Below the pieces are notes generated by a model. It was not told where the DNA came from and made no database searches. It saw only the letters and a list, made by a program, of their open reading frames with translations. The position numbers and the translations under genes were made by a program. 54,411 nucleotides of DNA from an uncultured Pseudomonadota bacterium (GTDB lineage Bacteria; Pseudomonadota; Alphaproteobacteria; UBA9219): contig CAIXHP010000058.1 in assembly GCA_903919315.1 (NCBI GenBank), positions 1 to 54,411 on the forward strand, written 5' to 3'. Below are positions 1 through 54,411 of this stretch, one piece after another. Position 1 is the stretch's first letter; the number at the start of each line of letters is the position of its first letter.

Positions 1-76
1 CCGCTATTCCAAAGCAACCTACGCCGCCAAGTTCTCCTCCATCGCGGGCATCGTCAATCTCATCGCCGGTTTCTGA
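1..76 (+). CDS. C-terminal end of an unidentified protein (partial)
   Basis: An open frame enters from the left edge and ends with TGA at 74-76. It gives about 24 residues that finish in a hydrophobic, helix-like tail (IAGIVNLIAGF). GC content matches the core genes rather than the AT-richer gene that follows. Too little is present to assign a family; a membrane-embedded C-terminus is possible. The frame could also be chance, since only 24 codons are visible. Confidence 0.4.
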   Translation, partial: RYSKATYAAKFSSIAGIVNLIAGF

Positions 77-136
77 ACCCAGCTCATCCGCCCAAGCCCG
101 CTCCGCGCCCAATTCCCTCCGACTTTCGCAACAGGT

Positions 137-514
137 CTATTGGACTTTGTATGTTCCAGCATTTACATCAGAAATGTCCACGCCAGAAATTTCTGTGCCT
201 GGAAATTTCTCGCTAACAACGGTCGTAACAACGTAAATTTGAATAGTAGAGTTTGTAATTTTTCTCTCAACGCTTTTAACCGCTAGTGCCGAGTTCACCT
301 GACTTGGTTTGGTAGAAAATTCCCTTAGTCCAGAAACATCTCCGCGAATTATAAGCCAATTTGGGTTTTTATCTTGTCCAGCAACGGTAAGACCGCCAAC
401 TTTTTCGATGAAATTCCAGTCTTTCCGTTCTGATATAACGGAACACCCTATAAGGAGTATGAGAAGAGAGGCGATGCATAAATTTTTCACAGTTTTGTCC
501 ATGTCTTGAGTCAT
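137..514 (-). CDS. Small predicted lipoprotein, unknown function
   Basis: About 125 residues. The N-terminus is a lipoprotein signal: a Lys, a hydrophobic stretch, then LLIGC with the lipid-accepting Cys at about residue 24. After processing it should be anchored in the envelope. The rest has no motif I recognise. I chose the ATG at 514 because an AAGG lies about 9 bases upstream; ATGs at 523 and 502 are alternatives and all keep the signal. The gene is clearly AT-richer than its surroundings, which hints at recent acquisition. It faces the partial gene at the left edge, tail to tail. Confidence 0.6.
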   Translation of the reverse strand: MTQDMDKTVKNLCIASLLILLIGCSVISERKDWNFIEKVGGLTVAGQDKNPNWLIIRGDVSGLREFSTKPSQVNSALAVKSVERKITNSTIQIYVVTTVVSEKFPGTEISGVDISDVNAGTYKVQ

Positions 515-707
515 AAAAAGCATGCCTTATGCAGGCTAAAGTTTATCATTTGAATCGTCAAGATATGTCTCATTTTGTTACAAAAAGTACCGTGTTACTG
601 ACCCTGCACTTTCTGGCTCGGCTTGCTCGTGGTCCGCCGCACTGAAGCGCGGCGGAGCCCCGCGTCGTTGCCTACTAGTGCAATGACCGTTTCCACCCCC
701 CCCCCCC

Positions 708-785
708 CGTCACACCCGCATAGGCGGGTGTCCCATTGTTTTGTTGTTGAATAGAGACTGGATTCCCGCTTTCGCGGGAATGACG
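708..785. repeat. Two-hairpin dispersed repeat, locus A
   Basis: CGTCA, a hairpin (CACCCGC / GCGGGTG), TCC, a spacer, GGA, a second hairpin (TTCCCGC / GCGGGAA) and TGACG. The two hairpins face each other in inverted orientation, so the whole unit is also bounded by CGTCA...TGACG. The same architecture with different stem bases recurs at 35518, 41307 and 46664. It resembles the REP/BIME-like palindromic elements of proteobacteria. Confidence 0.75.
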
Positions 786-897
786 TTTGTGGGGGCTTTG
801 GGTTTGGTGCGTTTGGAGGGTGTTCTGGTTTTTGAAGGTGGGTTTGGGAGCTATTTGCGCCAGCCCGCCTTCGCCCTTTGGGCGTTGGCGCGGCATA

Positions 898-933
898 AGA
901 TGATCTAGGCTCGCGGGCTCGCTGAGATCATCT
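898..933. repeat. Inverted repeat beside tRNA-Cys
   Basis: Perfect 9-bp arms AGATGATCT (898-906) and AGATCATCT (925-933) around a GC-rich 18-base loop. It lies three bases beyond the tRNA-Cys CCA end in the direction of tRNA transcription. It may form a processing or termination hairpin, but no T-run follows it. Confidence 0.5.
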
Positions 934-935
934 AA

Positions 936-1009
936 TGGAGGCACGGGCCGGAATCGAACCGGCATAGACGGATTTGCAGTCCGCTACATAGCCATTCTGC
1001 CACCGCGCC
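936..1009 (-). tRNA. tRNA-Cys (anticodon GCA)
   Basis: Read on the minus strand, GGCGCGG pairs with CCGTGCC (one G-U) to form the acceptor stem. The anticodon loop reads CTGCAAA with GCA, the T-arm is GGTTCGATTCC, the discriminator base is U as usual for tRNA-Cys, and CCA is encoded. A plausible promoter lies just upstream at 1027-1055. Confidence 0.95.
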
Positions 1010-1026
1010 ATCCTTTGGAGGCGGCA

Positions 1027-1055
1027 CAGTAGGATTTTATGGGGTGGCGGGTCAA
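1027..1055 (-). promoter_or_regulatory. Candidate tRNA-Cys promoter
   Basis: On the minus strand TTGACC (1050-1055) is followed after exactly 17 bases by CTACTG (1027-1032), 18 bases before the tRNA. Good -35, weak -10. This is inference from spacing and position. Confidence 0.5.
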
Positions 1056-1171
1056 GTGTTGCGACTCGGGGGTGGGGTTTGCCTTGGGGTTCTGGGGGTA
1101 TTCCTTGCTTTCGGTGGGCGGGGCTTTGTTGTATATCTGGGAAAGGTTAAACCCGCACGGAAGTTTCCCCC

Positions 1172-1861
1172 ATGAGCGCTCTTTCGCAAGCCGCCGCCCC
1201 CGATCTTGCCGTCGCCCGCTTTCACATGGTCGAGTCGCAGCTGCGGCCCAATCAGGTGCGCGATGATCGCATCTTGACGGCGATGGGGAGCGTTCCGCGC
1301 GAGGCCTTTGTCTCCCCCGCCATGGCCAGCCTCGCCTATATCGACGAAGATATCCAAGTCGCGCCGGGCCGCTATTTGCTTGAGCCGATGGTGCTGGGGC
1401 GGTTGTTGCAGGAGGCGGGGGTGAGGGCTTCGGATCGCGTCCTCGATATCGCTCCGGCAACCGGTTATTCCACGGCGGTGTTGGCCGCGCTGGCGCGGGA
1501 GGTTATCGCGCTGGAATCCGACACGGCTTTGGCGGCGGCAGCGGCGGGCAACCTGCGGGCGCTGTCCCTTTCCAACGCGCGGGTGGTGAGCGGCGACGTG
1601 ACCGAGGGTTGGCGCGACGACGCGCCTTATGACGTGATTTTGATCAACGGCTGCGTCGATTTTCTGCCGGATACGCTTGCCGACCAACTGGCCGAGGACG
1701 GGCGGTTGATGACGGTGGTGCAGACTTCGCCCGCTCCGGCCCATGTCGCCGAGGCGCGGTTGTACGTCAAGACGCGCGGCTATGTTTCCCACCGCGCTTT
1801 GTTCGATGCCAATGTCGCACGCTTGCGCGCTTTCGCCGCGCCGCCACGTTTCGACTTTTGA
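1172..1861 (+). CDS. pcm: Protein-L-isoaspartate O-methyltransferase
   Basis: 229 residues, a normal length for the family. It transfers a methyl group from S-adenosylmethionine to isoaspartyl residues so that damaged proteins can be repaired in the cytosol. The N-terminal half carries the family pattern MVESQLRPNQV and the glycine-rich SAM site appears as VLDIAPATGYSTAVLA, where the usual GxGxGY is APATGY. The following VISGDVTEG-like region (VVSGDVTEGW) also fits. It ends 8 bases before the tolC start, so the two are probably co-transcribed; pcm-tolC-popZ neighbourhoods are known in alphaproteobacteria. Start chosen at the ATG after GGAAG. Confidence 0.88.
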   Translation: MSALSQAAAPDLAVARFHMVESQLRPNQVRDDRILTAMGSVPREAFVSPAMASLAYIDEDIQVAPGRYLLEPMVLGRLLQEAGVRASDRVLDIAPATGYSTAVLAALAREVIALESDTALAAAAAGNLRALSLSNARVVSGDVTEGWRDDAPYDVILINGCVDFLPDTLADQLAEDGRLMTVVQTSPAPAHVAEARLYVKTRGYVSHRALFDANVARLRAFAAPPRFDF

Positions 1862-1869
1862 GGAATCCT

Positions 1870-3234
1870 ATGACGTTTTTGCATCGCTCGTGCCTTTTGG
1901 GTCTGACCGCCGCGTTGATCGCCGCTCCGGCTTTTGCGGCGGAGGTGCAAACGATAGAACGCGCGATGGCGCAGGCCTATCAGACCAACCCCGGCCTGCA
2001 GGCCGAACGCGCCAAACTTCGCGCGGTCGACGAGCAGGTGTCGCAAGCGCTCAGCGGATGGCGGCCCAGCGTTGACGCTTTTGGCGGGGTCGGCAAGACT
2101 TATAGCTCTACCGGATCCAACAGCGGCAAGACTTCGACCTCGCGCAACGTCGGCGCTCAGGTGGTGCAGCCGGTGTTTCAGGGTTTTCGCACCGTCGCCG
2201 CCGTGGATGCCGCCGAAGCTCAGGTCAAGGCGCAACGCGCCCTTTTGCAGAGCGCGGAGCAGCAGCTTTTGTTGGATGCGGGCACGGCATATCTCGATGT
2301 GGTGGCGGCGCAGGCGGTGCTGGATCTCACGCGCGGCAACGAAGAGGTGCTGCGGCGGCAGCTTGATGCCACGCGCGATCGTTACAGCGTCGGCGAAGTG
2401 ACGCAGACCGATGTCAGCCAAGCCGAATCGCGCGCCGAGCGCACCACCGCGCAACGCATTCAGGCCGAAGGCGATCTCGCCAACCGACGCGCCACCTATG
2501 CCCGCTTGATCGGCGACATGCCGGGGACGTTGGAGCCGCCCAATCTGGTGCTGAACGACCTCAAGGATATGGACGAAGTCGTGCGCCGCGCCGAAACGCG
2601 CAATCCGGGCGTGCTGGCCGCGCAATACAGCCAAGATGCCGCCAAGGGTAACATCACGGCGGCGCGGGGTAGTCTGTTGCCAGAGGTCAATCTGGTCGGC
2701 AGCGCTTCGCGAGGCTGGGAATCCAGCGCGGCGCTCCCCGACCGTCAGGACTCGGCGCAGATCATGGCCGAGGTCACGGTGCCGTTGTACCGTTCGGGCG
2801 CCGATTATTCGCGCACCCGCGCCGCGCAGCAAACGGCGACGCAGTTGCGCTTGCAGCTTGAAGACACGAGGCGGCGCGCGCGCGAGGCGGCGATCAACGC
2901 GTGGCAGGCTTTGACGACGACTCAGGCCGCTATCAAATCCGACAAGGCGGGGGTCGAAGCCGCCGAACTCGCGCTGCGCGGCGTGAGGGAAGAATCAAAC
3001 GTCGGCACGCGCACGGTGCTGGATGTGTTGAACGCCGAGCAGGAACTTCTCGATGCCAAGGTCACGCTGGTGCGCGCGCGGCGCGACGAAGCCGCCGCGA
3101 TTCTCCAGACCAAGGCGGCGGTCGGCGAGCTGACGGCGGCTTCGCTGCGGCTCGCCGTCGATGTCTATGATCCGCAAAAGCACTATGATTCGGTGCGCGA
3201 TACGTGGGCGGGCTTTGGCGATTCGGCTGATTAG
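1870..3234 (+). CDS. tolC: TolC-family outer membrane efflux / type I secretion protein
   Basis: 454 residues. A signal peptide ends AFA|AEV near residue 23. The mature protein shows two Ala/Gln/Arg-rich coiled-coil halves, as expected for the trimeric outer-membrane channel that docks with inner-membrane exporters. The conserved pattern VVQPVFQGFR and the C-terminal ELDAKVTLVRARRD-like helix fit the type I secretion TolC group. I used the ATG at 1870, preceded by GAGGA, rather than the in-frame TTG at 1858 that would overlap pcm. No membrane-fusion or pump partner is adjacent; the MsbA-type exporter at 6793 is not a usual TolC partner. Confidence 0.88.
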   Translation: MTFLHRSCLLGLTAALIAAPAFAAEVQTIERAMAQAYQTNPGLQAERAKLRAVDEQVSQALSGWRPSVDAFGGVGKTYSSTGSNSGKTSTSRNVGAQVVQPVFQGFRTVAAVDAAEAQVKAQRALLQSAEQQLLLDAGTAYLDVVAAQAVLDLTRGNEEVLRRQLDATRDRYSVGEVTQTDVSQAESRAERTTAQRIQAEGDLANRRATYARLIGDMPGTLEPPNLVLNDLKDMDEVVRRAETRNPGVLAAQYSQDAAKGNITAARGSLLPEVNLVGSASRGWESSAALPDRQDSAQIMAEVTVPLYRSGADYSRTRAAQQTATQLRLQLEDTRRRAREAAINAWQALTTTQAAIKSDKAGVEAAELALRGVREESNVGTRTVLDVLNAEQELLDAKVTLVRARRDEAAAILQTKAAVGELTAASLRLAVDVYDPQKHYDSVRDTWAGFGDSAD

Positions 3235-3318
3235 CGTCGCGACTCCGGTTATGTCTTGCAATGCACCAACAACAAGGTAAACTCTTTTCCGGAGTTCCTT
3301 AACCATACGATACGAGCC

Positions 3319-3912
3319 ATGGCCGAAGCCACCGACGTCCACGCGGCGCCTGAACCCTCAATGGAAGAGATTTTGGCCTCGATCCGCCGAATTATCGCGG
3401 ACGAGAAAGAGCCTGTCGCTGCGCCGGAAAGCGCGGGCGACGGCGACGAAGACGTGCTCGAATTGACCCAGATGGTTCAGGATGACGGGTCGGTTGTGGA
3501 CATCGCGCCCCCGCCGCCCCCTGCGCCCGAACCTGTTCCTGAGCCGATTGCGGCTCCTGTCGTGGAAGCGGCTGTCGAGGTTGAAGCCCCGGCTCCGGTT
3601 GTCGAAACGCCCCCACCGCCGCCGCCTGCTCCCGTTGCTAGAGTCGCGCGGGATGATGGGTTGATTTCAAGCATGGCGGCTACGGCGGCTTCATCGTCGC
3701 TGGCGGCTTTGGCCAACACGGTTCAGATCGAACGCCGCGCCGCGATGCCGATCATGACACCGATTGGCAACGGCGCGCGCACGCTGGAAGAGATGGTCTT
3801 GGAACTGATGCGGCCGATGCTCAAGGATTGGCTCGACCAGAACCTCCCCGCCGTCGTCGAACGCATCGTGCAAAAAGAAGTCGAACGCATCGCGCGCCAC
3901 AGCGAAGAGTGA
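3319..3912 (+). CDS. popZ: PopZ-like polar organising protein (DUF2497)
   Basis: 197 residues with the three-part PopZ layout. A short N-terminal helix (MEEILASIRRIIADE, residues 15-29) binds client proteins in Caulobacter. Then comes a long disordered Pro/Glu/Val/Ala-rich linker (about 60-110) and a C-terminal oligomerisation segment (TLEEMVLELMRPMLKDWLDQ onward). In Caulobacter PopZ forms a polar scaffold that anchors ParB/origin complexes. I placed the start at the ATG at 3319; an upstream TTG at 3256 would add residues not typical of the family. The valS gene that often follows in related genomes is absent. Confidence 0.85.
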   Translation: MAEATDVHAAPEPSMEEILASIRRIIADEKEPVAAPESAGDGDEDVLELTQMVQDDGSVVDIAPPPPPAPEPVPEPIAAPVVEAAVEVEAPAPVVETPPPPPPAPVARVARDDGLISSMAATAASSSLAALANTVQIERRAAMPIMTPIGNGARTLEEMVLELMRPMLKDWLDQNLPAVVERIVQKEVERIARHSEE

Positions 3913-3924
3913 GTCGCGAAAAAT

Positions 3925-4008
3925 TGCGGAGGATTTCGTTAAGCGCGGTGGGATTCCCTCCCCACGAGGGGGAGGGAATCGCTGTGGCGGCTTTTTGGGG
4001 CCAGCTTG
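3925..4008. repeat. C/G-rich inverted-repeat element, locus 1 (internally deleted copy)
   Basis: The core at 3952-3980 is a hairpin, GATTCCCTCCCC / GGGGAGGGAATC with an ACGA loop. The left flank (TTTCGTTAAGCGCGGT then GGATTCCC) and the right flank (GGGAATCGCT...CTTG) match the flanks of the full element at 52995-53215. Locus 1 therefore looks like the same element without its roughly 130-base centre. Confidence 0.65.
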
Positions 4009-4899
4009 TTACGGCACGCTATTAGGGGCCACACTCGCCGTTAGCTTTGGCCGTTCGATGGGGGTGAAGCTGTAGGGATACTTTGCATATCTTTGCAGGA
4101 TTTTCTCCATCTGGCCGCTGTAGATCATCTCATCGAGGGCTGTGTTGATCATCGCGCGTAACCTATCGTCGCCCGCCGGAAGAACATAGCCAGCCGGATA
4201 GAGGCGCACCGGGTGATCCAACTGCGTCAGCTTCAATTTGCCGCGATTGTGGTCGTCGTAGGTGCCGAAATTATAAGCATCCATGAAGGTGACATCGGCT
4301 TTCCGCAACGCCACGCTTTCCATCACCATGGGTTCGCCCGCCATGTCCGGCAGGGTGAAAATTTGCGCCTTCGGAAAATCCTCTTCCGCGATAAATTTCG
4401 GGTTGTCGCCGTCTAGGGAGGCGACGCGGACATCGGGCTTATTGATGGCGGTCACGTCTTTGTCAAAGCGAACATCGTCGGCGCGTACGACGACAAACGC
4501 CCCCTGATAATAATAGGGGCGGCTGAAGTAGGCTTGTTGTCCGAGCTTTGGGTTGATCCAGTTGCCGCTGCACAGGGCATCATACTTGCCCACCTTCAGA
4601 CCGGGAACGACGGTGGCCCACCCCACTTCCTCCGCCCAGTCAATCTTCATGCCGAGTTTGCGGCCCAGAGCTTCGGCGATGTCGTAATCCACGCCGCTCA
4701 TGATGCCCGTGTTCGGGTCTTTGATCAGGTTGGGGACAAACGTAACGTAGCCGCAGCGAAGGGTTTGTGTGCGGATCACGCGCTCATAGGCTGTTTCGCG
4801 CTGGACCGGCGCGTTGTCCGCCATGCGCGTCGTGAGCATACTGGTTGCAGCGCCCGCAAGCGCGGACAGGAGCAGGGCGAACGGGATCGGATTGCGCAT
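4009..4899 (-). CDS. Family 3 extracellular solute-binding protein (amino-acid type), orphan
   Basis: 296 residues. The N-terminal hydrophobic segment (about 5-23) should send it to the periplasm, possibly membrane-anchored. The body follows the two-lobed family 3 fold that binds amino acids: TLRCGYVTFVPNLIKDPNTG, then the lobe segment VGWATVVPGLKVGKYDALCS, then a C-terminal GQMEKILQRY helix. AAGGAAC precedes the ATG. No permease or ATPase gene is nearby, so it may be a sensor or use a distant transporter. It shares the IDWAEE..(G)..GL..G.(Y/F)D pattern with the SBP half of the fusion at 20280 and with the SBP at 38101. It is divergent from the XRE regulator at 5022. Confidence 0.85.
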   Translation of the reverse strand: MRNPIPFALLLSALAGAATSMLTTRMADNAPVQRETAYERVIRTQTLRCGYVTFVPNLIKDPNTGIMSGVDYDIAEALGRKLGMKIDWAEEVGWATVVPGLKVGKYDALCSGNWINPKLGQQAYFSRPYYYQGAFVVVRADDVRFDKDVTAINKPDVRVASLDGDNPKFIAEEDFPKAQIFTLPDMAGEPMVMESVALRKADVTFMDAYNFGTYDDHNRGKLKLTQLDHPVRLYPAGYVLPAGDDRLRAMINTALDEMIYSGQMEKILQRYAKYPYSFTPIERPKLTASVAPNSVP

Positions 4900-5021
4900 G
4901 ATGTTCCTTGCATAGCTAGTTATGTAATTAACATAATTTATATAATTAGCGTATAAACTTGCGTCAAGCGCATAATTTTGTGCTATTTTGTCGCGGGAAG
5001 TACACTTAACATATTGGAATC
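4900..5021. promoter_or_regulatory. Divergent promoter/operator region between SBP and XRE regulator
   Basis: A 122-base AT-rich gap between divergent genes. It contains two adjacent inverted repeats: TTATGT-N5-ACATAA (4920-4936) and TAATT-N5-AATTA (4934-4948). Both lie just upstream of the SBP gene and are typical in size for an XRE-family operator. Autoregulation plus control of the SBP gene by the XRE protein is inference. Confidence 0.5.
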
Positions 5022-5711
5022 ATGATAACTCTTTCACAGATACGCGCCGCGCGGGCTTTGTTGGGGTGGACGCAAGAGAATCTGGCGCAAGCCGCCGGGC
5101 TTTCCCTACCGTCAATCAACAATCTGGAGCGCGGTCTTTATTCGCCACGTTCTGAAACCTTGGGCGCTATCAAAAGCGCATTGGAGCAGGGCGGAATCGA
5201 ATTCATCGAACGCAATGGTTTGCGGTTGCGCGAGGACGAGCATGCGGTCGTTTCGTTTACAGGCCCGCACTTCATCCGCGATCTTGATCAAGATATCCTC
5301 TCCGTGCTGCAGGGGCCTGACGATGAGATTCTTGGTCTGTTCAACGATGATCGCAAATGGATGGACTATGCCGGACTGACCAACCCCGTCTATGTCGAAG
5401 CGCGAGAGAAACGCGGTTGGCGCGAGCGTTTTTTGATCGCCGATACGGCGGACTTTATCACCAGCCCAGCGGAAGCCTACCGCGTCTTGCCTGCGGCCAC
5501 GTTTGGCCAGATGACTTATGAGATTTATGGCAACCGGCTGGCTCTGATCGAGTGGGAGGCTCTGCGCGTGACGGTGGTGCGCAATCCCACCATCGCCGAT
5601 GCTTTCCGTCGGCAGTTTGAGACGCTGTGGGACAAGGCCAAGCCGCTCAGCGAAAAAAAGCTCGCCAAGATCGAGCGTTGGCGGCTGGGGCGCGATTCCT
5701 CAGGGGCTTGA
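5022..5711 (+). CDS. XRE-family transcriptional regulator with a C-terminal effector-like domain
   Basis: 229 residues. Residues 1-60 are a Cro/CI-type helix-turn-helix (ITLSQIRAARALLGWTQENL, then AAGLSLPSINNLERG). Residues about 80-225 are an unrecognised domain ending in FRRQFETLWDKAKPLSEKK, a tail seen in some regulators with phospholipase-D-like or sensory effector domains. It is divergent from the SBP gene across an AT-rich region with palindromes, so the SBP gene is the likeliest target. The ligand is unknown. Confidence 0.8.
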   Translation: MITLSQIRAARALLGWTQENLAQAAGLSLPSINNLERGLYSPRSETLGAIKSALEQGGIEFIERNGLRLREDEHAVVSFTGPHFIRDLDQDILSVLQGPDDEILGLFNDDRKWMDYAGLTNPVYVEAREKRGWRERFLIADTADFITSPAEAYRVLPAATFGQMTYEIYGNRLALIEWEALRVTVVRNPTIADAFRRQFETLWDKAKPLSEKKLAKIERWRLGRDSSGA

Positions 5712-5719
5712 TCGTATTG

Positions 5720-6697
5720 TCACGATGGGTGGGGCATGCTTTGCGCCAGCACTTGTAGGGCATCGGCGAGTTCGGGGCGTTTGCGCATGACGGCGGCTTC
5801 GCCTTCGTGGATGGCTTCTTCGGCGCGGTCGAATTCCAGCAAGCCCAGATGGCCGAGGCGCGGCGCGATATGCACGTCGGGCGGATCGCCCGCGAGGCGT
5901 GAGCGCGTGATGCGATCCTGCATGATGTTCAGGGACGAGGTCATAACGCCGAACAGGCTCGGCCCGTCGTAATCGCGGCGGAAAATGCGGCGCGTCAGGC
6001 TGTCCATCAGCGACATTTTTTCCTTGTTGTCCGTTTCTTCGAGCATTTGCAGCAGGTCGAATCCGGCGGCGGTGGGGATGTTGCTGCCGGGGCGGCGGGC
6101 CTTGCCGATGATGTCGGCGCTGAGATTGACCGCGATCACCATGTCCGCGCCCAAGGCGCGGCAAGCGGCGATGGGCAGGGGGCTGACCAGCGCGCCGTCG
6201 GCCAACCAACGTCCGTCGCGCTTGATCGGCGGAAAGATGCCCGGCAGCGAGAACGACGCGCGCATGGCATCGACGAGGTCGCCTTGTTGCAGCCAGATTT
6301 CGTGGCCGGTGACGAGGTCGGTGGTGACCGCCACATAAGGCACGCCCAGCTCTTCGATTTTGACCATGCCGATGTATTTGCGCATTTCCTCGACCAGCCG
6401 CTCGCCGCCGATCAGGCCGCCGCTGCGCATGCGCATGTCGAGATAGCTGATGATCTTGAGCTTGTTGAGCGATCGGGACCACGCTTCAAGCTCGTCAAGC
6501 TTTCCCGCCAGATAACAACCGCCCGCCAAAGCCCCCACCGAGCATCCGGCGATGACATCGAATTTGAATCCCAGTCGTGTCAGGGCGCGGATTGCGCCGA
6601 TATGCGCCCAGCCTCTGGCCATGCCGCTGCTGAGCGCCAAGCCGATCTTGCGCCGGTTGGAGGCGGGGGGCGGTGGGGGCTTGCTTTCGAACGGCAT
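5720..6697 (-). CDS. Patatin-like phospholipase/esterase, RssA type
   Basis: 325 residues. A Ser/Asp-dyad serine esterase of the patatin family, probably acting on membrane phospholipids or lysophospholipids. Visible motifs: oxyanion-hole segment SSGMARGWAHIGAIRAL (about 23-39), nucleophile GCSVG (about 51-55) and the catalytic Asp in LADGALV. The layout matches E. coli RssA-like proteins. The N-terminus has a short Pro-rich lead. GGAG lies 5 bases before the ATG. The gene is divergent from the ABC exporter at 6793 and its tail almost meets the XRE gene. Confidence 0.87.
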   Translation of the reverse strand: MPFESKPPPPPASNRRKIGLALSSGMARGWAHIGAIRALTRLGFKFDVIAGCSVGALAGGCYLAGKLDELEAWSRSLNKLKIISYLDMRMRSGGLIGGERLVEEMRKYIGMVKIEELGVPYVAVTTDLVTGHEIWLQQGDLVDAMRASFSLPGIFPPIKRDGRWLADGALVSPLPIAACRALGADMVIAVNLSADIIGKARRPGSNIPTAAGFDLLQMLEETDNKEKMSLMDSLTRRIFRRDYDGPSLFGVMTSSLNIMQDRITRSRLAGDPPDVHIAPRLGHLGLLEFDRAEEAIHEGEAAVMRKRPELADALQVLAQSMPHPS

Positions 6698-6792
6698 GGA
6701 GGCTCCAAACGTTGGATGTCAGAAGAAGCTTCAAAAAGCCGGGCCAATCTCTATGATAGGTGAAGAATGTTACTTTTCCTTATAGCCCGGTT

Positions 6793-8607
6793 ATGAACTT
6801 GTCTCAATCAACCACCGTTCCTTCACAAAACCTGTCTTTGTTGCAGCGCGGCAAACCCAAAAGCTCGTGGGCGCTGATCCGGCGGCTGTTTCAGGGCTAT
6901 CTTCAGCCCCATTTCGGCGGGTTTGCGGCGGCGGCTGTTTTCATGGCGGTGGCGGCGGCGGCGACGGCGGCTTTGGCTTATATGATCAAGCCGATTGTCA
7001 ACGAACTGGGACAGGGACGTCCGCATTCTTATGTGCTCGGCATGGCGGGGCTGGTGTTGGCCATTTTTGCGGTGAACGGGTTCGCCACCTACTTCCACAC
7101 CGTGATCATGAATCGCATCGGCCAGCGCATCGTGACCAACGTGCAGCAGTCGATGCATCGGCATTTGCTGGGCGCTGACTTGTCCTTTTTTCACGCCAAC
7201 GCTTCGGGCACATTGATTTCGCGGCTGACCAACGATGTTGGCATCATGCGGCAAGCCGTGGGCGAGTGTTTGACCAGTTCGTTCAAGGGCGGGCTAAAGC
7301 TCGTCTTTCTTATCGGCCTGATGTTCTATCAGGACTGGAAATTGTCCTGCGCGGCTTTCTTTGTGTTTCCGTTGTCGGCGCTGTTCGTCGCGCAGATCGG
7401 CAAGCACATGCGGCGGTATTCCACGCGGACGCAGGAATCCATCGGCCAGTTCGCCTCGATGCTCAGTCAGGTGTTTCAGGGCATGCGCCACGTCAAGGCC
7501 TATGGCATGGAGGATGTCGAGCATGCGCGGGTGAAGGGCGTGACGGAATCCGTCTTTACGCTCGCGGTCAAAGGCTATCACGCCAGCGCGTTGGCCAATC
7601 CGATGGCCGAAATTCTCAGCGGCCTCGCCATCGCCGCCGTCATTCTGTATGGCGACAAACAGGTGGGGATGGGCTTGACGACGACCGGGGCGCTGTTCTC
7701 CTTTTTGACTTCGTTCATTCTGGCCTATGACCCCATGAAGCGCATCGCCAAGGTCAACGGGCAGCTTCAATCCGGTCTGGCGGCGGCAGAGCGGGTGTTC
7801 CAATTGCTCGACACCAAGCCCGCGATTGTCGATAAGCCGGACGCGAAGCCTTTGGCGGTCAGCGATTTTTCGGTGGCGATCCGGGATGTGGTTTTTCGTT
7901 ATGCCGACGGTTCGCTGGCGCTCGATCATGTGAACATCACCGTGCCGCACGGGAAGACGGTGGCTCTGGTGGGGCCGTCCGGCGCGGGGAAGTCGACGAT
8001 CATCAATCTTATTCCGCGCTTCTATGACGTGACGGAAGGCCGGATTTCGATCGGGGGCACGGACGCGCGCGATGTCACGCTCTCCAGTTTGCGCGAGCAG
8101 TTGGCGTTGGTCAGTCAGGAAACGGCGCTGTTCGACGACACGGTGCGGGGCAACATCGCCTATGGCAAGCGCGGCGCGACCGAGGCCGAGATCGTGGCCG
8201 CCGCCGAGTCCGCCTTTGCCGACGCATTCATCCGCGCTTTGCCGCAGGGATATGATACACTGGTGGGCGAACACGGTGTGAAGCTTTCGGGCGGTCAGCG
8301 TCAGCGCATCGCCATCGCGCGCGCCATGCTGCGGAACGCGCCGATACTGTTGCTGGACGAAGCGACTTCGGCGTTGGATAACGAGTCCGAACGCGCCGTT
8401 CAGGCGGCGCTGAGGCGGTTGCAACAGGGGCGCACGACCATCGTCGTCGCGCATAGGCTGTCGACGGTCGTCGATGCGGACCAGATCGTGGTGATGGATC
8501 AGGGCCGGGTGGTTGAACAGGGGACGCACGCCGAGCTGATGGCGCTGCGCCAACTGTACGCACGGCTTTACGGAATGCAGGCTGAGTTCGTTGAGGGTGA
8601 GCCATGA
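6793..8607 (+). CDS. msbA: MsbA-type ABC exporter (lipid/multidrug), permease-ATPase fusion
   Basis: About 604 residues, the size of an MsbA half-transporter: six membrane helices followed by one ATPase domain. ATPase motifs: Walker A GPSGAGKST, Q-loop SQETALFDD, signature LSGGQRQR, Walker B ILLLDEATSALD and the switch His in VVAHRLS. MsbA flips lipid A-core across the inner membrane, but close relatives export other lipids or drugs, so the symbol is tentative. The in-frame GTG at 6760 is an alternative start; neither start has a clear Shine-Dalgarno. The stop overlaps the start of the next gene (ATGA), so the two are coupled. Confidence 0.85.
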   Translation: MNLSQSTTVPSQNLSLLQRGKPKSSWALIRRLFQGYLQPHFGGFAAAAVFMAVAAAATAALAYMIKPIVNELGQGRPHSYVLGMAGLVLAIFAVNGFATYFHTVIMNRIGQRIVTNVQQSMHRHLLGADLSFFHANASGTLISRLTNDVGIMRQAVGECLTSSFKGGLKLVFLIGLMFYQDWKLSCAAFFVFPLSALFVAQIGKHMRRYSTRTQESIGQFASMLSQVFQGMRHVKAYGMEDVEHARVKGVTESVFTLAVKGYHASALANPMAEILSGLAIAAVILYGDKQVGMGLTTTGALFSFLTSFILAYDPMKRIAKVNGQLQSGLAAAERVFQLLDTKPAIVDKPDAKPLAVSDFSVAIRDVVFRYADGSLALDHVNITVPHGKTVALVGPSGAGKSTIINLIPRFYDVTEGRISIGGTDARDVTLSSLREQLALVSQETALFDDTVRGNIAYGKRGATEAEIVAAAESAFADAFIRALPQGYDTLVGEHGVKLSGGQRQRIAIARAMLRNAPILLLDEATSALDNESERAVQAALRRLQQGRTTIVVAHRLSTVVDADQIVVMDQGRVVEQGTHAELMALRQLYARLYGMQAEFVEGEP

Positions 8608-9455
8608 AAACTGCGCCTTTCATCCGGCGCGTGACCGGTTGGATCGTCACGCTTGTCCTTGCCTATGGCGTGTTTATTCTGGCTTTGGGCGGGATGCAGA
8701 AGCATTTGATGTATTTCCCCGACCCCAAGCCGTTCGTGCCTTCGGAATGGGCGCTCAAGGAATTGCAGCCTCTGCCGGTCACGACGACGGACGGGCTCAC
8801 GCTTTGGAGCTGGTACCGCGCGCCGCAGGGGAAGGGAAAGCCCACGGTTGTCTTCTTTCAGGGCAACGCGGGGCATCTGGGGTATCGTAATTATAAGGTG
8901 AGGCCGTGGCTGGACGCTGGGTATGGCGTGGTTCTGGTCGGCTATCGCGGCTTTAGCAATCCCGGCGAACCTTCGGAAGAAGGGCTGTACCGCGACGCGC
9001 GCGCCGCCATCGCGGCGGTGCTGGAGAAGGGGACTCCGGAGTCCAGTTTGGTGTTGTACGGTGAATCGTTGGGGACAGGCGTGGCGACGCAGATGGCGAC
9101 CGAATACAAGGCCGCCGGTCTTGTTCTGGAGTCGCCTTATACGTCCCTATCCGATGTCGGGGCGGAGCGTTATCCTTTGGTTCCGGTGCGCTGGCTGTTG
9201 ACCGACCATTACGATTCGCTGTCAAAGATCGGAAACATCGCCATGCCGCTTTTGCTTTTGCACGGCGAGGATGATGGCGTGGTGCCGACAAAGTTCGGAC
9301 GGCAGCTGTTCGCTGCGGCGCATGAGCCCAAGCAAGGCGTGTTTATCCCCCATGCCGGGCACAACAATATCTATGACCATAACGTGCAGCAGATCGTGGC
9401 GCAGTTCATCGCCGCGTTGCCGATGGGAACAGCGTCTAAAACCGCGCCGCGCTGA
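8604..9455 (+). CDS. Membrane-anchored alpha/beta hydrolase (BEM46/YfhR-like)
   Basis: 283 residues. An N-terminal membrane helix (about 10-30) is followed by a serine hydrolase domain: oxyanion/turn region FFQGNAGHLGYR, nucleophile elbow GESLG, acid in LLHGEDDGVVP and catalytic His in PHAGHNN. It probably faces the periplasm as an esterase or thioesterase of unknown substrate. Its start overlaps the stop of the ABC exporter, so it may act on the same exported lipid (inference). GAGGGTGAG precedes the ATG. Confidence 0.85.
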   Translation: MKTAPFIRRVTGWIVTLVLAYGVFILALGGMQKHLMYFPDPKPFVPSEWALKELQPLPVTTTDGLTLWSWYRAPQGKGKPTVVFFQGNAGHLGYRNYKVRPWLDAGYGVVLVGYRGFSNPGEPSEEGLYRDARAAIAAVLEKGTPESSLVLYGESLGTGVATQMATEYKAAGLVLESPYTSLSDVGAERYPLVPVRWLLTDHYDSLSKIGNIAMPLLLLHGEDDGVVPTKFGRQLFAAAHEPKQGVFIPHAGHNNIYDHNVQQIVAQFIAALPMGTASKTAPR

Positions 9456-9467
9456 AGCTTTTCAGCG
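9450..9467. terminator. Hairpin shared by two convergent stop codons
   Basis: CGCTGAA-GCTT-TTCAGCG forms a perfect 7-bp stem with a 4-base loop. The hydrolase TGA (9453-9455) and the TGA of the minus-strand gene (9462-9464) both lie inside it. It has no T-run, so intrinsic termination is only possible, not shown. Confidence 0.4.
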
Positions 9468-10289
9468 GTACTGGCAGGTGCCTGTGCCGTCCCCCGCATA
9501 GTCGATCTCGAGCGCCGTCGCCCTGTTGTTTGTCGTTGCGCAGTTCAGAGGTTTCGGCAGGGTGATTGCGTATTTGCCGCCGACTTTGGTGATCGTGCGG
9601 CCCGTCATGGGGAGTTCGCCCGCCGGAGGATCGCAGACGGCTTGCAACGCGAAGGCCACGGCGCTGAGGGTTCCGTCGAAGCGGATGTCCGCATTTTGTC
9701 CCGCGAAGACCTTTGCCCGCGACAAACCGCGCTTGTCTTCCTTATCGGTTGTCGCATTGCCGTCGAGTCGTAACTGGCAATGCGAAGGGATTTGCTCGCG
9801 AGGGTAGCCGAGCATGCTGGTTATGGTTTTGACATCGTTCGCGCCCCATGAATACTTGCCGTGGACGGTCACGGCGAGTTTGCTGGGAAGCTTGGCCGCG
9901 AGCGGGCCGGTGGTGCGCGAAAGATCGACTTCCTGAATGATCGCCGGGGCTATACCAATACCGTCCGGAGGGCGATTACTGCCCGGCACGGGCGCTCGGT
10001 TGCCCGGATTGGGCGTTTGCCGAGGCGCTAGGCCGACGGCTTCCAGCAGAGCGGGCGGTTTCTGGTTTTGGGTGGTGTTGTTGGCCGCATTTGAGGGCGG
10101 CAGGACCGGACGCGCGACGGCGGGAGGCTGCGGTGTTGTGACGGGGGCGGGGGCAACGCCCAGACCAAGGTTGGGTTGCTCTGATGAACTATTGTCCGAA
10201 GGGGGAACCAGCACGTTGGTGGCGGCGTGCGACTGCGGGGCGGCTAAAACACTCACGGCCAACACGAAACATGACAAGATCAAGCGCAT
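9462..10289 (-). CDS. Secreted protein of unknown function
   Basis: 275 residues. A signal peptide ends SHA|ATN near residue 22. Residues about 25-110 are Pro/Ala/Asn-rich and low complexity. The C-terminal half is globular and contains four Cys (SHCQLRLDG, AVCDPPAGE, LNCATTNN, GTCQYR), which could form two disulfides in the periplasm. I do not recognise a family. It is convergent with the hydrolase and divergent from efp. Confidence 0.7.
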   Translation of the reverse strand: MRLILSCFVLAVSVLAAPQSHAATNVLVPPSDNSSSEQPNLGLGVAPAPVTTPQPPAVARPVLPPSNAANNTTQNQKPPALLEAVGLAPRQTPNPGNRAPVPGSNRPPDGIGIAPAIIQEVDLSRTTGPLAAKLPSKLAVTVHGKYSWGANDVKTITSMLGYPREQIPSHCQLRLDGNATTDKEDKRGLSRAKVFAGQNADIRFDGTLSAVAFALQAVCDPPAGELPMTGRTITKVGGKYAITLPKPLNCATTNNRATALEIDYAGDGTGTCQYR

Positions 10290-10505
10290 CGGTATCTCTC
10301 CCCCGGTTTTCTTAACATTTAGACGATTTGAAGCCTTCTTACAAGAAACTAAGGCGATTTTTTTGGCAAAAAGCGCGCGAAATGGGTTGGCAGCCCGGCT
10401 TGAGGTTTACTCTTTGTCCGTCTCCCGCTATACCCCTGCCTGAAAGGCGCACGGAACCACGGGGGCCGGGGTCGCCTGAAACATTTTTCCTGCGAGCGAG
10501 TTAAC

Positions 10506-11069
10506 ATGAAAGTCGATGCGAATACCGTACGAAAGGGTCACGTTCTGGAGCACAACAACAAGCTGTGGCTTGTTTCCAAGAGCGAGATTATGATCCCCGG
10601 CAAGGGCAACGCCATCATCCAGATCGAAATGCGCGATGTCCGTACGGGCATCAAGACCAACGAGCGTTTTCGCACACAAGAAACGGTCGAGCGCGTCCAG
10701 TTGATGGATCACGAAATGCAGTTCCTGTTTTCGTCCGGCGACGAATACACCTTTATGGATCAGGAATCGTTCGAGCAGCATGTGGTCAACCGCGAACTGA
10801 TCGGCGATTCCGCCGTCTATTTGCAGGAAGGCATGATTTGCAACGTGCAGACCTATGAAGGCGCGCCTCTGTCGGTCACGTTGCCCGGCACGGTGATTCT
10901 TGAGATCGTCGAGGCCGACCCGGTCGTGAAGGGCCAGACGGCTTCGTCGTCGTACAAGCCCGCCAAGCTCTCGAACGGCGTGCGCGTTTTGGTGCCGCCT
11001 TTTATCGAGGCCGGAACGAAGATCGTCGTGAACACGAGCGACAGCTCCTACGTTGAACGCGCGAGATAA
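10506..11069 (+). CDS. efp: Elongation factor P
   Basis: 187 residues. It binds between the P and E sites of stalled ribosomes and promotes peptide-bond formation at polyproline stretches. The KOW-like N-terminal domain carries the modification loop PGKGNA with Lys33 at the tip, the residue that is beta-lysylated in EpmA-type systems. Two OB domains follow, ending in the conserved VVNTSDSSYVERA. The proline-rich PopZ and the repeat protein in this window are plausible clients. suhB starts two bases after the stop. Confidence 0.96.
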   Translation: MKVDANTVRKGHVLEHNNKLWLVSKSEIMIPGKGNAIIQIEMRDVRTGIKTNERFRTQETVERVQLMDHEMQFLFSSGDEYTFMDQESFEQHVVNRELIGDSAVYLQEGMICNVQTYEGAPLSVTLPGTVILEIVEADPVVKGQTASSSYKPAKLSNGVRVLVPPFIEAGTKIVVNTSDSSYVERAR

Positions 11070-11071
11070 TC

Positions 11072-11878
11072 ATGGTGATGCGTCCGCCGTTGGTGAATGT
11101 GATGGCCCGCGCCGCCGAAAAGGCAGCGCGCGGCTTAAAGAAGGATTTCGGCGAAGTTGAGCATCTCCAGATCTCGCGCAAAGGCCCGGCGGACTTCGTC
11201 AGCACGGCGGATTTGCAAGCGCAGAAAATCCTTCGCGAGGAACTGAGCAAGGCGCGTCCCGACTTCGGCTTTCTGATGGAAGAAAAGGACAACGCCCCCG
11301 ATACGTCGGGAAAGGGCGAGCGTTGGATTGTCGATCCGCTGGACGGCACGACCAATTTTCTTCACGGCCTGCCGCATTGGGCGATTTCCATCGCCGCCGA
11401 GCGGGAGGGAGAGCTCATCGCGGGGCTGATCTATAACCCGATCAGCGATGAAATGTTCTGGGCCGAAAAAGGCATCGGCGCTTATTGCAGCAACCAGCGC
11501 TTGCGCGTTTCCGCGCGCGGCGATTTCGCCGATTGCCTGATCGCCACGGGCATGCCGTTCAAGGGCAGTTCGAAACCGGTAGCGCCCTTTATAGCTGAAT
11601 TGCAGGCGATCATGCCGCACGTTGCAGGCGTTCGCCGGGCCGGTTCCGCCGCGCTCGACCTCGCCTATGTCGCGGCGGGCCGATATGACGGCTATTGGGA
11701 ATCGGGGCTTGGGCCTTGGGACATCGCCGCCGGGATTTTGCTGGTCAAGGAGGCGGGCGGCTTCGTTGCGCCGCTGATCGCCAAGCAGGATCCGCTGAAA
11801 AGCGGTTGCTTGATCGCCAGCAATACGGCCGTTCATGACAAGTTTGTCGCCGCTTTGCGTGGCGCGAAGGTCGGCTAA
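11072..11878 (+). CDS. suhB: Inositol monophosphatase family protein (SuhB-like)
   Basis: 268 residues. A Mg2+-dependent phosphatase; E. coli SuhB dephosphorylates inositol-1-phosphate and also takes part in rRNA antitermination. Metal-site motifs are all present: DFVSTAD, the MEEKD glutamate region, WIVDPLDGTTNFLHG and GPWDIAAG near the C-terminus. It lies directly after efp, which implies one transcript. The first ATG is used; GTG/ATG two codons later would not change the protein materially. Confidence 0.92.
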   Translation: MVMRPPLVNVMARAAEKAARGLKKDFGEVEHLQISRKGPADFVSTADLQAQKILREELSKARPDFGFLMEEKDNAPDTSGKGERWIVDPLDGTTNFLHGLPHWAISIAAEREGELIAGLIYNPISDEMFWAEKGIGAYCSNQRLRVSARGDFADCLIATGMPFKGSSKPVAPFIAELQAIMPHVAGVRRAGSAALDLAYVAAGRYDGYWESGLGPWDIAAGILLVKEAGGFVAPLIAKQDPLKSGCLIASNTAVHDKFVAALRGAKVG

Positions 11879-12055
11879 CAAATTGAAAATCCTTGCCCTT
11901 GCTTCGGCGGAGGGCGAACGGCGCGGGGCGATTCGTTGGGCTGCCTTGGGCTGTCACAACTGAATCGCGCCGACTCTTTGATAACTATCGACTATCTCTT
12001 CCGTTCCCATTAGAACATTTGGGAGTGCGATTCTGTTATAGGTTACGCCCTTCCG

Positions 12056-15000
12056 ATGTTCTCATCCGATCGATCCTCAATGCGTTGGCTGGTTGGCGCT
12101 TTTGTCGCCATGCTGGTCGCTGTTTCCGCTGGCACCGCTCTGGCGCGGACGAGTGTGTCGTCGGCACCCCAGCCCTTCGCCGAATCTGTGAGCGATCCGA
12201 ATTCGCCCCCGGATCTGCCGGAGGGAATCACATGGGGTAAACCTCTGAAGGCGGGTGACCTGACGCTGCCCAAGCCGCCGAAGCCGAAGGCGGTGCGTCC
12301 TGCGCCGTCCGTGACCGCGCCCCAACTTCCTGTTGGCGGTTTGCAGGCACCCAAGATCACAACACATGCCGAGTCGCCGGTGCTCGCGCCCAAGTCCAGT
12401 TCCGCGAGCGTGATGTTGCTGCAAGGCATGAAGAACGCTTTGCAACAGTCGGGACAGAATCCCGACCTGCCGAAATCGGAAATCGTTCCGACGGTCGCGC
12501 CTTCGTCGTTGCAACCGCTTGCGCTGACTCCCAACCCGATGCCGTCTTCGTCCTATCAACCGGGGCAGGAGCCGCGTGATCTTGCTGCGGTGGTGGGCGG
12601 CGTGGCCGCTAAGGCGGAACCGGTGGCGACGGATGATAGCGAATCGGCTCCCGTACCCAAAGCGACGGAATTGACGCAGCCGCCTGTTCCTTTGGAGCAG
12701 GCCGCCAGCCCGACCGCTGAGTCCGGCGCGACGAGCAGTATTTTTGGCCCGGCGGTTGCTGAGGACGCTGGGGATGCCGCGCCAGAACCGATGAATCCGC
12801 CCGTTTCCACCGCCGTTGCCGCGAAAGACTGCGAGCCAAAGGTTGTGTCGTGGACGAAGGATTGCGCCGATGCGGGGTATCCCGACACCTTCACGGGCAA
12901 GATTTCTGGCGAGACGCGCAGTGTGTGTCCTGCGGGCGATGTGCAGGACGTTTGGTTGAGCAACACCTGTGCGCCTCCGGTTTCGGCGGCCGCGCCGACC
13001 GAAGAAAAGACAGAGTCGAAGCCTGCGGATGTTGCGCTAGAGCCTGAATCCGTTCTGTCGGCGGCTATGGCCGTGCCGGAGCGTAGGGATCGCGCCGAAC
13101 GTATGGATGCCCGCTGCGGCGCGGCCAATGGTTTGGCGGCGGCGAGCAAGCCTGTGGCTGATCTTTGCGCCGAAGGTTCTGTCGCGGATGTGTCCGGCGA
13201 CGGGCCGTGGCGTTGGAGTTGCCGTGGTATGAACGGCGGGATGACGGTCAGCTGCGCCGCTCCGCTTGCCAAGGCGAACGCGAAGGAATCAGCCAAGATT
13301 AAGGCGAACGTGGCCAAGCCTGCGCTCGCGATCGAAGACGGCAAGTGCGGCGTGGCGAACGGCGCGGGGCTGGATCAGATGCCGGAGCAGGGGCTTTGCG
13401 CCAAGGGAATCGCCAGCCGTGTCAACGGCGGCGGGCCGTGGACGTGGGCGTGTTCGGGCGTGAACGGCGGGAGCGCGGCGGCTTGCGGCGCGTCCAAGAA
13501 AATCGACGGCGCGTGCGGCTCGGCGGACAAAGTCGGCGTGGATTCCATGCCTCAACGCGATTTGTGCGTGGCGGGTTACGCCAGCGCGGTGACCGGCAAT
13601 GGGCCGTGGCAATGGACGTGCTCCGGCATTTCCGGCGGCACGGCGGCGACCTGCTCGGCCTCGACTCGCATCAACGCCGTTTGCGGCTCGGCCTCGCTGA
13701 CGGGCCATCGCGAGACTCCCATGGACGGGTTGTGCAACGCGGGCGAAGCTTCCAATATGGAGGGCGAGGGGCCGTGGCAGTGGACGTGTTCCGGTCTTGA
13801 CGGTGGCGCTTCCGTTTCGTGCAAGGCTCCGATGATGGTGGATGGTCAATGCGGTGCGTCCAACGGCGGCGGGTTTGAAAAGGCTCCGGCGGAGGATTTA
13901 TGCGCTCAAGGCCATTCCAGCCGCGTGACGGGGCTTGGGCCGTGGAACTGGACGTGTTCCGGTGAAGATGGCGGCAATACGGTCAGTTGCACGGCTTCTC
14001 TGGCGGCTCGTGAGGCCTCTGCGGTGAGCGGCTCGGCATCGGATTCCGCTTCGGTCGCCTGCGGTGCGGCCAGCGAAACGGTGACGTTTGCGGCTCCTGC
14101 TCAAAACCTGTGCGCGGGCGGCAAGGCCAGCGCGGTGTCCGGCGACGGGCCGTGGACGTGGAGCTGTTCGGACGACGCGGGAAGCAACGTGTCTTGCTCG
14201 ACCCTTCAGGCGACGGAAGGATCTTGCGGCAAGGCGGCGAATGTGCCGAGCGTCGAGGCTCCTGCGGCCAATCTGTGCGCTTCCGGCGCGCCGGGCGATG
14301 TGGTGAAGCGCGGCGACAAGGCCAATTGGTCGTGGGATTGCCGTGGATCGATGGGCGCGGCGACCGTGTCCTGCTCGGCTCCCGTGGGGCAGAGCGCGGC
14401 AGCGGCCAGCGCGGTTGATGATTTCAAGTGTGGTTTCGCGGCGGGACGCGGCGTGACGACGGCTCCGTCCGCCGACCTCTGCGACGCGGGCAAGCCCAGC
14501 GCTGTTCAGGGGCATGGCCCTTGGACATGGACATGCGGCGAAAAGAGCGCGCGCAAGGGTACGCGTAAAGTGTCGTGCGAGGCTCCCAAGATCGTTGACG
14601 GTGCCTGTGGCGCGGCCAACGGTTCGATACAAGCCGAAGCGCCTTTGTCCAGTCTCTGCGCCGCCGGAACGGCGACGCCGATCGACGGCAACGGCCCGTG
14701 GCAATGGAGCTGCGTCGGTGTGGCGGGGGGAGGTAGTTCCAGCTGCTCCGCTTCCGCCCAATCGCAGACGCGCGTCGACGGAACGTGCGGCGCGGCGGCC
14801 AATGCGGTGATGACTTCGACACCCGACGCCAATTTGTGCGACAGTGGCACGGCCAGCACCGTTTACGGCGATGGCCCGTGGACATGGACATGCTCTGGCA
14901 TGAACGGCGGCATTGCCAGCACTTGCACGACATCGAAGGTGATGCCCAAGGCACCACCGCCTCCGGGCCCGGCCGTGAACGGCAATTGCGGCCCCTCGAA

Positions 15001-16012
15001 CGGCGTGGCGGCGGTTGATGAGCCGGTCGAAGGACTCTGCACTTCGGGAACCGTGACATCGGTGAGCGGCCAAGGGCCGTGGAACTGGAATTGCCTCGGC
15101 GCGAACGGTGGTATGACGGTCAGCTGCACCGCGCCGCTTATGCCTCCGGCTCCGATTGTCGGCGTGTGCGGCGTGGCCAACGGTGTCAGCACGTTGACGA
15201 CTCCGCGCAGCGGTCTTTGCTCCGCCGGTATCTCCAGCGCCGTCAACGGCAAGGGGCCGTGGACGTGGAGCTGCTCGGGCACCAACGGCGGGGGCGCGGT
15301 CAGCTGCGTCGCGCCTTTGGCGGGTAAAGGCGCAAGCGCTGCGCCGCTGCCTTCGATGGTCACGCCATCCAACGCGGCGAACGACGATGAGGCTCCGGCT
15401 CCGATGGCGGCTCCCAGCACGTTGGTGACACCGCGTTTGTCGTCGGGCGCTTTGGCTCCCCTTGAAAAAGGTGCGATGCCGAAGTTGAAGCCATCCAAGC
15501 CGCTTTCACTCAACGAGAGCGCACCGCCGGTGGTTGATATGTCGGACGCTGTTGCTCCTCCGGCTGTCCCCCCCGGCTTGCCTGACGATGCCGAGCCGTT
15601 GTTGCCGCCGCCTTTGCGCGACACGGTCAACCCTTCGCCTTCGCTCAAGCCACCGGCCATTGATTCCGAGGGCAAGCCGATTGCGGCAGCGCGGCTGGAA
15701 CTTGACGACGATCTTTCCACCATCGCATTCACGCGAGGATCCGATGTGATTGAACGCGATGCCTTGGCGCAGTTGGACAAGCTGGCGGGTGTGATGAAGA
15801 CCCACGGCAACGCGCGGATCACGCTCACGGCCTATGCCGACAACAGCACGATCACGCCGCGCGAGGCGCGTCGTTTATCGCTGTCGCGGGCGTTGGCGTT
15901 GCGCGACTACCTCACCACCAAGGGCATCGCCAGCGGGCGCATTGATGTTCGCGCGCTCGGCGCGAACGTGCCCAGCGGCGACATGGATCGCGTGGATGTG
16001 AAGGTCAACTGA
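12056..16012 (+). CDS. Giant secreted protein: 12 Cys/Trp repeats and a C-terminal OmpA-like domain
   Basis: 1318 residues. A signal peptide ends ALA|RT near residue 31 (the ATG at 12080 would also keep it). Residues about 32-340 are Pro/Ala/Ser-rich. About 13110-15320 encodes 12 tandem units of roughly 50-65 residues built as CGxANG ... LCxxG ... GxGPWxWxCxGxNGG ... CxA, with four Cys each. A Pro-rich linker follows. The last 100 residues are an OmpA-like peptidoglycan-binding domain; YADNSTITPREARRLSLSRA holds the Asp and Arg that bind diaminopimelate. It is probably exported, attached to peptidoglycan and stabilised by disulfides; adhesion or a structural role is inference. Unit 7 lacks the GPW motif and unit 8 lacks the NGG motif. 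Confidence 0.85.
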   Translation: MFSSDRSSMRWLVGAFVAMLVAVSAGTALARTSVSSAPQPFAESVSDPNSPPDLPEGITWGKPLKAGDLTLPKPPKPKAVRPAPSVTAPQLPVGGLQAPKITTHAESPVLAPKSSSASVMLLQGMKNALQQSGQNPDLPKSEIVPTVAPSSLQPLALTPNPMPSSSYQPGQEPRDLAAVVGGVAAKAEPVATDDSESAPVPKATELTQPPVPLEQAASPTAESGATSSIFGPAVAEDAGDAAPEPMNPPVSTAVAAKDCEPKVVSWTKDCADAGYPDTFTGKISGETRSVCPAGDVQDVWLSNTCAPPVSAAAPTEEKTESKPADVALEPESVLSAAMAVPERRDRAERMDARCGAANGLAAASKPVADLCAEGSVADVSGDGPWRWSCRGMNGGMTVSCAAPLAKANAKESAKIKANVAKPALAIEDGKCGVANGAGLDQMPEQGLCAKGIASRVNGGGPWTWACSGVNGGSAAACGASKKIDGACGSADKVGVDSMPQRDLCVAGYASAVTGNGPWQWTCSGISGGTAATCSASTRINAVCGSASLTGHRETPMDGLCNAGEASNMEGEGPWQWTCSGLDGGASVSCKAPMMVDGQCGASNGGGFEKAPAEDLCAQGHSSRVTGLGPWNWTCSGEDGGNTVSCTASLAAREASAVSGSASDSASVACGAASETVTFAAPAQNLCAGGKASAVSGDGPWTWSCSDDAGSNVSCSTLQATEGSCGKAANVPSVEAPAANLCASGAPGDVVKRGDKANWSWDCRGSMGAATVSCSAPVGQSAAAASAVDDFKCGFAAGRGVTTAPSADLCDAGKPSAVQGHGPWTWTCGEKSARKGTRKVSCEAPKIVDGACGAANGSIQAEAPLSSLCAAGTATPIDGNGPWQWSCVGVAGGGSSSCSASAQSQTRVDGTCGAAANAVMTSTPDANLCDSGTASTVYGDGPWTWTCSGMNGGIASTCTTSKVMPKAPPPPGPAVNGNCGPSNGVAAVDEPVEGLCTSGTVTSVSGQGPWNWNCLGANGGMTVSCTAPLMPPAPIVGVCGVANGVSTLTTPRSGLCSAGISSAVNGKGPWTWSCSGTNGGGAVSCVAPLAGKGASAAPLPSMVTPSNAANDDEAPAPMAAPSTLVTPRLSSGALAPLEKGAMPKLKPSKPLSLNESAPPVVDMSDAVAPPAVPPGLPDDAEPLLPPPLRDTVNPSPSLKPPAIDSEGKPIAAARLELDDDLSTIAFTRGSDVIERDALAQLDKLAGVMKTHGNARITLTAYADNSTITPREARRLSLSRALALRDYLTTKGIASGRIDVRALGANVPSGDMDRVDVKVN

Positions 16013-16027
16013 CCTTTGCGGGCGGCT

Positions 16028-16789
16028 TTAGTATTTCTTCGGCAACCGTTCCGTCACGAGCCGCGTTAGCGCGGCGGGCGCGATGTTGAGCAGCCGCACG
16101 GCGGCATAGAGCGCCCACGGAAAGGCGATGCGCGGTTCGTCGTCGGCGAGGCCGCGTTGGATGATGGCGGCGGCGCGTTCGGCCGACATGAGGAACGGCA
16201 TCGGAAAGCTGTTCACGTCCGTCATCGGCGTTTTGACGAAGCCAGGGCAGATGACGTTGACCTTGACCCCCTGCGGTTTCAGGACGCCGCGCAGAGCCTC
16301 GCCGTACACCCGCACCGCCGCTTTGCTGGCGCAATAGGCCGGAGCGCCCGCCGCGCCCAGAAAGCTGGCCAGCGAGCTCATGATGGCGATTTGTCCCTGT
16401 TGCCGCTCCAGCATGGCGGGTATGACGGGGTGGAGCGTGTTCAGAACACCCGTGACGTTGGTGTCAAAGATGGCGTGGGCTTGCTGTTCGCTTTCCTGCC
16501 CTTCGCCGGTTCCGCCCGAAATTCCGGCGTTGGCGATGACGAGATCGATGGGGCGCATGTCCTCGCAGCTGTCGAGCCACGCCTTCATGCCCTTGCCGTC
16601 GGTGACATCCAAGGCCGCGATGGTCGCGTGCGCGCCGCGCCGTTCGGCCTTTTCGGCGACTTGCTCAAGGCGCTCTATGTCGCGGCCCTGCAGCGAGACC
16701 GTGATGCCTGAAGCAGCGTATTGCTCCGCCAGCGCCGCGCCAAGGCCGCTGGACGCGCCCGTGATGACGATATGGCGGGGGTCACGCAT
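16028..16789 (-). CDS. Short-chain dehydrogenase/reductase
   Basis: 253 residues from the ATG at 16789, a normal SDR length. NAD(P)-binding GASSGLGAALA lies near the N-terminus, NAG in VIANAGISG, catalytic Ser in IMSSLASF and YxxxK as YCASK. The substrate is not predictable; the C-terminus (LYAAVRLLNIAPAALTRLV) looks membrane-associated, as in several lipid-modifying SDRs. The start overlaps the end of rnr by eight bases, so translation is coupled. A longer in-frame start at 16882 lies inside rnr and adds residues foreign to the family. Confidence 0.87.
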   Translation of the reverse strand: MRDPRHIVITGASSGLGAALAEQYAASGITVSLQGRDIERLEQVAEKAERRGAHATIAALDVTDGKGMKAWLDSCEDMRPIDLVIANAGISGGTGEGQESEQQAHAIFDTNVTGVLNTLHPVIPAMLERQQGQIAIMSSLASFLGAAGAPAYCASKAAVRVYGEALRGVLKPQGVKVNVICPGFVKTPMTDVNSFPMPFLMSAERAAAIIQRGLADDEPRIAFPWALYAAVRLLNIAPAALTRLVTERLPKKY

Positions 16790-18698
16790 GCCGGGATCGC
16801 TTGCGTTGTTCGCGGTTGGGCTTGGTTTTGCCGGAGGGTCGGGCCGCGCCCGTGCCTTCCTTTCGGTCTTCCACGATGACAAAGCTCATGCTGCCGGTCA
16901 GTTTGTCGGCTTTGTCCAAGCGGACTTTCACCGGCGTGGCGAGTTGATAGACGCGGTTGGTGCGTTGGCCGACCAAGGCATGGCGCTTTTCGTCGTGATG
17001 GTAAAAATCGTGGGGTAGGGCGTTAAAGGGGATGATGCCGTCCGCGCCGGTTTCATCGAGCCGCGCGAACAGACCAAAGCGGGCCACGCCGCTGATCCGC
17101 GCCGGAAAGATCGTGCCGACCTTGTCCGCCAGAAACAGCGTGGTGAAGCGATCCACGACTTCGCGTTCCGCCGTGGCCGAGCGCCGTTCCGTGCCGGAGA
17201 TATGCTCGCCGATGTCGGCCAGACGCTCGATTTCGGCATCGGTCAGCCCGTCGTTGCCCAGTTTGCAGACGCGGATCAACCCGCGATGCACCACCAGATC
17301 GGCATAGCGCCGGATGGGCGAGGTGAAATGCGCGTACTTCGCCAGCGCCAGCCCAAAGTGGCCGATGTTGTCGGGGCTGTAGACCGCTTGCGCCTGCGAA
17401 CGCAGCATGACTTCGTTGACGACTTGGGCGTGCGGGCCTCCGGCGGCGCTTTCCAGAATTTGGGTCAGCATGCGCGGGTGGAGCTGCTTGGCGGGGACGA
17501 GGCTTATGCCGAGGCTGTCGAGAAAATCGCGCAGAGCCGTCAGTTTGATTTCGTTCGGTTTGTCGTGGATGCGGTAGAGACACAGGCCGCCCTTGCCCTC
17601 CAACTGCGCCGCCGCCGCGACGTTGGCGCAGATCATGAACTCCTCGATCAGCTTGTGGCTATCCAGTCGTTCGCGCACTTTGATGGCTTTGACGAATCCG
17701 TCCTTGCCGAGTTCGACCTTGCGCTCCGGCAGATCAAGTTCCAGCGTGCCGCGTTTGAGCCGCGCGTGGATCAGGCATTTATACGCGCCGTACAGCGGCC
17801 GGATGACCGTATCCAGCAATGGCGCGGTGGTCGCGTCGGCTTTGCCGTCCATCGCCGCTTGCACTTGTTCATAGGTCAGGCGGGCGCGGGACTTCATCAC
17901 GCCGCGCACGAATTGCCAGCGCACCAGCTCGCCCGCTTTGTCCAGCCACATGTGAACCGCCATGCAGGCGCGTTCGACGGCGGGCTTCAGCGAGCATAGC
18001 TCGTTGCTCAGGGCTTCGGGCAGCATCGGCACGACGCGGTCGGGGAAATAGGTGGAGTTGCCGCGTTCATAGGCTGTTTGCGCGAGCGCGGTGCCCTCCC
18101 TCACATAATGCGCCACGTCGGCGATGGCGACGACGAGATGCCAGCCGTCTTCGTGTGGCTCGGCGAACACCGCGTCGTCAAAGTCGCGCGCGTCGGGGCC
18201 GTCGATGGTCACCAAGGGAATGTCGCGCAAGTCCGTGCGCCCTTCCAGCGTGACGGGTTTGGCGGCTTCGGCTTCGCGCACGGCGGCTTCGCTGAACTGA
18301 TCTGGAATCTGGTGGGTGTGGATGGCGATCAGGCTGACGTTGCGGGCATCGTCGGGTTGACCCAGATGGTGCGAAACTTCCACCTCGCGCCGCCCGAATT
18401 TGCTGCTGGCCAAGACTTTGGCGGCGACCAGTTCGCCCGCTTTTTGCTCGGCGTTCTTGGGAGTGCGGATGACATACTCCGCTTTCTCGCGCCGGTCGGT
18501 CGATTCCAGCCCCCAGCCGTAGGAGGTTTTGACGATCACGCCGACGACATGTTGTGGCGTTTCGCGCGGCGGCTTTGCGCCGGGTCTGGCGGCCTGAGGC
18601 TTGCCCGCGCCGCGCCGGAAATGTTCCTTAAAGCGCGAGGAGGCCTTTTTCTTTTTGCCGGGTTCAGCGGGGGACTTGCGCGGCGGTTTGCGTTTCAT
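16782..18698 (-). CDS. rnr: Ribonuclease R (3'-5' exoribonuclease), short form
   Basis: 638 residues; E. coli RNase R has 813. It degrades structured RNA processively. A basic Lys/Arg/Pro-rich head (1-45) is followed by a cold-shock-like domain (VGVIVKTSYGWGLEST), then the RNB catalytic domain with the metal-binding Asp cluster TIDGPDARDFDDAV and SPIRRYADLVVHRGL, then an S1 domain (FGLFARLDETGADGIIPFN) and a basic tail. The N-terminal helix-turn-helix region of longer RNase R proteins is missing. Coupled to the SDR gene downstream. Confidence 0.9.
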   Translation of the reverse strand: MKRKPPRKSPAEPGKKKKASSRFKEHFRRGAGKPQAARPGAKPPRETPQHVVGVIVKTSYGWGLESTDRREKAEYVIRTPKNAEQKAGELVAAKVLASSKFGRREVEVSHHLGQPDDARNVSLIAIHTHQIPDQFSEAAVREAEAAKPVTLEGRTDLRDIPLVTIDGPDARDFDDAVFAEPHEDGWHLVVAIADVAHYVREGTALAQTAYERGNSTYFPDRVVPMLPEALSNELCSLKPAVERACMAVHMWLDKAGELVRWQFVRGVMKSRARLTYEQVQAAMDGKADATTAPLLDTVIRPLYGAYKCLIHARLKRGTLELDLPERKVELGKDGFVKAIKVRERLDSHKLIEEFMICANVAAAAQLEGKGGLCLYRIHDKPNEIKLTALRDFLDSLGISLVPAKQLHPRMLTQILESAAGGPHAQVVNEVMLRSQAQAVYSPDNIGHFGLALAKYAHFTSPIRRYADLVVHRGLIRVCKLGNDGLTDAEIERLADIGEHISGTERRSATAEREVVDRFTTLFLADKVGTIFPARISGVARFGLFARLDETGADGIIPFNALPHDFYHHDEKRHALVGQRTNRVYQLATPVKVRLDKADKLTGSMSFVIVEDRKEGTGAARPSGKTKPNREQRKRSRHA

Positions 18699-18734
18699 CG
18701 GGAGCCTTCACAAGTCGTTGTCGCGGGAAGACGC

Positions 18735-19238
18735 TTATTCCTTGGGCGTTCCGGGAGGACCGCCTTTGTCTTCGATCGGCACGCCGGATTCGTATTTGAC
18801 GCGGCGCATGGCCGGAGCGGATTTGACGTGGTTCACGTTGGCGGCGGTGGTCAGCTGGGTCGTCAGGAATTTTTGGAAAGATTCCCAGTCCTCGGCCACG
18901 ACCTTGAGCAGAAAGTCCGTGTCGCCGGTCAGCATGTAACATTCGCGCACCTGCGGCCACGCTTCGATCAAGCGGCCAAAATGCGCCAGATCGGCTTCGC
19001 CGTGGTTAACCAAGCTCACCTGAATAAAGACCGTCAGGCCAAAGCCCATTTTGTCCGCCGCGATGTCGGCGTGATAGCCGCGAATATACCCGGCTTCTTC
19101 CAGCGCGCGCACGCGGCGCAGGCAAGGGGGGGCCGAGATGCCTGCCTGTTTGGCGAGGTCAACGTTGGTCATCCGGCCGTCTTTCTGCAATTCGCGCAGA
19201 ATTTTCAGGTCGATGCGATCGAGTTTGACGTGCTTCAT
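18735..19238 (-). CDS. Lrp/AsnC-family transcriptional regulator
   Basis: 167 residues from the ATG at 19238. The N-terminal winged helix-turn-helix (LDRIDLKILRELQKDGRMTN, then LAKQAGISAPPCLRRVRALEEAGYI) is typical. The C-terminal RAM domain, which binds amino acids, runs from about residue 65 (GLTVFIQVSLVNH) to SAPAMRRVKYESGVP. Members are global or local regulators responding to amino acids. The gene is divergent from the ELM1-CDPS pair across a 45-base gap, so that pair is a likely target. A much longer minus-strand frame extends upstream but overlaps the ELM1 gene and is not the real start. Confidence 0.92.
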   Translation of the reverse strand: MKHVKLDRIDLKILRELQKDGRMTNVDLAKQAGISAPPCLRRVRALEEAGYIRGYHADIAADKMGFGLTVFIQVSLVNHGEADLAHFGRLIEAWPQVRECYMLTGDTDFLLKVVAEDWESFQKFLTTQLTTAANVNHVKSAPAMRRVKYESGVPIEDKGGPPGTPKE

Positions 19239-19283
19239 TCCATTCTCGTAAGCTTGGGCTGGAACAAAGGGGATAGTAGCCGG

Positions 19284-20276
19284 ATGTTGGACAAGAGCCA
19301 AGTGACATGCTGGGTGGTCTCGGACGGCAAGGCCGGGATGGAGAATCCCTGCCTTGGATTGGCCGAAAAGCTGGGTTTGACCCCCATTGTCAAGCGTGTG
19401 CGCGTGCGGTCGCCGTGGCGGCAGCTGTCGCCTTTTTTGCGGGCGGGCCTGCGGTGGGCCTTTAGCGCCAAGGGCGACCCCATCGGCCCGCCTTGGCCTG
19501 ATTTGTTGATCGCTTCGGGGCGGCAGAGCCTCGCGGCGGCGCTTTACGCCCGTCGCGCGACGATGGGGTGGGGGGCCAAGCGCACGGTTACCGTGTATAT
19601 TCAAAATCCGGTGATAGATCCGTCGCGCTTTGATCTGGTGGTCGTGCCGCGCCATGACCTGCTCACCGGCCCGAACATCATGACGACGCGCGGGTCGCTC
19701 CATCGCGTGACTCCGGAACTGTTGCGCGGTGAGGCTGAAAAGCTGCGGCCACAGGTGGCGCACTTGCCGTCGCCGCGCTTTGCGGTGCTGATCGGCGGCA
19801 GCAATGCGGTTTACCAACTGACGCCGCGCGAGATGCTTCCTTTGGCGATGCGACTCCATGCGCTGGCCAAGACCACGGGCGGGAGTTTGCTGGTCACGCC
19901 TTCGCGTCGGACAGGCCGCGAGAACCTCGCCGTTCTGCAAGCGGGGTTGCAGGATGTGCCCGCGTATATTTGGGACGGCACGGGAGCCAATCCCTATTTC
20001 GGCATGCTGGGGCTGGCGGACGCGGTGATCGTGACGTGCGATTCCGTGAATCTGGCTTCGGAAGCCTGCAGCACCGGCAAGCCCGTGTATGTGGTCGATC
20101 TGCCCGGCGGCTCCGACAAATTCCGCCGTTTCCACCAAGCCATGCGCGACGACGGCCTAACGCGCCCGTTCGACGGCACGCTGGAAAACTGGAACTACAC
20201 GCCGCTCGATGACATGGCGCAGGTGGCGGACAGGGTGGAACGGTTGATGCGGGGGCGAGCGGCTTCCAATCTTTAG
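19284..20276 (+). CDS. ELM1-family protein (mitochondrial-fission ELM1-like)
   Basis: 330 residues. It matches the ELM1/DUF1022 family, widespread in alphaproteobacteria and named after a plant mitochondrial fission factor; the bacterial role is unknown. Family features: WVVSDGKAGMENPCLGLAE at the start, LIASGRQSLAAALYARR, YIQNPVIDPSRFDLVVVPRHD and the C-terminal TCDSVNLASEACSTGKPVYV. The fold resembles GT-B glycosyltransferases. The ATG at 19284 is the first consistent start; the open frame upstream runs antisense through lrp and rnr. The CDPS fusion begins three bases after the stop, so they are probably co-transcribed. Confidence 0.85.
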   Translation: MLDKSQVTCWVVSDGKAGMENPCLGLAEKLGLTPIVKRVRVRSPWRQLSPFLRAGLRWAFSAKGDPIGPPWPDLLIASGRQSLAAALYARRATMGWGAKRTVTVYIQNPVIDPSRFDLVVVPRHDLLTGPNIMTTRGSLHRVTPELLRGEAEKLRPQVAHLPSPRFAVLIGGSNAVYQLTPREMLPLAMRLHALAKTTGGSLLVTPSRRTGRENLAVLQAGLQDVPAYIWDGTGANPYFGMLGLADAVIVTCDSVNLASEACSTGKPVYVVDLPGGSDKFRRFHQAMRDDGLTRPFDGTLENWNYTPLDDMAQVADRVERLMRGRAASNL

Positions 20277-20279
20277 CAA

Positions 20280-21748
20280 ATGTATTCCTTCCCTACAGCC
20301 AAGCCAAAGGTCACAATGCGCAGTCCTCTCGCCATAATCGGAATGTCACCGGGCAATAGTTATTTTAAGGACTATGAAATTCGCTTCCTGCTGCGTGAGG
20401 CCGTTGAGAGGTTCGGTCGTTGCGCTATCATGGTGGCGGATATTCCTGCTATCGCGACTTATATGGCCTTGGGTTACCCGGCCAATCGGGCACGCAGCAA
20501 AGCCATACCCAAGGGCAACAACCTGAGAAACCGCACGCGCCGCCTCGCTGAGGAACTCGGTTACAGCGAAGACGTGGTGCGAATTGTCGATTGGGCGGAG
20601 GAAATAGATGCCCACCCGGAATATCAGCGGCACTACGAAGCGATTTGCGAGAAATACAGAACACTTCCCGCCTTTGCCGAGGGCGTGCGCGCTACGTCGT
20701 GCGCTGTCCTGGAAGATTCGGGAAAGTTTACCGGCGATCTTGCCAGCGCAACGGAAGGCGCAACCCATTATCTGCTTTCAGAATTGGCGTTTATGGAATT
20801 TGCGCCTGAGTTCTTTGGCTGCCCGCGAGTCTGTTATCTCTATCATCGCAATTGGCCGATCTTTGAAAAGTATATCAGTGGTTTTTATGATGGCCGTTCG
20901 CGGGACTACCTCGACTTCTTGCTGCTTGAGGCCCCTTATGAGACTTACGCAAAACTGAATGATCAAGAGGTCGCCCTTGGCGTTGCGTTGCATGATACTT
21001 ACAGCCGCGTGATGCAGAGCGGCATATTGAGGGCATCGTTCGTTGATTATCCGCCAGCAATACAGCGTAAAGGCGCTGAATTTTCCGGCATCTTTCATAC
21101 CATAATCACCGGTTTTGCTGAACGTCACCAGCTGCGAATCGAATGGGTAGAGGAAACGGGCTATGGCGCTGTTATCGCTGGCTTGGAAGAGGGACGCTTC
21201 GACATTTTTTGCTCCCCCACATGGCCAACGCCGGAACGTCATTGCAAGGCTACATTATGCTTTCCCGCTTACTACAGCGATGTCGGGGTTTGGGTGCGCG
21301 AAGACAGTCCTCTTGTCGGTCAAGACTGGTTGACGCTCAACGATCCGCAGTATCAAATCGCAATAACGGAGAATGATATTACGCATGCCATTTGCTTGAC
21401 GGATTTCACACGGGCCAAATGGGTGCGTGTGCCTCAACTGGGGCGGGTTAAGGCGCTGCTGGACGCGGTGGCCGAGGGGCGTGCTACGGCGACGATGGTT
21501 GAGAATCTTACTTACGATGCCTATGCGCGCGATTTACCTTGTAAGCTGGTCAATATCGCCGAAGACAAACCGATTCGACGTTATTCAAACAGCTTTCTGA
21601 TTGGCAAACACCAGAATGATTTTGCCGAAGTTTTGGACAACTACATGATCGATCTGAATCGACGCGGGGCGATTCGTGCCTGCGTTGACAGATTCGCGGT
21701 ATCATCAAAAGGCTTAACGTTTTCACCCATGCTATCACGAGGGCTGTA

Positions 21749-21749
<1 letters not shown>
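20280..21749 (+). CDS. tRNA-dependent cyclodipeptide synthase fused to a family 3 solute-binding domain
   Basis: 489 residues in one uninterrupted frame. Residues about 15-225 match cyclodipeptide synthases, which use two aminoacyl-tRNAs to make cyclic dipeptides. The catalytic-serine motif is IIGMSPGNSYF with Ser23; Asn26 is the Asn three positions later, as in the NYQ subgroup. ADIPAIATYMALGY, a basic stretch (70-90, tRNA contact) and HYLLSELAF follow, where Tyr164 and Glu168 keep the AlbC Y178/E182 spacing. CYLYHRNWP (Tyr188) corresponds to the AlbC Y202 region. Residues about 247-470 resemble amino-acid SBPs: ILRASFVDYPPAIQ, then IEWVEETGYGAVIAGLEEGRFDIFCS. No signal peptide, so the SBP domain should be cytosolic. 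GC is well below that of its neighbour (60-base samples counted: 53% and 40%). M13 (20316) is an alternative start. Confidence 0.87.
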
Positions 21750-25681
<3,932 letters not shown>

Positions 25682-26512
25682 TCAGAACACCGTATGCCAC
25701 GCCTTACCGATCCACGACTCGCCGCTGTCATCGGGGGTCAGGTTGTTGGCGGTTAGCAGGCGGTAGCTGTCTTCATACCACGGACTGCCGGGGAAGTTGT
25801 GGCCGAGGACGGCGGCGGTGGCTTTGGCTTCGCCGGGAATGCCCAGCGCCAGATAGCTTTCCACCAAACGATGCAGCGCTTCGGGCACATGGCTGGTCGT
25901 CTGGTATTTTTCAATCACATAACGAAAGCGGCCTACGGCGGCGGTGTAGAGCTGCTGTTTGAGGTAGTTGCGCCCGACTTCCATCTCGGCTCCCGCCAGA
26001 TGGTCGTTGATTAGCGCGATTTTCAGGACGGCATCTTTGGCAAAGGATGTTTCGGGGAAGCGGCTGACGATGTCCTGCATGCCTTTCAGCGCGTTTTCGG
26101 CGAAGCTTTGGTCGCGGCGCACGTCGGACAGGCGTTCATAGAAACACAGCGCGCGCAGGTAATAGGCGTAGGCGACGTTGTTGTTGCCGGGGTGGAGCTG
26201 GATGAACTGATCCAGCGCGAGGACGGCGTTGTCGTAATCCATCGCCTGATAATTCGCATAGGCGGCCATCAGTTCGGCGCGTGTGGCCCATTGCGAATAG
26301 GGGTGCTGGCGCTCCACCTCTTCGAATTGTTTGGCGGCTTCCTTGTAGGACTTTTTGTCCATCAGCTTGGACGCGTTGTTGTACAGCTCTTCCACCGGCT
26401 TGTCGGGCAGGGGCTTGTCCTTGTCGGTGTCGGCGCAGGCGGCGAGGCCCATAACCATGAAGCCCAAGCCCAGCGTCAGGGCGATGCGATGAAAAGATGA
26501 AATGCGACTCAC
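25682..26512 (-). CDS. bamD: Outer membrane assembly lipoprotein BamD
   Basis: 276 residues. Lipoprotein signal with Cys26 (LAAC). Mature part has TPR-like helices: KSYKEAAKQFEEVERQHPYS, MDYDNAVLALDQFIQLHPGN and TAAVGRFRYVIEKYQTTSH. BamD is the essential lipoprotein partner of BamA in inserting beta-barrels such as TolC. The order bamD-recN-ligA is widespread in alphaproteobacteria; lpxC, often upstream, is absent here. Confidence 0.94.
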   Translation of the reverse strand: MSRISSFHRIALTLGLGFMVMGLAACADTDKDKPLPDKPVEELYNNASKLMDKKSYKEAAKQFEEVERQHPYSQWATRAELMAAYANYQAMDYDNAVLALDQFIQLHPGNNNVAYAYYLRALCFYERLSDVRRDQSFAENALKGMQDIVSRFPETSFAKDAVLKIALINDHLAGAEMEVGRNYLKQQLYTAAVGRFRYVIEKYQTTSHVPEALHRLVESYLALGIPGEAKATAAVLGHNFPGSPWYEDSYRLLTANNLTPDDSGESWIGKAWHTVF

Positions 26513-26597
26513 GTCCCGAACCCCGGAATCAGGTTGAACTCAACGATCCCGCACTTATAGCACAGGTCGGGCCGGAGGTAAGATGCCGTTCCTGCCT

Positions 26598-26999
26598 TTA
26601 TTGAGGGTCTTCGATCCACCGATAAACCCAGCCTTGGGCCTGCATGCAGGCGGTGTAGAGGTCTTGTCGGGCCGGGGCGTTGTAGTCTTGGGGCGGGGGG
26701 AGGGGGGCGCGTCTCTGAACGCTCGTCTGGGTTTTGCAGTAGGTATACCCATGTTTGTCTCTGCAGCGGGTTTCTTCGACCTGATAGAGCGGTTCGCCGT
26801 AAGGGCTGTAACCATAGGGCGGCGGCGGGTAGGGATAAGCGGGAGGGACGGCGGCGATGGCGTTTTGCTGACAGTTGTAATTGTCCGCGCCAAAGGTGGA
26901 CGGATCACCGCCCGGCTTTTGCCATGCGTAATGGCCGCAGCCGCTGAGCGTCACGGCGACGATGGCCAGAAGAGCGGGCTTGCTGAATTTCGTGGGCAT
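26598..26999 (-). CDS. Small predicted lipoprotein, unknown function
   Basis: 133 residues. Signal ends LSGC with the lipidated Cys at 21. The mature part has a Tyr/Pro-rich segment (PPAYPYPPPPYGYSPYGEP) and several further Cys (YNCQQN, TRCRDKHGYTYCKTQ, ACMQAQGW). The C-terminal CMQAQGWVY pattern is common in small alphaproteobacterial lipoproteins. GGAG lies about 10 bases before the ATG. It lies between bamD and the DUF1003 gene and may share their transcript. Confidence 0.78.
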   Translation of the reverse strand: MPTKFSKPALLAIVAVTLSGCGHYAWQKPGGDPSTFGADNYNCQQNAIAAVPPAYPYPPPPYGYSPYGEPLYQVEETRCRDKHGYTYCKTQTSVQRRAPLPPPQDYNAPARQDLYTACMQAQGWVYRWIEDPQ

Positions 27000-27033
27000 C
27001 GGGCAGGGCTCCTTCGCGTGTCGGGGGCGAACC

Positions 27034-27513
27034 TTACGTTGTCTTTTTAGACGTTATTACTGTGTCGATAGTAAGGCCGTTTTTTTCGGCCAGTGCGATC
27101 AGAATGGCGTTCTGGTATTCGAGGTGGCGCAGGATGGCTTCGATTTCCTGTTCCGCCTTGATGTTGACTTCGAGGTCGTTCTCAGCCCGCGCTTCGGCGT
27201 GGCGGCCCTGAATGTTCTGGCCCACCATGATGAGGGGCATCAGCAGAATTTGGATCAGGTTCGAGATGAACAGCCAGAACACGAATCCTGTCGGCGGATC
27301 GAACTTCAGGTCTTGGGGCGCGAGGATGTTCCAGCCGAGCCACAGCGTCGTCCAGACAAAAATGATCAGGAAGAAGCCCATCGTGCCGACGTGCCCGGTG
27401 ATCCATATCGCCAGCCGCGTCAGACGCGTGGTTTTTTCCTTAACCTCGCGGTTGACGTTGCGCAGAGGTTTGCGGCGGCGTTTGAGTTCTTCGAGCGAGG
27501 GCGGGTGGCTCAT
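27034..27513 (-). CDS. DUF1003 membrane protein
   Basis: 159 residues. Two membrane helices (about 33-57 and 72-95) sit between cytosolic ends, with the DUF1003 core ITGHVGTMGFFLIIFVWTTL, LAPQDLKFDPPTGFVFWLF and NRHAEARAENDLEVN-like QGRHAEARAENDLEVNIKAE. Function unknown. The start overlaps the stop of the preceding transferase gene (ATGA), which ties it to the polysaccharide operon. Confidence 0.88.
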   Translation of the reverse strand: MSHPPSLEELKRRRKPLRNVNREVKEKTTRLTRLAIWITGHVGTMGFFLIIFVWTTLWLGWNILAPQDLKFDPPTGFVFWLFISNLIQILLMPLIMVGQNIQGRHAEARAENDLEVNIKAEQEIEAILRHLEYQNAILIALAEKNGLTIDTVITSKKTT

Positions 27514-28553
27514 GGAACCTCAGGGGCTGCGCTGGCTGTGCGGGGTGGCCGCGCGGCGCGTTGCATCGCGCCCAACAACAGCGCGACGACGATGACCGCG
27601 AGCCCTAAACCGAGGAGGGGGGAGATCATCGCAACCAGCGCCGCGTCGATCAGAGCGAGGTTGGCCAGCATGATCCATAGGACGATTTTGTCATGCCGTC
27701 CGATGGCTTGCGCGGCGCGTTGGTAGAAGTGCTGGCGGTGGGCTTGCCATATCTTTTCGCCACGCAGAAGGCGCTTGGTGATCGTCAGGCCGCTGTCGGC
27801 CAGATAGTAGAGCGCGACGCAAAGGGCGGCGGCGAGCTGGTTGGCCGTGGCGAGCGTGAGCAGGAGGTAGCCGGTCAGAAAGCCGAGCGGGATGCTGCCG
27901 ACATCGCCCAGAAAAATTTTCGCCGGATGCCAGTTGAGCAAAAGGAATCCGCCGCAGGCTCCGGCGATCAGGCCGCAGAGGATCAGCGTGTTCGGGTCGC
28001 TCGATGGGAGCAGGCTGGTCAACAGCGCCACGCCCGCCATGATGCTGATGGTCTCGGTGCCGGTGATGCCGTTGATGCCGTCCATGAAGTTGTAGAGATT
28101 CATGAACCACGCCCAGCCGAGGATCATCACCGCGCGATCCAGCGCCAGAGGCAGGTGGCCGCCAAACAAAGTTTGTTCAGGCGTGAAGGCGAGGCAACCG
28201 ATACTCGCCGCCAACAGGTGGGCGATCAACCGTAGGCCCGCGCCCAGACCTTTGCGATCGTCAAACCATGAGACGAGGACGAGAAGGAGCAGCGCGAGGA
28301 TGATCAGGACGAGCGGCGTGGAAATGGGGGGAAAGAAGGCCAGAAGCGCGGTGCCCACCGCCACCACCGCCATCACCGCGAGGCCTCCGCCGCGCGGCAC
28401 GGGGACGGTATGCAGGCTGCGTTCGTTGGGAAGGTCCAGCATCTGGCGTTTGAGCAGAATGCCTCGCAGCAGCGCGGTGAGGCCACCGCTCAGGGCGAAG
28501 GCGGTCAGCGCGAACAGCGCAACCGGCAGCAGAAACGCGAAATCGTTCAGCAT
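27510..28553 (-). CDS. WecA/WbpL-like polyprenyl-phosphate sugar-1-phosphate transferase
   Basis: 347 residues with about ten membrane helices. This family loads the first sugar phosphate (often GlcNAc or a modified HexNAc) onto undecaprenyl phosphate to start O-antigen or capsule synthesis at the inner membrane. Hallmarks: PNERSLHTVPVPRGGG, the Asp pair in SWFDDRKGLGAG, NLYNFMDGINGITG and KIFLGDVGSIPLGF. It follows rfbA by three bases, so initiation of the glycan and rhamnose supply are co-expressed. Confidence 0.9.
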   Translation of the reverse strand: MLNDFAFLLPVALFALTAFALSGGLTALLRGILLKRQMLDLPNERSLHTVPVPRGGGLAVMAVVAVGTALLAFFPPISTPLVLIILALLLLVLVSWFDDRKGLGAGLRLIAHLLAASIGCLAFTPEQTLFGGHLPLALDRAVMILGWAWFMNLYNFMDGINGITGTETISIMAGVALLTSLLPSSDPNTLILCGLIAGACGGFLLLNWHPAKIFLGDVGSIPLGFLTGYLLLTLATANQLAAALCVALYYLADSGLTITKRLLRGEKIWQAHRQHFYQRAAQAIGRHDKIVLWIMLANLALIDAALVAMISPLLGLGLAVIVVALLLGAMQRAARPPRTASAAPEVP

Positions 28554-28556
28554 GGC

Positions 28557-29435
28557 TCAGTTTCCTTCCACCAGACGTTTCAGATAGGCGGCGTAGGGCG
28601 TTTGGCCGGATTCGGCGGCGATTTTCAGGACGCGTTCGGCATCAATGAGCCCTTGGTTGAAGGCGATTTCTTCGGGGCAGCCGATCTTGATGTCTTGCCG
28701 TTGTTCGACGAGCCGGACGAAATCGGTTGCGTCGGCGAGGGATTCATGCGTGCCGGTGTCGAGCCACGCAAAGCCGCGCCCCAGCGGAACGATCTCCAGC
28801 TTTTTGTCGCGCAGATAGGCGCGGTTGATATCGGCAATTTCCAATTCGCCGCGTGCCGATGGGGTGAGCGTGTGAGCGATGTTGATCACATCGTTGTCGT
28901 AAAAATACAATCCCGTTACCGCCCAGTGCGACGGCGGGACTTTGGGCTTTTCGACCACGTCGATGGGGATGCCTTGCGCGTCATAGGCGACGACGCCGTA
29001 GCGTTCCGGGTTGGCGACATGATAGGCGAAGACCGTCGCGCCGGTTTCCTTGGCGGCGGCGGCGCGGAGCAGGGGTTGCAGCCCTTGGCCGTGATAGAGG
29101 TTGTCGCCCAAGATCATGGCGACGTTCGAGCCGCCGATAAACGGCTGGCCCAGAATAAAAGCTTCGGCCAAGCCGCGCGGCGCGGTTTGCTCGATATAGC
29201 TGAAGTTCAGACCCCACTGGCTCCCGTCGCCGAGCAGATTTCGGAACAAGGGCAAATCGCGGGGCGTGCTGACAATCAGGATGTCGCGGATTCCGGCCAG
29301 CATCATGGTGCTGATCGGGTAATAGATCATCGGCTTGTCGTACACGGGCATCAGCTGTTTGCTGACCGCGCGTGTGGCGGGATAAAGCCGCGTGCCGTTG
29401 CCGCCTGCGAGGATGATGGCTTTGGACGTGGTCAT
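28557..29435 (-). CDS. rfbA: Glucose-1-phosphate thymidylyltransferase
   Basis: 292 residues from the ATG at 29435. First step of dTDP-L-rhamnose synthesis: glucose-1-phosphate plus dTTP to dTDP-glucose. Motifs: nucleotide-binding LAGGNGTRLYPATRAVSKQL, YDKPMIYYPIS, ILGDNLYHG, VVEKPKVPPSHWAVTGLYFY and WLDTGTHESL. ATGA overlap with rfbD upstream fixes the start. Size and motifs match RmlA. Confidence 0.95.
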   Translation of the reverse strand: MTTSKAIILAGGNGTRLYPATRAVSKQLMPVYDKPMIYYPISTMMLAGIRDILIVSTPRDLPLFRNLLGDGSQWGLNFSYIEQTAPRGLAEAFILGQPFIGGSNVAMILGDNLYHGQGLQPLLRAAAAKETGATVFAYHVANPERYGVVAYDAQGIPIDVVEKPKVPPSHWAVTGLYFYDNDVINIAHTLTPSARGELEIADINRAYLRDKKLEIVPLGRGFAWLDTGTHESLADATDFVRLVEQRQDIKIGCPEEIAFNQGLIDAERVLKIAAESGQTPYAAYLKRLVEGN

Positions 29436-30331
29436 GCGTTCGCGCTCCCGGATTGAAACATTTGGCGCAAGGCTGCTGTCAGCCCGTCCTGCCATTGGGG
29501 TTGTTCGAGCCCGTACACGCGCCGAATTTTGGAGCAGTCCATAATGCTGTAGGTCGGGCGACGCGCCAGATGGGCAAATTCGGAACTGGTGGCAGGCATA
29601 ATTCGCGGGCGGCGGGTCGTATAGCGGGCATAGCTCGCCATGACGGCCTTGGTGAATTCAAAGCGCGTGCAGCCCGGCGCACCGCAGAAGTGGAAGGTGC
29701 CAAAGCCGCCGGACTGGCCTTTGAGGATGGCGGCGGCGATGACGTTGATGGCGCGGGCCACGTCGAGCGCGGGCGTGGGGCAGCCGCGCTGGTCGTCGAC
29801 AAAGCGCAACTCGTCGCGTTCGTCGATCAGCTTGAGCGTGTTGGTCAGGATGTTGCGGTTAAAGGCGCTAAAGACCGACGAGACGCGCAGGATGACGTGC
29901 CAGGCCAATTCGTGCCGGATGGCTTCCTCGCCCATCATCTTGCTTTGGCCATAGGCGTTGACGGGGTTCATCCCATCATCGGGTTGATAAGGCACAGCGT
30001 CGTCGCCGTCGAACACATAATCGGTGGACAGATGGATGAGCGGAATGTCGTTCGACGAACACTGCGCCGCCAGATTGGCGGGTGCGGCGAAGTTGGCCGC
30101 CATTGCCGCGTCGCTGTCCTGTTCGGCTGCGTCCACGTTCGTGAGGCCTGCTGCATTGATGATCAGGTCGGGTTTGAAGGTCTGCACTGCGTCGCGCAGG
30201 GCCGAAGGATCGGTGATGTCGAGTTCGCGCCGTCCGTACAGGCCGAATGCCCAACCCTGTGGCGTTTCCAGACTTTGCAGGGCTTGTCCCACTTGTCCGG
30301 CAGCGCCGAGGAGCATGATGCGGTTGGTCAT
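29432..30331 (-). CDS. rfbD: dTDP-4-dehydrorhamnose reductase
   Basis: 299 residues. Last step of dTDP-L-rhamnose synthesis. Rossmann motif LLGAAGQVGQAL at the start, STDYVFDGDD and catalytic YGQSKMMGEE. ATGA overlaps at both ends (with rfbB upstream and rfbA downstream) show a translationally coupled operon. Confidence 0.95.
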   Translation of the reverse strand: MTNRIMLLGAAGQVGQALQSLETPQGWAFGLYGRRELDITDPSALRDAVQTFKPDLIINAAGLTNVDAAEQDSDAAMAANFAAPANLAAQCSSNDIPLIHLSTDYVFDGDDAVPYQPDDGMNPVNAYGQSKMMGEEAIRHELAWHVILRVSSVFSAFNRNILTNTLKLIDERDELRFVDDQRGCPTPALDVARAINVIAAAILKGQSGGFGTFHFCGAPGCTRFEFTKAVMASYARYTTRRPRIMPATSSEFAHLARRPTYSIMDCSKIRRVYGLEQPQWQDGLTAALRQMFQSGSANA

Positions 30332-31392
30332 GGCCGTGCCGCCGGGGGCAACTGGCCCAGCCGTTCGCCGCCATAGCTGCGGTTGCGGATCGCGGCGCAC
30401 CAGTCTTGATGGTTGAGATACCAACGAACGGTTTGGCGCAGGCCTTCAGTCGGCGAGGTGCGCGGGCTCCAGCCCAACTCTTGGTTCAGTTTGCTGAAAT
30501 CCATCGCGTAACGCTCGTCGTGGCCGGGGCGGTCGGGGACAAAGGTGATGAGGCTTTTGTGCGGAAGGTGCTGCGATTCCGGCAGCATTTCATCCAGCAG
30601 GGCGCACAGATCATGGATCACGTCGATGTTGCGCCGTTCCGCCGCGCCGCCGACGTTGTATTTTTCGCCTAGGCGGCCCCGCGTGAAGATCGTCCACAGA
30701 GCTTCGGCGTGATCGTCAACGAACAACCAGTCGCGGACATTGGCCCCTTGGCCGTAGATGGGAAGATTTTCGCCGTTCAGCGCCTTCATGATGCTCAGCG
30801 GGATCAGCTTTTCCGGAAATTGGAACGGGCCATAGTTGTTGGAACAGTTGCTGATGAGAACCGGAAGGCCGAACGTCTTGTGCCACGCCCGCGCCAAATG
30901 GTCGGCGCTGGCTTTGCTTGCGGCATAGGGCGAGTTGGGCGCGTAGGGCGTCGTTTCGGTGAAAGCTCCGGTGTCGCTGAGCGAGCCATAGACTTCGTCG
31001 GTCGAAACGTGGAGAAAGCGGAAATCCGCGCGGCGCTCGCGCCAAGTCCGCGCCGCTTCCAGCAAGGTGAAGGTGCCAACAATGTTGGTCTGGATAAATT
31101 CGCCGGGGTGGTCGATCGAGCGATCGACATGCGTTTCGGCGGCCAGATGGATGATGCCGTCGGGCTGCGTGTTCGCGATCAACGCGTTCACCGCGCCGGA
31201 GTCGCAGATGTCCATTTCGCGCAACGTAAAATGCGGATCATTTGCCAGTTCGGCCAAAGCCTCGCGGCTGGCGGCATAAGTCATCTTATCGAGGCCGATC
31301 ACACGCGCGTGATCGTGGCGGCGGAGGAAGCGGCAGAGCGCTGAGCCGATAAACCCCGCTGCCCCTGTGACGATGATCGTGCGCATTGGCAT
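30328..31392 (-). CDS. rfbB: dTDP-glucose 4,6-dehydratase
   Basis: 354 residues. Second step of the pathway. NAD-binding VTGAAGFIGSALCR, HLAAETHVDRSI, HVSTDEVYGSL and catalytic YAASKASADHL; NCSNNYGPFQFPEKLIPL is diagnostic for RmlB. The start is uncertain among ATGs at 31398, 31392 and 31386; I chose 31392, which overlaps the rfbC stop as TGATG. The longer open frame to 31584 lies inside rfbC. Confidence 0.95.
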   Translation of the reverse strand: MPMRTIIVTGAAGFIGSALCRFLRRHDHARVIGLDKMTYAASREALAELANDPHFTLREMDICDSGAVNALIANTQPDGIIHLAAETHVDRSIDHPGEFIQTNIVGTFTLLEAARTWRERRADFRFLHVSTDEVYGSLSDTGAFTETTPYAPNSPYAASKASADHLARAWHKTFGLPVLISNCSNNYGPFQFPEKLIPLSIMKALNGENLPIYGQGANVRDWLFVDDHAEALWTIFTRGRLGEKYNVGGAAERRNIDVIHDLCALLDEMLPESQHLPHKSLITFVPDRPGHDERYAMDFSKLNQELGWSPRTSPTEGLRQTVRWYLNHQDWCAAIRNRSYGGERLGQLPPAARP

Positions 31393-31955
31393 CACCATGT
31401 GAGCGGCGGGAGGTCTTTGAGGCGCGGCAAAAGCCCGTCCTTGGGTGACAGCAACGCCGCTTCCGGCGCGACGGGCCACGCGATGCCGAGGTCGGGGTCG
31501 TTCCACAGGATTCCGGCTTCGCTGGCCGGAGCGTAAAAGGCGGTGACTTTGTACTGCACGATGGTGTCGTCGGTCAGCGTGCAAAAGCCGTGCGCGAATC
31601 CTTCGGGGATGAGCATTTGCACCACCTCGTCGCCCGACAGGATGGCGCTGGCATGGCGGCCATAGGTGGGAGAATTCGGGCGGACATCGACGGCCACGTC
31701 GAAGATTTTTCCGCGCAACACGCGCACCAGCTTGGCTTGTGCATCAGGGCTTTTCTGGAAGTGAAGGCCGCGCAGCGTTCCGGCTTGCCGCGACATGGAT
31801 TGGTTTTCCTGCGCAAAGCGGGAGGGGAGGCCCAGTTCCTGCATGCGTTTTTCGTTGATGACCTCGGTCACATAGCCGCGCGCGTCCTCGTGAAGCTTGG
31901 GGCGCAGCAGTTTGACTTCGGGAATGGCCAACTCTTGGACTTGAACCGCGTTCAT
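31392..31955 (-). CDS. rfbC: dTDP-4-dehydrorhamnose 3,5-epimerase
   Basis: 187 residues, normal for RmlC. Third step of the pathway. Family motifs: LHEDARGYVTEV, FAQENQSMSRQAGTLRGLHFQ, KLVRVLRGKIFDVAVDVR and IPEGFAHGFCTL, with the catalytic His in LRGLHFQ. First gene of the rfbCBDA-transferase-DUF1003 operon and divergent from the GT2 gene across 67 bases that should hold both promoters. Confidence 0.95.
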   Translation of the reverse strand: MNAVQVQELAIPEVKLLRPKLHEDARGYVTEVINEKRMQELGLPSRFAQENQSMSRQAGTLRGLHFQKSPDAQAKLVRVLRGKIFDVAVDVRPNSPTYGRHASAILSGDEVVQMLIPEGFAHGFCTLTDDTIVQYKVTAFYAPASEAGILWNDPDLGIAWPVAPEAALLSPKDGLLPRLKDLPPLTW

Positions 31956-32022
31956 TTGTCTGGCACTTTTCGGCGTTGTTCGGGAAAGCCGAAGATTAGC
32001 AGAGGGAAGGGTGCAACTGTCA

Positions 32023-32895
32023 ATGACAACGCCGCCGCTCACATCCGTTATCATGGTCAGCTATCACACCGGGCCGGTTCTGGACCAAGCCATCGCGTCT
32101 GTGTTGGCGCAGACCGCGCCGGTGGAGTTGATCCTCGTCAACAACGGCAATCCGCCGGAGGTCGAGAAGGAACTGGCGGCGCGGGCGGACGCGACTCCGG
32201 CCATGCGGCTCTTGTCCGGGCAGGGGAATGTCGGCTTTGCCACCGCCTGCAATCTGGGCGCTGCCGAGGCCAAGGGCGATTTTCTGCTTTTTCTTAATCC
32301 CGATAGCAGTCTTCCTTCCGACGCGTTGGCAATTTTGCATCGGGAGGCGGCCGAACTGAAGACCCCCTATATGCTGGGGGCGCGGTTGCAGGACGGTGAC
32401 GGCAAGGATCAGCGCGGTTGTCGGCGCGCTTTGCTGACACCGGCTTCGGCGGTTGTCGAGGCCTTGCACCTCCAATCCCGTTTTCCGAAGCACCGCCTCA
32501 ATCTCCATGATACGCCGATGCCGACCAAGACCGAGCCGGTTCCGGCGATCAGCGGGGCTTTTATGTTCTTGCCTAAGGCAGATTTCAAAGCGATCAACGG
32601 CTTTGATCCGGGGTATTTCCTGCATGTCGAGGATCTGGATTTTTGCCTGCGTTTCAGCCGGATGGGCGGGACGATCTATTTCGTGCCGGACATCGTCGTG
32701 ACCCATGTGGGGGGCACCAGCGCCACGACCAACCTGTTTCTGGAAAAGCAGAAGGCAAAGGGCTTTATCCGCTATTTCTATGAGAATTTCAGCGATATTT
32801 ACCCTCAACCGGTCTTGTGGATGCTGGATGCGGGCATTCTGGCGCGGTTGTGGATGAAGATTCTCCTCGCCAAATGGCGCGAAAAGAAGAAATAA
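32023..32895 (+). CDS. Family 2 glycosyltransferase, rhamnosyltransferase-like
   Basis: 290 residues. GT-A enzyme: nucleotide-sugar site SVIMVSYHTGPVLDQAI, then FLLFLNPDSSLP (DxD-like NPDS), acceptor-side ISGAFMFLPKADF and catalytic region GYFLHVEDLDFCLR. These features fit WbbL/RfbN-type rhamnosyltransferases, and the divergent rhamnose operon supports dTDP-rhamnose as donor (inference). AGAGGGAAGG lies upstream; the in-frame GTG at 32011 is an alternative start. Confidence 0.88.
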   Translation: MTTPPLTSVIMVSYHTGPVLDQAIASVLAQTAPVELILVNNGNPPEVEKELAARADATPAMRLLSGQGNVGFATACNLGAAEAKGDFLLFLNPDSSLPSDALAILHREAAELKTPYMLGARLQDGDGKDQRGCRRALLTPASAVVEALHLQSRFPKHRLNLHDTPMPTKTEPVPAISGAFMFLPKADFKAINGFDPGYFLHVEDLDFCLRFSRMGGTIYFVPDIVVTHVGGTSATTNLFLEKQKAKGFIRYFYENFSDIYPQPVLWMLDAGILARLWMKILLAKWREKKK

Positions 32896-32902
32896 CATTG
32901 GC

Positions 32903-32916
32903 GGTATTATAATACC
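32903..32916. promoter_or_regulatory. Perfect 14-base palindrome upstream of rplM
   Basis: GGTATTATAATACC lies 8 bases after the glycosyltransferase stop and about 40 bases before the rplM -35 candidate. It has no loop, so it looks more like a dimeric protein-binding site than a terminator. Function unknown. Confidence 0.35.
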
Positions 32917-32951
32917 ACAAGCTCTTTTTCCAGCTTTTTGCCTGATTTCTG

Positions 32952-32981
32952 TTGACAGCGTGTGACGCGAAAGCGTAAATG
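32952..32981 (+). promoter_or_regulatory. Candidate rplM-rpsI promoter
   Basis: TTGACA at 32952-32957, then 17-18 bases and GTAAAT/TAAATG. It leaves a GC-rich leader of about 75 bases before rplM, which could be the site of ribosomal-protein autoregulation. The -35 is perfect, the -10 is weak. Confidence 0.55.
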
Positions 32982-33055
32982 CCGCTCGCATACGGAGCGC
33001 GGTTCGTCGCCTCCGGCAGGTAAGGCGCGGTGGCGCCCACGCACAAGGTGAGAAC

Positions 33056-33559
33056 ATGGCTGGAAAAATTCGACTGACAAAGCGAAGCGTCCAAACAAAG
33101 ACCTTCGAACTGAAACACGGCGAGCAGAAGAAGGGCTGGGTCGTCCTTGACGCCGACGGCGTTATTCTGGGTCGTCTGGCGGCGGCGGTTGCGCTGCGGC
33201 TGCGCGGCAAGCATTTGGCGACCTTTACGCCTTCGGTGGATTGTGGCGACAACGTCATCATCATCAACGCCGAAAGAGTCCGTCTGACGGGCAAAAAGGC
33301 GACGGACAAGGAATTCTTCTATCACACCGGTTATGCTGGTGGCATCAAGTCCAGGACTCCGGCGCAAATTCTGGCCGGTCGCTTTCCTGAGCGCGTCATT
33401 GAAAAGGCCGTGGAGCGCATGTTGCCGCGCGGGCCTTTGGGTCGTCGCCAACTCGACAATCTGAAGGTTTATGCGGGCGCGGAACATCCGCACGCCGCGC
33501 AAAGCCCGGTGACAATCAATTTCGCCGCCGCCAATCCGAAGAACAAGAGGGTGAAGTAA
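33056..33559 (+). CDS. rplM: 50S ribosomal protein L13
   Basis: 167 residues, slightly long for the family. An early-assembly protein of the large subunit. Recognised from [48 protein letters not shown] and [21 protein letters not shown]. Paired with rpsI one base downstream, the near-universal arrangement. Confidence 0.97.
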
Positions 33560-33560
33560 T

Positions 33561-34115
33561 ATGGCCACAACCGTGAAATCAAGCGGCGGAGCCGCACGTA
33601 AATCAGCCTCGCTTTCCGGCATCAAGGCCGCCGTGAAGGAACAACAGGCCGCCGAGCCGACAGCCGATTCGGTTGCCGCGCCCGTCGCCGCCGACGAAGC
33701 GCCCAAGCATGAGCGCAAGGTTGACGCGCAGGGCCGTTCGTATGCTACCGGCAAGCGTAAGAACGCCATCGCCCGCGTGTGGATCAAGCCCGGCAAGGGC
33801 AAGATCACCGTCAATGGCCACGACGTGAAGGTGTACTTCGCGCGTCCCGTGTTGCAGATGATCGTCAACCAGCCTTTCGCCGTCGCGGATCGCGCCAACC
33901 AGTTCGACGTGGATTGCCTCGTCGATGGCGGCGGGTTGTCGGGCCAAGCGGGTGCCGTGAAGCACGGCATCTCAAAGGCTTTGACCTTCTTCGAGCCGGA
34001 TCTGCGCAAGCCGCTCAAGGTTGCGAAGTTCCTGCGCCGCGACGCTCGCGTCGTCGAACGTAAGAAGTATGGCCGCGCCAAAGCGCGTCGTCGCTTCCAG
34101 TTCAGCAAGCGTTAA
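33561..34115 (+). CDS. rpsI: 30S ribosomal protein S9
   Basis: 184 residues. Residues about 1-55 form an Ala/Pro/Lys-rich extension absent from E. coli S9; extended S9 proteins are known in alphaproteobacteria. The S9 core starts at [19 protein letters not shown] and ends with the basic tail [16 protein letters not shown] that reaches the P-site tRNA. A strong terminator follows. Confidence 0.97.
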
Positions 34116-34138
34116 GCGCCTTATTACGCTTTATCATC

Positions 34139-34172
34139 AACGCCAGTCTGGTTTTGCCAGACTGGCGTTTTT
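34139..34172 (+). terminator. Rho-independent terminator after rpsI
   Basis: CGCCAGTCTGG (34141-34151) pairs perfectly with CCAGACTGGCG (34157-34167) around a TTTTG loop, followed by five T. It cleanly ends the ribosomal operon. Confidence 0.9.
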
Positions 34173-34216
34173 GTTTGCGCGGGGCTATTCTTGGCATAGT
34201 CAAAAGGGGGTGTTCT

Positions 34217-34972
34217 ATGCCGACATCGCAGCATGTCTATACACAGCAGACTCAATTTTGGTCGACGGAGCGTGCTTATGTGCTGGGCGATATCGCGCGC
34301 GCAGCAGGGCATAGGCTTTTTGCGGCGCAGCCGGGCGAGGTGGTTTTGGACGCGGGCTGCGGCGCGGGCTTGGAAACCATCAAACTGGCGCGTACAGGGG
34401 CGCGGGCTTGTGGATGCGATCTGTCGCACGAGATGATCGATGCCGCGCGTAATAAATCTCTTCAGGAAAAGCAGGATATTTCGTTTGATGTCGCCAACAT
34501 TGCTGAGCATTTGCCTTATGCGGATGCGGTTTTCGACGGAATTTTTTGTAACGCGGTGTTGATTCATGACAGTCCTGACGAGTGCCAGCGTTTTATCGCT
34601 GAGGCCGCGCGTGTCATGAGCAAGGGTGGACGCTTGCTGATAAGCGTGATGCATCCGTATCTCTATCAGGAAGGAAGCCCTAACCGACTCAACCAAGCCT
34701 CGTGGGCGCAATATACGCCGTTGGAGGCTAACCCTGATTTGACCCAGAGTTGCCAGTTCCAAGAGATCTATAGGAACAGCGCGGGAAAAGAGTTTGTGTC
34801 TGACGTTTGGTATCACCCTGAGCCGATGTTTCGCGCGATGATGCTGCAAAATGGTTTTTGTCCGGTGCATGAACAAAACCTTTGTGTGACGCCTGAGGCA
34901 CTGTCGCTTGCGAACGCTTCAGGGCCCTATGGTTACCCAGCTTTTTATCAGATCATGGCGACGAAGCTGTGA
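34217..34972 (+). CDS. Class I SAM-dependent methyltransferase, substrate unknown
   Basis: 251 residues. The SAM site VLDAGCGAGLETIKLA (motif I), acidic GCDLSHEMIDAAR (motif II) and the post-motif segment FDGIFCNAVLIHDSPDE are clear; VMSKGGRLLISVMHPYLYQE completes the fold, with the HP tail typical of small-molecule methyltransferases. AAGGGGG lies 6 bases before the ATG at 34217. The gene is AT-richer than rpsI before it. No pathway context. Confidence 0.85.
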   Translation: MPTSQHVYTQQTQFWSTERAYVLGDIARAAGHRLFAAQPGEVVLDAGCGAGLETIKLARTGARACGCDLSHEMIDAARNKSLQEKQDISFDVANIAEHLPYADAVFDGIFCNAVLIHDSPDECQRFIAEAARVMSKGGRLLISVMHPYLYQEGSPNRLNQASWAQYTPLEANPDLTQSCQFQEIYRNSAGKEFVSDVWYHPEPMFRAMMLQNGFCPVHEQNLCVTPEALSLANASGPYGYPAFYQIMATKL

Positions 34973-34988
34973 GACATGGAGTAGGTGG

Positions 34989-35510
34989 ATGTCCATGAAT
35001 CCCCTCATTCTTCCCCACCACGGAATCATGCCGCAGATTGATCCGTCCGCCTTTGTCGCGCCGGGGGCGGTGGTGATCGGGGATGTGGTGATCGGGGCGG
35101 AAAGCTCGGTGTGGCCGGGGTGCGTTCTGCGGGGGGACGTGAATGTCCTTCGTATCGGCGCGCGGACGAACATTCAGGACGGCACGGTGATCCATGTAGC
35201 CGTTGAAGGCCATGGCACGCATATCGGCGACGACGTGACGGTGGGGCATATGGTGTTGCTGCATGATTGTGTGGTGCAGAGCGGTGCGTTTGTCGGCATG
35301 AAGTCCGGCGTGATGGACGGCGCGGTGATTGAAAGCGGCGCGATGCTCGCGGCGGGGGCGTTGCTGACACCGGGAAAGGTCATTCCTTCGGGCCAGCTTT
35401 GGGCTGGCAGCCCGGCCAAATACTGGCGCGATGTGAGCGCCGAAGATAGGCATCTCTTTGACGTTCGCGGTCGCCAATATGTGGAATTGGCGAAGACGTA
35501 CCGTTACTGA
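34989..35510 (+). CDS. Gamma-class carbonic anhydrase-like hexapeptide protein
   Basis: 173 residues. A left-handed beta-helix of hexapeptide repeats (VVIGDVVIGAESSVWPGCVL, LRIGARTNIQDGTVIHV). Three His likely to bind zinc between subunits occur in HGTHIGDDVTVGHMVLLHDC. Relatives (YrdA, PaaY, CaiE) include carbonic anhydrases and thioesterases, so activity is uncertain. GGAG lies 7 bases before the ATG; a second ATG is two codons on. Confidence 0.88.
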   Translation: MSMNPLILPHHGIMPQIDPSAFVAPGAVVIGDVVIGAESSVWPGCVLRGDVNVLRIGARTNIQDGTVIHVAVEGHGTHIGDDVTVGHMVLLHDCVVQSGAFVGMKSGVMDGAVIESGAMLAAGALLTPGKVIPSGQLWAGSPAKYWRDVSAEDRHLFDVRGRQYVELAKTYRY

Positions 35511-35517
35511 AAGCTGA

Positions 35518-35632
35518 GTCATGCTCGCGAAGGCGAGCATCCATCTCCCGGTGGAGCCATAAGCGCACAGTCTCGTAACCCAGCACGAACGTCGCCGACT
35601 GGTGATGGATCGCCGCCTTCGCGGCGATGACG
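35518..35632. repeat. Two-hairpin dispersed repeat, locus B
   Basis: GTCATGCTCGC-GAAG-GCGAGCATCC at the left and GGATCGCCGC-CTTC-GCGGCGATGACG at the right, in inverted orientation about 60 bases apart. The stems differ from those of locus C at several positions but remain paired. Fills the gap between the carbonic anhydrase and phaC, which converge here. Confidence 0.75.
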
Positions 35633-35652
35633 TAGGGGGAGCGGGCGTACCG

Positions 35653-37716
35653 CTAAAGGACTTGCACCCTCACATAGCTTCCCGGCGCTTCTTCGAGGGC
35701 GTTGGTTGGTTCGCGGGCGGGGACCATGGGGCCAGCGAACGGTTTGAGCCAGTTGAGCCATTCCGGCCACCACGAACCGTCATGGGCCTCGGCATCCTTG
35801 AGCCAATCGTCCGGATGCGCGGGACACTTTGCGTTGGTCCAATAGCCGTATTTGTTGTTCACGGGCGGATTGATGATGCCCGCGATGTGGCCCGAACCGG
35901 ACAGAACGAAGGTGACCGGCCCCTTGTAGAGCTGCGTCGCCGCATAGGTCGAACGCCACGGCGCGATGTGGTCGTCGCGGGTCGAGAGCAGGAAGGACGG
36001 GGTCGTGATGGAAGTGAGGTCGATCGCCACGCCCTTCATTTCCACGCCGCCCGGTTGCACCAGCTTGTTTTGCAGGTACATGTTGCGCAGGTAATAGCTC
36101 TGCATCGAAGCGGGCAGGTTGGTAGAGTCCGCGTTCCAGTAGAGCAGGTCGAAGGGGAACGGCTCGCGGCCCATCAGGTAGTTGTTGACGACGAACGACC
36201 AGATCAGGTCGTTGGAGCGCAGCAGGTTGAAGGTCGTGGCCATAACCGGCGCGTCGAGATAGCCGAGCTTGGCCATCCGCGCTTCCAGCGCCGTGATTTG
36301 CTCTTCGTCCATGAACACGCCGAGGTCGCCCGGCTCAGCAAAGTCCACCAGCGTGACGAGATAAGTGGCGCTGACGATGGTGGGAATGTCCTTAGGCCGC
36401 TTTTTGCCAAGCGCGTTGAGGTAGGCCAGCGTGCTGGCCAACAGCGTGCCGCCGATGCAATAGCCGACCACGTTGACTTCATCCACGCCCGTGATGCGGG
36501 CCATGTCCTTGATCGCCGCCAGCAAGCCCAAGGTCATGTAATCGTCAAAGTTGATATGAGCGTGCCGCGAATCGGGGTTGACCCACGAGATGCAGAACAC
36601 TGTGTGGCCCTGTTCGACCATATAATGAATGAACGAGTTCTTTTCGCGCAGATCGAGGATGTAATATTTGTTGATCCACGGCGGCACGATCAGCAGCGGC
36701 GTTTTATGCGCTTTTTCCGTCACGGGCGCGTATTGGATCAGCTGCATCAGCTCGTTCTGAAACACCACCTTGCCCTTCGACGTGGCGATGTTTTCGCCAA
36801 AGCGGAAGGATTTGGGGTTGGTCATGCTGATGGCCAGACGGCCTTGTCCGCGATCCAGATCGTTGAGGAGATGTTCCAAGCCTTTGATGAGGTTCTCGCC
36901 GCCCGTTTCGACCGTGGCGCGGAGGACTTCGGGGTTGGTCATCCAGAAATTGCTGGGTGAAATCGCGTCCACCATCTGGCGGGTGTAGAAATCGATCTTG
37001 CGCGCCATTTTGGGCTCGAGGCCGTCGGCTTTCTGCACCAGACTTTGCGCCCAACGCGCCGTCAGCAGGTAGGATTGCTTGATGAAGTCGAACAGCCACA
37101 CGTCTTGCCACGCCGGATCCTGAAAACGCTTGTCGTTGGCGGCGGGCGCGATGAACGGGTTGACCTTTTGTCCGGCAAGGCGCGTGAGGGCCGTTTGCCA
37201 GAGGCGGGCGTAGTCCTGCCAAAAGGCGAGCTGCGCATCGACAAAGCGTTCCGGCGTGTTGAGCAGGCGGTTCGTCAGTTCGCCGAAGGCTTTGGCGATA
37301 CGCGCGGGGTCGATGTCGGAGGGAAGCGTGGCGGAGGATTTGTGCCGCTCCGCATATTCCTGAATAAGTTTTTGTGTGCGCTCGGCGATGCGGATCAGCA
37401 GGGCCGACATGGCGGCTGGATCAAGCCAGCGCGGGGCGGCGGCGGGCGTTTTCGGTTGGGCACCCGGCGCTTTGGCGGGTTTCGCCTCTGGGGCTGGCTT
37501 GAGCGCGGCGATTTCTGTGGGCGCAACTTCGGGGGCGGCTCTTTTGGCGGGCGGCTCCGGCTTTTTGGCCACGGCTTCGGGCTTCTTTTTCGCGGCCTCG
37601 GCTTTCGTCGTGGCGATCTTTTCCGTCATGGCGGCTTGCAGTTCGGCCAAGGCGTTGCGCGATCCGGCGGCCTTCTTTCGGGCTTTGGGCTTTTTGTTGT
37701 CGTCTGCTATGGTCAT
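35653..37716 (-). CDS. phaC: Class I poly(3-hydroxyalkanoate) polymerase
   Basis: 687 residues; typical class I synthases have about 590. It polymerises hydroxyacyl-CoA into storage granules. The catalytic Cys420 lies in the lipase-like box GYCIGG; the Asp and His partners fit STRDDHIAPW and GSGHIAGIINPP. WINKYYILDLREKNSF and NFWMTNPEVL are family signatures. Residues 1-95 form an Ala/Lys/Pro-rich extension unlike the core, perhaps disordered or granule/DNA-associated. No phaA, phaB or phasin gene is adjacent. No strong Shine-Dalgarno seen. Confidence 0.94.
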   Translation of the reverse strand: MTIADDNKKPKARKKAAGSRNALAELQAAMTEKIATTKAEAAKKKPEAVAKKPEPPAKRAAPEVAPTEIAALKPAPEAKPAKAPGAQPKTPAAAPRWLDPAAMSALLIRIAERTQKLIQEYAERHKSSATLPSDIDPARIAKAFGELTNRLLNTPERFVDAQLAFWQDYARLWQTALTRLAGQKVNPFIAPAANDKRFQDPAWQDVWLFDFIKQSYLLTARWAQSLVQKADGLEPKMARKIDFYTRQMVDAISPSNFWMTNPEVLRATVETGGENLIKGLEHLLNDLDRGQGRLAISMTNPKSFRFGENIATSKGKVVFQNELMQLIQYAPVTEKAHKTPLLIVPPWINKYYILDLREKNSFIHYMVEQGHTVFCISWVNPDSRHAHINFDDYMTLGLLAAIKDMARITGVDEVNVVGYCIGGTLLASTLAYLNALGKKRPKDIPTIVSATYLVTLVDFAEPGDLGVFMDEEQITALEARMAKLGYLDAPVMATTFNLLRSNDLIWSFVVNNYLMGREPFPFDLLYWNADSTNLPASMQSYYLRNMYLQNKLVQPGGVEMKGVAIDLTSITTPSFLLSTRDDHIAPWRSTYAATQLYKGPVTFVLSGSGHIAGIINPPVNNKYGYWTNAKCPAHPDDWLKDAEAHDGSWWPEWLNWLKPFAGPMVPAREPTNALEEAPGSYVRVQVL

Positions 37717-37758
37717 GGGATGATGTCACGAGAAGGCCGGAGGGAGCTTATTCATAGC

Positions 37759-38085
37759 ATGATGCGCAAAACAAAATCAGCTGAAATCCGAACTTCTCTT
37801 ATGATCTTTTGCCTGATGGCCCTCACGGGGTGCGCGGACAGCAAATGGGTGTCGTGGCTGACGGGCGAGCCGGGCGATAGCGTCCTCAACGTGCCGCAAG
37901 CGGTCGGCGCTCCGCCCAGCCAGAACGAGACGGGGTGGCCTAATTTGGCTTCCGTGCCGCCGAAACCAAAGGACTTCTCGACCCCCGCCTTTCGTCGGAC
38001 GACTATCCGGCAGATGAACGCGGCGAAAACCGAGGCCGAAGCTATCCGGCAACGTGTGGGTACTCCAACAGAAACTGTGAAATAG
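37759..38085 (+). CDS. Small predicted lipoprotein, unknown function
   Basis: 108 residues. Signal ends ALTGC with the lipidated Cys at 25. The mature part is Pro-rich and hydrophilic (VPPKPKDFSTPAFRRTT), with a charged helical C-terminus. GGAGGGAG occurs upstream, 12 bases from the ATG used; an upstream in-frame ATG near 37720 would overlap the phaC promoter region. Followed after 15 bases by the SBP gene, so the two may form a unit. Confidence 0.72.
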   Translation: MMRKTKSAEIRTSLMIFCLMALTGCADSKWVSWLTGEPGDSVLNVPQAVGAPPSQNETGWPNLASVPPKPKDFSTPAFRRTTIRQMNAAKTEAEAIRQRVGTPTETVK

Positions 38086-38100
38086 CTAGAGGAGCGTGTG

Positions 38101-38973
38101 ATGAAGCTGCAGCCGTTGGTTTTGGGGGTTGTTCTTGGTGTGTTGGTTGCGTTTGGCGCGGTTTTTCTGTCCGGAGGAATGAAGCGCGGTGATGTCGCGC
38201 CTCAGAATGTCGTGAAGGAAACGCGGTTGGAACAGGTAAAACGCACCGGTGTGTTGCGCTGCGGTTACACTGTATGGCCTCCTTTCTTGACCAAAGACCC
38301 CAACACGGGGAAAATGGGCGGCGCGGTTTATGAGCTTGTCGAAGAGATGGGCAAGTTGTTGAGTGTCAAGATCGACTGGACTGCTGAAGTGGCTACGGGG
38401 CAGATATTTTCCGATCTGAGCCTGAACCGGTATGACATGGTTTGCTCGATTTTTGCGGCAACGCCGGGACGCGCGCGTGAGGGCGATTTTGTTGGCCCTA
38501 TCTTTTACTCACCTCTTTACATGTATGTGCGAAAGGACGACACGCGTTTTGACGCGGATTTTGATATCGCCAATCGTCCTGAAATGAAGTTTGCGGCGCT
38601 TGACGGCGAAGGCTCCAGTCTTATGGCTAGCGAGATGTTTCCGGCGGCCAGCAAGGTCAGTGTGCCTCAATATTCGACCAGTGCAGACCTTTACATGATG
38701 GTGGCGAACAAAAAGGCGGATGCCGTCCTTCAGGATCCCTTTACGTTTGCGGACTACGCGGCGCAGAATCCGGGCGTCCTTAAGGCTGCGGGCAATAGAT
38801 CGTTCCGGGTCTTCTCTTTGGGCATGCCCATTCCCGGCAATGAACCAGCTTTGAAGGCGGCGCTTAGCACGACATTGGCGTATCTGCATGATGGCGGGTT
38901 TGTCGACAGGCTGCTCAAAAAGTATGACGGCGATTCCAAATTTATCCGTGTGGCCAAACCCTATGCGCCTTGA
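38101..38973 (+). CDS. Family 3 extracellular solute-binding protein, orphan
   Basis: 290 residues. An N-terminal membrane helix (about 6-26) serves as signal or anchor. The SBP fold follows: VLRCGYTVWPPFLTKDPNTG, VKIDWTAEVATGQIFSDLSL and NRYDMVCSIFAATPGRA, with C-terminal FVDRLLKKYDGD. Closest in pattern to the SBP at 4009 and to the SBP half of the CDPS fusion. No transporter genes nearby. GAGGAG lies 7 bases before the ATG at 38101; GTG at 38098 is an alternative. GC is lower than that of hom downstream (52% in one 60-base sample). Confidence 0.86.
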   Translation: MKLQPLVLGVVLGVLVAFGAVFLSGGMKRGDVAPQNVVKETRLEQVKRTGVLRCGYTVWPPFLTKDPNTGKMGGAVYELVEEMGKLLSVKIDWTAEVATGQIFSDLSLNRYDMVCSIFAATPGRAREGDFVGPIFYSPLYMYVRKDDTRFDADFDIANRPEMKFAALDGEGSSLMASEMFPAASKVSVPQYSTSADLYMMVANKKADAVLQDPFTFADYAAQNPGVLKAAGNRSFRVFSLGMPIPGNEPALKAALSTTLAYLHDGGFVDRLLKKYDGDSKFIRVAKPYAP

Positions 38974-38974
38974 C

Positions 38975-40267
38975 ATGACACCACTTCGCATTGCCGTAGC
39001 CGGTCTTGGAACCGTGGGTTCCGCGACACTTCGTTTGTTAAAGCAGAACGCTGAACTTGTCGCGACGCGGACGGGGGGACGACCTGTTGCCGTTGTGGCC
39101 GTCAGCGCGCGCGACAGGAACAAAGCGCGTGATTGCCCGTTAGAGGGACTGGCTTGGGTCGAAGACCCCCGCCAGATGGCTTTGCTGCCTGATGTCGACG
39201 TGGTGGTTGAGCTGATCGGTGGCGCAGACGGCATGGCCAAGGACGTGTGCGAGGCGGCGCTGCGTCACGGCAAGCATGTCGTCACCGCCAACAAGGCGTT
39301 GCTGGCGCGGCATGGCGCGGCTTTGGCGGCTGAGGCGGAAAAACAAGATCGGCGGCTGATGTTCGAAGCCGCAGCAGCTGCGGGCATTCCGATCATCAAG
39401 ACGTTGCGCGAGTCGTTGGCCGGGAACCGGATGCGCGTGGTGCAGGGCATTTTGAACGGCACTTGCAACTATATCCTCACGCGCATGGGCGAGGCGAATC
39501 TGGATTTCGCCGTGGCGTTGCGTGAGGCGCAGGAGCGCGGCTATGCCGAAGCCGATCCCGCCATGGATGTCGATGGCTATGACACCGCGCACAAGTTGGC
39601 GGTCCTTGCCGCTTTGGCGTTCGGCACGAAACCGGATTTTGACTCGGTGACGGTGGAGGGCATTCGCCGCATAACGCCGGTCGATTTGCTTTATGCCGCC
39701 GAATTGAAATTCCGCATCAAGCTCTTGGGCGTTGCTCGCCTTACCGATCATGGGTTGGAGCAGAGGGTGGGGCCGTGCTTGGTGCCTGTTGGTACGCCGT
39801 TGTCCAAGATTGACGACGTGCTGAACGCTGTGTTGGTGCAGGGCGATGCGGTTGGCGATGTTACGTTGTCGGGGCGCGGCGCGGGTGGCGGGCCGACATC
39901 CAGCGCGGTCGTGGCCGATCTGGTCGATTTGGCTCGGGGCTATGCCGGACTGCCCTTTGCCGTGCCGGTGGCCAGCCTCAGCGCGACGCGCACGACCCCC
40001 GCTGACAGGCGCGAAAGCGGGTGGTATATACGCCTCGACGTTAAAGACCAGCCGGGGGTTGTGGCGGACATTACCGCCATCCTGCGCGACGAGGCGATTT
40101 CGATTGAGTCGCTGTTGCAGCGCGGGCGCTCGCCGATGAACGCCGTGCCTGTCATTATCACGACGCACAGAGTCGACGAGGCGGCTATGCGCCGGGCCAT
40201 GGAGAAGATCGGAAAACTGGAGTCCGTGCGGGATGAGCCGTGCTGGCTGCGAATTGAAAACGCTTGA
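38975..40267 (+). CDS. hom: Homoserine dehydrogenase
   Basis: 430 residues. Reduces aspartate semialdehyde to homoserine on the way to threonine and methionine. NAD(P) site VAGLGTVGSATLRLL, HVVTANKALLARHG (catalytic Lys region), GILNGTCNYILTRM and GYAEADPAMDVDGYD are all present. A C-terminal ACT domain (DVKDQPGVVADITAIL) suggests feedback inhibition by threonine. Starts one base after the SBP stop. hom-glpX-recJ is a conserved alphaproteobacterial order. Confidence 0.96.
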   Translation: MTPLRIAVAGLGTVGSATLRLLKQNAELVATRTGGRPVAVVAVSARDRNKARDCPLEGLAWVEDPRQMALLPDVDVVVELIGGADGMAKDVCEAALRHGKHVVTANKALLARHGAALAAEAEKQDRRLMFEAAAAAGIPIIKTLRESLAGNRMRVVQGILNGTCNYILTRMGEANLDFAVALREAQERGYAEADPAMDVDGYDTAHKLAVLAALAFGTKPDFDSVTVEGIRRITPVDLLYAAELKFRIKLLGVARLTDHGLEQRVGPCLVPVGTPLSKIDDVLNAVLVQGDAVGDVTLSGRGAGGGPTSSAVVADLVDLARGYAGLPFAVPVASLSATRTTPADRRESGWYIRLDVKDQPGVVADITAILRDEAISIESLLQRGRSPMNAVPVIITTHRVDEAAMRRAMEKIGKLESVRDEPCWLRIENA

Positions 40268-40282
40268 TCGGGAGTAAAAGCA

Positions 40283-41263
40283 ATGCGTGTCGGTGATGCC
40301 TATATGGATCGCAATCTGGCCTTGGAACTCGCGCGCGTGAGCGAGGCGGCGGCGCTATCGGCGTCGTTGCAGGTCGGGCGCGGCAATGAAAAAGAAGCCG
40401 ATCAAGTGGCGGTAAACGCCATGCGCAAGGCTTTGAACGTTCTCGACATCGACGGCACCGTCGTCATCGGCGAGGGCGAGCGCGACGAAGCGCCCATGCT
40501 TTTTATCGGCGAGAAAGTCGGAACCTGTAAAGGGCCAAAGGTTGACATCGCGCTGGATCCTTTGGAAGGCACAACGATCACCGCGACCGGCGGCCCGAAC
40601 GCTCTGGCCGTCGTGGCGATGGCGGAGGCGGGCGGCTTTCTTCATGCGCCGGACGTGTATATGGAAAAAATCGCCGTGGGCGTGGGCTTGCCGGACAATC
40701 TGATCGACCTCGATGTGCCAGTGGCCGAAAATCTGAAAAATCTCGCCAAGGCAAAGGGCGCGGAGCTGTCCGATTTGCAGGTCTGCATTCTGGAACGTCC
40801 TCGCCACCAAGAGCTGATCGCGCGTGTGCGCGAAACGGGCGCGCGCATCATGCTGATCGGCGACGGCGATGTTTCGGGCGTGATCGCGACATCGCAGCCG
40901 GAAAGCGGCGTGGATATGTATATCGGCACCGGCGGCGCGCCTGAAGGCGTGTTGGCGGCCGCCGCGTTGCAATGCATCGGCGGGCAGATGCAGGGTCGTT
41001 TGGTGTTCCGCAACGACGATGAAAAAGCCCGCGCGGCGCGGGCTGGCATCACCGATCTGGCGCGTAAATACAGCATGGATGATTTGGCCCATGGCGACGT
41101 GATGTTCGCGGCCACCGGCGTGACCAACGGCGCGATGCTGAAGGGCGTGCGGCGGTTTGCGGGCGGAGCCATGACCCACACCGTCGTCATGAGGGCCAAG
41201 ACCGGCACTGTGCGCTACATCGAAGCGCACCACAATTTCCGCCGGAAGCCGCTTGTCTTCTGA
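40283..41263 (+). CDS. glpX: Class II fructose-1,6-bisphosphatase
   Basis: 326 residues. Converts fructose-1,6-bisphosphate to fructose-6-phosphate in gluconeogenesis. Metal-site motifs: VVIGEGERDEAPM, DIALDPLEGTTITATGG and GDGDVSGVIAT; C-terminal TGTVRYIEAHHNF fits GlpX. GGGAG lies about 8 bases before the ATG. Follows hom by 15 bases. Confidence 0.96.
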   Translation: MRVGDAYMDRNLALELARVSEAAALSASLQVGRGNEKEADQVAVNAMRKALNVLDIDGTVVIGEGERDEAPMLFIGEKVGTCKGPKVDIALDPLEGTTITATGGPNALAVVAMAEAGGFLHAPDVYMEKIAVGVGLPDNLIDLDVPVAENLKNLAKAKGAELSDLQVCILERPRHQELIARVRETGARIMLIGDGDVSGVIATSQPESGVDMYIGTGGAPEGVLAAAALQCIGGQMQGRLVFRNDDEKARAARAGITDLARKYSMDDLAHGDVMFAATGVTNGAMLKGVRRFAGGAMTHTVVMRAKTGTVRYIEAHHNFRRKPLVF

Positions 41264-41306
41264 GTGTTCGTCCGGAAACTTAGAAAGCAATAACAACCGT
41301 AAAAAA

Positions 41307-41421
41307 GGTCATCCCCGCGAAGGCGGGGATCCATCACCGGGTGATAGGATTGAGCGCAATTTTTACAGACCGACGCTTTTCGTTCAACAGGAGATGGATC
41401 CCCGCCTTCGCGGGGATGACC
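41307..41421. repeat. Two-hairpin dispersed repeat, locus C
   Basis: GGTCATCCCCGC-GAAG-GCGGGGATCC at the left and GGATCCCCGC-CTTC-GCGGGGATGACC at the right, in exact inverted orientation; outer bases GGTCAT...ATGACC also pair. The cleanest copy of the family. It lies between glpX and recJ and may shape their mRNA junction. Confidence 0.82.
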
Positions 41422-41477
41422 ATTCCCTTTATTAATCGTTGTGAACAAACGACAAGTCTCTGGACAGACACGAAGTG

Positions 41478-43244
41478 ATGACCGCCCCGTTCCTTGGCGT
41501 TGAGCGATCTTTTACCGGCAAACGCTGGGTGACGCGGGCTTGTGACGAGCGCATGGCAGAGGCTTTGGCGCAGCGTTACACGCTGCCCGACCTGATGGCG
41601 CGGAGTCTCAGCGCCCGGGGGCTTGATTTGGAAACCACGCCTTCGTTCCTTGATCCGCGTTTGCGTAATTTGATGCCCGACCCCAGCCGGTTCAAGGATA
41701 TGGATTGCGCGGCGGCGCGGATGGCCGAAGCCGTCCAGCGGGGCGAGAGCGTCGCGGTGTTCGGCGATTATGACGTGGACGGCGGCACGTCGTCGGCGCT
41801 GCTGCTGCGCTTTGGCCGCGCCGTCGGGATTGAACTGCGGCTTTACATCCCCGACCGGATCACGGAGGGCTATGGCCCCAACGCGGCGGCCATGCGGACG
41901 CTGGCGGCGGAGGGTGTCCGGCTTGTGGTCTGCGTCGATTGCGGCACCACGGCGCACGAGCCTTTGGCGGCGGCGCGTGACGCGGGGCTTGAGGTCATCA
42001 TTCTCGACCATCACACGGCGGAGCCGGTCTTGCCGTTCGCCTATGCGGTCGTGAATCCCAATCGGTTGGATGAAGATATGGGCGCGGCCTATGGTTCATT
42101 GGCCGCCGTGGGCGTGACGTATCTGTTCGTCGTGGCGGTCAACCGCTCGTTGCGGGCGGCGGGGTGGTACGGCGCGGCGCGGGCTGAGCCGGATTTGCGC
42201 GAATGGCTCGATCTGGTGGCGCTCGGCACCGTGTGCGATGTGGTGAAATTGACGGGGCTGAACCGCGCCTTTGTCACGCAAGGGCTCAAGATCATGGAGC
42301 AGCGCCACAACGTCGGGATCGCGGCGTTGGCGCGTGCGGCGGGCGTGAAAGCCGCCATGGACACTTATGCGGCGGGCTTCCTGTTGGGGCCGCGCGTGAA
42401 CGCGGGCGGTCGCATCGGCCAAGCCGATCTTGGCGCGAAGTTGTTGTCCACGGACGACGCAGATTATGCAGTGGGTCTGGCGGAAAGGCTGAACGGCTAC
42501 AACACCGAGCGCCGCGCGATTGAAGCGCAGGTCTTGGCTGAGGCCGAGGCTTTAGTTTTTGAAGGCGATGCGCCGCTTGTGTTTGCCGCCAGCGAGAACT
42601 GGCATCCGGGCGTGATCGGGATCGTCGCGTCGCGGCTCAAGGAGAAATACCACCGTCCGGCCATCGTCGTGGCGTTGGACGGCGACGTGGGCAAGGGGTC
42701 GGGGCGTTCGATCGGGAATGTCGATCTGGGCGCGGCGGTCATCGCGGCGCGGCAGGCGGGGTTGCTCATCAACGGCGGCGGTCACAAGATGGCGGCGGGC
42801 TTGACGGTAGCCCGCGACGGCGTGGAAGCGTTGCGCGTTTTCCTGAACGAGCGCATCGGCAAGCAGCTGGAGGCCGAGCCTTTGCAACCGACGCTCACGC
42901 TGGACGGCTTGATTTCCGGAGCGGGTGCGCAGGTGGATTTTGTCGATAAACTGGCCGCGCTGGGTCCGTTCGGCACCGGCAATCCTGAGCCGCGTTTCGC
43001 GCTGGCGGATTGCCGCGTCGTCCGCGCCGATGTGGTCGGCGAAAAGCATGTCAGCGTGATTTTGATGAACGGCGCGGCGCGTTTGCGCGGCATCGCCTTT
43101 CGCGCGATGGACAGCGATCTCGGCCCGGCTTTGCTCAGTCTAGGTTCACGGCCTTGCCACGTCGCGGGCTTCCTTCGCTGTGACGAATGGAATGGAACGC
43201 GACGGGTTCAGCTTCTTGTGAGCGACGCGAGTTCCGGCGGGTAG
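41478..43244 (+). CDS. recJ: Single-stranded-DNA-specific exonuclease RecJ
   Basis: 588 residues. 5'-3' exonuclease for recombination and mismatch repair. DHH-family motifs: VAVFGDYDVDGGTSSALLL (motif I), VVCVDCGTT, EVIILDHHTAE (DHH) and, in the DHHA1 domain, INGGGHKMAAG. The C-terminal OB domain includes LGPFGTGNPEPRF. GTG at 41475 directly precedes the ATG used. Confidence 0.96.
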   Translation: MTAPFLGVERSFTGKRWVTRACDERMAEALAQRYTLPDLMARSLSARGLDLETTPSFLDPRLRNLMPDPSRFKDMDCAAARMAEAVQRGESVAVFGDYDVDGGTSSALLLRFGRAVGIELRLYIPDRITEGYGPNAAAMRTLAAEGVRLVVCVDCGTTAHEPLAAARDAGLEVIILDHHTAEPVLPFAYAVVNPNRLDEDMGAAYGSLAAVGVTYLFVVAVNRSLRAAGWYGAARAEPDLREWLDLVALGTVCDVVKLTGLNRAFVTQGLKIMEQRHNVGIAALARAAGVKAAMDTYAAGFLLGPRVNAGGRIGQADLGAKLLSTDDADYAVGLAERLNGYNTERRAIEAQVLAEAEALVFEGDAPLVFAASENWHPGVIGIVASRLKEKYHRPAIVVALDGDVGKGSGRSIGNVDLGAAVIAARQAGLLINGGGHKMAAGLTVARDGVEALRVFLNERIGKQLEAEPLQPTLTLDGLISGAGAQVDFVDKLAALGPFGTGNPEPRFALADCRVVRADVVGEKHVSVILMNGAARLRGIAFRAMDSDLGPALLSLGSRPCHVAGFLRCDEWNGTRRVQLLVSDASSGG

Positions 43245-43255
43245 ATGGGCTATGT

Positions 43256-43290
43256 AAAAAAGGGGCCGCGTTTGGGCGCGGCCCCTGATT
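43256..43290. terminator. Bidirectional terminator between recJ and glnA
   Basis: AGGGGCCGCG (43261-43270) pairs perfectly with CGCGGCCCCT (43277-43286) around TTTGGG. Five A precede it and a T-run follows, so it can serve both converging genes. Confidence 0.9.
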
Positions 43291-43310
43291 TTTACCAATT
43301 ATGAGGCTGT

Positions 43311-44720
43311 TTAGTACGAGTAATACAGGTCAAACTCGACCGGATGCGGGGCGGTGCGGAAGCGATCCCACTCCTCGCGTTTCAGGTCGAGGTAGGACGC
43401 GATCATGTCGGCGGTGAAGACATCGCCCTTGAGCAGGAAGTCGTGATCCTTTTCCAGCGCGAGGATGGCTTGCTCCAGCGAGCCGCACACGGTCGGAACC
43501 TTGGCCAGTTCCTTGGGCGGCAGTTCGTAGAGGTTCTTGTCCATCGCTTCGCCGGGGTGGATCTTGTTCCGCACGCCGTCCAGACCCGCCATCATCATCG
43601 CCGCATAGGCGAGATAGGGGTTGGCGCAGGGGTCGGGGAAGCGGACTTCGACGCGCTTGCCCTTCGGGCTGTTCACGAACGGAATGCGGCACGACGCCGA
43701 GCGGTTGCGCGACGAATAGGCCAGCAGAACGGGAGCTTCAAAGCCCGGCACCAAGCGCTTGTAGCTGTTGGTGGTCGGGTTCGTGATCGCGTTCAGCGCC
43801 TTGGCGTGCTTGATGATGCCGCCGATGTAATAAAGCGCGAAGTCCGACAGGTCAGCGTAGCCCTTGCCCGCGAACAGCGGTTTGCCGCTCTTCCAGATCG
43901 ACTGGTGGACGTGCATCCCCGAACCGTTGTCGCCGTACACCGGCTTGGGCATAAAGGTCGCCGTCTTGCCGTAAGTCGCCGCGACGTTGTGCACGACATA
44001 CTTATAGACCTGCATGTTGTCGCCGCAGCGCGACAGGGTCGAGAATTTGATGCCCAGTTCATGCTGCGAGGCGGCGACTTCGTGATGGTGCTTTTCGACT
44101 TCGACGCCCATCTGCTTGATGAGCGACACCATCTCGGTGCGCAGGTCCTGCGCCGAGTCGGTCGGGTTGACGGGGAAATAGCCGCCCTTTACGCGCGGAC
44201 GGTGGCCGAGGTTGCCTTCGGGATAGTCGCGGCCGCTGTTGTGCGGGCCTTCGGTGGAGTCGAGCTTGACAAAGGTGTTGTGCGGATCGGTGCTGAAACG
44301 CACATCGTCAAAGACAAAGAATTCGGCTTCGGGGCCGAAATAGGCCGTGTCGCCCAGACCGGATTCGATCAGATGCGCTTCGGCCTTTTTGGCGATGGAG
44401 CGCGGGCAGCGTTCATAGGGCTTGCCGGTGACGGGGTCGTGGACATCGCAGAAAACGGCGAGCGTCGGTTCGGCGTAGAAGGGATCAATCACCGCCGTGC
44501 TGGCATCGGGGATCAACGTCATGTCGGATTCGTTGATCGCCTTCCATCCCGCGATGGACGAGCCGTCGAACATGATGCCGTCCTTGAACGCGGCTTCGTC
44601 CATGGTGCTGATGTGTTGCGTCAGATGCTGGAGCTTGCCGCGCGGGTCGGTGAATCGGAGGTCGATATAGTTAATGTCGTGCTTTTTAATCAGGTCAAAG
44701 ACGGACTTTAGATTGGACAT
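43311..44720 (-). CDS. glnA: Glutamine synthetase type I
   Basis: 469 residues. ATP-dependent synthesis of glutamine from glutamate and ammonia; dodecameric cytosolic enzyme. Motifs: [43 protein letters not shown] and [12 protein letters not shown]; the adenylylation Tyr lies in [10 protein letters not shown], so GlnE control is expected. AAGGA lies 7 bases before the ATG. glnB, often adjacent, is absent. Confidence 0.97.
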
Positions 44721-45077
44721 GGTTCGATCCTTGGCTCGGGGTTGAACGGCTATGAAAATAGACTCAAGGCAACGCTTCTAAAGGGACTCTATGCCATACA
44801 CTCTAAGCACTTGACAATTTTGACGGTTTTGCGCTATCGCGTTAGTAGTGGTTTTGTCACTGAAGCGTATTCCCGTATTATTGGTATTTGAGAATTTTCG
44901 CTCGTCGCATGGGCCGTTCTGTTTGTTTCTTGTTGGTGTGCGTTCCGTCGGCCTTTTAATTTGTCCCCAGTTTCGTGATTTTTCAAGAAGACGAAAGCTT
45001 TTGGCGAACTTGTCTTTTCTTGCAATAAGTTGTAAAAAACGGCAGTTTTTCCCAGTGGTTTTGAGAGGGTTATCATT
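44721..45077. other. Long divergent intergenic region
   Basis: 357 bases between divergent glnA and the unknown gene at 45078. No convincing gene. TTGACA (44811-44816), 17 bases and CTATCG form a plus-strand promoter candidate, which would leave a leader of about 240 bases; the same TTGACAA block read on the minus strand (TTGTCA, then 17 bases, GCATAG) could serve glnA. A short AT-rich open frame at 44848-45099 has no start signal or family features. Confidence 0.5.
44811..44839 (+). promoter_or_regulatory. Candidate promoter for the gene at 45078
   Basis: TTGACA-N17-CTATCG, a good match to alphaproteobacterial housekeeping promoters. The distance to the next start (about 240 bases) is unusual and could mean a long leader or a small RNA. 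Confidence 0.5.
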
Positions 45078-45641
45078 ATGTCGTCAAATCTTGGACTGAA
45101 TTATCTCGTCGAAGAATCAGCGAAGCGAAATAAATTTGTGCAAAAAATGGGAGAGAAGGCCGCGAGCTTGGGATTAAATCTCGTGGGCTGGTCGGTTCAG
45201 GACGGCGGTGTGTTCGAAGTCATTGGGTGCTGCTCTGGAAGACGGACGTATATGCAACCCGACAACAAAGTGCTTCGGTTGACGTTCGGCGGAACGGGGC
45301 TTGATTCCCCGTCATGTGATATCGAAATCGGGATCGGGCGAGATTTTAAGACTCGGACGAGCGATCCTGTGGATTGCATCGTGATACAGGTTGTGCCGGG
45401 GGTAAAAGATGGGGCGGAGCGGGATGCCGGATTGGTCCGACTGTACGCGACGGCTCCGGGGGCGCATCTCATCATAGATCCTAGGCAATTTGCCCGAATC
45501 GCTGCGGTTCTTAAGGAGAGAGTTGTGCCGATTGTCCTTGGCGAGCCGGAACCGAAACCGAATAGCGATGCAGCCCGTCGGCGCAGCGCACGACGTGCAA
45601 GCAAGACTCGTCCGCCGAATCCCAACGGCGCAGGGGCGTAA
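45078..45641 (+). CDS. Hypothetical protein
   Basis: 187 residues, not recognised. No signal peptide or membrane segment, so probably cytosolic. The N-terminal half is mixed alpha/beta with paired Cys (VIGCCSGRR) and a glycine-rich strand (LTFGGTGLDSPSCDIEIGIG); the C-terminal 40 residues are basic and Pro/Arg-rich (DAARRRSARRASKTRPP), perhaps nucleic-acid binding. GAGAGGG lies upstream at a usable distance. Followed by tRNA-His. Confidence 0.65.
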   Translation: MSSNLGLNYLVEESAKRNKFVQKMGEKAASLGLNLVGWSVQDGGVFEVIGCCSGRRTYMQPDNKVLRLTFGGTGLDSPSCDIEIGIGRDFKTRTSDPVDCIVIQVVPGVKDGAERDAGLVRLYATAPGAHLIIDPRQFARIAAVLKERVVPIVLGEPEPKPNSDAARRRSARRASKTRPPNPNGAGA

Positions 45642-45713
45642 GTTTCCCTCTTTCCGCAATGTCCCGCGTTTTGCGGTCGTGCTGTCCTTGGGCGTGGGAC
45701 TTGCGGACGCGGG

Positions 45714-45742
45714 TTGCCAAGGGGGGTGTCTTATTCTATAAG
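45714..45742 (+). promoter_or_regulatory. tRNA-His promoter
   Basis: TTGCCA (45714-45719), 17 bases, TATAAG (45737-45742), then 16 bases to the tRNA. Strong match in sequence and spacing. Confidence 0.7.
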
Positions 45743-45758
45743 GCGCTTCTGCACATGT

Positions 45759-45835
45759 GGCGGCCGTAGCTCAGTTGGTAGAGCCCTCGGTTGTGGTCCG
45801 AGTTGTCGTGGGTTCGAGTCCCATCGGTCGCCCCA
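45759..45835 (+). tRNA. tRNA-His (anticodon GTG)
   Basis: Acceptor GGCGGCCG pairs with CGGTCGCC, including the extra G(-1) paired with C73 that marks tRNA-His. The anticodon loop TTGTGGT carries GTG, the T-arm reads GGTTCGAGTCC and CCA is encoded. Confidence 0.96.
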
Positions 45836-45853
45836 TTTTGCTTTATGAAAAAT

Positions 45854-45888
45854 CGCCGTTTCCGCTTTCGCGGGGCGGCGTTTTTTTT
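45854..45888 (+). terminator. Terminator after tRNA-His
   Basis: Outer stem CGCCG / CGGCG with an inner CCGC / GCGG hairpin, followed by eight T. Confidence 0.8.
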
Positions 45889-45909
45889 CGCCGCTTCCTT
45901 TCACCAAGA

Positions 45910-46605
45910 CTAGACCCGGCGCAGGACTAAAACGATGCCGCCGCCGAGGAACGGCACGCCTTCCAGATACCGTTCGAGCGTCTTCAGAATCGGGCCGGGG
46001 TGGGGGATCAAGGGCGGGATGAGAAAGATGGTGCGGCGTTCCTGCAAAGCCCAGCCTGCCGTTTGCGCGGCGCATAGAAATGCGTTCGGCCAGAAATTGC
46101 GTTCGTTGGCGCGTCGCCATTGGTTGAAAAAGGCATAAGGGTTTTGCGCGTTGGGCTCAATGGCGCACCAAAACGCGCCGGGTCGGGTGACGGCGGCCAC
46201 GGCGCGGGCGGCTTGTTCAAGATCGTCGATGTGGTGCAGCACATCGTTTGAGATAACCGCGTCAAAGGCTGGCGCTTCGGCGAGCGCGGCGAGATTTTCG
46301 GCTTGGCCTTCGATGAAACGGACGCGGTCTTGCAGCCCGTGCGCTGCGGCTTTGTCGCGGGCAAAGGTGATATAGGCGGGCAGCGGGTCAACGCCTGTCC
46401 ACCGCAAGCGCGGCAGGTTGGCCGCGATGTCGACGGCCAGACGTCCCGTGCCGGAGCCGAGTTCGAGAATGTGTCCCGCCGGAGCGTTGCGCTCCAGCCA
46501 ATCGCAGAGGAACAGCGTACGGCGGCGGTTGATCCAGCCCTGCCGGTCGCGCAGGTCGTCATAGCCTGCCGGGTCGCGATCCCAATCCGCGTTGCGTGTT
46601 GCCAT
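45910..46605 (-). CDS. Class I SAM-dependent methyltransferase, substrate unknown
   Basis: 231 residues from the ATG at 46605. SAM motif I LELGSGTGRLAVDIA, motif II WTGVDPLPAYI, and DAVISNDVLHHIDDLEQA. The C-terminal part, with LIPPLIPHPGPILKTLERYLEGVP, resembles methyltransferases of sugar or lipid pathways. An in-frame ATG at 46662 would add 19 residues. Convergent with tRNA-His. Confidence 0.83.
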   Translation of the reverse strand: MATRNADWDRDPAGYDDLRDRQGWINRRRTLFLCDWLERNAPAGHILELGSGTGRLAVDIAANLPRLRWTGVDPLPAYITFARDKAAAHGLQDRVRFIEGQAENLAALAEAPAFDAVISNDVLHHIDDLEQAARAVAAVTRPGAFWCAIEPNAQNPYAFFNQWRRANERNFWPNAFLCAAQTAGWALQERRTIFLIPPLIPHPGPILKTLERYLEGVPFLGGGIVLVLRRV

Positions 46606-46663
46606 GGGGGTTTTCAATGGGAGAGCCTGTTCGTTGTGGCGTTCATCGTCATTGAACAGCAAT

Positions 46664-46832
46664 TTTCCTTCTCGCGAAAGCGGAATGACATTAGAGTCTT
46701 GGCCTTGGCGGCGCTTACAGGAGATGGGCCCCCGCCTTCGCGGGGGCGACGCGGTTCTTAGGGTATAGATGCGTGGTGTGGAGCCGTGTGTTTTCCCTCC
46801 GCGTCATGCCCGCGCAGGCGGGCATCCATCAC
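46664..46832. repeat. Dispersed hairpin repeat cluster, locus D
   Basis: Three related hairpins. TTCTCGC-GAAA-GCGGAATGAC at 46672-46689 is degenerate. GGGCCCCCGC-CTTC-GCGGGGGCGACG lies near 46726-46752. GCGTCATGCCCGC-GCAG-GCGGGCATCC lies near 46801-46826. Same family as loci A-C, partly decayed or rearranged. Confidence 0.65.
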
Positions 46833-46901
46833 CATCCGGTGTCGCGAGGTTTGGCGTTGCCGCTTTGCGAGCGGGCGACGCGGTGTTTTGGAGGGGCGTT
46901 G

Positions 46902-47789
46902 ATGCGCGGGGGGATGACGCTGCGGGCGGTGGCGGGGTTTGCGCTGGGGCTTGCGTTGTGCGGGCTGCTGCTGCGGCAGGTCGATGTGCGCGGCGAGGAC
47001 TGGTTGCGGTTGTCGCGCCAGCTGTCCGCGCCTTGGGTTTTGGCCGTCGTTGTCCTGACCTTTGTTTTGTGGTGGAGCGGCGCGCGAAAGTGGGCGTTGT
47101 GGTCGGCGGCGTTGCATGGCGCCGAGGGCGCGGAGCCAGAGCCGAGGTTCTTCCTGCGTCATTTCGCGTGGCAAAATTGGTGGGGACAGTTCGTGCCGAC
47201 GACGCTCGCGGTCGTTCTGGGGCGCGGGTGGGCAATGCGCCGTCATGTCGGCTGGCGCGGCGGCGCGGGCGGCGCGCTTTATGATCAGGCGATGGAATTC
47301 GGATTGTTGTGCGGCTTGCTGCCGATGGCGTGGCTTGTCCTGCGGGAACAGGCTTCGGCGGAGGTCTGGGGCGCGGCGGCGGTGCTTGGCATGGCAGGAG
47401 CAGGCGGCGCGATGTGGCTGCTGCGGCGTTTTCTGCCGCGCGGCGCGGGCGCTCTGGCGTTGCCGCTTCTGGCGTGGTCGGCATTGCGCGTCGTGGTGAT
47501 GATCGCGCGGGTGGTGGCCGGAGCCTTGGCGTTGGGGATGGCGTTGGATCCCGTGGTGATTGTGGCGGCGACGCCCTTGGTGGCGTTTCTGGCGCTGCTG
47601 CCCTTGACTCCCGGTAATCTGGGGCTGTCCGAATGGGGGTGGGTGGGCGCTTTGTCTTTAGGCGGCGTGGATGCGGGCGAGGCGGCGTTGTTCGCGCTCG
47701 GCTCGCGGTTGTTGTTGCTGGCGGTGCAAAGTCTGGTTCTCGCGGTGAATGAAGGCGTGTTTTTCGCGGCAAAGGCGGGTAGGGGTTAA
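46902..47789 (+). CDS. Polytopic membrane protein, lysylphosphatidylglycerol-synthase/flippase-like (UPF0104)
   Basis: 295 residues with about eight membrane helices. The layout fits the UPF0104/AglD family of lipid-linked flippases or synthase membrane parts: VLTFVLWWSGARKWALW, an inner loop with FFLRHFAWQNWWGQFVPTT and the conserved LLPLTPGNLGLSEWGW near the end. Function unknown. GAGGGG lies before the ATG at 46902; the open frame extends back to 46773 through a repeat and is not the likely start. Confidence 0.75.
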   Translation: MRGGMTLRAVAGFALGLALCGLLLRQVDVRGEDWLRLSRQLSAPWVLAVVVLTFVLWWSGARKWALWSAALHGAEGAEPEPRFFLRHFAWQNWWGQFVPTTLAVVLGRGWAMRRHVGWRGGAGGALYDQAMEFGLLCGLLPMAWLVLREQASAEVWGAAAVLGMAGAGGAMWLLRRFLPRGAGALALPLLAWSALRVVVMIARVVAGALALGMALDPVVIVAATPLVAFLALLPLTPGNLGLSEWGWVGALSLGGVDAGEAALFALGSRLLLLAVQSLVLAVNEGVFFAAKAGRG

Positions 47790-47793
47790 AGTC

Positions 47794-49287
47794 ATGGCTG
47801 TATTCTCGTGTCCCTTTGATCCTGAGGCTTGGAAGCGTGAAGCTCTGCTGACGGCGGCGCAGATGCGGCAGGCGGAGTCGCTCGGCGCGGTGTCCTCGTC
47901 CGCGATGATGAGCAAAGCCGGAGAGGCCGTGGCGCGTGTCGTCATGGAGCGTTGGAAACCTTGCCGTGTGGTGGTGCTGTGCGGGCCGGGGAACAACGGC
48001 GGCGATGGCTATGTCGTGGCCGCGCGGTTGCGTCAGGCGGGATGGCCGGTTGTGGTGGGCGCTTTGACGGGCGCTTCGCCCTCCGTTGAGGCGAAGGATG
48101 CGGCGGCGGCTTGGACGGACGTGACGCGGCCTCTCACGAAGGATTTATTTGATCAAGCTGATCTGGTTGTGGATGCCTTGTTTGGCGTGGGACTGACGCG
48201 TCCTCTGGATGCCGAGCTTGTCGGGCTGGTCGAAAACCTGAACGCGCGGAAGCTCCCCGTCGTCGCCGTCGATGTCCTGAGCGGCGTTGATGCCGACACG
48301 GGGCGCGTGTTGGGCGCGGCGGTGCAGGCGGCGCTGACGGTAACTTTTTTCTGCGCGAAGCCCGGTCATGTCGTGTTGCCGGGCGCTTTGCGCTGCGGCG
48401 AGGTGGTGATCGCCGACATTGGGATCGCTCGCGCCGTTCTGGATGAAGTCCAACCCACGACGGCGCGGAATGCGCCGGACTTGTGGCGCAAGGCGCTGTC
48501 ATGGCCTCAACCGGGGGGACATAAATACAGCCGTGGTCAGGCGCTGCTCTTCGGCGGGCCGGTGCTGACGGGCGCGGCGCGGCTTGCCGCGCGGGCAGCG
48601 CAGCGGGTGGGCGCGGGGCTGGTGACGTTGGCGGCTCCGACCGAAGCGGTTCCCCTTTACGCCGCCGCACTGGAAAGCGTGATCGTGCGACCCGTGGCGA
48701 GTGTCGAGGACTGGCGGGCGCTGTTGGACGACCCCAAGCGAAACGCCGTACTGATCGGGCCGGGGATGGGGCTGGATGCGGACGCGAAGGCGTTGGTTCA
48801 TGCCGCGCTGGCGACGCGCAAGCCCTGCGTTCTGGATGCCGATGCCCTGACGGCTTTTGCCGGAGAGCCACAAGAGCTTTTTGGTCTTTTGCACGAAGCT
48901 TGCGTCCTGACCCCGCATGAGGGAGAGTTTTCGCGTCTATTTGGGGCCCGTCTTGATGCTGCCGCCCCAAAGCTGGAGCGGGCGCGACGGGCAGCGGCGC
49001 TTGCCGGGTGCGTGGTCTTGCTGAAGGGGGCGGATACCGTTGTGGCCAGTCCCGACGGTTGCGCCGTCGTGAATGACAATGCGCCGCCTTGGCTGGCGAC
49101 GGCGGGGGCGGGGGATGTTTTGGCCGGGTTGATCGTGGGCTTGCTGGCGCAGGGGTTACAACCGATGGTTGCGGCTTCGGCGGCGGCGTGGCTGCATGGC
49201 CGGAGCGCCGCAGCGTTCGGCCCCGGCCTGATCGCCGAGGATATAGTCGACGGGGTGCCCGTCGCGCTTAAAAGCTTGTCGGAATAG
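47794..49287 (+). CDS. nnr: Bifunctional NAD(P)H-hydrate epimerase/dehydratase
   Basis: 497 residues. Repairs damaged NAD(P)H hydrates. N-terminal epimerase domain: LLTAAQMRQAESLG, LCGPGNNGGDGYVVAARL and DALFGVGLTRPL. C-terminal ADP/ATP-dependent dehydratase domain: GGHKYSRGQALLFGG, LIGPGMGLD, LTPHEGEFSRLFG and catalytic LATAGAGDVLAGLI. Follows the membrane protein by four bases. Confidence 0.95.
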   Translation: MAVFSCPFDPEAWKREALLTAAQMRQAESLGAVSSSAMMSKAGEAVARVVMERWKPCRVVVLCGPGNNGGDGYVVAARLRQAGWPVVVGALTGASPSVEAKDAAAAWTDVTRPLTKDLFDQADLVVDALFGVGLTRPLDAELVGLVENLNARKLPVVAVDVLSGVDADTGRVLGAAVQAALTVTFFCAKPGHVVLPGALRCGEVVIADIGIARAVLDEVQPTTARNAPDLWRKALSWPQPGGHKYSRGQALLFGGPVLTGAARLAARAAQRVGAGLVTLAAPTEAVPLYAAALESVIVRPVASVEDWRALLDDPKRNAVLIGPGMGLDADAKALVHAALATRKPCVLDADALTAFAGEPQELFGLLHEACVLTPHEGEFSRLFGARLDAAAPKLERARRAAALAGCVVLLKGADTVVASPDGCAVVNDNAPPWLATAGAGDVLAGLIVGLLAQGLQPMVAASAAAWLHGRSAAAFGPGLIAEDIVDGVPVALKSLSE

Positions 49288-49388
49288 GCGGAAAAGACCA
49301 TACTCCTCCTGTTTCCTTCCGGCGGTTGCGCTGGGTTGTTTCGTGCAAGAAACAGAGACAAGGCCGTGGGGCAGGGTGAGCCAACGCC

Positions 49389-49643
49389 ATGATACTTAAG
49401 AATCTCTCCAATCAGGACGCGGCGGTCGAGGCTGGGGCCACGTTTCGGCGTTGCGGTGTGGGCGCTCTGGTGGAGACGGCCCATGTGCTGGAGGTCGCTC
49501 GCGACCGGATGGGCATCCCTCATGTGCGCTTTCAGTTGCAGGTGCGGCGCGGCAGCGGCATGCCGACCGTCGAGAACCGGACTCTCGCGCTCGAAGTCTT
49601 TCAGACCCGCTTTCGGGAACGGGTCAAACCCGCCGCCTCTTAA
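49389..49643 (+). CDS. Small conserved hypothetical protein
   Basis: 84 residues. No signal or membrane segment. Features: FRRCGVGALVETAHVLEVARDRMGIPHVRFQL and NRTLALEVFQTRFRE, a compact alpha/beta sequence of a kind seen in alphaproteobacterial small proteins without known function. Located between nnr and tRNA-Leu. Confidence 0.65.
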   Translation: MILKNLSNQDAAVEAGATFRRCGVGALVETAHVLEVARDRMGIPHVRFQLQVRRGSGMPTVENRTLALEVFQTRFRERVKPAAS

Positions 49644-49687
49644 AAAACTTTGCGCTCCGCCCCGTTTGGCTCTAGAAACGCCGTCAC

Positions 49688-49772
<85 letters not shown>

Positions 49773-49940
49773 CGCTTCGCTCGCGCAGCGAGGGATGGCT
49801 GGTGCGATATAGCCTACTCAGGCGAGACGGACTCTTGCCGCTGCGCGAGTTACGGCTCGGCGAGCCTGTAGCAAAAACTTCGAGATGCAGGAGTGTTGGG
49901 CAATCTGTGAACGCGAAAGTGAAAGGAAGTAGCCGTGCCT
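49773..49940. other. Gap between tRNA-Leu and pyrE
   Basis: Contains inverted 9-base arms CTCGCGCAG (49780-49788) and CTGCGCGAG (49841-49849), far apart for a terminator. No gene seen. Confidence 0.4.
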
Positions 49941-50591
49941 ATGACCCGAGAACAGCTGCTGGATATTCTGAGAGAGACGGGCGGCTATATTTCCGGTAGT
50001 CACATTGTCGCTACCTCGGGCAAGCACATTGACACATACCTCAACAAGGACGCGATTTATCCTCACACAAAATCAATTTCGTCCGTGTGTTTGGCAATGG
50101 CCGAGCCCCTCGCCAAAGACCAAATTGACGCGGTTGTTGCTCCGGCTCTTGGCGGCATCGTTCTTTCCCAGTGGATTGCGCACCATCTTTCACAATTGAC
50201 GGGTAAGGACGTTCTGGCCGTTTACACTGAAAAAACGCCGGACAAGGATCAGATACTAACGCGAGGCTACGACCAGCTTGTTTGTGGAAAACGAGTTCTT
50301 GTTGTCGAGGACATTTTAACGACAGGCGGTTCGGTTATCAAAGTCTTGAACAGCGTTAGAAAAGCCGGTGCTGAAGTCGTGGCCGTCAGCGTCATGTTTA
50401 ACCGAAACCCCAAAGCCGTTACTTCGGAACTTTTTGGTGTCCCATTACATGCTCTGGCGGAAATTGATGTGCCTTCATGGGATGAGGCGGACTGCCCTAT
50501 GTGCAAGAGCGGTCAGGAAATCAATACGACCGTTGGCAAAGGACGGGAATATCTGGCGCAAAAAACGCAACGAGAAAGGGAGATGGTTTGA
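49941..50591 (+). CDS. pyrE: Orotate phosphoribosyltransferase (or close paralogue)
   Basis: 216 residues. Transfers the ribose-5-phosphate of PRPP to orotate in pyrimidine synthesis. PRPP motif VLVVEDILTTGGSVIKVL and AVVAPALGGIVLSQWIA fit OPRTase, as does the start TREQLLDILRETGGYISGSH. The C-terminal DCPMCKSGQEINTTVGKGRE holds a CxxC; similar tails occur in OPRT-like phosphoribosyltransferases, so a different nucleobase is possible. GC is visibly lower than in the flanking genes, suggesting transfer. AAAGGAAG precedes GTG 49935 and ATG 49941; the ATG is used. Confidence 0.87.
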   Translation: MTREQLLDILRETGGYISGSHIVATSGKHIDTYLNKDAIYPHTKSISSVCLAMAEPLAKDQIDAVVAPALGGIVLSQWIAHHLSQLTGKDVLAVYTEKTPDKDQILTRGYDQLVCGKRVLVVEDILTTGGSVIKVLNSVRKAGAEVVAVSVMFNRNPKAVTSELFGVPLHALAEIDVPSWDEADCPMCKSGQEINTTVGKGREYLAQKTQREREMV

Positions 50592-50670
50592 ACGGATGGG
50601 TCTTACCCTCGTTTTCTCCGTGTTTAAACCACAACTTCAAAGCCTTTCAGCTTTTTCCGGATCTTTCCTC

Positions 50671-50697
50671 ACCATCTAAGCCACAGATTTAGATGGT
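50671..50697. repeat. Hairpin overlapping the tRNA-Val 3' end
   Basis: ACCATCTAA (50671-50679) and TTAGATGGT (50689-50697) pair perfectly over a 9-base loop. The right arm contains the tRNA-Val CCA end, so the precursor can fold its trailer back on the CCA. Confidence 0.55.
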
Positions 50698-50768
50698 GGG
50701 TGCGACAGGGATTGAACCTGTGACCCCTACCGTGTGAAGGTAATGCTCTCCCGCTGAGCTACGCACCC
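50694..50768 (-). tRNA. tRNA-Val (anticodon CAC)
   Basis: On the minus strand GGGTGCG pairs with CGCACCC; anticodon loop TTCACAC with CAC; T-arm GGTTCAATCCC; CCA encoded. Decodes GTG. Confidence 0.95.
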
Positions 50769-50778
50769 GACGGGGGGT

Positions 50779-50807
50779 ATTAACAGGTTTTCACCCTTTG
50801 CTGTCAA
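50779..50807 (-). promoter_or_regulatory. tRNA-Val promoter
   Basis: On the minus strand TTGACA (50802-50807), 17 bases, GTTAAT (50779-50784), ten bases before the tRNA 5' end. Strong match. Confidence 0.65.
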
Positions 50808-50853
50808 GCCTTAGGCTGATAGTTTGTGAAAACCATCGCTTTTGAGGAATCTC

Positions 50854-51588
50854 TTGGCTTTCCCCCCCTCCCAGCCACTCGCGCCAGCCCTTAGGCCGCA
50901 CATACTGGTTGTCGACGACGACGACCGGCTGCGAGAGCTTTTGCGCCGTTATCTGGCAGGGCAGGGCTTTGTCGTCAGTACGGCGGCGGGAGCGGAGGAG
51001 GCGCGGTGCCTCCTTAAAAACTTCGGCTACGACCTGATGGTGCTCGATGTCATGATGCCGGGCGAAACGGGGCTGGAGCTGACGCGCTCGTTGCGCGGGA
51101 CGTTCCGGCCCGGCGGACGGCAGTTGCCGATCTTACTGCTCACCGCGCGCGGCGAGGCGGATGATCGTATCGAGGGATTGGAGTCCGGCGCGGACGACTA
51201 TCTCACCAAACCCTTTGAGCCGCGCGAGCTGTTGCTGCGGATCAACGCCGTTTTGCGCCGCGTGGCCAAGCCGCCCGACAGGCTGCCGGAATTGAAATTG
51301 GGCGCGTGGGTCTATGATCCCCAGCGCGACGAGCTGCGCAGCGCGACCGAGACGATCCGCCTGACCGACATGGAAGCCGGGCTGATGCGCGTGCTGGCCG
51401 CCGAGCCGGGCGCGGTCGTCAGCCGCGAAGTCTTGGCCGAGCAAAGCAAGAGCAGCGTCAACGACCGCACCATCGACGTGCAGGTCACGCGCCTGCGCCG
51501 CAAAATCGAAGGCGACGCCAAAAATCCCCGCTACCTCGTCACTGTACGCGGCGAAGGTTATATGCTGATGCCGGATACCGATTCATGA
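50854..51588 (+). CDS. OmpR-family response regulator
   Basis: 244 residues from a TTG start at 50854 preceded by GAGGA. Receiver domain: acidic pair VVDDDDR, phosphoacceptor Asp65 in LMVLDVMMPGETG, Lys in YLTKPFEPRE. C-terminal winged helix: RLTDMEAGLMRVLAAEPGAV, SSVNDRTIDVQVTRLRRKIE and TVRGEGYML. No ATG or GTG exists before the receiver domain; an in-frame TTG at 50842 is an alternative. ATGA overlap with the kinase gene shows a cognate pair. Confidence 0.92.
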   Translation: MAFPPSQPLAPALRPHILVVDDDDRLRELLRRYLAGQGFVVSTAAGAEEARCLLKNFGYDLMVLDVMMPGETGLELTRSLRGTFRPGGRQLPILLLTARGEADDRIEGLESGADDYLTKPFEPRELLLRINAVLRRVAKPPDRLPELKLGAWVYDPQRDELRSATETIRLTDMEAGLMRVLAAEPGAVVSREVLAEQSKSSVNDRTIDVQVTRLRRKIEGDAKNPRYLVTVRGEGYMLMPDTDS

Positions 51589-52943
51589 TCGCGCCATGGC
51601 TCACACGATTGGCGCGCGTTCCTCAGGGGCTGGCGAAAGGCATCAAGCGGATCTTGCCGCGCAGTCTTTTCGGCCGCACGTTGCTGATCATCGTGACGCC
51701 GACGTTGCTGGCGCTGTGCGTCGCGACGTTTGTTTTCTTTGATCGCCATTGGTACACGGTGACCCACCGCATGACGAATGCCGTGGCGGGCGAAGTCGCG
51801 ATGATCGTCGATTTGATGCGCCACAGCCCGACATCGGAGGCGCGGGCCGAAGTCGTCCAACTCGCCGACAAAAAGCTTGATCTCTATGTGTCCTATGCGC
51901 CGGGGGAACACATCAAGGCGCGGCGCTCGCGCACCCCCAGTCCCTTGCGCGATATGTTGAAGGATGCCTTGAGCGACCGGCTCGCTTACCCCTTCGCCAT
52001 CGACATGCGCCACGCGCCGCAAACCATAGCCATTCGCGTGGAGGCCCCCGAAGGCGTTTACACGATTGTGCTGCCGGAGCGTCGCGTCTACACCCCCACG
52101 ACCGAGGTGTTCATCGGATGGATGATCGGCAGCTCGATTTTGCTGTCGGTGATCGCGTTGTTGTTCATGCGCAACCAGATACGGCCTATCCGCCGTCTGG
52201 CCGAAGCGGCGGAGGCCATCGGCAAAGGGCGCGACGTGCCGTGGTTTAAGCCCGAAGGCGCGTCCGAAGTGCGTCAAGCCGCCGCCGCGTTGCTGGTCAT
52301 GCGTGATCGGCTGCGGCGTCAGATTACGCAGCGCACCGCGATGCTTGCCGGAGTCTCGCACGACCTCCGCACGCCGTTGACGCGGATGAAACTGCAACTG
52401 GCACTGATGCCGGAAACCTCTGAGACGCAAGGCATCGCGGAAGACATCGCCGATATGGAAAGCATGGTCGAAGCCTATCTCGCCTTCGCGCGCGGCGAGG
52501 AGGCGGAGCCTGCCGCGCCATTGGATATTTCGGCGCTGCTCGAAGAAATCGTCGCGGCCGCGCGGCGGCAGCATCCCGACATCATCCTGAACGCTCCCGG
52601 CGAAGTTCAAGTCACGCTGCGGCGCAACGCCATGAAACGTTGCATCGCCAATTTGTTGGGCAACGCTCTGCGTTACGGCAAGCGGGCTGTGGTCGAGGTG
52701 ACGCTGCGCGACCATGCCGTGGACATTACGATCGACGACGACGGGCCGGGCATTCCGCCGGACAAGCGCGAGGACGTGTTCCGCCCGTTCCTGCGCCTCG
52801 ACGAGTCGCGCAATCCGGTCACGGGCGGCGTGGGCCTAGGCCTCACCATCGCCCGCGACATCGCCCGTTTTCACGGCGGCGACGTGGCGCTAGAAAACAG
52901 CCCGCTTGGCGGCCTGCGGGCGCGGATACGGCTTCCGGTTTAG
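51585..52943 (+). CDS. EnvZ-like sensor histidine kinase
   Basis: 452 residues. Two membrane helices (about 32-52 and 175-195) enclose a periplasmic domain of about 120 residues. Then HAMP (IRPIRRLAEAAEAIGKGRD), dimerisation with phosphoacceptor His259 in GVSHDLRTPLTRMKL, N-box RCIANLLGNALRYG, G1 IDDDGPGIPPD and G2 GGVGLGLTIARDI. Probably signals envelope or osmotic conditions to the regulator just upstream. Confidence 0.93.
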   Translation: MIAPWLTRLARVPQGLAKGIKRILPRSLFGRTLLIIVTPTLLALCVATFVFFDRHWYTVTHRMTNAVAGEVAMIVDLMRHSPTSEARAEVVQLADKKLDLYVSYAPGEHIKARRSRTPSPLRDMLKDALSDRLAYPFAIDMRHAPQTIAIRVEAPEGVYTIVLPERRVYTPTTEVFIGWMIGSSILLSVIALLFMRNQIRPIRRLAEAAEAIGKGRDVPWFKPEGASEVRQAAAALLVMRDRLRRQITQRTAMLAGVSHDLRTPLTRMKLQLALMPETSETQGIAEDIADMESMVEAYLAFARGEEAEPAAPLDISALLEEIVAAARRQHPDIILNAPGEVQVTLRRNAMKRCIANLLGNALRYGKRAVVEVTLRDHAVDITIDDDGPGIPPDKREDVFRPFLRLDESRNPVTGGVGLGLTIARDIARFHGGDVALENSPLGGLRARIRLPV

Positions 52944-53244
52944 AGACTTCTTTTGTGGGATACGTAAACCCCGCAACTTTAGCCGGTTGGGATAGCGGAG
53001 AGTTTCGTTAAGCGCGGTAGGATTCCCTCCCCCTCGTGGGGAGGGTTAGGGAGGGGGAGAACGACTGGGCATGGTGTGTTGATATTGTAACGAAATAACG
53101 GCTATGGACTTTCTCTTTCGCCCCAACATTTCGCTTGCGGACCTCCCCCCTCCCTAACCCTCCCCACGAGGGGGAGGGAATCGCTCTGTCGGCCCGCTTG
53201 GGCCGACTTGATCCGGCTTTAGCCGATGGTCGTTCATGCGACCG
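52944..53244. other. Gene-free gap with repeat element
   Basis: About 300 bases between convergent genes. Apart from the inverted-repeat element at 52995-53215, I see no gene. Confidence 0.6.
52995..53215. repeat. C/G-rich inverted-repeat element, locus 3
   Basis: Arms at 53021-53057 and 53145-53182 are inverted copies (GATTCCCTCCCCCTCGTGGG, then GAGGGTTAGGGAGGGGG, and the reverse). The flanks, TTTCGTTAAGCGCGGT at the left and GGGAATCGCT...GACTTG at the right, are shared with locus 1. The centre (about 85 bases) differs from that of locus 2. Confidence 0.75.
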
Positions 53245-53583
53245 TCAGAACAGCTTGCCGCCGTTCGGCACCGGATGCGTCGGGCTGATCAGGACAACGC
53301 CACCTGAGGCGTCGGGAAAGCCAAGAGTCAGGGCCTCGGACATAAATGGCCCGATCTGCTTGGGCGGAAAATTGACCACGGCGGCAACCTGCTTGCCCGC
53401 CAGTTCCTCCGGCGTGTAGTGCGCCGTAATCTGCGCCGAGCTTCGCCGTGTCCCGATAGCATCGCCAAAGTCGATGGTGAGCTTGTAAGACGGCTTCCGC
53501 GCCTCCGGAAACGGATCGCACCGCACAATCGTTCCAACCCGGATATCGACGGCTTCAAACTCGGCGTAGGTGATGGGTGGCAT
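53245..53583 (-). CDS. csaA: CsaA-like tRNA-binding protein
   Basis: 112 residues, a complete OB-fold tRNA-binding domain as in the C-terminus of MetRS. Motifs: FEAVDIRVGTIVRCDPFPEA, SSAQITAHYTPEELAGKQ and VAAVVNFPPKQIGPFMSEAL. CsaA homodimers bind tRNA and have chaperone-like activity in Bacillus. GGAG lies 6 bases before the ATG. Confidence 0.93.
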   Translation of the reverse strand: MPPITYAEFEAVDIRVGTIVRCDPFPEARKPSYKLTIDFGDAIGTRRSSAQITAHYTPEELAGKQVAAVVNFPPKQIGPFMSEALTLGFPDASGGVVLISPTHPVPNGGKLF

Positions 53584-53613
53584 GATGGCTCCGTGATTTA
53601 TGGACTTAAAATA

Positions 53614-54276
53614 CTATTTTCCAGACTTCTTTGCGGACTCACGTTTTGGGGTGCTCTTTCGTAGTTCTTCCTCGGCTTTTGCCAACAGATCGGTTTGTAG
53701 TATGTTTTCGATAACATCCATTACCAACATCATGTTCTTGACTGATGGACGATAAGACCTGTGAGAAGCCGCGTGACCAGCGTCAATTGCCGCTTCGATA
53801 AGCGGAAGGCTTTTTTCGGCAATAAACCCATTCTTGTTCAACGCCATCAAACCTGCCTTGAAGCCCCTAACATCTCCCACCTTTTCCAAAATAAATGCGT
53901 CAAATATCGTTCGCGCACCCATCATCGCGAGGCGTTTGTTGTTGGCATGAAGCGCTGAATAAATTTCATCGAGCAATTCTGAGTATTTTTCCGGGATTTT
54001 GTCAAAAAAACTCGGCCTCCTTCTGGATACCCGTGGGGGGTAATATGTATCGACAGTTCCTTCGTCCATCCATTCTGAACACCATTGTTGTCTTTTTAGG
54101 GAGACATCTTCACAACCGCAGCATTCTAGCACTGTGTATGTGTCACACCATTCAACAGAAAAGCGACCGCTTTCAATTTCTTCTGAGTTCTCAATCTTGT
54201 GTTCAAAGCGAACAATGTGTTTTGTGCCCTGACCGCAATTGTTGCAGTGAGACTTTATAATCCTGTCGGTCATCAT
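53614..54276 (-). CDS. DUF4145-type protein with zinc-ribbon-like N-terminus
   Basis: 220 residues. The N-terminus has CNNCGQ and, 30-odd residues on, CCGC, plausibly a zinc ribbon. The helical C-terminal part (LALHANNKRLAMM-type: SALHANNKRLAMMGARTIFD, HAASHRSYRPS) fits DUF4145, a domain often found in or near restriction and other defence proteins, though stand-alone members are common. The gene is strongly AT-rich compared with the window, a sign of horizontal acquisition. ATGs at 54276 and 54273 are both possible starts. No other defence gene is visible before the window ends. Confidence 0.78.
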   Translation of the reverse strand: MMTDRIIKSHCNNCGQGTKHIVRFEHKIENSEEIESGRFSVEWCDTYTVLECCGCEDVSLKRQQWCSEWMDEGTVDTYYPPRVSRRRPSFFDKIPEKYSELLDEIYSALHANNKRLAMMGARTIFDAFILEKVGDVRGFKAGLMALNKNGFIAEKSLPLIEAAIDAGHAASHRSYRPSVKNMMLVMDVIENILQTDLLAKAEEELRKSTPKRESAKKSGK

Positions 54277-54288
54277 AGTACCGGACGC

Positions 54289-54391
54289 AGTTGGATAAAG
54301 CCTTGAAGAGATTCAAGATAAGGATTCTTTCCGACCAAAGAAGGAATCCAAAATGCAAGGAATACTGTCCAAGGCTCTATCCAGTTGGATA
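54289..54391. repeat. Long imperfect inverted repeat upstream of the DUF4145 gene
   Basis: GGATAAAGCCTTG (54293-54305) and CAAGGCTCTATCC (54370-54382) pair at 12 of 13 positions; an inner GGATTC / GAATCC stem lies at 54322-54349. AGTTGGATA occurs as a direct repeat at 54289 and 54383. Could be a mobile-element remnant or a structured leader. Confidence 0.5.
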
Positions 54392-54411
54392 GAGAATCAC
54401 ATTCCCCTTTC

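Follow-up and report, generated by a model that had tools for sequence, protein, structure and literature searches.

A CGTC-1 REP pair at the core of a MITE-like element with IS5-type ends between glpX and recJ in an uncultured alphaproteobacterium

Introduction

In the passages of Di Nocera et al. (2013, PMC3733652) that deal with them, CGTC-1 REPs are alphaproteobacterial units with a CGTC tag (variants TGTC and CCTC), an 8-bp stem starting with AT, a 4-nt loop and a CCA tail, which form head-to-head pairs with no adjoining transposase, tail-to-tail dimers being rare. These passages equate them with Neisseria dRS3, place all CGTC-1 pairs of H. neapolitanus inside a 41-bp palindrome, and leave the mobiliser of the repeats open. 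A MITE that carries a REP is also already known, namely QMITE2 of Coxiella burnetii, for which the relevant sections give a GTAG REP and direct repeats of 7-11 nt (PMC5896051; review PMC10969869). Inverted REP pairs are moreover the repeated unit of REPIN/RAYT systems, which are marked by a GTAG tag and by a RAYT gene in the genome. BIMEs of the E. coli type are characterised by gyrase or IHF binding and by an effect on mRNA. Among insertion sequences, TNA targets are typical of the IS1031 subgroup of the IS5 family. In the open-licence literature we found no account of a CGTC pair as the core of a MITE, and in PMC12306157 and PMC6006769 the term CGTC occurs in the reference lists only.

Here we describe a CGTC-1 pair from an uncultured Pseudomonadota bacterium (UBA9219; assembly GCA_903919315.1), located in a stretch of 54,411 nt of contig CAIXHP010000058.1 that is referred to as the window. 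The novelty lies in its setting, as the pair forms the core of a MITE of 208 bp with ends matching those of an IS5-family insertion sequence.

Results

The focal pair, at locus C (41308-41420), comprises two 26-nt units facing each other head-to-head as a homodimer with a span of 113, each unit reading GTC, an 8-bp stem, a 4-nt loop, the return stem and CCA, and both stems (ATCCCCGC+ATCCCCGC) being perfectly complementary over their 8 bp (Table 1). By this plan, the paired hairpins are CGTC-1 REPs. A common hairpin plan had been claimed for four loci of the window; it holds at A, B and C, with perfectly complementary 8-bp stems whose letters at A and B are unlike those of locus C, but fails at D, a decayed cluster with another arrangement. 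There, a decayed hairpin lacking GTCA stands alone near 46668, and the minus-strand unit reads GTCGCC, with the plus-strand end being GCGAC and not TGAC.

Table 1. Features of the window that bear on the focal REP pair, with strand (a point where none applies).
Feature	Position	Strand	Details
glpX (fructose-1,6-bisphosphatase)	40283..41263	+	Upstream neighbour; PF03320, 458.6 bits
glpX stop codon TGA	41261..41263	+	TNA trinucleotide adjoining alpha
Alpha element	41264..41471	.	208-bp MITE with REP pair; fills the glpX-recJ gap
Alpha left terminal inverted repeat	41264..41281	+	GTGTTCGTCCGGAAACTT; 1 mismatch to GTGTCYGTCYRGAAACTT
Left CGTC-1 REP unit, locus C	41308..41333	+	Stem ATCCCCGC/GCGGGGAT, loop GAAG, tail CCA, tag GGTC
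Inner spacer of locus C pair	41334..41394	.	
Right CGTC-1 REP unit, locus C	41395..41420	-	Stem identical to left unit; tag GGTC
Alpha right terminal inverted repeat	41454..41471	-	GTGTCTGTCCAGAGACTT; 1 mismatch
recJ	41475..43244	+	Downstream neighbour; DHH, DHHA1, RecJ_OB
Locus A	709..784	.	GTC-hairpin...hairpin-GAC heterodimer, ACACCCGC / ATTCCCGC, span 76
Locus B	35518..35631	.	GTC-hairpin...hairpin-GAC heterodimer, ATGCTCGC / ATCGCCGC, span 114; without alpha ends
Locus D REP unit	46725..46750	-	Altered stem GCCCCCGC/GCGGGGGC
Locus D REP unit	46803..46828	+	ATGCCCGC/GCGGGCAT; tail-to-tail with the 46725-46750 unit

That such BIME-like pairs have copies genome-wide was confirmed with the pattern GTCATNCCCGCNNNNGCGGGNATCC, which at up to three mismatches occurs at 141 places of the 2.40-Mb genome (75 forward, 66 reverse), compared to none for the reversed pattern at the same threshold. 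The window and 40 further stretches of the same genome, together covering 96 of the 141 places, served as the sample. It contains 30 head-to-head and 17 tail-to-tail pairs, and this head-to-head majority, the many dispersed copies and the anatomy of the units (8-bp stem starting with AT, 4-nt loop and unpaired CCA tail, features that the scan itself favours) are those of CGTC-1 REPs. The head-to-head spans are discrete, with 113 or 114 in 20 of 30 pairs and 103 in four. Eleven of the 17 tail-to-tail pairs have a span of exactly 82 bp, a class with mostly CCC tails and, by eye, conserved arms of its own on either side; such dimers are thus common here, in contrast to the rarity stated for CGTC in the passages cited above (PMC3733652).

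Several arrangements in the collected loci are worth recording. GCTC/CGCC pairs stand in tandem with a period of 146-147 bp in one contig of the same genome (L050, G000:C23, locus positions 1092-1612), while in L041, L061 and L037 parts from separate REP pair classes are joined into hybrids, such as one in which a tail-to-tail element continues as half an alpha, which points to recombination at the hairpins. L063 and L150 each have a lone hairpin that is palindromic throughout, GTCATCCCCGC-loop-GCGGGGATGAC, and resembles a collapsed pair, and a CGTC pair of the Sphingopyxis indica plasmid pMC4 (L224) is annotated within ileS.

The original prediction further held that the stems differ in sequence while staying complementary, and the genome copies bear this out. 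Covariation was tested at the stem pair that the search pattern leaves free, to avoid choosing sites by their pairing; standard pairing is present there in 96 of 96 sampled places, as compared to a mean of 47 and a maximum of 61 in 10,000 shuffles. At the other stem positions of the same sample, two-sided changes are paired in 21/21 cases, and 11 of 15 one-sided changes are unpaired, eight of these at the outermost A-T pair. Among the matches listed for nine relatives, the free position pairs in 79 of 81 distinct 25-mers (within-genome duplicates dropped, and four self-complementary entries, which also pair, left out), and two-sided changes elsewhere in the stem restore pairing in 25 of 25 cases, next to 22 one-sided changes. 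The stem differences fall into discrete subfamilies, and independent compensations within the genome are therefore far fewer than the cells counted. Stem complementarity is kept, but in the form of subfamilies, and compensatory-stem counts of this kind are to be read with caution, blending old subfamilies with copies merely carried inside a MITE.

At locus C, the REP pair is the core of a larger MITE-like element, here called alpha, with terminal inverted repeats of about 18 bp. Alpha lies within the 70-300 bp of MITEs, lacks a transposase gene and is multicopy, its other copies in this genome having the REP pair at the equivalent place; what repeats at locus C is this 208-bp element and not, as originally assumed, the enclosed 115-bp pair. 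At a threshold of six mismatches and with a start 38-56 bp outside the pair, an alpha terminal repeat is found on at least one side of 13 of the 30 sampled head-to-head pairs, setting these apart from CGTC-1 REPs as described; the 13 include 11 of the 13 CCCC/CCCC pairs. The alpha end occurs at 12 places of the genome at one mismatch, against none in the reversed control, and at 27 against 11 at three mismatches, indicating that weak ends can be chance. The base before GTC is C in 58 of 98 units overall and G in both focal units (GGTC). The share with C is 4/26 for units of alpha pairs, versus 22/34 for other head-to-head pairs and 20/22 for tail-to-tail pairs of 82 bp, a difference that would fit a tag no longer needed in alpha pairs.

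The flanks of 14 alpha copies were compared, a set that includes the diverged L042 and also L046, the left end of which is probably not real, and omits L041, which has no left end. The adjoining 3 bp conform to TNA in 9/14 copies on the left and 9/14 on the right, with a chance level of about 1 in 16 given even bases, and an exact 3-bp target duplication is seen in 4/14, not beyond re-pairing (P=0.13); the focal copy is flanked by TGA and GAA. Alpha copies differ much from one another, a divergence strong enough to indicate that the element has not been recently active. L042 houses a different pair of 103 bp, and capture may thus not have been a single event. In plasmid and phage records, alpha has 39 plasmid matches and one phage match, none over 80% of its length and the best with a coverage of 29%, and the 103-bp pair has 11 plasmid matches, likewise none over 80%.

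Alpha starts immediately past the glpX stop codon and occupies nearly all of the 211-bp gap to recJ. The two genes stand in this order in 66 of 110 loci, including that of the window and with some genomes perhaps counted twice, and in 54 of the 65 other loci the gap is at most 78 bp. None of these 65, all of which were scanned, has a REP pair at the junction, and a Niveispirillum locus (L150) is the sole one with a lone collapsed CGTC hairpin. The nearest records for glpX are alphaproteobacterial MAGs, 81-82% identical, and there is no congener of the source genome among the relatives compared.

A link to the IS5 family comes from the element ends. In one genome, an alpha-like end, TAA followed by GTGTCCGTCCGGAGACTT, borders an IS5-family transposase; this single end (G039:C601) has a DUF4096 match of 102 bits inside, and the insertion sequence is cut by the contig end, with its other end outside the contig. 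Another genome (G112) has ten alpha-end copies, and the six of them that were viewed are all preceded by TAA or TTA and located at contig ends. Alpha shares with the DUF4096 elements the terminal repeat and the TNA flank, yet differs in carrying no transposase gene, and by its ends it has the appearance of an old element orphaned from an IS5-type parent. A search of its own genome for DUF4096, the one IS5 subgroup covered, returned no match; neither a full-length insertion sequence with alpha ends nor an inward-facing end pair 0.3-5 kb apart is present there, and the matches from 289 genomes of the class included no complete parental insertion sequence. A link between the numbers of DUF4096 genes and REPs in relatives was also considered, and dropped as no association was found.

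Azospirillum lipoferum has a second MITE-like element, about 200 bp long, which is bounded by CATAGGCGCT ends and has a CGTC pair at its centre; three copies were viewed (on p5, p1 and p6; a further p5 match lies outside the viewed set). On plasmid p5 of strain 4B, 56 bp separate the pair from each GGCGCT end of the insert, which A. ramasamyi and A. oryzae lack at their orthologous sites. The same arms surround CGTC pairs on p1 and p6, and the p1 copy has in turn inserted into a CGTC palindrome. By eye, one of the three copies is flanked by an exact repeat, CGCG, and one copy has an extra base at the right end; a TA target was dropped since the terminal repeat starts CATAGGCGCT. A second Azospirillum locus (L221) exceeds its relatives in length by about 147 bp, with blurred boundaries. 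In the relative G026, a shared long arm, queried with a sequence read off the flanks of these same loci, borders a GCCC-type REP unit in 9/14 loci, each above all 200 shuffles, and is inverted on both sides in L236 only.

Pairs with no such carrier are also present. By eye, the flanks of ten loci in G046 and ten in G020 are unrelated, and the outer ends shown have C ahead of GTC without exception in G020 and with two exceptions in G046, from which it follows that free-standing mobility exists too. Two free G020 pairs have flanks matching those of pair-less congeners, the exact boundary being hidden by 24-35% divergence. Some CGTC pairs are hence MITE cargo, and others, in the genome studied here, G020 and G046, are free-standing. 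At a gene junction where G020 holds a CGTC pair, its congeners G022 (L293) and G021 (L292) have other, unrelated-looking palindromes.

Discussion

We consider it likely that alpha was moved by its ends in trans, with the REP pair as cargo. An IS5-family (DDE) transposase would have mobilised alpha via its ends, and the pair would have travelled within the element; the enzyme is not found in the genome now. The complementarity of the stems may have lasted both because copying and repair of a palindrome yield a palindrome and because selection acted, prior to capture, on the folded form or on a REP-specific mobiliser. Free pairs, such as locus B and those viewed in G020 and G046, would move as units of their own, by a mechanism that does not track RAYT genes. 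Alpha resembles QMITE2, as characterised in the sections cited (PMC5896051), in its size and in being a MITE with a REP inside, and it differs by the CGTC pair in place of a GTAG REP, by TNA flanks in place of the longer direct repeats, and by its ends. Two MITE-like families with a central CGTC pair, from two alphaproteobacterial lineages, offer one concrete, testable mobilisation route. A broader proposal is that CGTC pairs, which have no known transposase of their own, spread between sites chiefly as the interchangeable core of unrelated MITEs that DDE transposases move, captured anew in separate lineages (alpha, the A. lipoferum family and perhaps G026). This proposal is tentative and on balance doubtful, although the G026 arms have raised our estimate slightly.

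Alternatively, palindromes might take up whole CGTC pairs at their centres, making alpha a ready-made palindromic target and not a carrier. The H. neapolitanus pairs would agree with this (PMC3733652, in the passages cited), as would the central position of the pair in both alpha and the Azospirillum element and the similar position of another pair type in L042; we nonetheless judge it unlikely, as the palindromic match between the flanks of 14 free pairs does not exceed that of re-paired flanks (116/500 as good), no alpha arms without a REP were seen among the stretches fetched (lone end matches such as C20:24294 lie outside this set), and L063 is a collapsed single hairpin. A longer palindrome around free pairs was accordingly rejected as not above chance. 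Very improbable is also that the element is a functional RNA or DNA element, an mRNA stabiliser, attenuator or BIME-like gyrase site, kept for an effect on glpX-recJ. Its placement between two codirectional genes, a strong predicted transcript fold (-102.7 kcal/mol, z -11.6) and a left hairpin that is terminator-like on the minus strand by a consensus scan (5 in the region versus 2.0 expected) would suit such a role; against it, strong folding is common to any inverted repeat, the other junctions scanned lack the pair, copy numbers vary from 0 to 177 across relatives, and no Rfam family matches here.

A RAYT-driven REPIN, in which a REP-associated Y1 tyrosine transposase recognises the hairpins and moves the pair, had been proposed as well, and the inverted pairs, discrete spans and terminal tag are indeed REPIN-like, with two Y1 genes present in the genome. 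Both proteins are however of IS200/IS605 type, scoring 141 and 132 bits against a cut-off of 55; with the RAYT model they reach 33.7 and 26.4 bits and stay below its cut-off of 80. The GTAG tag is absent. The 2.1-kb loci around the Y1 genes, with flanks cut by contig ends, contain no CC-tailed unit, and a single weak stem match is found in L001. Across 59 genomes, one RAYT exceeds the cut-off, in G033, which has no CGTC REPs; weaker matches occur in 11 more genomes, including the one studied here. In favour of a RAYT are RAYT-like proteins just under the cut-off (58-70 bits) in three genomes, two of which, G022 (58) and G030 (70), are REP-rich, and the family and order subset, where 30 or more REPs are found in six of seven Y1 carriers (p=0.083), a tendency towards an association. 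Over all 58 relatives, 15 of which have Y1 genes, no association between Y1 presence and at least 30 REPs was detected (p=0.53), and nine genomes that are at least 90% complete hold 33-177 REPs with no Y1 match (G007, G009, G012, G020, G026, G027, G037, G042 and G046). We therefore rejected the RAYT association; the 59-genome survey speaks against RAYTs as mobilisers of CGTC REPs, and this explanation, largely refuted already, appears very improbable.

The window also contains further features. A palindromic repeat of the type CTCCCCCTCGTGGGGAGGGTTAGGGAGGGGG, unrelated to the CGTC REPs, is present at 21749-21914 and 53021-53182, with a related piece at 3941-3979, and has perfectly complementary arms of 39 and 37 nt, 88 nt apart. 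Additionally, a reading frame of 1318 aa at 12056-16012 comprises, by eye, about nine tandem units encoding GPWxWxC.
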